Assembly (NCBI GenBank): GCA_026391975.1
Contig: JAPLDB010000083.1
Coordinates: 1 to 34,216 of the forward strand
Reading direction: 5' to 3'
From: Bacteroidota bacterium
GTDB taxonomy: Bacteria; Bacteroidota; Bacteroidia; AKYH767-A; 2013-40CM-41-45
DNA length: 34,216 nucleotides
Both the position numbers and the translations under genes were made by a program. Shown here piece by piece: positions 1-34,216 of the stretch (position 1 is its first letter; each line of letters opens with the position of its first letter). The notes under the pieces were generated by a model. The model did not search any database. It was not told the origin of the DNA and worked only from the letters and a program-made list of their open reading frames with translations.

Positions 1-1
1 A

Positions 2-82
2 AGTATTTATACTGATGCCATAAATTTCCTTAATGATAGGGATGAGCAATTAGTTTTTGAAATTGTGACAGATAGTAAGTAA
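2..82 (+). CDS. Possible C-terminal end of a gene cut by the window edge
   Basis: An open frame enters from the left edge and ends at TAA 80-82, giving 26 residues that finish QLVFEIVTDSK. The segment is hydrophilic with a plausible composition, but it is too short to assign to a family. The 179 bp between its stop and tatA are AT-rich and hold the likely tatA promoter, which fits a gene ending here. It could equally be a chance open frame. Confidence 0.35.
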   Translation, partial: SIYTDAINFLNDRDEQLVFEIVTDSK

Positions 83-201
83 CTCAATCAATAAAAAATT
101 AGCAGTTGCAGATGTATTTTATAAAAACTTATAAATCATCTTTAAATAACCACAAAAAAATAGAAATGAAAATATTCTCACCCCATCTTCATTTCCTTAT
201 C

Positions 202-209
202 TACCTTTG
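202..209 (+). promoter_or_regulatory. Candidate -7 box upstream of tatA
   Basis: TACCTTTG followed by CACC matches the Bacteroidota -7 consensus TAnnTTTG and lies 52 bp before the tatA start. I see no clear TTG at the expected -33 spacing, so this is only half of a promoter. Confidence 0.35.
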
Positions 210-261
210 CACCGGTTACTCAAAAAATGAACAACGAATAACTATTAACGAATAACGATTC

Positions 262-555
262 ATGTATTTCCTCTTCCTTAACCTCGGTGCCGGCGAAATC
301 ATGGTGATTGCGCTTTTTGTACTGATGTTTTTCGGCAGCAAACAAATTCCTGAACTGATGCGGGGTTTGGGCCGTGCTACCCGCGAATTCAAAGATGCAA
401 TGAACGGTATTGAAAGGGAAGTGCGCAGTGCTGTGAATGAGAACATGGCTGAAACGAAGAAAGAAACACCCTTGCCACCGGCAGGTACACAACAAACCGC
501 TGCTTCGCAAACGATCGCTCCTCCTGCGATAGAGAACGATAAACCTGCTGAATAA
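262..555 (+). CDS. tatA: Twin-arginine translocase subunit, TatA/TatB family
   Basis: Pore-forming or accessory subunit of the Tat system, which moves folded proteins across the inner membrane. The 97-residue protein shows the family layout: one short membrane helix (about residues 9-24), the hinge FGSKQIPEL (24-32), an amphipathic helix GLGRATREFKDAMNGIEREV (35-54), then a polar Pro/Ala/Thr-rich tail. The FG..xxPEL hinge is the diagnostic feature. Length and the short tail favour TatA over TatB, but Bacteroidota TatA and TatB are hard to separate by eye. It is a single gene here, with no tatC beside it, facing the convergent secreted-protein operon that ends at 606. Repeats of the AACGAATA type lie just upstream (about 226-257). 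Confidence 0.85.
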   Translation: MYFLFLNLGAGEIMVIALFVLMFFGSKQIPELMRGLGRATREFKDAMNGIEREVRSAVNENMAETKKETPLPPAGTQQTAASQTIAPPAIENDKPAE

Positions 556-605
556 AAATAATTTTAGTGAGTCCTCTTTTTGTGCTTGCGGCCTTCAGGT
601 TGTGC

Positions 606-2135
606 TCAGGATTTAATAAATTTTCCGCGCAGCGTTTTTGTATTGCCTGTAATTTCAATCCAATACATTCCGGAAGATAGAAATGTAACATCGAATGATA
701 TTTCCTGATTTTTGCTGTCAGGGTTTTCCTGCACAGAAAATACTTTATCGCCAATCATATTATAAACCGAAATCTCAATGGCTGTTCCATTTGTGACTTG
801 TGACTTTTGAATTTTGACTTCGTCACTGACCGGATTCGGGTACAAATGTACTCCCTCTCCTTCGGAGAGGGCAGGGGTGAGGCCCGCTATCACATCAAAA
901 ACCGCTGCCTCCACTTCACATCCATTTCCATCTGTCGCCACCACATTGTAATCGCCTCCATTTGGAGCCACATAAAAATAATTTGTTGCTCCGGGAATAA
1001 GCGCTCCATTGTAATACCACTGGTAACTCACCGAGCCCTGGTTCGAAAACAATGTGTCACCGCTTTGCATGATTCCCTGCGGAGCAGGATATGGATACAC
1101 AGTGATAAAATTATTCAGTGTAAGCGTATCATTCGTGATTGCATTGGTAGCAATTAGTTGTACAGAATAGGTCCCCGGAGTATTGTAACAGACCGTAGAA
1201 GGATTAACATCTGTGCTTGTAGAGGGTGTTGCACCGCCAAATGACCACAGGTAAGAAGTTGCGTTCTGTGACAGATTGGTAAAGTCTGTGCAAGTGCCCG
1301 GACAAATATGATTGTCAGCAGTTGTGAAAACAGCAATGGGGAACATTCCACAAGGATCCATAGTGACTACAATGGTATCACTTGATGTTCCGCAGAATCC
1401 CTGGTTTGTGGAAATGTAGGTTCCGGAATTTTGAACTGTAATTTGTTGCGTTGTTTCGCCTGTACTCCAGCTGTATGATTGAAATCCATTTCCTGCAAAT
1501 AGAATCGCCGAGTCACCAATGCAAACAGTAAGTGAATCATCGCCAAGATCGGTTATTGTTTCAGCGCAGAGATTTAGCACCATGCCTGATCCATTGAAAG
1601 AATGAATGATAAGGTATTCGTCACCGGCCTGTGCAGGCGTAGCAGTAAAAGAGAACTGATGTGTTTCCCATGCATATCCAGCAGGAATAAAATCCCCGAC
1701 ATAATTTCCAGTGCTGAATCCTGTTGCGTTTGTGTAAACTGAAGGCGCAAAGGCGCCATTGCTTCCCAGTCCAACGCTTACATAAGTAAAGAAAAAGTGA
1801 TAGGTGTTACCGGCGATGAGGGGAGGTGAAAATTTCAATCCGTATCCTTCTCCACCTGTGGTCCACACCGCTGAATCTCCCATCCATATCGCCCTCACCG
1901 GTGGCGTATTGCAGGGAGGAGGGAGGTTCACGTTTGCGCCTGACCACGCTCCGTTCCATACAGCACCGGTCCATTCCATGAGGTCGGCATCATTGGCATT
2001 TACGAGTGTTGCAGAGCCAAAAAATGTTGTTGATGGAGTAGCTGAAGTATAGCATGAATCAAGAATACTTTGTGCGTTGGATTTACAAATAAACAGGACA
2101 AAAAGAACGGCTAATAATGACAATACTTTTTTCAT
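606..2135 (-). CDS. Secreted PKD/Ig-like protein with T9SS type A sorting domain (A)
   Basis: Predicted cell-surface or secreted protein of 509 residues. A Sec signal peptide (1-22, ending SNA-Q) is followed by an N-terminal domain of about 170 residues that I do not recognise, an Ig-like segment (about 200-260, with YSWSTGETTQ), a PKD domain (about 265-348), an Ig-like segment with YQWYYNG (about 355-412), and a sorting domain from LYPNPV (431) to the end. The C-terminal 245 residues are nearly repeated in the three upstream genes. It is the last gene of a four-gene minus-strand operon, with its start 12 bp after the stop of gene B. The linker and first loop of the sorting domain are encoded by dispersed repeats (853-871 and 794-820). 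The function of the N-terminal domain is unknown. Confidence 0.85.
   Translation of the reverse strand: MKKVLSLLAVLFVLFICKSNAQSILDSCYTSATPSTTFFGSATLVNANDADLMEWTGAVWNGAWSGANVNLPPPCNTPPVRAIWMGDSAVWTTGGEGYGLKFSPPLIAGNTYHFFFTYVSVGLGSNGAFAPSVYTNATGFSTGNYVGDFIPAGYAWETHQFSFTATPAQAGDEYLIIHSFNGSGMVLNLCAETITDLGDDSLTVCIGDSAILFAGNGFQSYSWSTGETTQQITVQNSGTYISTNQGFCGTSSDTIVVTMDPCGMFPIAVFTTADNHICPGTCTDFTNLSQNATSYLWSFGGATPSTSTDVNPSTVCYNTPGTYSVQLIATNAITNDTLTLNNFITVYPYPAPQGIMQSGDTLFSNQGSVSYQWYYNGALIPGATNYFYVAPNGGDYNVVATDGNGCEVEAAVFDVIAGLTPALSEGEGVHLYPNPVSDEVKIQKSQVTNGTAIEISVYNMIGDKVFSVQENPDSKNQEISFDVTFLSSGMYWIEITGNTKTLRGKFIKS
794..820. repeat. Heptamer repeat inside the sorting domain of gene A
   Basis: About four 7-bp units of the form TGACTTK/TGAATTT, read on the minus strand as KIQKSQV. 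The same heptamer family occurs at the matching place in genes B, C and D, and between genes at 18259-18327 and 31089-31116. Confidence 0.7.
853..871. repeat. 8-bp-stem palindrome in the linker before the sorting domain of gene A
   Basis: CCCTCTCC-TTC-GGAGAGGG followed by GCAGGGGTGAGGCC. It is translated on the minus strand as the linker ALSEGEG. Matching copies lie in genes B (2416-2434, one arm mutated), C (3809-3827) and D (5924-5942), and a related hairpin lies between genes at 32420-32436. Confidence 0.75.
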
Positions 2136-2147
2136 GAAAAGTCGCGT

Positions 2148-3524
2148 TTATTTTTTCTGAAATTTGAAATGAATTATTTTTTCACCTGTATTAAACTCAA
2201 GCAAATACAATCCGGAACTAAGCGAAGAGACATCTAAGGTGATGTCCTGACTCGGATCATTTGGTTCTGCAAAACTGGAGAAAACTCTTTCACCGAGCAC
2301 ACTATATATCGAAATCTCAACGGTCCGAGGGACTCCTTGCGGAGCTGTTTCGCTTTTAACTTTTGACTTTTGAATTTTGACTTTATCCTTGACCGGATTC
2401 GGGTACAAATGTACTCCCTCTCCTTCGTAGAGGGCAGGGGTGAGGCCAGCTACTACATCAAAGATCACCGCTTCCACTTCGCAGCCATTTCCATCAGTCG
2501 CAACCAGATTGTAATCGCCTCCATTCGGAGCCAAATAAAAATAATCTGTGGCACCTGAAATAACTACTCCGTTGTAATACCACTGATAACTGACTGCTCC
2601 CTGGTTGGCAAATAATGTATCGCCAACTTGCATGATACCCTGTGGCAATGGATAAGGGTATACAGTAATGTAATTGTTCAGCGTGATGGTATCGCTTCCC
2701 AAAGAATTTGATGCGATGAGCGAAACAGCATAGCTGCCTGGAGTCGGGTAGCAGATATTGGAAGGATTTTCGGAAGTACTTGAATCGGGACTGGCCCCCG
2801 GAAATGTCCATATGTATGAAGTTGCATTCAGCGAAAGATTGGTGAAATTAGTGCACGTGCCGGGGCAAATATGATTTACCGAATTAAACAGCGCAACAGG
2901 AGGCAAAATGCCAGAAGAGAAACCGAACATCGGCCTTGCTGTAGTTGCTGATGCATTGGAAGAAGTATCGGCATCAGCATACTGAACTATCGGTACACCT
3001 CCATTATCAGCATAAAAAGGATCAGGATATGAACAACTGGTATAGCGAATCTGAACCACAAGATTATCCGTTCCATTATAATTGAAAGTGCTGATCGGAA
3101 TTCCACTCCATTTATCAGCAGGAACATTCCATGTACCGGGCAAAGTATTGTAAACATATAGAGGAACGCTTAAAACTACTTGTGGAACTCCTGAATTAAA
3201 ATTAGCGGCAAAGTTGGGTATGGGTACAGAGAGGGTAGAATGCCCGATGGTTATTTCAAGATTTGCAATGGACATAGATGATGAAGTATTGCTCCTGAAA
3301 TATATTGAATCGAATGTTAGAGCACCATTGACTCCCGAAGTCATTGATGCGAGCTCTGACTGTGTATAAATGAAAATAAATTTTTTGCAAACGCCATCAT
3401 TAAAAAAAAGATTGTTGACTCCTACATTCCCGGGAATATGATAATAATGTTGAGGCGTTTGTGGGAATAACTGTAAACCTGAGAATAAAAAGAACAGAAT
3501 GGAAATTGTTATTTTTAATGACAT
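2148..3524 (-). CDS. Secreted PKD protein with T9SS type A sorting domain (B)
   Basis: Predicted surface protein of 458 residues. I place the start at the ATG at 3524 (MSLKITISILFFLFSGLQ), which opens a good signal peptide ending in FPQ and sits one base after the stop of gene C. The longer frame to 3674 only reads the end of gene C in another phase. An N-terminal domain of about 190 residues (beginning YYHIPGNVGVNN) is not recognised. It is followed by the PKD domain with CPGTCTNF, the YQWYYNG Ig-like segment, and the sorting domain (LYPNPVKDKVKIQKSKVKS onward). Its first sorting-domain loop carries the heptamer array without the 18-bp palindrome found in C and D, so it serves as the repeat-free comparison. 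An extra APQGVPRT segment comes from another repeat (2321-2346). Confidence 0.83.
   Translation of the reverse strand: MSLKITISILFFLFSGLQLFPQTPQHYYHIPGNVGVNNLFFNDGVCKKFIFIYTQSELASMTSGVNGALTFDSIYFRSNTSSSMSIANLEITIGHSTLSVPIPNFAANFNSGVPQVVLSVPLYVYNTLPGTWNVPADKWSGIPISTFNYNGTDNLVVQIRYTSCSYPDPFYADNGGVPIVQYADADTSSNASATTARPMFGFSSGILPPVALFNSVNHICPGTCTNFTNLSLNATSYIWTFPGASPDSSTSENPSNICYPTPGSYAVSLIASNSLGSDTITLNNYITVYPYPLPQGIMQVGDTLFANQGAVSYQWYYNGVVISGATDYFYLAPNGGDYNLVATDGNGCEVEAVIFDVVAGLTPALYEGEGVHLYPNPVKDKVKIQKSKVKSETAPQGVPRTVEISIYSVLGERVFSSFAEPNDPSQDITLDVSSLSSGLYLLEFNTGEKIIHFKFQKK
2321..2346. repeat. Short imperfect palindrome in the sorting-domain loop of gene B
   Basis: CGGTCCGAGGGACTCCTTGCGGAGCT is translated on the minus strand as APQGVPRT. 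Gene C has a related copy at 3699-3724, while genes A and D go straight from SETA or TNGTA to the next strand without it. Confidence 0.6.
2353..2385. repeat. Heptamer array in the sorting-domain loop of gene B
   Basis: Units CTTTTAA, CTTTTGA, CTTTTGA and ATTTTGA in tandem, read on the minus strand as KVKIQKSKVKS. It is the uninterrupted counterpart of the arrays in genes C and D, which are split by a palindrome. Confidence 0.7.
2416..2434. repeat. Mutated copy of the CCCTCTCC hairpin in gene B
   Basis: CCCTCTCCTTCGTAGAGGG: same place and frame as in gene A (linker ALYEGEG), but one base in the right arm is changed (GGAGAGGG to GTAGAGGG), turning Ser into Tyr and weakening the stem. Confidence 0.7.
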
Positions 3525-3525
3525 A

Positions 3526-5625
3526 CTATCTTTTGATAAAAGGTGCACGGAAAATATTTTCATTGAACGAAGCTTCAATCCAATACATCCCGAAGGAGAG
3601 AAATGTAACATCGAATGATATTTCCTGATTTTTGTTATCAGGATTTTCCTGCCCAGAAAATACTTTATCGCCAATTATATTATAAATAGAAATCTCAACG
3701 GTCCGAAGGACTCCTTTCGAAGCTGTTTCACTTTTAACTTTTGTCCCGATAGCCATCGGGATTTGAATTTTGACTTTATCATTGACCGGATTAGGGTACA
3801 AATGTACTCCCTCTCCTTCGGAGAGGGCAGGGGTGAGGCCCGCAACCACATCAAACACCGCGGCTTCCACTTCGCATCCGTTTCCATCAGTCGCCACCAC
3901 ATTGTAATCACCTCCATCCGGAGCCACATAAAAATAATCTGTAGCACCTGAAATAATTACTCCGTTGTAATACCACTGATAACTGACTGCTCCCTGGTTT
4001 GCAAATAATGTATCGCCAACTTGCATGATACCCTGCGGAGGTGGGCTTGGATAAACTGTTATATAATTCGCAAGGAATAATGTATCACTTGAGTTAGTGT
4101 TTGATGCGATCAGTTCAACATCATACGTTCCGGGAGTATTATAACAGATGCCGGTTGGATTAACATCTGTACTCGTCGAAGGCGTTGCTCCTGCAAAACT
4201 CCATAGATAAGTTATGCCATTCAGGGATAGATTGTTGAAGTCAGTGCAAGTGCCGGGGCAAATGTGATTCGGCGCATTGAAAAGTGCAACAGGAACGGAA
4301 ATACAAGCGGCACAAGTGCTGTCAATTTTAAATCTCCAAAGATCATTGCATGGCCCCGTTGCTGAGTTATATCCGCCAAACATATAGAGGTTGCCGTTGT
4401 TGTCGATACCGCCGATGGAACCAAATCTTCCATCCGGTTTATTCGCAGGACTTGAAACACCCATCGTTCCCCAGTTTCCCGGAGCATTGGTTACATTATC
4501 TCCGCTCACCCATGTCCATTCATTTTTTGTTACGCAATATTTCCAGAGATCATTTCTGACAACACTTACAGATGTATTGTCTCCGCCACCGAACAACCAG
4601 AAGTTTCCTTCATTGTCTGTCCAGGACGTACGGTTTTCCCAGCGTGCACCGGGAACATTCAGACTGTCTGTTAAACACTTTGTTCCGTAAACACCTGATG
4701 CGCCTGCCGTGTTGCTTCCTGAAATCCACGCCCAGCTATTTGTGGACGGATTGTACCGCCAGAGGTCGTTGTAAGATACTGTTGCACTTCCACCAAACAA
4801 CCAAAAATTTCCCGCAACATCTTTCCATTTAGCATAGCACATTCTGGCGCCGGGTGTATTCAATGGATCTTCTATTCCTTTCGTACCATATACCGCAGGC
4901 ATTCCTGTCGACTGTGAACCCTGCATCCAGGTCCATTCATCTGTTGCAATATGGTAACGCCAGAGATCATTCAACATGCCACCAAGTGTTCCGCCAAATA
5001 ACCATAGATCACCGGCTGCATCGGTCCATGTTACTGACGTTTCCCATCTGCCGGAAGGATTGTTTAATACTGATGGCACTCCCTGTACTCCATAAGTTCC
5101 TGTGTTGCCGGGTGTATTCGGACCTTTTATCCATGTCCATTCATTTGTTACAACATCAAACTTCCAGAGATCATTGTAGCCGCTATAACCACCAAACAAC
5201 CAAAGGTTGCCCTGGTTGTCTGTCCATGATGGTGTGCTGGCCCTGCTTGGCGGATTATTGGTAGGAGATGAAATTCCCATTGTACCGTAGTTTCCCGGAT
5301 CATTGATCACTCCCGGACCTTTCATCCAGGTCCACATGTTAGCTACCGGATCATATTTCCAAAGGTCATTGTAAAAATTCGCAGCTGTGTATCCTCCGAA
5401 TGTCCAGAAGTTTCCATTCGGGTCACTCCATTCGCATGCTTCATAAACTCCCGGTGGTTCATTGGTTGGACTTGGAACGCCCTGCACCCCATAGTTACCG
5501 GTGCTGAAAGGTGCAATGCTTCCATGCATCCATGTCCACTCTCCTGCTTGTGCGATCGCAAAAAGAAAACTGCAAAATGAAAATTGAAAAACAACGATCA
5601 ATTTCAGGAGGGCAGACTTTCTCAT
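3526..5625 (-). CDS. Secreted kelch-propeller protein with PKD and T9SS sorting domain (C)
   Basis: Predicted surface protein of 699 residues. The signal peptide is at 1-25 (about FAIAQA). Six kelch-type repeats follow, each with a W(L/T)FGG turn, NDLWKY or NDLWRY and a W-T-W strand, such as LWLFGGYSGYNDLWKF; six blades fit one beta-propeller, a fold usually used for binding. After this come the PKD domain with CPGTCTDF, the YQWYYNG Ig-like segment and the sorting domain. The gene starts 27 bp after gene D and ends one base before gene B. Its sorting domain has two extra in-frame pieces compared with gene A: IPMAIGT from an 18-bp palindrome and ASKGVLRT from a second palindrome. Ligand unknown. 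Confidence 0.87.
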   Translation of the reverse strand: MRKSALLKLIVVFQFSFCSFLFAIAQAGEWTWMHGSIAPFSTGNYGVQGVPSPTNEPPGVYEACEWSDPNGNFWTFGGYTAANFYNDLWKYDPVANMWTWMKGPGVINDPGNYGTMGISSPTNNPPSRASTPSWTDNQGNLWLFGGYSGYNDLWKFDVVTNEWTWIKGPNTPGNTGTYGVQGVPSVLNNPSGRWETSVTWTDAAGDLWLFGGTLGGMLNDLWRYHIATDEWTWMQGSQSTGMPAVYGTKGIEDPLNTPGARMCYAKWKDVAGNFWLFGGSATVSYNDLWRYNPSTNSWAWISGSNTAGASGVYGTKCLTDSLNVPGARWENRTSWTDNEGNFWLFGGGDNTSVSVVRNDLWKYCVTKNEWTWVSGDNVTNAPGNWGTMGVSSPANKPDGRFGSIGGIDNNGNLYMFGGYNSATGPCNDLWRFKIDSTCAACISVPVALFNAPNHICPGTCTDFNNLSLNGITYLWSFAGATPSTSTDVNPTGICYNTPGTYDVELIASNTNSSDTLFLANYITVYPSPPPQGIMQVGDTLFANQGAVSYQWYYNGVIISGATDYFYVAPDGGDYNVVATDGNGCEVEAAVFDVVAGLTPALSEGEGVHLYPNPVNDKVKIQIPMAIGTKVKSETASKGVLRTVEISIYNIIGDKVFSGQENPDNKNQEISFDVTFLSFGMYWIEASFNENIFRAPFIKR
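3699..3724. repeat. GTCCGAAGGACTCCTTTCGAAG palindrome in gene C
   Basis: Imperfect palindrome (CGAAGGA / TCCTTTCG arms) translated on the minus strand as ASKGVLRT. It is related to 2321-2346 in gene B and sits at the same point of the sorting domain. Confidence 0.6.
3744..3761. repeat. 18-bp palindrome splitting the heptamer array in gene C
   Basis: TCCCGAT-AGCC-ATCGGGA. On the left is CTTTTAACTTTTG and on the right TTTGAATTTTGACTTT, the two halves of the array that is continuous in gene B. Against gene B it replaces ACT, a net gain of 15 bp, so the frame is kept. It encodes IPMAIGT. Confidence 0.8.
3809..3827. repeat. CCCTCTCC hairpin in gene C
   Basis: CCCTCTCC-TTC-GGAGAGGG, identical to the copies in genes A and D and in the same place, coding for the linker ALSEGEG. 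Confidence 0.75.
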
Positions 5626-5652
5626 TTTGATTTAGACTTTATTACTGCATAC

Positions 5653-7521
5653 TTAATTGCCGGAAGATTTTATGAATTTGCTGCGTAGCGACTTAGTATT
5701 GCCTGTGACTTCAATCCAATACATACCGGAGGAGAGAATAGTAACATCGAATGTTATTTCCTGATTTTTGCTGGCAGGATTTTCCTGCATAGAAAATACT
5801 TTTTCGCCAATCATATTATAGATTGAAATTTCAACGGCTGTTTCACTTTTAACTTTTGTCCCGATAGCCATCGGGATTTGAATTTTGAATTTATCCTTGA
5901 CCGGATTAGGGTACAAATGTACTCCCTCTCCTTCGGAGAGGGCAGGGGTGAGGCCCGCTACCACATCAAAGATCGCTGCTTCCACTTCGCATCCGTTTGC
6001 ATCTGTTGCCACCACATTAAAATCGCCTCCATTCGGAGCCACATAAAAATAATCTGTAGCACCCGGAATGAGTGTTCCACTGTAATACCACTGATAACTC
6101 ACAGACCCCTGATTGGCGAAAAGTGTATCCCCGCTTTGTGCAATTCCCTGAGGAGCAGGATATGGATAAATGGTGATGAAATTATTTAATGTAAGTGTAT
6201 CGCTGCCCACTGAATTGGTTGCAATAAGAGATACGGCATAAGTTCCGGGCGAATTGTAACAAATATTGGTCGGGTTCATATCAGTACTGGTGGATGGATT
6301 CGCTCCGGCAAAAGTCCACAGGTAAGTTGTACCATGTTGTGAATGATTTGTAAAGTCTGTGCAGGTGCCCGGGCATAAATGATTCGGGGATGTAAACAAT
6401 GCCACCGGTGTCAGCGGTGTAAGTCCGCTGATTGCATTGGGCAGACCAATGTTTGTTGTGTTGTTCAATGTAAAACCATTGCGTACGTAATTGCAACCAA
6501 TACCTAGCACATCGGGATCATTGATCACGCCAAGTGATGTACTGCCGGAATGGGAAACGTAAATTTTATTATCGCTTGCGATCTGGATGGCGCCGGAGCG
6601 TTCGGTAGCATCATCATCCAGCACAGTTCCTGTCGCAACAATTGCTGCAGTACTTCCTGCAAGCATGTCAAACTGAAAAAGTTTTGACGGAACATAGTCA
6701 CCGCTCATCATGTAAAGCACATTACCGGTAGCGGAAAATTCCACTCCATACATTACATCTTGTGCCGGTGCTGTATAAGTAGCAGGATTTGAAACCATTC
6801 CTGTTGCAACATCAAAGTCGGCAATTTCTCCTGCATATTCGTCGTACATCGCTCTGGCAATGTGTGTTCCGGCAGGCGAAATTTTCATGCAGCCGATAAA
6901 ACTATCGAATGCTGAATACAACGGACCCACATTTGAAATGACAGGCGCTCCGACTCCGGCTGCCGTGAGCGGGTAGGAGTAGTATGCATTTGACGTGCTG
7001 CTCGGACCATGAGATACAATCCAGAAACCGGTGCCTGCAGCATTTCTGATGCCGGTAACTTTTTCGTCACAGGCAGTGAGCAGTTGTACGTTCTTTACTG
7101 CTGAGACATCTCCAAGACCTCCGTTCAATGTCATGTCAACGATGGAATACCTTAATCCGTCTGATCCAACAAAACCATCGGTGGTAAAAATGTAGTACTG
7201 GTTGCTATTTGCGGGATCACTTACGATGAGGGCTGATTGCGTTGATGAATAGTCCCCGAGCAATCCTGTGCCGTTGGGCATTATACTATGTGTCTGATCA
7301 TACACCGTTTGACCATCAGTATAAAAGAGCAGATTTCCGGCCCCGTCACTGATGGAAGAACATCCTTCGTTGGTATTCAGCATTCCGCCGTTTAAGTTTA
7401 CCGGACTGCCGCTTACAAAACTTACACCGGCATTGGATCCAAAATACCAATTATCGAATTCATGTTGTGCAGATAAAGTTTGTACGCTCAGTATGCTGAG
7501 TACGAGTAGAAGTTGTTTCAT
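5653..7521 (-). CDS. Secreted propeller-like PKD protein with T9SS sorting domain (D)
   Basis: Predicted surface protein of 622 residues, the first gene of the four-gene operon. I choose the ATG at 7521 (MKQLLLVLSILSVQTLSAQ), a clean signal peptide, over the in-frame ATG at 7545, because a strong promoter match at 7543-7573 would put the upstream ATG at or before the transcription start. The mature N-terminus has a repetitive beta-rich domain of about 360 residues (NWYFGSNAGVSFVSGSPV, then GCSSISDGAGNLLFYTDG), typical of Bacteroidota surface propellers. It is followed by PKD, the YQWYYSG Ig-like segment and the sorting domain. The sorting-domain loop carries the palindrome-split heptamer array seen in gene C but lacks the GVLRT segment. 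Ligand unknown. Confidence 0.86.
   Translation of the reverse strand: MKQLLLVLSILSVQTLSAQHEFDNWYFGSNAGVSFVSGSPVNLNGGMLNTNEGCSSISDGAGNLLFYTDGQTVYDQTHSIMPNGTGLLGDYSSTQSALIVSDPANSNQYYIFTTDGFVGSDGLRYSIVDMTLNGGLGDVSAVKNVQLLTACDEKVTGIRNAAGTGFWIVSHGPSSTSNAYYSYPLTAAGVGAPVISNVGPLYSAFDSFIGCMKISPAGTHIARAMYDEYAGEIADFDVATGMVSNPATYTAPAQDVMYGVEFSATGNVLYMMSGDYVPSKLFQFDMLAGSTAAIVATGTVLDDDATERSGAIQIASDNKIYVSHSGSTSLGVINDPDVLGIGCNYVRNGFTLNNTTNIGLPNAISGLTPLTPVALFTSPNHLCPGTCTDFTNHSQHGTTYLWTFAGANPSTSTDMNPTNICYNSPGTYAVSLIATNSVGSDTLTLNNFITIYPYPAPQGIAQSGDTLFANQGSVSYQWYYSGTLIPGATDYFYVAPNGGDFNVVATDANGCEVEAAIFDVVAGLTPALSEGEGVHLYPNPVKDKFKIQIPMAIGTKVKSETAVEISIYNMIGEKVFSMQENPASKNQEITFDVTILSSGMYWIEVTGNTKSLRSKFIKSSGN
5859..5876. 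repeat. 18-bp palindrome splitting the heptamer array in gene D
   Basis: TCCCGAT-AGCC-ATCGGGA, the same sequence, position and frame as 3744-3761 in gene C, giving IPMAIGT. The flanking heptamers are CTTTTAACTTTTG and TTTGAATTTTGAATTT. Confidence 0.8.
5924..5942. repeat. CCCTCTCC hairpin in gene D
   Basis: CCCTCTCC-TTC-GGAGAGGG, the same as in genes A and C, coding for ALSEGEG ahead of LYPNPV. Confidence 0.75.
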
Positions 7522-7542
7522 AAAGGTTTGAAATTGTTTTCT

Positions 7543-7573
7543 CAAACCTACACGATTTTTGCTGAAAAGGCAA
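7543..7573 (-). promoter_or_regulatory. Promoter of the four-gene secreted-protein operon
   Basis: On the minus strand TTG (7573-7571), 20 bp, then TAGGTTTG (7550-7543), a full match to the Bacteroidota TTG-N19/20-TAnnTTTG pattern. Transcription would begin near 7536, about 15 bp before the chosen ATG at 7521. The stretch 7543-7560 is 17/18 identical to 14073-14090 upstream of the hybrid kinase. Confidence 0.65.
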
Positions 7574-7729
7574 CTGTTTGTAAAAAAAGTAGTGCCGGCG
7601 TTTATCTATTTTCTAAGGAAATCAATGAGATCTGCCGGCTAATAAAACAGGTAAATAACGCTTGATAAAAAAAACGGTACTTAAAAAGCAAGGTAGAAAG
7701 GAGCCCTTTTCAGGGAGATGCAGTTAGCC

Positions 7730-8098
7730 TTAAAACGAAACCGTCTTTTCGGCAGTTTCATGCTCGACAAGGCGGATGAACCCCTTGGCTGAATCGCTGC
7801 CTTTAATGGCCTCAATATTCAGGTATGCCTCGAGGTCAAATTCAAACTGGGCTTTGCCGCTACCATCACTCTTCTTGGTGACATTGATATTGGATTGAAC
7901 CCCCGTTTGCTGACTATGCGATGTGTCCTGCCAAAGCCTGACATTTACATTTGCAACAGGCCTGCCAACAGTATCAACAACAGTGATAATGGCAATGGTA
8001 GGCCCTGATTTCTTACAAGAGAAAAAAGTCAATAACGTAAATGAGGCAAGCACCAAAAGAGCTGTCCATTGTCCGTTTTTCTTATTCATATTCATCAT
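7730..8098 (-). CDS. Small lipoprotein with a carboxypeptidase-regulatory-like fold
   Basis: Hypothetical 122-residue lipoprotein. The N-terminus MMNMNKKNGQWTALLVLASF is a type II signal with Cys28 in the lipobox FFSC, followed by KKSG. The rest (about 34-122) reads as one small beta-sandwich: VVDTVGRPVANVNVRLW is the usual opening of carboxypeptidase-D-regulatory-like or Ig-like domains, and DGSGKAQFEFDLEAYLNI their later strand. Such domains often sit on surface lipoproteins as spacers or binding modules. It is transcribed alone, divergent from the cyclophilin gene. Function unknown. An ATG two codons downstream could be the start. Confidence 0.72.
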   Translation of the reverse strand: MMNMNKKNGQWTALLVLASFTLLTFFSCKKSGPTIAIITVVDTVGRPVANVNVRLWQDTSHSQQTGVQSNINVTKKSDGSGKAQFEFDLEAYLNIEAIKGSDSAKGFIRLVEHETAEKTVSF

Positions 8099-8190
8099 AA
8101 TAGGTGGTTAAATTCCGGTCTTTGATTTTATACTCAATTCAACAGAAAAAGATATCTATCGCGGCATTTAGATTTACATCCTGAATCCCA

Positions 8191-8198
8191 TATATTTG
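8191..8198 (+). promoter_or_regulatory. Candidate -7 box of the cyclophilin gene
   Basis: TATATTTG followed by CC matches TAnnTTTG exactly and lies 40 bp before the start codon. At the -33 spacing there is only ATTTAG, a weak TTTG-like match. Confidence 0.45.
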
Positions 8199-8238
8199 CC
8201 CCGCCAAAAATCAAAAGCAAAAATATAAATATTCCGCC

Positions 8239-9075
8239 ATGTCTAAAACATTTATTCTAACAACAATTTCAATGGTTCTGTGTTTAGGGCTCTCCGCACA
8301 GAAAAAGGATGTTAATCCATTGGTTCCGGCTGAGCATATTGTTCAGATTACTACCGATTTCGGAGTTATGAAAGTGAAACTCTACAATGAAACCCCCAAA
8401 AGCCGTGATAACTTCGTTAAGCTGGTTCAGGATGGTTTTTATGATAGCCTGCTTTTCCACCGTGTGATCAAGGGATTCATGATCCAGGGCGGTGACCCTC
8501 AATCCAAGAATGCTGCACCGGGAGTACCGCTGGGAAATGGCGATGTCGGATATACCATTCCGGCCGAATTCAATGATTCCCTCTTTCACAAGAAAGGAGC
8601 ATTGTGTGCAGCCCGTACTGAGAATCCGGAGAAGGCAGGCAGCGCATGCCAGTTTTACATCGTTCAGGGAAAAACATTGTCAGATGCTGAGCTTGATCAA
8701 TTCGAACAGAATGTAAACAGGGGAACACGTATGCAAGGTGCATTTCAGCAAATTATCAATGACCCTGCAAATGCTGCGTTGAAAGAAAATTTTGTGCGGA
8801 TGCAGCAAACCAATCAGCGCGACAGTTTAAATGCCCTCGTTCAAAGTACGATCCAGCCGATGATAGATGCTAAAGTAAAACCATTCAAATATTCTGCAGC
8901 ACAACGGGAAATTTATAAAACAATTGGCGGTACACCTTCGCTTGATCAGGGTTATACTGTGTTTGGCGAAGTGATAGAAGGTCTTGATGTGATTGATAAA
9001 ATTGCTGCTGTGCAAACAGCTCCGGGCGACAGACCTGTGGCTGATGTAAAGATGACGATGAAGCTAATCAAGTAA
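8239..9075 (+). CDS. Periplasmic cyclophilin-type peptidyl-prolyl isomerase
   Basis: Catalyses cis-trans isomerisation of Xaa-Pro bonds, likely helping envelope proteins fold. The protein has 278 residues with a signal peptide at 1-20 (CLGLSA-Q). The core begins at VQITTDFGVMKVKLY (35-49). The catalytic segment FHRVIKGFMIQGGDP lies at 73-87, with Arg75 and Gln83 in place, and QFYIVQG at 138-144. About 90 residues of polar helical sequence (145-235) are inserted before the final strands (YTVFGEVIEGLDVIDKI), making it much longer than a minimal cyclophilin of about 160-170 residues; such an insert is common in Bacteroidota homologues. It is monocistronic, with a repeat element between it and pheS. 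Confidence 0.92.
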   Translation: MSKTFILTTISMVLCLGLSAQKKDVNPLVPAEHIVQITTDFGVMKVKLYNETPKSRDNFVKLVQDGFYDSLLFHRVIKGFMIQGGDPQSKNAAPGVPLGNGDVGYTIPAEFNDSLFHKKGALCAARTENPEKAGSACQFYIVQGKTLSDAELDQFEQNVNRGTRMQGAFQQIINDPANAALKENFVRMQQTNQRDSLNALVQSTIQPMIDAKVKPFKYSAAQREIYKTIGGTPSLDQGYTVFGEVIEGLDVIDKIAAVQTAPGDRPVADVKMTMKLIK

Positions 9076-9092
9076 GAGTTCGAATAGCTTTT

Positions 9093-9218
9093 GTTCGAAT
9101 AGCGAAAGCTTGCGAATATTCGAATATCAAATCATAGGAATTGAGCTTTTGGAGTTAAATGTACGATATCCATGCTGCTGTCGCTTTTCGTAAATTCGTA
9201 TCGTTTCGCTATTCGAAC
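9093..9218. repeat. 126-bp element bounded by 15-bp perfect inverted repeats
   Basis: GTTCGAATAGCGAAA at 9093-9107 is the exact reverse complement of 9204-9218. The similarity continues inward imperfectly (CGAAT..CGAA blocks), so each arm is about 30 bp. There is no ORF. It fills most of the gap between the cyclophilin gene and pheS, ending 8 bp before pheS, and belongs to the CGAATA repeats also seen around the GxxExxY gene. Confidence 0.7.
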
Positions 9219-9226
9219 AATATAAT

Positions 9227-10255
9227 ATGGAACAGAAGATAAAAAAGTTGATTTCAGAAGTTGAAAGCTTCACTGCATCTGTAAAAGATGATGTGGAAGC
9301 ATTCCGCCTGAAGTACCTTTCGAAAAAAGGGATCATTCCTTCGCTCTTCGGGGAGATGAAAAATGTTTCTCCGGAGGAAAGGAAAAACTTCGGACTGCTT
9401 GTCAATGACCTGAAGAATAAAGCAGAAGAAAAACTGAACAGCTTCCGTGAATTGCTTGAATCCTCCGAAGGTCAAAAAGAAGTTCCTGATCTTTCTCTTC
9501 CCGGCGAACCCAAAAGCCTTGGAGCAAGGCATCCGATTTCTATCGTTCGCCGGCGCATACTTGAAATATTTTCACACATCGGATTTACGGTTGAATATGG
9601 TCCTGAGATCGAAGACGACTGGCACAATTTTACTGCATTGAATTTTCCGGAGAACCATCCTGCCCGCGATATGCAGGATACTTTTTTTATCCGCAGCGGT
9701 GAGTCCAGCAAAGATGATATTGCATTGCGTACGCATACCTCATCTGTACAGGTACGCATCATGGAAACGCAAAAGCCACCTATCAGGATCCTTGCCCCTG
9801 GCCGTGTGTACAGGAATGAAGCAATTTCTGCAAGGGCACATTGTTTTTTTCACCAGGTGGAGGGATTGTATGTAGACGAAGGCGTTTCATTTGCTGATCT
9901 CAAGCAAACACTGATGTATTTCGCTAAAGAAATGTTCGACGCTGATACAAAGATCCGACTGCGTCCGAGTTATTTTCCATTCACCGAACCTTCAGCAGAA
10001 ATGGATGTGTCGTGCAACATCTGCAGCGGTAAAGGATGCAATGTTTGCAAATACACAGGATGGCTTGAAATTCTTGGCTGCGGAATGGTAGATCCAAACG
10101 TTCTGGAAAATTGTAAAATCGATTCGAAAAAATATACCGGTTTTGCTTTCGGTATGGGCATTGAGCGTATTGCCATGTTGAAATACAACATCAACGACTT
10201 GCGTCTTTTTTCAGAAAATGATGTCCGGTTCCTGAAGCAGTTTATTTCTGCTTAG
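9227..10255 (+). CDS. pheS: Phenylalanine-tRNA ligase alpha subunit
   Basis: Class II aminoacyl-tRNA synthetase subunit that, with PheT, charges tRNA-Phe in the cytoplasm. The 342-residue length is normal. The coiled N-terminal arm is at about 1-90, followed by the catalytic domain with NFPENHPARDMQDTFF (motif region near 140-155), HTSSVQVRIM, GRVYRNEAISARAHCFFHQVEG (motif 2) and GFAFGMGIERIAMLKY (motif 3, near 303-318). A Cys cluster, CNICSGKGCNVCKYTGW, sits before the last strands, as in many bacterial PheS. pheT is not adjacent, which is usual in Bacteroidota. The start is close behind the inverted-repeat element, so the promoter may lie in or before that element. Confidence 0.97.
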   Translation: MEQKIKKLISEVESFTASVKDDVEAFRLKYLSKKGIIPSLFGEMKNVSPEERKNFGLLVNDLKNKAEEKLNSFRELLESSEGQKEVPDLSLPGEPKSLGARHPISIVRRRILEIFSHIGFTVEYGPEIEDDWHNFTALNFPENHPARDMQDTFFIRSGESSKDDIALRTHTSSVQVRIMETQKPPIRILAPGRVYRNEAISARAHCFFHQVEGLYVDEGVSFADLKQTLMYFAKEMFDADTKIRLRPSYFPFTEPSAEMDVSCNICSGKGCNVCKYTGWLEILGCGMVDPNVLENCKIDSKKYTGFAFGMGIERIAMLKYNINDLRLFSENDVRFLKQFISA

Positions 10256-10258
10256 TAC

Positions 10259-10354
10259 ATCCTCACATCTTCCCATCCTCCCATCCTCACATCTTCACAT
10301 CTTCCCATCCTCCCATCCTCCCATCCTCACTTCTTCACATCTTCCCATCTTCAA
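10259..10354. repeat. Tandem array of twelve 8-bp units
   Basis: Period-8 array of ATCYTCMC (ATCCTCAC, ATCTTCCC, ATCCTCCC and so on) starting 4 bp after the pheS stop, decaying into CT-rich sequence up to the HPt stop. It fills the gap between two convergent genes, with no palindrome. The units are too short and spacerless for a CRISPR. Confidence 0.85.
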
Positions 10355-10374
10355 ATCCTCTTCCCGTCTTCAAA

Positions 10375-10719
10375 TCAAATAGCCGCTTTCAACTCCACCA
10401 TCGCCTGATTGCAAAGCACAGTGAACTCCTCAAGCATTTTCGGAAGACTTTCTACGTCAATTTTCTCAGCAGCATGCCTTTCAATTTTTTTGATCATGTC
10501 TTCTCCTGCCTTAATACCCATATAGGTGATCTGCGGTTTGAGCGCGTGAGCCGTGCCTCGCACTGAATCGTAATTGCCTGAAGCAAGATGCGTTCTCATA
10601 AGTTCAAGTTGTCCCGGACACATCTGTAAAAAAATGCCGATGTACTTTGCTATTTTATCTTTATTGCCTCCTGTAAAGGATTGTAAAAAAGTGAGGTCAA
10701 TTGTTGGGGTGTCTGACAT
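10375..10719 (-). CDS. Histidine phosphotransfer (HPt) protein
   Basis: Cytoplasmic phosphorelay carrier of 114 residues made of a single HPt four-helix bundle. The phospho-acceptor is His58 in GTAHALKPQ, followed by the expected small and basic residues (Lys61, Pro62); YMGIKAG (66-72) matches the Gly-containing turn of HPt domains. It lies 5 bp after the secreted propeller gene, itself overlapping the hybrid kinase, so the three genes should be one transcript. The natural partner is the C-terminal receiver of that hybrid kinase. The final acceptor is not evident: the only stand-alone receiver nearby (14434-14814) has no output domain. Confidence 0.85.
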   Translation of the reverse strand: MSDTPTIDLTFLQSFTGGNKDKIAKYIGIFLQMCPGQLELMRTHLASGNYDSVRGTAHALKPQITYMGIKAGEDMIKKIERHAAEKIDVESLPKMLEEFTVLCNQAMVELKAAI

Positions 10720-10724
10720 GATTG

Positions 10725-12431
10725 TTAGTTTTTTTGAATGATTATTTTTTTAATGATCTCAGAGGTGGAAGTGGTGAGTTTGAGGAAGTAGATTCCGGAA
10801 GGCAGTTGTGAAACATCGAGGTCGATAGGCTCCCGATAGCTATCATTAGGCAAGGAAACAGCCAAAACCATTTCACCAAGCAGATTATTAATGGAGATTG
10901 CACTAATTGTATATTGTCTACTGTCTACTACCAACTTGCTGCTTGCCGGAATTGGATACACTTCAATTTCTTCTTCATTATTGTCAGATACTTGTATGTA
11001 CAAACAAGCATCCTCCGCATTCAAGTTCCATACAAGGGAATTTGAAACAACGATGTTTTCAGAAATGCCTTGCGTTTGTGTGAACGCCAGCGTTTGTGTA
11101 ATAAAATTTGTCGTGTCAATTAGCGGATGCGCATTCTGCTCATGGCAACCGCTGTATCCTGAAGAATCAGTACGTATCAGCATCATTTGTGTGCTGTCTG
11201 TGGTATTCGTGTAACTTGTAGTGAAGCCCGGCATCAGGTAGCCGCCGTCATCCATTTTCGAAAAGTGAAATGCTTCGTCCTGCGCACCGTCACCATATGT
11301 GCGTGTCCAGAGTGTGTCTCCGGCAGCATCCACCTTCATCAGGAAAATATTTGTGCTGTCATCTCCTCTGTCATTAGACTGAATATCAGAAATTGATTTG
11401 CGCAGACTAAAATCATTTGCGTGTATTTTTTTTGTTGCAGATTCTTGTCTTGCCAATCTCATATTATGCCCGTAACCAAGGCTGTTTGAATATCCTGATA
11501 CTACGATTGAGCCATCGTTGTTCTCTCTTGCAGTATAACCCGCATCAGTCTTCGCGCCGCCATAAGTTTTTCCCCAGATGATGCTTCCGGATGTATCTGT
11601 CTTCATCAGTAAAATATCAAAATCACCTTGTCCGAAGCTGATGGTAGAACCGCTGATCAGGTAATTGCCATCCTGAAGTTTTATGATCCCCGCACCTTCA
11701 TCCCAAAGGGATTCTCCGTAAGATTTTGTCCAAAGCAAGTTTCCCTGTGAATCAGTTCGCATCATCAGAATATCTGATTCTCCTAGTGTCTGTGTAAATG
11801 TTTTGCCGATGATAACAAAACCGCCATCGGAAGTTTGCAGCATTTCAACGCCCTGGTCATCTCCGTTGCCGCCATAGGTTCTTGTAAATAAAGTATCTCC
11901 GTTTGAATCAGTCCGGATGAGCAATACACGCTTCAATCCTGTTTCGCGTGTGTAGCCGGTAATTGCATAACCATTGTCTGATGTTCTGATAATGGCACTT
12001 GCAACATCAAGATCTGCCGTAGAAAAAGTTTTTGACCATTGCATTGATCCCATGCTGTCTGTTTTGAAAAAGTACAGATCATCAAGCGTATTTCCATTGT
12101 AACTTTTTGTGGAACCTGCATACACCAGGCCACTGTCTGAAGACAATGTCATTGCCCCGGCAACATCATAATTCACTCCGCCAATGGCATGCGCCCAGAT
12201 GACTTCACCATCATCATCCAGTTTCATGATCACAGGGTCAGCGGATCCGCTTCCGGTGGAAGTTGTTGCGCCGAGATAATAGATCCCTCCGCCGGGACAG
12301 GGAAAAGCCACAAGAGAAATTTCCTGATTAATGCCACCATAAAAATGCTGAAATGCCTGTTGTGAAAACCCGCTCCTGCCTAAAGATAAAAAGCAGAGAA
12401 AAAAAAATAAACGCGGTAAAAATTTTGTCAT
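10725..12431 (-). CDS. Secreted repeat-propeller protein with T9SS sorting domain
   Basis: Predicted surface protein of 568 residues. The signal peptide is at 1-23 (SGFS-QQ). About seven repeats of roughly 50 residues follow, each with a D-x-x-G-x-x-x-W-x-K-x-Y-G strand and a DGG/DNG-x-x-x-x-G strand (for example [24 protein letters not shown]), a beta-propeller pattern. The sorting domain starts at [10 protein letters not shown] and ends [10 protein letters not shown]...KKIIIQKN. Its ATG overlaps the stop of the hybrid kinase (ATGA, 12428-12431) and the HPt gene follows 5 bp later, an odd place for a secreted protein. One blade holds a 35-residue insertion (11361-11465), and the sorting domain contains repeat-derived pieces (10831-10844, 10909-10933). 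Ligand unknown. Confidence 0.85.
10831..10844. repeat. TCCCGATAGCTATC half-element in a sorting domain
   Basis: TCCCGATAGCTATC corresponds to most of the TCCCGAT...ATCGGGA palindrome, with the right end lost. It is translated on the minus strand as DSYRE between LPN and PIDLDVSQ, a different loop from that hit in genes C and D. Confidence 0.5.
11361..11465 (-). other. 35-codon in-frame insertion in one propeller blade
   Basis: The blade reads [10 protein letters not shown], then about 35 residues beginning [13 protein letters not shown] and ending SNDRGD, then DSTNIFLMK. The preceding blade reads [17 protein letters not shown] with nothing between. The extra part is basic and polar, unlike the Gly/Asp/Thr-rich blades. 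The limits are given to the codon only approximately. It may be a coding dispersed repeat. Confidence 0.55.
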
Positions 12432-14053
12432 GCACTTATTTGCTTTTTCCTGACAGTAAGCTGGGCGATCTTGTTCAACAGATCCTGCTGCGAGAATGGT
12501 TTTGAAATGTATTGATCCATACCTGACTCAAAACACTTTTCAACTTCATCGTTGGTAACATTGGCCGTCATTGCCATGATCGGAACATTCCGTTTGGGTT
12601 TATCGAATGTGGTTCTGATTTTCTGCGTCGCTTCAAAACCATCCATCTCCGGCATCTGGACATCCATCAGGAGAATATCATAGTCCTTAGCCCGCAGCAT
12701 GTCCAATGCAACTTTTCCGTTTTCTGCCACATCAATATTTATATCCTTGATAAGATCGGTCAATGTATCAACTGCTACCATTTGGTTAAACGGATTGTCT
12801 TCAACCAATAGGATATTCAGGCCCTTAAGTTCTTCAGGGTTTGCATCACTTTCGTGAATGATTGCTTTGCCTACATCTTCTGCTTTACCGATTGGGTAAG
12901 TGAGATGGAATGAGAAGGCAGTGCCTACTCCCATCGTGCTTGTAACGTGAATGGCGCCACCCTGCAATTCAATGAGTTGTTTTGAAATTGTAAGACCCAG
13001 TCCTGTTCCTCCATATTTACGTGTGGTATCACTGCTGGCCTGCGAAAAGCTTTCAAATATTTTTCCGAGTTTCTCTTCAGCAATTCCAATACCTGTATCA
13101 ATGACTGAAAATTGAATATCGGCATTTTCATCGGTTTTGTTTTTCAAGGTAACCTGTATTGTTACGCTTCCCTTTTCCGTAAACTTAAGTGCATTTCCGC
13201 TCAGGTTAATGAGTACCTGTGTCAGCCGCACCGGATCACCGATAAGTGCCTTCGGCACATCTTCTTTTATGTCTAATTTGAATTGCAGATTTTTTTCTTC
13301 TGCCCTGAAAAGCAATGTGTGGTAAGCAGTATCAAGTACATCGCTGACAAGAAAAGACGTTTGTTCAAATTCCATTTTCCCGGCTTCGATCTTTGAAAGG
13401 TCGAGGATGTCATTGATAATGACAAGCAGGTTTTCAGCAGACTTGCGGATGACGTTCAGGTATTTTTTCTGTCCGTCATTCATTGGGGAATTCACAAGTA
13501 AGTTTGTAACACCTACAATTGAATTCATCGGCGTGCGAATCTCATGACTCATGTTTGCAAGGAACTGCTGTTTGAACCGTTCGGAGTTCTCTGCATGTTC
13601 CTTGTCGCGGATGGCAGAGTCTAACCGTTCGCGCGCAAGCACGCCTTGCTTGAGGAGGTTGAGTTCGGAAAGTGTTTTGTTAATGGTTGCTTCCAGGTCG
13701 CCAAAGTCAATTGGCTTAGTGATAAAATCAAAAGCGCCACGGTTCATAGCAGTCCTGATGTTTGCCAGATCTCCATAAGCACTCACCACAACGGCCTTGT
13801 AAAAATGATGAAGTTTCTTGATGTTCTCCAGCAATGTAAGTCCATCCATGATAGGCATATTGATGTCCGTAAGTACCACATCATAGCCGTCAGGAAGTGA
13901 CTGGAGTTTTTTCAATGCTTCCTCTCCGTTGCTGGCAAAGTCGAAAATGATCTCATTGTTCTTTATGCGATGCCGAAACCGTTGCCTGATCAGGTGCTCC
14001 AGATCCGGTTCATCGTCAACCACTAATATTTTTGCTGGTACAAGGGTATTCAT
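12428..14053 (-). CDS. Soluble hybrid histidine kinase, REC-HisKA-HATPase-REC
   Basis: Cytoplasmic signalling protein of 541 residues without membrane segments. The N-terminal receiver (8-125) has Asp13/Asp14, phospho-acceptor Asp63 in LTDINMP and Lys113. A coiled linker (130-162) leads to HisKA with His170 in [12 protein letters not shown]. HATPase_c (about 270-388) has [17 protein letters not shown] (Asp319) and YGGTGLGL. The second receiver (411-532) has Asp419, Asp464 in [10 protein letters not shown], Thr497 and Lys518. All key residues are present. Input should reach it through the first receiver, and output should leave through the second receiver to the HPt protein two genes on. The first receiver closely resembles the stand-alone receiver at 14434-14814, which suggests duplication. 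It starts an operon with the secreted propeller and HPt genes. Confidence 0.93.
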
Positions 14054-14072
14054 GTCTTAGTTATTATTGTCA

Positions 14073-14080
14073 CAAACCTA
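14073..14080 (-). promoter_or_regulatory. Candidate -7 box of the hybrid kinase operon
   Basis: TAGGTTTG on the minus strand, 20 bp upstream of the ATG at 14053. There is no TTG at the -33 spacing. The upstream-flanking bases (AAAAATCATG) resemble those of the promoter at 7543-7573, with 17 of 18 bases equal over the block. Confidence 0.45.
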
Positions 14081-14189
14081 CATGATTTTTCGCAAAAATC
14101 GGCATGATGAGCAAAAATCAGGGTAAACCCTGAGAATTTGGATTGAAAATAATTTTCGCTTAATGTGGGATTTATTTCAGAAAATTCAA

Positions 14190-14304
14190 GCCACGAATTG
14201 CACTAATTTACACTAATCAATTGCCGGATTTATACTTCGTGTTAATTAGTGATCCCGATGGCCCCGCCTGAATGACGTAGTCGGGCAGCTATCGGGATGG
14301 TGGC
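14190..14304. repeat. GCCAC...GTGGC element interrupted by a second palindrome
   Basis: The sequence GCCACGAATTGCACTAATTT...TTAATTAGTG parallels the element at 14344-14407, but before the closing GTGGC it contains 47 bp bounded by ATCCCGAT (14252-14259) and ATCGGGAT (14291-14298). The inner piece uses the same arms as the palindrome inside genes C and D. Confidence 0.65.
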
Positions 14305-14343
14305 TCTGTATTTTTTATTTTCAATATATTTGAGTGAAGGATT

Positions 14344-14407
14344 GCCACGAATTTGCACTAATTAATTACCGGATTTATGCTTCGTGTAAATTAGTGAAAT
14401 TAGTGGC
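14344..14407. repeat. 64-bp GCCAC...GTGGC hairpin element
   Basis: The ends are imperfect inverted repeats: GCCACGAATTTGCACTAATT at the left against the reverse complement of AATTAGTGAAATTAGTGGC at the right, with ACCGGATTTATGCTTCGTGT in the loop. It shares most of its sequence with 14190-14251. Confidence 0.7.
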
Positions 14408-14433
14408 TACGATGTTCTCTTTTCTACTCGGGA

Positions 14434-14814
14434 TCAGGAATTTTGGAGTTTCAGGATTTTTTCCTTGAGTAACACAAAATCCACCGGTTTGGTCAAAAAA
14501 TCATTTGCGCCGATCTCCATCGCTTTGCCGTAATTGCTGTCATCGCCATAGGCAGTAACCATCATTACGCGCAACAACGGAAATTCAGTCCTGATGATAC
14601 GCAGCAATTCCAGTCCTGTCATCCCCGGCATATTGATATCGCTGAGAACAAGCACCAGGTCAAAGGGATGAAGTGAACGGAGGTATGCTACAGCATCTTC
14701 CCCGTTGAAGGCGAAGTAGAAATCAAATTCTCCGCTCTTTAATTCTTTTCTGAATTTCTGACGGAACAGGAGTTCAACATCCTGTTCGTCGTCGACGATC
14801 ATTATTTTTGTCAT
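14434..14814 (-). CDS. Stand-alone response regulator receiver
   Basis: Cytoplasmic single-domain receiver of 126 residues with no output domain. Acidic pocket Asp8/Asp9, phospho-acceptor Asp59 in SDINMPGMTG, Thr87 and Lys109 in LTKP are all present. The strand before the acceptor reads FDLVLVLSD, two residues longer than the canonical D-x-V-x-x-D spacing (compare YDVVLTD in the hybrid kinase), as if 6 bp had been duplicated; this could shift the acceptor. It lies 6 bp after the propeller sensor kinase, so it should be its direct partner. Its sequence is closest, within the window, to the N-terminal receiver of the hybrid kinase. Output is likely by protein contact. Confidence 0.9.
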   Translation of the reverse strand: MTKIMIVDDEQDVELLFRQKFRKELKSGEFDFYFAFNGEDAVAYLRSLHPFDLVLVLSDINMPGMTGLELLRIIRTEFPLLRVMMVTAYGDDSNYGKAMEIGANDFLTKPVDFVLLKEKILKLQNS

Positions 14815-14820
14815 GGTATT

Positions 14821-17800
14821 TTATGCTGAAGGCAATTCAATAATAAACTCTGTAAACTCACCCGGCTTGGATTCCACGCGCAAATCCCCGCCGTGGCCTT
14901 TGGTGATGATGTCGTAGCTGATGCTCAGTCCCAGTCCAGTTCCCTGTCCAGTGGGTTTGGTGGTAAAGAAGGGTTCGAATATTTTTTCTTTGATGTCCTG
15001 AGGAATTCCTTTGCCGTTGTCACGTATGGCAATGCCTACTTTATTTCCTGATTGATAGGTGCGCACTTTTACGATGAGTTTAAAATTTTCTCCTTCGGAT
15101 TTTCTTCTGTCTTCAACAGCATAAAATGCATTGTTGAAAATGTTTAGCACCACGCGGCTGATGTCCTGTGGAATGACCTTCACTTTTGGTAAATCTTTGC
15201 CAAGGTCTTTTTCAAGGTTGCAGTTAAATCCTGAATCCTTCGCGCGCATGCCATGGTATGCAAGGTCTACAAACTCGGTCACCAGTTTGTTAATGTCTGT
15301 GACCTGCTTTTCCGAAACGCCCGACCGGCTGTGCATCAGCATTCCTTTTACAATGCTGTCGGCACGTTTGCCATGATGAACTACTTTTTCAAGATTAAGC
15401 TTTACGTCGCTGATCAGCTCCTTTTGCTCAACAGGATCAGTGGAGGTTTCCACCTCTTCAAGCATCTCAATGGAAGATTCTGAAAAATTATTGACAAAGT
15501 TGAGCGGGTTCTGAATTTCATGTGCTATGCCTGCAGTGAGTTGTCCAAGCGATGCCATCTTCTCACTTTGTATCAGCTGGTCCTGCGTAGAGCGGAGGTT
15601 CGTCATGGTATCTGTCAGCTCTGAATTTTTTTCTGAAAGCTCATGTGTTCGCAGTGTTACTTTTTCTTCCAGCAGTGTGGTTTGCTTCCTCAAAGAACGC
15701 GTGCGGTATCTGATATATCCTAAGATGATGAAAGCAATGAGCAGCGCCGTGGCAGTCATAAACCACCAGGTTTTCCAGAATGGTGGTGTGATGGTAATGG
15801 CAATAGCAATGCCTTCTTCATTCCAGTAGCCGTCATTGTTGCAGGCTTTCACACGGAAAGTATAATGACCGGGATCAAGATTGGTATAGGCTGTATAATG
15901 ACGTGTGCCGATGTAATGCCAGTCATCGTCAAGTCCGTCAACCTTGTATGCATACCGGTTTTTTTCAGGGAAAAGATAATTGAGCGCCGCATATTCAAAG
16001 GAGAAGGAATTCTGGTCGTAATTGAGCAGCATGGTTTTTTCGCTGGTAATGAGCGTGTCCATGCGCTGTGGTTTTTCAAAAAGGTAAAAACGGGTGATAA
16101 CAATCGGCGGAATGAAAGAGTTGTCTTTGATATTGTCAGGATTAAAAACATTCAACCCGTTGCTGCCGCCAAAATACAGCCATCCGTCTCTTCCTTTGTA
16201 GCAGGCGTTCTCGTTGAATTTATTCTGCAGTCCGTCTTCAACTTTGTAGGTGCGTGAGGTGAGCACAGCATCACGAACGTCTTTTGTTTGTGTGCTGAAT
16301 TTACAAATGCCGTTGTTGGTACTGATCCATAAATTTCCTTTTTCGTCTTCCAGTATGCCATTGATGATGTTGTTTGGCAGTCCTGCACTTTCAGTATAGG
16401 AAATAAAATTTCCTGCTGATCTTTCAAATGCATCCAGTCCACCACCATAAGTGCCGATCCACATTGTCCCTTTTGAATCTTTATGCAGGCAATGAATAAA
16501 ATTACTGGAAATGCTTTTCGGGTTTGCAGGATCGTTTTTATAGGTTGTGAATTTTCCGATGGAAGGATTGAAGATGCACATTCCGCCACCGTAAGTAGCC
16601 ATCCACACGCTGCCATCAGCATCCGTAATAACATCCATCACCACATTGCTGCTGATGGATGTGGGATCGGATGGATTGTTCAGATAGGATGAAAATTTCC
16701 CTGTGTGAGAATCAAATTTATTCAAACCGCCACCATAGGTACCAATCCACAATTCGCCGGCTTTGCCAACTGAAAGACTCCTGATGGCATTGCTGCCCTG
16801 TGAATTATCATTGTTCCTGTAAACTGTTGCCTTGCCTGATTTTTTTTCAAGGGATACAAGCCCGTCTTCAGTCCCGATCCACAGCAAATGATTTTCATCT
16901 TCAGCAATGCAAAAAATATTTTTTTCAAGCAGCACAGATTCAGTGATTTTCGGAAGTCTGTCAGAAACAAATCTTCCTTCCTTCCTGTCGAAAATTTTCA
17001 GGCCGTTTGAACCGAGTATTCCGCACCATGCATTTCCGTCAGCATCTTCATGAACACAAAACACATTGTTGTTGGAGCCGGCATCGGTGGTTTCTGTGAA
17101 TTTATAGGTGACAAATTTATCCACTGACCTGTTAAAGCTGCTTAAGCCATTGGCTGTGCTGTACCACATAGTGCCTGCATGGTCTTCAAAGATGTTCCAT
17201 ATCTTATCGCTGCTGACTGAATTCAGGTTTTGCGGATCATAGTTGTACCGCGTCATTTTTCCTGTCGACAAATCAAACGCTGTCAATCCACCGCCCATTG
17301 TGCCTATCCATAATACGCCGCTTTGGTCTGAGGCAATTGAAAAAATGCTGTTCAGCCCAAGCAAGCCTTCTGTTGATTCTCTTGAAAAGGATGAAAATGT
17401 TTTTGTTGATGGATTGTATTTGTTCAATCCTCCGTTCAGCGTCCCTATCCAGATATTTCCTGATTTGTCCTCGTACAGACAGGTAATTTCATCTTCGGTC
17501 AGTGAGTTAGAATTGCCATCTTTATGCTGAAGGACTTCCAGTGTTTTACTGCTGATGTCATATACGTTCACGCCATTTTTTGCAGTACCGATCCACAGCT
17601 TGTTTTTTTCATCTGCATGGAGGGCCGTTATGAAATTGCTGCTCAGCAAAATTGTTTTCTGGAGTACATCGTCAAATGTTGTAAACGTGCCCGCAGCAAC
17701 GTTAAACGAATTGAGCCCTGCACTCGTTCCGACCCACACCGTTCCGGCATGATCTTCACACATGGCATAGATGAGGTTGTTGCTGATGGAGTTTTTATTT

Positions 17801-18174
17801 TTCTCATCGTGCATGTACCGTGAAAAAGTTCCGTTTGTCCTATTGTATCTGTTCAGGCCGTTGTCTGTTCCGATAAAGAGATTATTCTTGCTGTCTTCAA
17901 AAATGCACCGGATGATATTGTTCGAGAGAGAGCCTGAGTCGGATGGAATTGACTTATAAATTTCAAAAGTATATCCGTCGTATTTATTCAGACCATCTTC
18001 AGAACCAAACCATAGGTAACCCTGACTGTCCATGAAACTGCAGTAAACGGTTGCACTGCTGAGCCCCTGATCTGTATTCAGTCTTCCAAAACGCAATGAC
18101 GGCGTAGCAGGCTGCGCCCATGCTGCAGTTATGCAGATGATGAATAATGAGATGATATATGCTGCTTTTTTCAC
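14821..18174 (-). CDS. Membrane sensor histidine kinase with 14 Reg_prop repeats and Y_Y_Y domain
   Basis: Inner-membrane sensor of 1117 residues. The signal peptide is at 1-20 (AAWA-QP). The periplasmic part contains 14 repeats of the type LWIGTxxGGLNxF (YLWFGSEDGLNKYDG first, WLYFGGSNGLNVFNP last), enough for two seven-bladed propellers, and then a Y_Y_Y domain (about 700-790, with YRYKV-like NRYAYKVDGLDDDW). One membrane helix is at about 803-822, a coiled region at 830-870, HisKA with His885 in GIAHEIQNPLNF, and HATPase_c with NIFNNAFYAV, DNGKGI and GTGLGL. This is the sensor half of the hybrid two-component systems that often detect polysaccharides in Bacteroidota, but without the usual receiver and AraC-type HTH. 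It pairs with the receiver gene 6 bp downstream. Ligand unknown. Confidence 0.93.
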   Translation of the reverse strand: MKKAAYIISLFIICITAAWAQPATPSLRFGRLNTDQGLSSATVYCSFMDSQGYLWFGSEDGLNKYDGYTFEIYKSIPSDSGSLSNNIIRCIFEDSKNNLFIGTDNGLNRYNRTNGTFSRYMHDEKNKNSISNNLIYAMCEDHAGTVWVGTSAGLNSFNVAAGTFTTFDDVLQKTILLSSNFITALHADEKNKLWIGTAKNGVNVYDISSKTLEVLQHKDGNSNSLTEDEITCLYEDKSGNIWIGTLNGGLNKYNPSTKTFSSFSRESTEGLLGLNSIFSIASDQSGVLWIGTMGGGLTAFDLSTGKMTRYNYDPQNLNSVSSDKIWNIFEDHAGTMWYSTANGLSSFNRSVDKFVTYKFTETTDAGSNNNVFCVHEDADGNAWCGILGSNGLKIFDRKEGRFVSDRLPKITESVLLEKNIFCIAEDENHLLWIGTEDGLVSLEKKSGKATVYRNNDNSQGSNAIRSLSVGKAGELWIGTYGGGLNKFDSHTGKFSSYLNNPSDPTSISSNVVMDVITDADGSVWMATYGGGMCIFNPSIGKFTTYKNDPANPKSISSNFIHCLHKDSKGTMWIGTYGGGLDAFERSAGNFISYTESAGLPNNIINGILEDEKGNLWISTNNGICKFSTQTKDVRDAVLTSRTYKVEDGLQNKFNENACYKGRDGWLYFGGSNGLNVFNPDNIKDNSFIPPIVITRFYLFEKPQRMDTLITSEKTMLLNYDQNSFSFEYAALNYLFPEKNRYAYKVDGLDDDWHYIGTRHYTAYTNLDPGHYTFRVKACNNDGYWNEEGIAIAITITPPFWKTWWFMTATALLIAFIILGYIRYRTRSLRKQTTLLEEKVTLRTHELSEKNSELTDTMTNLRSTQDQLIQSEKMASLGQLTAGIAHEIQNPLNFVNNFSESSIEMLEEVETSTDPVEQKELISDVKLNLEKVVHHGKRADSIVKGMLMHSRSGVSEKQVTDINKLVTEFVDLAYHGMRAKDSGFNCNLEKDLGKDLPKVKVIPQDISRVVLNIFNNAFYAVEDRRKSEGENFKLIVKVRTYQSGNKVGIAIRDNGKGIPQDIKEKIFEPFFTTKPTGQGTGLGLSISYDIITKGHGGDLRVESKPGEFTEFIIELPSA

Positions 18175-18258
18175 TTGAATATCGTCTACTGCCGTTTGTC
18201 TATTTTTTTTTACGCTTTGTCAACTGTCAACTGTCTTCTGTCTATTGGCTGTTTTTTT

Positions 18259-18327
18259 AACTTTTAACTTTTAACTTTTAACTTTTAACTTTTAATTTTT
18301 AACTTTTAACTTTTGAATTTTGAATTT
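18259..18327. repeat. AACTTTT heptamer tandem array
   Basis: About nine 7-bp units: five AACTTTT, one AATTTTT, two AACTTTT, then GAATTTT units. It is the intergenic counterpart of the heptamer runs inside the sorting domains of genes A-D. Confidence 0.85.
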
Positions 18328-18356
18328 GCCTTTCCTCCCTCACCCCAACTCTAAAG

Positions 18357-18376
18357 CCTGCCTGACATTAGGCAGG
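18357..18376. repeat. CCTGCCT hairpin between genes
   Basis: CCTGCCT (18357-18363), GACATT loop, AGGCAGG (18370-18376). A longer-spaced relative (CCTGCCTG...CAGGCAGG) lies after the permease gene at 22380-22419. No T-tract follows, so it is more likely a dispersed element than a classical terminator. Confidence 0.6.
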
Positions 18377-18460
18377 GGCGCCACCGCACATCATCAGTTG
18401 AAGATTTTTCACTCTTTGTCTATTGGCTGTTTTTCTAACTTTTGACTTTTGACTTTTAAC

Positions 18461-19633
18461 TTACCTTATCATCCCCGTCCCTGCACACTTACTACACGTC
18501 ACCATTCCCGCCGGACGCACTACTTCACTGATCGTGTAAGTTGCAAAATTTCTCGGACCCAATCCATTGCTGATGTCTTTTGTCACGGTTTTATTTTTTC
18601 TGATTTCTGATTGTGAAATTTTACCATTTCCAAGACATAACGGACACAATTCCGCTTTTGTTTCTGCAGCGCTGCTTTTCGCAATGATCTTTGGTTCACG
18701 GGTTTCTGATACGGGTTCTTCAGCAGGTTTTTCAAAGAGCACGTTTTCACTCACGATTTTTCCCATGTCATATTTGTACTCTGTGGTCAGTCCGTCGGCT
18801 GTGGTGAATTTTCCGAAGCCGTGATTCTCATTGAATTTATAATCTCCGGCGTAAACATCGCCGTTGGCGTAGAAATAAGTACCGCATCCGTTCAGAGATC
18901 CGGCAAAGAAATCGCCTTCATAAACATCTCCTGAAGCATAAAAGAAAATACCATAACCGTTTTGCAGGTCATCACGGAAATTTCCTTCGTACACACTTCC
19001 GTCTTTTAATGTCATGGTGCCTTCTCCGTCAAAGTTATCCATAAAAAAATTACCGGTATAGATAGTTCCATCATTGAAGAAATAAGTTCCCTGGCCGTTT
19101 CTTTTTCCTTTAGAAAAATTTCCTTCGTACCTGTCGCCGCTGCGGTAGTACCAGGTTCCATTGCCTTCCGGAAAATCATTAGCATACATTCCTTCATAGC
19201 GGCTGCCGTCATTGAATGTTGCCTTGCCAACTCCATGCTTCCTGTTATTCATGTACATCCCTTCGTACCGGTTGCCGCTGGGATAATCCATTGTTGCATG
19301 GCCTTCCATTTTACCGCTGTAAAAAGCACCACGGTAAACGCTGCCATCCTTAAATGTATAGGTTCCATCGCCCTGCATTTTGCCTTTTGAGAAATCACCT
19401 TCATATACAGCTCCGTTGTGGTAATACATTTTTCCTTTGCCTTCAAATACATTGTTGGAAAAACCACCTTCATACCTGTCGCCTGTGCTTAATTGTATGA
19501 TGCCAAAACCGGTAATGCAATCGCCTGAGATGCAGCCGACTTTCTCAATACTCTGAGCTTCTGTTGACGCAACAGGGCAAAGAAAAATGAGGAATAAGAA
19601 TGAAATTAACAGAAGTGTTTTTCGAAGGGACAT
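18461..19633 (-). CDS. Exported MORN-repeat protein with two CxxCxGxG motifs
   Basis: Hypothetical protein of 390 residues. The ATG at 19633 (MSLRKTLLLISFLFLIFLC) gives a good signal peptide and lies about 20 bp below a promoter match; the longer frame from 19660 would begin at or before the transcription start. Ten MORN repeats of 23 residues follow (pattern VYEGDFxxGKxxGxGTYxF), a fold usually linked to membrane or protein contacts. The tail carries CPLCLGNG and CSKCAGTG, two CxxCxGxG motifs as in DnaJ zinc fingers, enough for one zinc site. MORN repeats combined with DnaJ-like zinc motifs in an exported protein are unusual; the exact role is unknown. It is divergent from the permease gene. 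Confidence 0.85.
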   Translation of the reverse strand: MSLRKTLLLISFLFLIFLCPVASTEAQSIEKVGCISGDCITGFGIIQLSTGDRYEGGFSNNVFEGKGKMYYHNGAVYEGDFSKGKMQGDGTYTFKDGSVYRGAFYSGKMEGHATMDYPSGNRYEGMYMNNRKHGVGKATFNDGSRYEGMYANDFPEGNGTWYYRSGDRYEGNFSKGKRNGQGTYFFNDGTIYTGNFFMDNFDGEGTMTLKDGSVYEGNFRDDLQNGYGIFFYASGDVYEGDFFAGSLNGCGTYFYANGDVYAGDYKFNENHGFGKFTTADGLTTEYKYDMGKIVSENVLFEKPAEEPVSETREPKIIAKSSAAETKAELCPLCLGNGKISQSEIRKNKTVTKDISNGLGPRNFATYTISEVVRPAGMVTCSKCAGTGMIR

Positions 19634-19979
19634 AAGCGAAACCGCCATATTCAGTTCCACACAATATTATTACAAGTTTGTGGATTGGCAAAATTGGAAT
19701 CGTGTTTTATTGCAACATTCCAGGTATGATCTATTTAATCTCGTTGGGGGTATTCTGTTACAATGTAAACAAAGCCTATTGCTTCAAAGACTCTGATTAT
19801 AATATATTTCTGCTGAGCCACTTACCTTCTTTTGTGTTTCAGGAAACGATGCGATACAAGGTCCTGATGGGGAATTTCATCGAAGATTTACGAGCATCAA
19901 GAAGGATGAATGTCATGTCATAAAAATATATTAAAACCTCAATTTAATCTTTACTATTTTTACCCGCACCCCTAATTTT
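19634..19979. other. Divergent intergenic region, no gene supported
   Basis: The 346 bp between the MORN and permease starts hold the MORN promoter at 19662-19692. An 81-codon plus-strand frame (19678-19923) has no recognisable domain and overlaps that promoter, so I do not call it. For the permease gene only a weak TATTTTTA (19955-19962) is seen. Confidence 0.6.
19662..19692 (-). promoter_or_regulatory. Promoter of the MORN-repeat gene
   Basis: On the minus strand TTTTG ends at 19689, then 19 bp, then TAATATTG (19669-19662), one mismatch from TAnnTTTG with an ideal -33 TTTG. Transcription would start near 19655, which favours translation from 19633. Confidence 0.55.
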
Positions 19980-22379
19980 ATGCTGGAGAAAATCGCACGC
20001 ATTATTTTACGCAATCGCCTTGTCATGCTCATTTCTCTGGGTCTGATCACGGTGGCAATGGCCGTGCTTTCTTTTCATGTAAAACTGAGCTACGAAACTG
20101 CAAAGATCCTCCCCGATGATGATTCAACCCTCGTTGCTTACCAGAAATTCAAACAGAAATTCGGTGAAGACGGCACGGTGATGATCATTGGTTTCCAAAG
20201 CAATGACCTTTTCAAACTTGATCTTTTCAATCATTGGTACGACCTTTCTCAGGAGATCAAAAATGTAGATGGTATTCAGGAGGTTGTTTCTACGGCCAGA
20301 AGTTACAATGTAATACGCAATGATTCATTGCAACGGCTGGACTTCAAGCCAGTGCTTTCAAGAAGACCAACTTCTCAGGCCGAAGTTGATTCAGTGAAAT
20401 CAATCCTGATGCAGCTTCCTTTCTATGACGGATTGCTTTTCAACAAAGAATCCAATGTAACGATCATGGCCATCACGCTTGATCAAAGCGAGATTAATAC
20501 AAAGGGGCGGATTGAAATAGTTCAGCAGATTAAACAAATAGGCGACAAGTTTGCAGCAGACAACAACCTCACGTTGCATTATTCGGGCTTGCCTTACATC
20601 CGCACTGCAGTAACAGCGAAAGTGCTGAGTGAGATGAAACTGTTTCTGATCCTTGCATTGGTGATCACTGCATTGATTCTACTCTTTTTCTTCCGGTCAT
20701 TTTATCCCGTATTGTTTCCTATGCTGGTGGTGATGATGGGTGTGATCTGGAGTTTTGGCACACTTGTTTTGCTCGGATATAAAATTACGATTCTCTCCTC
20801 TCTTATTCCCCCGCTCATCATTGTGATCGGAGTCCCGAATTGCATTCTTCTCCTGAATAAATACCAGCAGGAGTATGCAAGACACGGCAATCAGGCGCGG
20901 GCTTTGTCAAGAATGATTTCAAAGATCGGTGTCACAACGTTCTTTGCAAACGTAACAACTGCCATTGGCTTCTTCGTTTTCTATTTTACGCATTCAGCCA
21001 TATTACAGGAGTTTGGGATCACTGCAGCGATCAATGTGATGCTTACCTATGTCATCTCGTTGATTTTCATTCCTGTCGTTTTCAGTTTCATGGCGCCTCC
21101 CAATCCCAAACAGATCCGCCATCTGGACAGAAAGGGCATCAATCTTATTCTGGATAAGATCGATATATGGGTGCATCGCTACAGGAAACGGTTCTATGTG
21201 ATCGTCCTCCTCATTATCGCCATCAGTATTTATGGAATTACAAAAATGACAACGGTAGGTTATGTTGTTGATGACCTTCCAAAGAAAGATGTCATCTATA
21301 CAGACCTGAAGTTTTTCGAACAGAATTTTCACGGCGTGCTTCCTTTTGAAGTAAGCGTGGACACAAAGAAGCCAGGTGGGGCGCTTGCTTTGCCAACTTT
21401 GTACAAGATTAATCGCCTTCAGAAAATTTTTGCTTCTTATCCTGAGTTCTCTGAACCAGTATCTATAGCGGAAGGAATTAAATTCTCTTACCAGGGATTG
21501 AATGACGGTGATCCCAAAAGATACATCATTCCGAACGTCCAGGAACTGGCACGGTTGAAATCATACTCTGGAACTGCAAAGGGAAATGAGAAGATGTTTC
21601 ATTCCATCATTGACAGCGCAAAACAAACAACTCGCATCAGTATACAGGTTGCAGATATCGGAAGTATCAAAATGAAAAAACTGATGGACGAAATACGGCC
21701 ACGGGTTGATTCTGTTTTTGATCCTAAAGATTACAATGTGACCGTTACAGGAAACTCAATCATTTTTCTCAAGAATAACGACTACCTGCAAATTAACTTG
21801 AAGGAAAGTGTGATGCTTGCAATCCTGCTCATCGGATCGATCATGTTTTTTCTTTTCATGTCTGTAAGGATGGTTTTTATTGCATTAATCCCTTCTCTTG
21901 TTCCGCTGATTATTACTGCAGGCATCATGGGATTTGCGCACATCTCATTAAAACCTTCGACTATTCTGATCTTCAGCATTGCATTTGGTATTGCGTCAGA
22001 TGGCACCATGTACTTCCTTACAAAATACAGACAGGAACTGAAGCGTCATGCCGGAAGTATTTCTAAAACTGTTTCCCTCACGATACAGGAAACGGGCGTG
22101 AGTATGGTGTACACGGCAGTCATATTGTTTTTCGGATTTTTTATTTTCACCGCTTCAAATTTCGGCGGCACATCAGCGCTTGGCGTACTGATCTCTGTCA
22201 CACTGCTTATTGCCATGTTCAGCAATTTAATTTTCCTGCCCGTACTTTTGCTCTCTCTTGAAAAACGCGTCATCACCCGCGCTTTCCTCAAAGAGCCGCT
22301 GATTCAGATGTACGATGAAGAAGAAGACGTCGAGCTGGAAGAACTGCAAATACAAAAAAAAGATGATCTCACCGAATGA
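19980..22379 (+). CDS. RND/MMPL-superfamily permease
   Basis: Inner-membrane transporter of 799 residues, probably proton-driven; substrate not evident (lipids, hydrophobic compounds or sterol-like molecules are typical of the superfamily). The first helix is at about 13-32, followed by a periplasmic loop of about 185 residues. Then come a bundle of helices from about 218 to 370 with the conserved IPPLIIVIGVPNCILLLNKYQ segment, helix 7 at about 405-421 and a second loop. The mirror-image bundle from about 610 to 765 contains IFSIAFGIASDGTMYFLTKYRQE. The matching IGV-x-x-x-x-LLNKY and FGIASDGTMYFLTKY segments are the paired motifs of the two halves. It ends in an acidic cytoplasmic tail (DEEEDVELEELQ). 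It is single, with no membrane-fusion partner beside it, unlike AcrB-type pumps. Confidence 0.85.
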   Translation: MLEKIARIILRNRLVMLISLGLITVAMAVLSFHVKLSYETAKILPDDDSTLVAYQKFKQKFGEDGTVMIIGFQSNDLFKLDLFNHWYDLSQEIKNVDGIQEVVSTARSYNVIRNDSLQRLDFKPVLSRRPTSQAEVDSVKSILMQLPFYDGLLFNKESNVTIMAITLDQSEINTKGRIEIVQQIKQIGDKFAADNNLTLHYSGLPYIRTAVTAKVLSEMKLFLILALVITALILLFFFRSFYPVLFPMLVVMMGVIWSFGTLVLLGYKITILSSLIPPLIIVIGVPNCILLLNKYQQEYARHGNQARALSRMISKIGVTTFFANVTTAIGFFVFYFTHSAILQEFGITAAINVMLTYVISLIFIPVVFSFMAPPNPKQIRHLDRKGINLILDKIDIWVHRYRKRFYVIVLLIIAISIYGITKMTTVGYVVDDLPKKDVIYTDLKFFEQNFHGVLPFEVSVDTKKPGGALALPTLYKINRLQKIFASYPEFSEPVSIAEGIKFSYQGLNDGDPKRYIIPNVQELARLKSYSGTAKGNEKMFHSIIDSAKQTTRISIQVADIGSIKMKKLMDEIRPRVDSVFDPKDYNVTVTGNSIIFLKNNDYLQINLKESVMLAILLIGSIMFFLFMSVRMVFIALIPSLVPLIITAGIMGFAHISLKPSTILIFSIAFGIASDGTMYFLTKYRQELKRHAGSISKTVSLTIQETGVSMVYTAVILFFGFFIFTASNFGGTSALGVLISVTLLIAMFSNLIFLPVLLLSLEKRVITRAFLKEPLIQMYDEEEDVELEELQIQKKDDLTE

Positions 22380-22419
22380 CCTGCCTGCCGAAAAGCAAGC
22401 CAAGGCGGCGACAGGCAGG
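22380..22419. repeat. CCTGCCTG...CAGGCAGG inverted repeat after the permease gene
   Basis: CCTGCCTG (22380-22387) and CAGGCAGG (22412-22419) flank 24 bp, directly after the permease stop codon. It could act as a terminator hairpin, but no T-tract follows. Confidence 0.6.
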
Positions 22420-22438
22420 CGAAATAGATATTACCCCA

Positions 22439-23062
22439 TCGAATAACGAATGATTCCTAGGCATCGGAATAGTCGAATATCCGAATTGCGAAAGATTGAT
22501 TTCTTTGCCTTTTAATATGTAATCCGATTTCGAAGAAAAAATTACATTATAATGGTTTTATAGAACATCCGAATTGGAGACTTTCGCGCTGTAAATTATT
22601 ATTCGAAGGAATCAATGGGTGTTGTAAAAGTCTTAAGGAGTGATTTGATCTATCCTGAATTAAGTTATCAGATTGTAGGATGTGCATTCGACGTTTTTAA
22701 TAAATTAGGTCCCGGTCATTCTGAAAAAGTGTACCAGCAGGCAATGGCTGAAGCGATGAGGATAAAAGGGATAATATTCGCAGAACAGGCTTACTATAAT
22801 GTCAAATTTAACGAAAAGGTTGTAGGAAAAAGTTTTTTTGATTTTGAAGTGGATGGAAAAATCATTGTTGAGTTGAAAAAAGATGAGCGTTTTTCTAAAA
22901 CACACATCGACCAGGTTGTGGATTATCTGAAGAAAAGTGAGCTTAAGCTTTCCATTATTATTAATTTTACAAAAGAGGGTGTAAAATATAAGAGGCTGAT
23001 TAATGTTTCCGAATCTCCAAATCATCCGTAATTCGCATATTCGCACCCAATTCGTTATTCGA
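22439..23062. mobile_element. Candidate cassette: GxxExxY gene between inverted CGAATA-type repeats
   Basis: TCGAATAACGAAT at 22439-22451 is the exact reverse complement of 23050-23062. Inside each end, related CGAATA..CGAATT blocks continue in inverted orientation (about 22472-22493 and 23025-23047). The only gene between them is the GxxExxY gene. No target-site duplication is clear and there is no transposase, so calling this a mobile unit is inference. Confidence 0.4.
22615..23031 (+). CDS. GxxExxY family protein (PD-(D/E)XK nuclease-like)
   Basis: A 138-residue protein with the family signature GHSEKVY (34-40), preceded by the helix ELSYQIVGCAFDVFNKLGPG. The later part, FDFEVDGKIIVELKK (76-89), resembles a PD-(D/E)XK nuclease core with Asp80 and Glu86-x-Lys88. 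From general family knowledge this group is grouped with PDDEXK nuclease-like folds, but a biochemical role is not established. The length is typical and the frame intact. It is bracketed by inverted CGAATA-type repeats and seems more AT-rich than rfbA next door. It is monocistronic, with rfbA starting 70 bp later. Confidence 0.88.
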   Translation: MGVVKVLRSDLIYPELSYQIVGCAFDVFNKLGPGHSEKVYQQAMAEAMRIKGIIFAEQAYYNVKFNEKVVGKSFFDFEVDGKIIVELKKDERFSKTHIDQVVDYLKKSELKLSIIINFTKEGVKYKRLINVSESPNHP

Positions 23063-23101
23063 AGGAGTAACTGAATCTTAATTAATTTTTGTAGTTAAAA
23101 A

Positions 23102-23962
23102 ATGAAAGGTATCATACTAGCCGGCGGTTCCGGCACCCGTTTACATCCGCTTACACTGGCAATGAGCAAACAGCTTATGCCAATATATGATAAGCCGATG
23201 ATCTATTATCCGCTCAGCATTTTGATGATGGCTGATATCCGTGAGATACTGATCATCTCTACGCCGCATGACCTGCCCGGCTTCCGGCGGCTCCTGGGAG
23301 ATGGCGCCGCACTTGGATGTAAATTCTCGTATGAAGAGCAGGCCGTTCCGAACGGACTTGCACAGGCGTTTGTGATCGGAGAAAAATTTATCGGCAACGA
23401 CAGCGTTGCACTTGTCCTTGGCGATAATATTTTTTACGGACAGGGTTTGGGCCGCCTATTGCGTTCCAATAAAAATCCTGATGGCGGTGTTGTGTTTGCT
23501 TATCACGTCAGTGATCCTGAAAGATATGGCGTGGTTGAATTCGACAAAGACCTCAAAGCTGTTTCCATTGAAGAAAAGCCGGTGAAGCCAAAATCCAATT
23601 ATGCAGTGCCCGGACTTTATTTTTACGACAACTCAGTTGTAGGGATTGCGAAAAACCTCAAGCCAAGTGCACGCGGTGAATACGAGATCACAGACGTGAA
23701 TAAAATTTACCTCGAACGCGGCAAACTGAAAGTCGGGATTCTTGAGCGCGGTACAGCATGGCTCGATACCGGAACATTTGTTTCATTGATGCAGGCCTCA
23801 CAGTTTGTACAGGTCATTGAAGAACGACAAGGCCAGAAGATAGGATGCATTGAAGAAGTGGCATTCCGCATGGGATTTATCAATGCAGAACAGTTGCGAA
23901 AAGCTGCTGAGCCGTTAGTGAAGAGCGGGTATGGGAAGTATTTGCTTGGGTTAGTGAATTGA
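23102..23962 (+). CDS. rfbA: Glucose-1-phosphate thymidylyltransferase
   Basis: Joins dTTP and glucose-1-phosphate to dTDP-glucose, the first step of dTDP-L-rhamnose synthesis for surface polysaccharides; cytoplasmic. The 286-residue length is normal. The nucleotide-binding signature [11 protein letters not shown] (8-18) is followed by [18 protein letters not shown] (22-39), [13 protein letters not shown] (78-90), the metal site [10 protein letters not shown] (107-116) and the late WLDTGT segment. All are typical of RfbA/RmlA. rfbB, rfbC and rfbD are not in the window: the epimerase-type gene at 31226 is a related fold but not adjacent. It is convergent with the barrel pseudogene, whose stop lies 1 bp away. 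Confidence 0.95.
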
Positions 23963-23963
23963 T

Positions 23964-24722
23964 TTATATAAATTCAATTTGCGCTTGCTTTTTTTTGACA
24001 AAGGAATATCCAAACCCCATTCGAAAGAAAAATGAATAGCCCTGTTCAAGGAAATAGCTTCCATTGTCTTTTAACAACATTGCCGGCGACAGGTACCCTA
24101 ATCCGAGTAAGAACTGAATCGGACCTTCTGTATTCTTAAATTCAAAATCGCATGAAGCGGACAATCTGGTTCCCGTATACCGTGTAACGTTACTATTGAA
24201 CTCTTTGTTGAAGCGATAGCCATATCCATTTGCATAATCGGTATAAGTGGCATAAAAGGATTCCGAATATGTAAATTCAGTTACGGTCCCGGCGCATAAA
24301 AAGACATGGTTCTTCCTGAAATAAAGTGGCAACTGAAATATCAGAGGAATGTCAAGCGTTTTTAATTTATAGCCATAATAAGCCGTGTCATTAACTTGTG
24401 TGGAAGCAGGGTAGGGAGTCGTCCGAAATTTATCATACTTTTTTACAGACATCATGAACCCTGACGAAATGTAAAATATTCTTCCAACCCTTTTTGAAAT
24501 GTTCAGCCCGCAGCCATATCCCCATGAATTGGTTTTCACTTTTGTATCATCATAACGGCCGGAGGAATAAAATTTTCCCTGCGCCGGTTTCTATCCGCAT
24601 AATAGATTCATGGATCCGTTAACAAAAACTTTTACAGATGGAAATGCGACGGAGTCTCTTTGTGCAGATGAAGAAAGAAAATGAAAATGGAATATCCCCG
24701 TCAACAGGAGAATTTTATGCAT
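23964..24722 (-). pseudogene. Outer-membrane barrel paralog broken by an in-frame TAG
   Basis: A frame from ATG 24722 starts with a signal peptide (MHKILLLTGIFHFHFLSSSA-Q), runs 43 codons, meets TAG at 24591-24593, and continues in the same frame for 209 codons to a stop at 23964. With the TAG read through, the protein would have 252 residues; the neighbouring intact paralog (24862-25617) has 251. Around the stop, G-stop-KPAQGKFYSS aligns with GWEPKTGRFYSS of the paralog, so the TAG stands exactly where the paralog has Trp; one base (TGG to TAG) explains it. The downstream part keeps barrel-like strands (LDIPLIFQLPLYFRKNHVFL) without other lesions, so the change is recent, a sequencing error, or tolerated by readthrough. 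The GTG-started 191-residue frame lacks a signal peptide. Confidence 0.8.
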
Positions 24723-24861
24723 TGCATCGATGGCTTTCGTAGAGTCAATAACGGAGCAGATGCAAGTTTCTTTGAAGATTTACAAAAACATTACTTCTGT
24801 ACTTGAAATTCAGAATGGTTTAAAAAATACTTGTTGGGACAGGTTGAAAATAGCTGGTAAA

Positions 24862-25617
24862 CTATTTCTTTCCGATTCCGAATCCCAATCCCATTGCAAT
24901 AGAAAATGCTGTTGAGTAACGAAGAAAATTTTTATTTGTTATGTCTTTACTCAATGGACCTGTGACCTGGTTTAAGGATAAGAATGGTATGATGCGGCTA
25001 TCGGGAACATAGAATTCAAAATCTAAACCAATATGCAAACGGGTGGCTGTAAAGTCAAATGAAGAATTTTCAAAGGCCTCATACTGTGATGAAGTGTGCG
25101 CTCCGGGATTATATTCTGTATAAAGGATATTGTATTTTTCAATTATAGTATAATCGTTAAACACGCCTGCCCTCAGCGAAAAATATATTTTTCTTGTTGA
25201 AAGGGGAATTTGAAAAAAGACCGGAATGTGAAGGGCTTTTAACTCATAACCGTTATAGCTCACATCTGTAAATGATGAATGTGGTTGGCGTAAATCAGGT
25301 GCTGATGTTGTCCGAAAACTATTGAAAATATATGATGACAATGCCGCCCCGGTAGCCAGGTAAAAGGATGAACCAAATAATCTTTTCGATACAATTAATC
25401 CATATTGAAATCCGATGCTGTGATCAGAGACGGCATCTTTGTCAGACCAATTCGAAGAGTAAAACCTTCCTGTTTTAGGTTCCCATCCTTTTACGATAAC
25501 TAATGATCCGTTTCCAAGAAGCTTTAATGAAAAAAGATGAAGGGAATCTGTCCCGTTACCCACGGCAGAAAAGTTGATGAAGCAGATAAAAATAAGAATG
25601 GCGGATATGCGTTTCAT
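24862..25617 (-). CDS. Outer-membrane beta-barrel protein
   Basis: Hypothetical 251-residue outer-membrane protein. The signal peptide is at about 1-20 (MKRISAILIFICFINFSAVG). The rest alternates polar and hydrophobic residues in strand-like runs with aromatic ends (GFQYGLIVSKRLFGSSFYLATG, ALHIPVFFQIPLSTRKIYFSLRAG) and finishes with the barrel-like STAFSIAMGLGFGIGKK. The segment G-Y-E-L-K-x-L-x-I-P-x-x-x-Q-x-P is the PorT/OmpW-like pattern of small Bacteroidota barrels. Its neighbour downstream is a paralog broken by TAG. It follows the Omp28-type gene by 29 bp, so it is probably in the same operon. No substrate can be inferred. Confidence 0.78.
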   Translation of the reverse strand: MKRISAILIFICFINFSAVGNGTDSLHLFSLKLLGNGSLVIVKGWEPKTGRFYSSNWSDKDAVSDHSIGFQYGLIVSKRLFGSSFYLATGAALSSYIFNSFRTTSAPDLRQPHSSFTDVSYNGYELKALHIPVFFQIPLSTRKIYFSLRAGVFNDYTIIEKYNILYTEYNPGAHTSSQYEAFENSSFDFTATRLHIGLDFEFYVPDSRIIPFLSLNQVTGPLSKDITNKNFLRYSTAFSIAMGLGFGIGKK

Positions 25618-25646
25618 GACAAAATGAAAACAATGCTCAGGTTATC

Positions 25647-26822
25647 CTATTCTACCACAATCCTGTTTACAGCATTTCCTTTTTTAGTACTGACAGTTAC
25701 AAAATAAACGCCTTTTGAAAAACCTTCAGTACTGAAACTGATTTCATGGCTGTTTGTGCTGCCACTATCTGCAACAATTGTTTTGAGTAAACGACCTGAT
25801 GCATCAGCAATATTCACTTTTACATTTTCGTATTCACCTGAGGAATAAAGAAGATATACAATGCCTGTTGAAGGGACAGGATACAAGGTCCCATTCATTG
25901 CTGACTGAGAAGCAATTGGAATTGCAGTTGCAAAGTTGCTGCCCACTTTAATATCATTCGCATTCAGCACAAACTTCTCTGCCTTCGTCGCGCCATATGA
26001 TGAAACAAATGCCACGAGTGATAAATGATTATCATGATATGCAGTGTCAACGGTGATGCTTGCAGAAGTTGAATAAGAGGTTCCTGTTAATGGAACCGAA
26101 GGAATAATTCCCGCTGCGCCCCAATTTCCGAAGAAAGAATTTCTCATCACATGCCTGTGCGGATATCCGATGATAGAAGTGCCGTCAAACATTCCGGGAT
26201 AATAAGTATTCGCCCAGTTTGCATCATAACAGTGCTGGTCCCACCCTGCAAAGGCGCCAAGCCCCGGCCAGCCAACCACACTGTCTTCTACAAGAAAAAG
26301 ATTGATTCTCCAGTCGCCTGCATTAATAGATTGAAGAAAATTTGCACTTACTGTGGCATCCAGCATTCGCGTCGTCGAATTATATGTTCCTGATATCTCA
26401 ATATCAACGATGGCAGTTTCGCTCATCAACCGTGTCGCAATTGTATCAATGCCGGGCCCGTTCGGACTGCCCCACGACTGATAACAGCTCAGGTAAGCTT
26501 CTCCTCCAGTGCTCGGATAAATGGCGCGCTCAATCATCACCGCCGGCGCAAACCAGCCCCCTGAAGGATGCATGGCATTGAAGATCGCTGCTGTAGTTGA
26601 ACTGCTCATGGCATCAACGCCTGATCCTTCATGAATGCTTACCATGATGCTGTTCGCTTCATTCGCTTCATGCCACGTTCTGATGTACTGACTCATCATC
26701 GGACAATTCCCGCAGGAAGCTGTGGTGAATTCTTCAATCAATACTTTGTGAACGGGCTGTGCATTTGAATTGAAGAAACTGAAAATAAAACAGAACGGGA
26801 GCAGGGTAAATAATTTTTTCAT
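25647..26822 (-). CDS. Omp28-type thioredoxin-like protein with T9SS sorting domain
   Basis: Exported protein of 391 residues. The signal peptide (1-21, NSNA-Q) is followed by an Omp28-related domain whose start, VLIEEFTTASCGNCPMM (27-43), has the thioredoxin-type CxxC at Cys37/Cys40. The rest of this domain (to about 300) includes the Gly-Pro-rich WFAPAVMIERAIYP. The sorting domain runs from about 312 (LYPVPSTGIVYLLY) to the end (GVYFVTVSTKKGNAVNRIVVE) and carries none of the palindromes seen in genes A-D. Omp28 relatives are outer-membrane or surface proteins of Bacteroidota; whether the CxxC is redox-active is not known from sequence. It lies 7 bp after the preceding gene in a five-gene minus-strand run. 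Confidence 0.86.
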   Translation of the reverse strand: MKKLFTLLPFCFIFSFFNSNAQPVHKVLIEEFTTASCGNCPMMSQYIRTWHEANEANSIMVSIHEGSGVDAMSSSTTAAIFNAMHPSGGWFAPAVMIERAIYPSTGGEAYLSCYQSWGSPNGPGIDTIATRLMSETAIVDIEISGTYNSTTRMLDATVSANFLQSINAGDWRINLFLVEDSVVGWPGLGAFAGWDQHCYDANWANTYYPGMFDGTSIIGYPHRHVMRNSFFGNWGAAGIIPSVPLTGTSYSTSASITVDTAYHDNHLSLVAFVSSYGATKAEKFVLNANDIKVGSNFATAIPIASQSAMNGTLYPVPSTGIVYLLYSSGEYENVKVNIADASGRLLKTIVADSGSTNSHEISFSTEGFSKGVYFVTVSTKKGNAVNRIVVE

Positions 26823-26829
26823 GTTGTAT

Positions 26830-27576
26830 TTATTTAGCGATAATCAGTTTTTCAAAAGAAGATAAAATTTCATTTCTCTTTAGCGAATAGAAATAAATTC
26901 CGGGTTGAAGAAAAGAAATGTCGATGTCAATTTTTTCTGAATTGTTTTCCAGCTTATATGCATTTATCTTTTCACCCATCATATCAAAAAAGACGATTGA
27001 CGATTGTTCATGTGATTCCTTAAGATTAAATGGGATGGTGCATTTTCCTACGGTTGGATTTGGGAAAGCACTGCCCAAAAAATATTCATTTTCACTTTCG
27101 CCGATGCCATTTGTGCAGTGATTGCCATTCACATTGTAATAAACCATCACATTCACTGAATCACTTTCATTGTTCACGTCGAACAGACAATAACTCACTG
27201 CATAATCGCCACAGCAAAAACCCTGTGCAATATGAGGCACCAGCGCACCTGTTGCAGTATCTCCTGCTCCAATACCAAATGCTGCAACACTCAGATGAAC
27301 TGTTGCAGGATAACAGGCGATGGGATCGCAGAAAAAAACATCATTGCTGCAGCCGGCAGGAGTGGAAAGTACCGTCATTCTCACCTTTGCGCTTTTTGTT
27401 GTTGCTGATTGATTCACGCAGTGGAGAATGAACTCATCGCCAACAGTATCAGCAGCCTGCCTGGTATATGATGCCTGCGCAGCAGTACCTGTCCCGCTTT
27501 CAATGAACTGAAAGCTCTGGGTGAAACCATTCAAACCTATTGCAAGAAAAAACAATCCTGATACAATGCTTTTCAT
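26830..27576 (-). CDS. Secreted protein with T9SS sorting domain, N-terminal domain unknown
   Basis: Predicted secreted protein of 248 residues. I prefer the ATG at 27576 (MKSIVSGLFFLAIGLNGFTQ), a normal signal peptide; the GTG at 27594 overlaps the stop of the preceding gene (GTGA) and would add six residues. The mature N-terminal part (about 20-160) is a Cys-rich beta domain (CSNDVFFCDPIACYP, then GFCCGDYAVSYCLFDV) with no family I recognise; the Cys pairs suggest disulfides. The sorting domain begins at AFPNPTVGKCTIPF and ends GIYFYSLKRNE...EKLIIAK. The gene is tightly coupled between two other sorting-domain genes, suggesting joint expression. Confidence 0.82.
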   Translation of the reverse strand: MKSIVSGLFFLAIGLNGFTQSFQFIESGTGTAAQASYTRQAADTVGDEFILHCVNQSATTKSAKVRMTVLSTPAGCSNDVFFCDPIACYPATVHLSVAAFGIGAGDTATGALVPHIAQGFCCGDYAVSYCLFDVNNESDSVNVMVYYNVNGNHCTNGIGESENEYFLGSAFPNPTVGKCTIPFNLKESHEQSSIVFFDMMGEKINAYKLENNSEKIDIDISFLQPGIYFYSLKRNEILSSFEKLIIAK

Positions 27577-27590
27577 CGTCTGGAATTCTG

Positions 27591-28535
27591 TCACTCTTTA
27601 ATTATTTTTTTTCTGCACACTTTATCTCCACATCGAATCTCTGCAATGTAAATGCCGCGGGGCAATTCTCCTGTCTCTATGGTTACCGCATTTTGATTAA
27701 CATCCTTATTTTCAATAACCAAATTTCCGATTGAATTGTAAATTCCAATTGAGGTGATTGCAAACCCGCCCGACTGAACAGTCGTTCGGGCGGGCTGCCT
27801 ACTGCATACTGCCAACTTTTTTCCTACAGGGTTCGGATACAACCTCACTTCCTGATTTTCCATTTCCTCCACCCCCGTCCCCTCACTCAGCGAAACCCAA
27901 ACATCATCAACAAAATAATATGAACCATAACTTCCCACATTCCCAACCTGAACAATGGTTGTGTTTGTATCAGTATTAAAATTTCCAATGGTGACATATT
28001 CCTCTCCGCCTGATGCAAGAAAATATCCTGAGATGCGCATCCATGAAGAGGTATCATCAAGCAGCGCTGTCGTATTTTCGATTTGGGGTGTGACCGGAAC
28101 ATGCAAGGCATTTGTATAGGGCCCCGGAGGATTTGCGGTGAAGTATGCACCCATCTCTTTGATGGCCTGTATATAACCGTCATTTAAACTGACATAAAAT
28201 TCACAGTAATATGTTGCGCCGGGAATCAACGGAGCTGAAAGCGTTCCCGTCATATACTCCCTGTATTCAGTTCCGTAATTGTATCCGATGATTCCCGCAT
28301 AAGCATCTCCCGTGCGTGGTGCCTGCTGTGTGGGAATAATTCCCGGACAATTGAAATGGTAGTAATCTGTACTTCCGTATGATGGCTTGTCCCAGTCATT
28401 AATGAAAGTATTGCTGAACTGTCCGAAGCCGGGACAGGTAATGTAATTCTCAAGAGAAGGGTTGAGCACAATGTTTTGTGCAGTACAGAAAATGTTGATG
28501 CAACACATCGAAATGAAGGCAAAAACAGCTCTCAT
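27591..28535 (-). CDS. Secreted jelly-roll-like protein with T9SS sorting domain
   Basis: Predicted surface protein of 314 residues, the first gene of the minus-strand run down to 23964. The ATG at 28535 (MRAVFAFISMCCINIFCTAQ) gives a compact signal peptide; a longer frame from 28553 adds MHKRKF. The N-terminal domain (about 21-225) begins NIVLNPSLENYITCPGFGQF and contains WDKPSYGSTDYYHFNCPG, the pattern of an N-terminal domain frequent in Bacteroidota surface and OmpA-type proteins, probably a carbohydrate- or ligand-binding jelly roll. The sorting domain starts at RLYPNPVGKKLAV and carries an in-frame palindrome-derived segment (QPARTTVQSGG, 27765-27794). It is divergent from the barrel-like gene at 28649. 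Confidence 0.84.
   Translation of the reverse strand: MRAVFAFISMCCINIFCTAQNIVLNPSLENYITCPGFGQFSNTFINDWDKPSYGSTDYYHFNCPGIIPTQQAPRTGDAYAGIIGYNYGTEYREYMTGTLSAPLIPGATYYCEFYVSLNDGYIQAIKEMGAYFTANPPGPYTNALHVPVTPQIENTTALLDDTSSWMRISGYFLASGGEEYVTIGNFNTDTNTTIVQVGNVGSYGSYYFVDDVWVSLSEGTGVEEMENQEVRLYPNPVGKKLAVCSRQPARTTVQSGGFAITSIGIYNSIGNLVIENKDVNQNAVTIETGELPRGIYIAEIRCGDKVCRKKIIKE
27765..27794. repeat. CCCGCCCGA...TCGGGCGGG palindrome inside a sorting domain
   Basis: CCCGCCCGA (27765-27773) and TCGGGCGGG (27786-27794) form a perfect 9-bp stem; the inner ACTG-AA-CAGT is itself palindromic. It is translated on the minus strand as PARTTVQSGG. It is followed by CTGCCTACTGCATACTGCC, a microrepeat giving AVCSRQ. 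It sits at the same sorting-domain loop as the different palindromes of genes B-D. Confidence 0.75.
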
Positions 28536-28595
28536 GAATTTTCTTTTGTGCAATATACAATATTCTGTGATTCAGAAAGTTGCTAAAGAAAATCC

Positions 28596-28626
28596 TTGTT
28601 TCTCACCGTCAGATGTTTTTAATTTG
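28596..28626 (+). promoter_or_regulatory. Promoter of the barrel-like gene at 28649
   Basis: TTG (28596-28598), 20 bp, TTAATTTG (28619-28626), one mismatch from TAnnTTTG with correct spacing. Transcription would start near 28633, leaving about 16 bases before ATG 28649. Confidence 0.5.
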
Positions 28627-28648
28627 TTAGCGGATAGAAATGGGTTCA

Positions 28649-29467
28649 ATGAAACAGGGAATCGGAATTATATTATTCTTTATTTTATTGCTGACGGGCA
28701 GGGTTGCTTCTGCACAAGATATTATTGTGCGAACCAATAACGATTCACTAAGAGTGAAAGTGCTCGAAGTCGGAACGGATAAAATTAAGTTCCGCAGACA
28801 AGGCGTGAAGACAGGCCCTCCGATAGAGATCTACAAGAACTTCGTAAAGGAAATTATTTTTGAAAACGGCACACGGGTAACCATCCTGTATGACAGGCGC
28901 GCAGTTTCTCCTGACATTGCACTGAAAGAAAAAAGGCATGGTCTCAAAGCTGATTTTATTGCTCCCGTTTTGAACCACATTACAATTGGTTACGAGCAGA
29001 TGCTGAAACCGGGAATGAATGCGGAAATAAAAGCTGCTTACATCGGCCCCCGCATTTCAAAAGCCATCAAACCATCAGTCGGCTATTTTATTAAAGCGGG
29101 AATTAAATTTATCTGGCTCACTGAAGAGATCAGCAGGGGTATGCGGCACAGTCCGCCTTTACAGGGAAGTTATTTCAAGCCTGAATTGATTTACAGTCGC
29201 TATACCACAACCGGCGAAAACGGTAAAATTAATTTCTCTAATTATGGATTTAATATCCTCTTCGGCAGACAATACATCATTGATAATTTTCTGACCCTTG
29301 ACTACTTTGGCGGGGTTGGTTTTGCCCTGCAATATTCTTCCTACAAACCCTTATTACCTAAGGATGAGGAAGATGTCGATTTCAATTATGCCTTTTCTCA
29401 CCTCTATTTTGGCAAAAACCTGCCCCTCATTCTTGGAGGCGGAGTAACGGTCGGATTTGTTTATTAA
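28649..29467 (+). CDS. Exported protein with a short N-terminal domain and barrel-like C-terminus
   Basis: Hypothetical protein of 272 residues. The ATG at 28649 (MKQGIGIILFFILLLTGRVASAQ) is preferred over 28640 because it starts a standard signal peptide and fits the promoter spacing. Residues of about 23-75 (DIIVRTNNDSLRVKVLEVGTDKIKF ... EIYKNFVKEIIFENGTRV) match a small Bacteroidota envelope domain in which a question such as I-x-x-x-D-x-x-x-V-x-x-I-x-x-x-x-I-x-Y recurs. The rest has alternating strands with Gly/aromatic turns (HITIGYEQMLKPGMNAEIKA, YFGGVGFALQYSS, LILGGGVTVGFVY at the end), like an outer-membrane barrel. It is monocistronic, with hairpins directly downstream. Function unknown. 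Confidence 0.75.
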   Translation: MKQGIGIILFFILLLTGRVASAQDIIVRTNNDSLRVKVLEVGTDKIKFRRQGVKTGPPIEIYKNFVKEIIFENGTRVTILYDRRAVSPDIALKEKRHGLKADFIAPVLNHITIGYEQMLKPGMNAEIKAAYIGPRISKAIKPSVGYFIKAGIKFIWLTEEISRGMRHSPPLQGSYFKPELIYSRYTTTGENGKINFSNYGFNILFGRQYIIDNFLTLDYFGGVGFALQYSSYKPLLPKDEEDVDFNYAFSHLYFGKNLPLILGGGVTVGFVY

Positions 29468-29475
29468 TGAGACTT

Positions 29476-29509
29476 GGCTTTTAGAAGTGCAAAGCACGCA
29501 CTAAAAGCC
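29476..29509 (+). terminator. Hairpin just after the barrel-like gene
   Basis: GGCTTTTAG (29476-29484) pairs perfectly with CTAAAAGCC (29501-29509), with an inner GTGC-AAA-GCAC stem. It starts 9 bp after the stop codon. The missing T-tract leaves open whether it ends transcription or is a dispersed repeat. Confidence 0.5.
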
Positions 29510-29538
29510 TTAGTCGTTACGATAGCTATCGGAATAAT

Positions 29539-29562
29539 CCCGTCCCGATGCTTCGGGACGGG
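29539..29562. repeat. CCCGTCCCGA-TGCT-TCGGGACGGG hairpin
   Basis: Perfect 10-bp stem with a 4-base loop (29539-29548, 29553-29562). It shares the TCCCGA/TCGGGA core with the palindromes in genes C and D and at 14252-14298. Confidence 0.7.
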
Positions 29563-29793
29563 ATCTCTGGTTTAATACCTCGTCTAGCCTAGGGCAAGAC
29601 GAAAAATCAATATTCAAATTGATACCTAGAAGCTCTGCTTCGGGTTATTCATTAGGAAAAGCAGGCACGTTTTTTTATTAATTCTATTGAAGATACCTCC
29701 AGCCGGACCTTCATTTTAACAAGGCCTTTGCACTATCAGAATTTTGTTATATTTTTATCGGGGGATCAATTTTACGTAAATTCATAGATAATT

Positions 29794-31059
29794 ATGGAGC
29801 AAAAGACAAAGCACGCCCAGCAAATGGAGATCGTGAACCAGGTTGCCAGTCTGGCAGCCCAGCTGGGTATTGTACACAATGAAACAGAAGACGTTTCACT
29901 GGATGGAAAACACATTCGTATCCGCGGACAGGACCTCTTGTTTTTTGGTTCTTGTGGATACCTTGGATTGGAATATGACAAACGCCTGAGCGAAGGAGCC
30001 ATCGATGCCATCAGAAAATACGGCACACAGTTTTCCTCTTCTAGGGCTTATGTCTCATCAAGGTTTTACAAGCAAGCTGAAGACTTGATGCTGGATATGT
30101 TTGGCAAGCCTGCCGTGCTTGTACAATCACTTACACTCGGTCATCTCACAAATATTCCGGTATTGGTTGATGACAATGATGCCGTGATCCTCGACTCACA
30201 GGCACATGATAGTATTCAGAATGCCGTGTATGGATTGCGCATGCGCAACATCAAAGTTGAACTGGTGAGGCATAACCGCATGGACGTTCTTGAAGAGCGT
30301 ATCAGGGAATTGAGTAAACACTACCGCAAAGTATGGTACATGTGTGATGGTGTTTATTCAATGCAGGGAGATTTTGCTCCTGTAAAAGACCTCCGCAAAT
30401 TACTTGAACAGTATGAACAGTTCAATTTATATATTGATGATATACATGGAATGAGCTGGTCAGGACCCAATGGTACCGGTTACGTGCTGAGCCAAACAGA
30501 TTTTCATGAGCGTTTATACCTGACAACAGGTCTGACAAAAGCCTATGGTGCTGCAGGCGGTCTTCTTGTATTTCCTGAAAAAGCTTCATATCAGCTGGTT
30601 CGCAACGTGGGTAAATCATTCATCTTCTCAATACAGATGCCGCCTATGGTACTTGGAGCAATCATCGAATCTGCAAAGATCCACCTGAGTGATGAAATTT
30701 ATACAATGCAGAATGAGCTCAGGAAAAAAGTGGATTACTTCAATGCAAAAACAAAACAGCTTGGACTGCCACTCATCAATGAGTCTTATTCCCCGATCGG
30801 TTTTATTGGTGTCGGCAAACCGGATACAGGTTACAACATGGTGAATCGCCTGATGAAGAACGGATACTACGTAAATCTCTCTGTATTTCCAAGCGTGTCA
30901 TTCAACAATACCGGTCTTCGCATCCCGATCAACAATAAATTGAGTATCGAAGATATTGACGGATTGCTGAACTGCATTGCCGTAAACCTTCCGATTGCAC
31001 TCGAAGAGTCAAGTGCTACCATGACTGATGTTTACCGTTCATTTAAACTCGTTGCATAA
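29794..31059 (+). CDS. PLP-dependent alpha-oxoamine synthase family enzyme
   Basis: Cytoplasmic enzyme of 421 residues in the fold-type I family of serine palmitoyltransferase, 8-amino-7-oxononanoate synthase and 2-amino-3-ketobutyrate ligase, which condense an amino acid with an acyl-CoA. Seen: FFGSCGYLGL (50-59, family F-x-S-x-x-YLGL), His138 in LDSQAHDS (ring-stacking His), DDIH (215-218, usually DEAH or DDAH) and Lys249 in TKAYGAAGG (Schiff base). The segment SLTLGH at 112-117 replaces the more common SGYxAN. The divergent motifs make AONS or KBL unlikely; a lipid-forming condensation such as serine palmitoyltransferase- or cysteate-type is a guess. The next gene, 166 bp on, is an epimerase/dehydratase. 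Confidence 0.82.
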   Translation: MEQKTKHAQQMEIVNQVASLAAQLGIVHNETEDVSLDGKHIRIRGQDLLFFGSCGYLGLEYDKRLSEGAIDAIRKYGTQFSSSRAYVSSRFYKQAEDLMLDMFGKPAVLVQSLTLGHLTNIPVLVDDNDAVILDSQAHDSIQNAVYGLRMRNIKVELVRHNRMDVLEERIRELSKHYRKVWYMCDGVYSMQGDFAPVKDLRKLLEQYEQFNLYIDDIHGMSWSGPNGTGYVLSQTDFHERLYLTTGLTKAYGAAGGLLVFPEKASYQLVRNVGKSFIFSIQMPPMVLGAIIESAKIHLSDEIYTMQNELRKKVDYFNAKTKQLGLPLINESYSPIGFIGVGKPDTGYNMVNRLMKNGYYVNLSVFPSVSFNNTGLRIPINNKLSIEDIDGLLNCIAVNLPIALEESSATMTDVYRSFKLVA

Positions 31060-31088
31060 TTACTGAATGTTTACTTGCGGCTCCCTTC

Positions 31089-31116
31089 TTCTAACTTCTA
31101 ACTTCTAACTTTTGAC
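31089..31116. repeat. TTCTAAC heptamer array
   Basis: Three TTCTAAC units and one TTTTGAC, the same 7-bp family as at 18259-18327, lying between the PLP-enzyme gene and the epimerase gene. Confidence 0.75.
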
Positions 31117-31225
31117 TTCCTTTTCGCTCCCTTCACCCCTCATTTTACATCATTGGAAAAATAAGTGAAAAAGATGTTGAATCAATCTTCATTTTTGCAC
31201 CTATAATTGAAACTAACTTGCGCTC

Positions 31226-32167
31226 ATGACTAGAAAAATACTCGTAACAGGTGGAGCAGGATTTATCGGAAGCAGTCTTGCTGAAAGGCTTGCCAAAGAT
31301 CCTGAGAATTTTGTGGTGGTGGTAGACAGCCTGCTTACAGGCTCTTTATCGAAGGTGCCAAAGTCCATTCACCAGAATGTAAAGTTCATCAAAGCTGATG
31401 TCAATTTCTTCAAAGACATTGGCTCCATATTCAGCGCGTATAAATTTGATTATGTATTTCACTATGCGGCAGTAGTAGGAGTGAAGCGCACCTTGGCCCA
31501 CCCGGTAATGGTTCTCAATGACCTGAAAGGAATCAATAACATCCTGAGTCTTTCTAAAAACACAGGAGTAAAGCGTGTATTCTACACTTCTTCTTCCGAG
31601 GTTTATGGCGAGCCCGTTGAGTTTCCTCAAAACGAACACACGACTCCGCTGAATTCACGGTTGCCTTATGCGATTGTGAAGAATGTAGGTGAAGCATATC
31701 TCCGCTCATTCAAAAAAGAATATGATCTTGATTTCACGATCTTCCGTTTGTTCAATACCTATGGTCCAAAGCAGAGTTCTGATTTTGTGATTACCAAATT
31801 CCTTACTGCTGCATTGAAGGACAAAGACATTTCAATCTATGGCGACGGAATGCAAACCCGAACTTTTTGTTATATCGAAGACCATTTGGATGCAACAACC
31901 AATGCACTCTACAACAACCTCGTGGTAAATGACGTAGCGAACATCGGCACCGATAAGGAGATCACCATTCTTGACCTGGCAAAGGAAATTATAAGGATGA
32001 CCAATTCCCGCTCGAACCTCATCCATCTCCCTGCACTTAAAGAAGGCGACATGACTCGCCGCCAGCCCGACATCACTAGAATGCTTGAGTTATTGAACCG
32101 CGGTTTTACGCCTTTGGAAGACGGAATAAAATCCATCATTAGGTCAAGTCATTTTACTACGGTTTAA
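31226..32167 (+). CDS. NAD-dependent NDP-sugar epimerase/dehydratase (extended SDR)
   Basis: Cytoplasmic enzyme of 313 residues acting on a nucleotide sugar. The Rossmann motif GGAGFIG (9-15) is at the N-terminus. The catalytic triad is visible as Ser123 in TSSSEVYGE and Tyr148-x-x-x-Lys152 in LPYAIVKN; HYAAVVGV (79-86) is the family H-x-A-A segment. The C-terminal sugar-binding part has RLFNTYGP and TRTFCYIEDHLDAT. The layout fits UDP-glucose 4-epimerase, UDP-glucuronate decarboxylase or dTDP-glucose 4,6-dehydratase-like members; Ser-Glu-Val-Tyr-Gly and the length lean to the epimerase/decarboxylase group. The preceding sequence CATTTTTG (31190-31197) is a weak -7 match. Substrate not decidable here. 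Confidence 0.88.
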   Translation: MTRKILVTGGAGFIGSSLAERLAKDPENFVVVVDSLLTGSLSKVPKSIHQNVKFIKADVNFFKDIGSIFSAYKFDYVFHYAAVVGVKRTLAHPVMVLNDLKGINNILSLSKNTGVKRVFYTSSSEVYGEPVEFPQNEHTTPLNSRLPYAIVKNVGEAYLRSFKKEYDLDFTIFRLFNTYGPKQSSDFVITKFLTAALKDKDISIYGDGMQTRTFCYIEDHLDATTNALYNNLVVNDVANIGTDKEITILDLAKEIIRMTNSRSNLIHLPALKEGDMTRRQPDITRMLELLNRGFTPLEDGIKSIIRSSHFTTV

Positions 32168-32242
32168 TTAGCAGGATTTCATTTCAAACAATATAACCCG
32201 GTGGGTTGCAAAGCACAAGCATGTTAGCATTTTTGCTGCCAT

Positions 32243-32283
32243 CGGGTCTTCGCGCCGGGGCTTTGGTGCGCCTGTGAGACCCG
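32243..32283. repeat. CGGGTCT...AGACCCG inverted repeat
   Basis: CGGGTCT (32243-32249) and AGACCCG (32277-32283) flank a GC-rich core with CGCGCC/GGTGCGCC pairs. It lies 76 bp after the epimerase stop and may be a dispersed element or structured 3' end. Confidence 0.45.
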
Positions 32284-32364
32284 ACGGGTTTCGCGAATAT
32301 CAATTCATAAATGATCTTTTTCAACCGTATATCCTCTCGGTGTTTTCATTCATGAAAGGTAAAA

Positions 32365-32394
32365 AAAAGAGAGAAGCGTTTGTTTCTCCCTTTT
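32365..32394. terminator. Bidirectional intrinsic terminator between convergent genes
   Basis: AAAAG-A-GAGAA, loop GCGTTTGT, TTCTC-C-CTTTT: about 10 paired bases with one mismatch, A-run on the left and T-run on the right, so it can end transcription from both the epimerase gene and the opposite sorting-domain gene. Confidence 0.5.
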
Positions 32395-32419
32395 ATAGTT
32401 CTTTGCGGGCTGTTCATCT

Positions 32420-32436
32420 CCTCCCCTTAGGGGAGG
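32420..32436. repeat. CCTCCCC-TTA-GGGGAGG hairpin
   Basis: Perfect 7-bp stem followed by CGGGGAGGGGCCCC, 15 bp beyond the stop of the next minus-strand gene. It is an intergenic relative of the CCCTCTCC-TTC-GGAGAGGG-CAGGGGTGAGG element found in frame inside genes A-D. Confidence 0.65.
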
Positions 32437-32450
32437 CGGGGAGGGGCCCC

Positions 32451-34052
32451 CTATTCAAACACAATCTTCCCCCCATAGCTCTTCTTCCCGTTACTCAGCG
32501 TTACGTTGTAAATGCCTTTTGCTTCGGCTTCTAAGTTTACATGCACTTTTTCCCCATTCATTTGCACCTTGCCTTGTTGAATGAGATTGCCCTTGTTATC
32601 ATAAACACTTAGAATGAGATTCTTCTCATGTTTAAAATCTTCAGGGATGGTAACATTACAGGTTCCTTGGGAGGGGTTTGCGTATATAACTAATTCATTG
32701 CTGGATTTTCGTTCTTCGTTTTGGCCCGTTATTGCATTGCTCTTAGCAATAAAAATATCTGAATTACCCATACTGTTCAATTGTACCCCGCTGAAATTTA
32801 CGCTCCCCCGAATATTTCCAGTTATATAAATAGACCCGTCATCATTACATAAAATAGCTCCACCTAAGGCATTTGTCATGTGCCTTACGGCAATACAATT
32901 CCCTTCAGAATTATATCTTTCAATAAATCCTTCATAGTTTCCTGCTGTGGCAATAATTGTGTCGTTGCATAGTATTGCAGAATCAGTTATTGAACCTACG
33001 GCGTAAATCCCGTTTTCAATATCTAAGGAAAGAGAATAACTTACTGAATAATTAGATGCATATCCCCGAACTGCCCATAGATTATTTCCTGAAGAATCGT
33101 ATCTGGCTATAAAAAAATCAGCTGTTGTGGCATCAGATTGCAGAGTATCCTGATTAAAAATCGCTATGTCTTCAAACGGCCCGGAAACATAAATGCCTCC
33201 ACTTGTATCTACTACAATATCGGCATACGAAGAGTATCCGCTTGATCCTGAAGTTGGTTTTACCCATCGAGTTAAACCCGAAGAATCAAAGCAAGCTATA
33301 ATGTACTGGCCGGATGAGAAATTAGGAAATACTGTAATATTGTCAACTGTGAATGAATCTACCGAGCATGTACCTATTGCGTATATGTTATCTTTTTTAC
33401 CTATTATTTTTGTAAATAAAACATCATAATTCTGTATTGACATATTTGCATTGAATTTTTTCTGTGCCCAAAGAAGATCTCCATTTTGATCTAATTTTGC
33501 CAGCCAAATTCCTGGGTTTACCAATAAGGTATCTATCATACCAGCAGTTGGAAAAGAATACTCTGCATAGATGTATCCATCATCACTTGCAAATGCTCTT
33601 GTAAAATTATTCGATTTTTTAACCCAATTAAAGGTACCAGAGGTATCCAAACTTCCATAGAAATTTGCGTCGGGCGACCCGACCAAGGTGTCATTTCCAA
33701 ATATTGCAGCCCCATAAAAATAGCCACTAATAAAAATAGAATTTACAATTAAGCATGAATTCATAGAGTGAATTCCCATTACCCACATCTTATCTCCATT
33801 TGAATTGTATTTCGCAATATAAAAATCAAAAATCCCATTTGGCACAAGACTATCTGTCTCGAAATAGCATGGATTTGAGTAGAATGTTCCTGAAAAATAA
33901 ACATTTCCATCAATGTCCTTACAAAGCATTTTTTGGTCGGTCCAATCGAAATCACTACCTCCTGCTTGTTTAGCCCAAAGCCAATCTTGAGCAGTAGCTT
34001 TATTTATAAAGAATAACAAAAAAATGCCCACGAATAGGTAAGTAGTTTTCAT
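32451..34052 (-). CDS. Secreted repeat-propeller protein with T9SS sorting domain
   Basis: Predicted surface protein of 533 residues. The signal peptide is at 1-21 (INKATA-Q) and is followed by DWLWAKQAGGSDFDW, the opening typical of SBBP/delta-60-like repeat proteins. About eight repeats of roughly 55 residues recur with FIARYDSSGNNLWAV-like and GxIYVSGxF-like strands (for example FYIAKYNSNGDKMWVM, GGIYVSGPFEDIAIF), a propeller pattern. The sorting domain runs from about 452 (VIYANPSQGTCNVTIPE) to GIYNVTLSNGKKSYGGKIVFE and contains no palindrome-type insertion. The start lies one base after the stop of the partial gene upstream, so the two are co-transcribed. Ligand unknown. Confidence 0.85.
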   Translation of the reverse strand: MKTTYLFVGIFLLFFINKATAQDWLWAKQAGGSDFDWTDQKMLCKDIDGNVYFSGTFYSNPCYFETDSLVPNGIFDFYIAKYNSNGDKMWVMGIHSMNSCLIVNSIFISGYFYGAAIFGNDTLVGSPDANFYGSLDTSGTFNWVKKSNNFTRAFASDDGYIYAEYSFPTAGMIDTLLVNPGIWLAKLDQNGDLLWAQKKFNANMSIQNYDVLFTKIIGKKDNIYAIGTCSVDSFTVDNITVFPNFSSGQYIIACFDSSGLTRWVKPTSGSSGYSSYADIVVDTSGGIYVSGPFEDIAIFNQDTLQSDATTADFFIARYDSSGNNLWAVRGYASNYSVSYSLSLDIENGIYAVGSITDSAILCNDTIIATAGNYEGFIERYNSEGNCIAVRHMTNALGGAILCNDDGSIYITGNIRGSVNFSGVQLNSMGNSDIFIAKSNAITGQNEERKSSNELVIYANPSQGTCNVTIPEDFKHEKNLILSVYDNKGNLIQQGKVQMNGEKVHVNLEAEAKGIYNVTLSNGKKSYGGKIVFE

Positions 34053-34053
34053 T

Positions 34054-34216
34054 TTATTGAATTATTAATTTTTTTGTTAGGGTGTCATTTCGATCAATGA
34101 CCTGTATATAATAAATTCCCTTAGGAAGTGATAGCAATTTTAATTTTGCAAAGTTGGCTGAATAATGATAGGTAAAAAGCATATTGCCAAGCACATCGAA
34201 AATAATTGCTTTCCAA
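34054..34216 (-). CDS. C-terminal end of another T9SS sorting-domain protein (cut by window edge)
   Basis: Reading the minus strand from the right edge gives 53 residues ending at TAA 34054-34056: WKAIIFDVLGNMLFTYHYS, then LPKGIYYIQVIDRNDTL and KKLIIQ. This is the second half of a type A sorting domain (the V-x-x-x-D-x-L-G-x-x-L strand, the L-P-x-G-I-Y-x-x-x-V turn and a basic end). The rest of the gene lies outside the window. The downstream gene starts one base later, a tight operon spacing like that between genes C and B. Confidence 0.85.
   Translation of the reverse strand, partial: WKAIIFDVLGNMLFTYHYSANFAKLKLLSLPKGIYYIQVIDRNDTLTKKLIIQ

Follow-up and report, generated by a model that had tools for sequence, protein, structure and literature searches.

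The 18-bp palindrome TCCCGAT-(AGCT)-ATCGGGA is probably a very short, non-autonomous, mobile (selfish) repeat of Bacteroidia, which would be placed in trans, 18 bp taking the place of 3 bp, and of which the tolerated copies would survive. The 3.61-Mb draft genome under study (239 contigs; gene calls are based on open frames and codon usage) contains 81 copies of TCCCGAT-N4-ATCGGGA and none of a reversed-pattern control, and thus has the genomic excess on which the original prediction hinged. When up to two mismatches to the consensus are allowed, the number rises from the 81 copies with exact arms to 98, and therefore few copies have damaged arms. The stems are far better conserved than the loops: there is hardly any variation in the arms, whereas the central 4 bp differ between copies, AGCT being present in 52 of the 76 that were read together with their flanks. 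The flanks of these 76 copies revealed no longer conserved body beyond the 18-bp unit, and the full palindrome appears in no paper of the literature searched.

The distribution among genomes is patchy. Copies were found in 32 of 61 genomes of relatives (own genome included), with 0-93 copies per genome, and in 90 of 392 genomes drawn evenly from the phylum, the highest counts being in the same class. A viral origin was rejected, since the exact palindrome is rare in viral contigs (37 stretches among 2.9 million), and a search for plasmid relatives of the T9SS genes gave no match. Three copies at L324:473, 608 and 743 (contig C213) are spaced 135 bp apart and belong to a tandem repeat; GCCCGCCT...CGGGCAGGC encloses each of them.

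In the window, that is, the whole stretch of 34,216 nucleotides that was analysed, the exact palindrome has two matches, compared with 0.06 expected from shuffles (Table 1). Both are exact and positioned as stated at the outset, and they lie in two of four tandem paralogues (genes A-D), each of which encodes a T9SS sorting domain (Pfam PF18962). The heptamer array of gene B, CTTTTAA CTTTTGA CTTTTGA ATTTTGA, is indeed continuous, and alignment of genes C and D to it on the outer flanks showed TCCCGATAGCCATCGGGA in place of ACT, which confirms the claimed exchange of 3 bp for 18 bp and changes the peptide KIQ-KS-KVKSETA to KIQ-IPMAIGT-KVKSETA, with a net gain of five codons. Because the uncommon AGCC loop and the position are common to both copies, they probably go back to one array-splitting insertion in an ancestor of genes C and D, followed by gene duplication. 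Two further claims held in part. Palindrome arms do occur between genes, but in a nested form, TCCCGATGGC-CCCGCCTGAATGACGTAGTCGGGC-AGCTATCGGGA, which was also found at loci L012, L015 and L037. The supposed half copy at 10831-10844 does lie in a sorting domain, but it is a decayed full copy with three mismatches.

Table 1. Palindrome copies, heptamer arrays and sibling genes in the window.
Feature	Position	Strand	Remarks
Palindrome copy in gene C	3744..3761	.	TCCCGATAGCCATCGGGA; encodes IPMAIG(T) in frame (- strand), in loop 1 of the sorting domain
Palindrome copy in gene D	5859..5876	.	Identical to the gene C copy, same loop
Decayed palindrome TCCCGATAGCTATCATTA	10831..10848	.	In frame (PNDSYRE), sorting-domain loop 2 of gene 10725-12431
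Nested intergenic palindrome	14253..14297	.	Second palindromic sequence (CCCGCCTGAATGACGTAGTCGGGC) splits its centre
Empty site, unbroken heptamer array in gene B	2353..2385	.	Joined gene C flanks match 27/28, with ACT for the palindrome
Gene C heptamer array, split by palindrome	3731..3777	.	
Gene D heptamer array, split by palindrome	5846..5892	.	
Gene A	606..2135	-	PKD and T9SS sorting domain, without palindrome
Gene B	2148..3524	-	PKD and T9SS sorting domain, array without palindrome
Gene C	3526..5625	-	Kelch and T9SS sorting domain, with palindrome
Gene D	5653..7545	-	PKD and T9SS sorting domain, with palindrome

The window also contains other repeats. Each of the four sorting-domain genes has a palindromic repeat of the form CTCCCTCTCC-TTCG-GGAGAGGGCAGGGGTGAGGCC, exact or slightly altered (851-884, 2414-2447, 3807-3840 and 5922-5955), which is translated as LTPALSEGEGVHLYPNP, and the type recurs at other loci of the genome. 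An in-frame repeat of the GGTCCGAAGGACTCCTTTCGAAGC type (APQGVPRT/ASKGVLRT) is present in gene B (2322-2345), in gene C (3700-3723) and at L004, and is missing in genes A and D. An 8-bp tandem array (CCATCCTC/ACATCTTC) at 10249-10376 directly follows a phenylalanyl-tRNA synthetase alpha-like gene, and a larger, related intergenic palindrome, TCCCGTCCCGATGCTTCGGGACGGGA, with two nested stems that have TCCCGA/TCGGGA in common, is located at 29538-29563. A search of the window for known RNA families found none.

To derive the footprint of insertion, the two flanks of a copy were joined and matched to uninterrupted counterparts, for which about 0.38 Mb of the genome was used; these empty sites are paralogous repeats within one genome, not allelic sites. 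The best fit was the replacement of 3 bp by 18 bp in 17 of 23 unique cases (23/28 or better), and in 34 of the 76 copies at 22/28 or better, compared with 2 for swapped flanks. The 3-bp replacement is also found outside heptamer arrays, namely in tRNA relics, 8-bp arrays and nested palindromes, and the counterpart of one tRNA T-loop copy matches at 28/28. In 12 of 25 distinct contexts the three bases lost are A-N-T, and the flank profile has R at -1 and Y at +1, plus a weak TTC/GAA. The net gain of 15 bp per insertion keeps the reading frame. In a genome of another family (G048, 50 of whose 93 copies were read) the replaced length is 3-6 bp, with no fixed 3, and therefore the footprint differs between genomes. 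Inverted complementarity of the flanks did not exceed that of swapped pairs, and hairpin loops as a general target were rejected.

A symmetric cut with a 3-nt stagger and loss of the overhang would give the 3-bp replacement. An extension of this idea, possible though rather doubtful in our judgement, would make the palindrome a distinct minimal type of mobile DNA: an enzyme would cut R^ANT^Y symmetrically with a 3-nt stagger, drop the overhang and seal in the bare 18-bp hairpin, so that every insertion would add 15 bp and diversify secretion signals and enzymes. Alternatively, the palindrome could be a miniature of a DDE transposon that makes 4-bp target-site duplications, and in two genomes the flanks do contain more 4-bp direct repeats than swapped flanks (z 7.8 and 6.4). 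However, this signal is explained by the arrays themselves, because a 7-bp array that has lost 3 bp looks as if 4 bp had been duplicated (7-3). Outside heptamer contexts, the empty counterparts reveal a loss of 3 bp and no duplication, and thus a 4-bp target-site duplication was rejected; moreover, no transposase with TCCCGATAG ends was seen when half-site pairs were screened within the loci read. A DDE miniature is therefore highly improbable.

Movement as a REP-type element, by a RAYT or IS200-like HUH transposase (Y1_Tnp) that recognises the hairpin in single-stranded DNA, has more in its favour. The genome encodes a homologue of REP-associated tyrosine transposases (L028) with intact NHYH and YVHQNP motifs, one palindrome copy has a degenerate Y1 gene 44 bp away, and Y1 genes are present in all 19 genomes with at least five copies, compared with 33 of the 42 others (rank correlation between Y1 and copies 0.35, P 0.006, ignoring phylogeny). 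In addition, atypical flanking hairpins that recur in the host genome have been described for subclass 2.6 TnpA-REP of Bacteroidetes (PMC6006769). Nevertheless, the genome's own RAYT gene is flanked by other hairpins (ACCCGCTGGGT and GATCCCG-AAAAGC-CGGGATC) and not by the repeat, the nearest copy of which is 2.7 kb away. In relatives, 28 of 30 Y1 loci have no copy within 1.5 kb, and the hairpins next to their Y1 genes have a different layout. The flank profile lacks a GTAG- or CGTC-type tetranucleotide at the foot of the hairpin that could serve as a GTAG-like guide, and insertion of a single strand does not predict a symmetric 3-bp replacement. On balance, mobilization by a RAYT is unlikely, and no gene was linked to the element in this analysis.

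Some features of the Y1 genes deserve mention in their own right. The degenerate gene (L027:194-580, contig C209) is of the IS200 type, with a degraded HUH motif (EVH) and the usual tyrosine replaced, and is flanked by a CCCACGGT-TTAA-ACCGTGGG hairpin. In relatives, the Y1 genes of L070, L076, L087, L090, L091 and L094 have flanking hairpins that share one layout, with stems of at least 8 bp that mostly start with CC and differ from each other, and with a TGAA, TTTA, TAAA or TTAA loop; these are probably the REP-like ends of those genes.

About 59 of the 76 copies are intergenic. The sequences that they split there are tRNA gene relics, other palindromes and short arrays, the units of which are many and unrelated. 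In the neighbourhood of tRNA-Leu(taa), palindromes interrupt three partial tRNA-Leu copies, with the intact tRNA-Leu between them; the palindrome replaces the D-loop AAC in one and the T-loop ATT in another, and all three have nested palindromes in the anticodon region. This region (L015:1480-2660, contig C57) also contains two small GIY-YIG endonuclease ORFs, located between the tRNA copies, and resembles a copied, tRNA-associated mobile unit. The cluster prompted a closer look at GIY-YIG endonucleases, which were rejected as a candidate: the C57 pair alone is near copies, while five other GIY-YIG genes are not. Relics of this kind occur in two different families, with the palindrome in the T-loop of a tRNA-Leu relic at L044:2334 and in the D-arm of tRNA-like relics of G048 at L159:1555 and 1626, adjoining intact tRNA-Leu and tRNA-His genes.

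The palindrome could also be a functional site spread by selection, for example a transcription terminator, an operator or an mRNA-stability hairpin. The 7-bp hairpin is stable (-9 to -11 kcal/mol), and copies lie between convergent genes more often than between divergent genes (9 versus 4 pairs). However, a T-tract follows 8 of the 76 copies, which is no excess over the background of 12.7%, and an intrinsic terminator was rejected on this ground. A functional site also fits poorly with the patchy occurrence among related genomes and with copies in tRNA relics, within coding regions and at the centre of other repeats, which makes spread by selection for such a role very unlikely.

The presence of the palindrome in tRNA relics and in housekeeping enzymes also means that it is not the peculiarity of T9SS genes that it had first seemed to be. 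The further claim, that the element tolerates coding sequence, was substantiated, as 17 of the 76 copies are in-frame parts of genes; sorting-domain loops hold eight of them and other sites nine. A call at L001, which precedes what is probably the true start of the gene for ribosomal protein L11, was left out of the 17. Outside sorting domains, copies were found in ValS, PyrD, RfbB, HutI, SucB and a heptosyltransferase (family-9 glycosyltransferase), at the N-terminus of AtpB, in one signal peptide and at one C-terminus.

As judged from alignments, conserved genes really do carry extra residues at palindrome copies. ValS has about 33 residues more than the solved enzyme, the alignment to which ends at residue 204 and resumes at 239; the palindrome falls within these additional residues. 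In PyrD, a segment of 72 residues, compared with 44-56 in relatives, has the order array-palindrome-array (LEVKSQKTEVKS-HPDGYRE-LEVKSKK). The RfbB segment comprises 41 residues versus 31-33 in 71 of 74 other orthologs, which were used since PDB entries alone, one solved homologue having a long loop there, were uninformative; among the three other long orthologs, that of L183 has an array-like insert in the same loop. The inserts of PyrD, ValS and RfbB include extra array sequence besides the palindrome. In ValS (L010:881-3016) two more repeats of intergenic type are in frame: a heptamer array, SKFEIQNSKFKI, and a repeat of the CCTCTCC palindrome type, PHPLPLSP...GGKGEGS.

The palindrome can be read as SR*LSG, PDSYRD or xPIAIGx, and the first of these frames contains TAG when the loop is AGCT, the commonest one. 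The three coding copies in this frame have the rare, stop-free loops GGCT, GGCT and CGTT. All copies in the TAG frame are therefore free of stops, which points to selection against broken genes rather than to frame-aware insertion.

Within genes, the palindrome is found preferentially in T9SS sorting domains, and a second family shows this preference independently. The genome encodes at least 150 sorting domains, which make up about 1-2.5% of its coding DNA, and 8 of the 17 coding copies lie in them (two in the window, two at L022 and one each at L004, L036, L043 and L066), compared with 0.2-0.4 expected (P < 1e-7). Counting the copies of genes C and D as one event still gives P = 4e-7 for seven when domain length is set to the larger estimate. 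Of the 11 coding copies of G048, 4 sit immediately before the YPNP start of sorting domains, and one of them, just upstream of the domain start at L150, encodes IPMAIGT and looks like an independent insertion.

This recurrence in and next to sorting domains could suggest that the insert was selected for altering protein sorting or display. However, all three frames and two different loops are in use (IPxxIG, PDSYRD, SRWLSG), unrelated enzymes also hold copies, and paralogues without the palindrome look equally intact, which leaves selection for a sorting function hardly credible. The cause of the preference is likely tolerance, loops and linkers accepting DNA much as spacers do. In the predicted structure of the gene D domain the insert lies in the lowest-confidence loop, between two strands; for the other proteins exposure was judged by alignment alone.

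Taken together, these results favour a mobile repeat subject to selection for tolerated copies. An actively mobile palindrome would be put by a dedicated enzyme acting in trans at short A/T-centred sites, with the consensus R-ANT-Y in this genome, where the 18-bp hairpin would take over the place of 3 bp, possibly after a symmetric cut. All kinds of intergenic DNA would serve as landing sites, including heptamer arrays, other palindromes and tRNA relics. Within genes, survival would be limited to insertions that leave the protein working and would thus be close to neutral for it. Copies would accumulate in T9SS sorting domains because 15 bp are frame-neutral and because the loops of these domains would be the most permissive coding sites. 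Points that count against this reading are the variable footprint in G048, the paralogous nature of the empty sites, the failure to link any gene to the element and the additional array sequence in the inserts of PyrD, ValS and RfbB.

The known home of in-frame palindromic repeats in conserved genes is the Rickettsiales, hosts that are hard to handle. The defined footprint of the present repeat (3 bp lost, R-ANT-Y) makes the mechanism of insertion and its cost to proteins testable. T9SS sorting domains emerge as a coding region about as open to foreign DNA as spacers are, and palindrome inserts can mislead ortholog alignment and the annotation of T9SS proteins.

Several known systems bear comparison. 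Like REP/REPIN sequences with their RAYT, the palindrome is a short, high-copy hairpin repeat, mostly extragenic, in a genome that encodes a RAYT homologue. It differs in being a perfect 18-bp palindrome without a GTAG/CGTC-type tag, in having in-frame coding copies, and in that other hairpins flank the RAYT gene. Bacterial MITEs (RUP, ERIC, Correia/NEMIS) are likewise small, non-autonomous repeats, some of them fused in frame to genes, but their terminal inverted repeats enclose a body and their target is duplicated, whereas the palindrome has no body and takes the place of target bases. Heptanucleotide arrays, for example TAACTGA repeats, are known from Beggiatoaceae, Cyanobacteria and Bacteroidetes (PMC4679880), and the arrays that host many copies are of this general kind, yet the palindrome is a separate unit that splits arrays of many different sequences.

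The closest behaviour is that of the palindromic elements of Rickettsia (RPE) and Wolbachia, which occur between genes, in RNA genes and in frame in conserved protein genes, in exposed loops and without a known transposase (PMC2229807, PMC3767692, PMC10969869). The likeness to Rickettsia elements that had been proposed for the sorting-domain copies thus holds, as intergenic copies and in-frame copies in conserved genes (17 of 76) occur side by side here as well. Nevertheless, the palindrome is set apart from RPE by length, clade and footprint: RPE comprise about 100-150 bp and belong to Rickettsiales, whereas the present element, of 18 bp and from Bacteroidia, has near-invariant arms, replaces about 3 bp rather than duplicating its target, and prefers T9SS sorting domains. 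Behaviour of the RPE kind is thus found in another phylum, in a far shorter element with copies in many genomes of its class.
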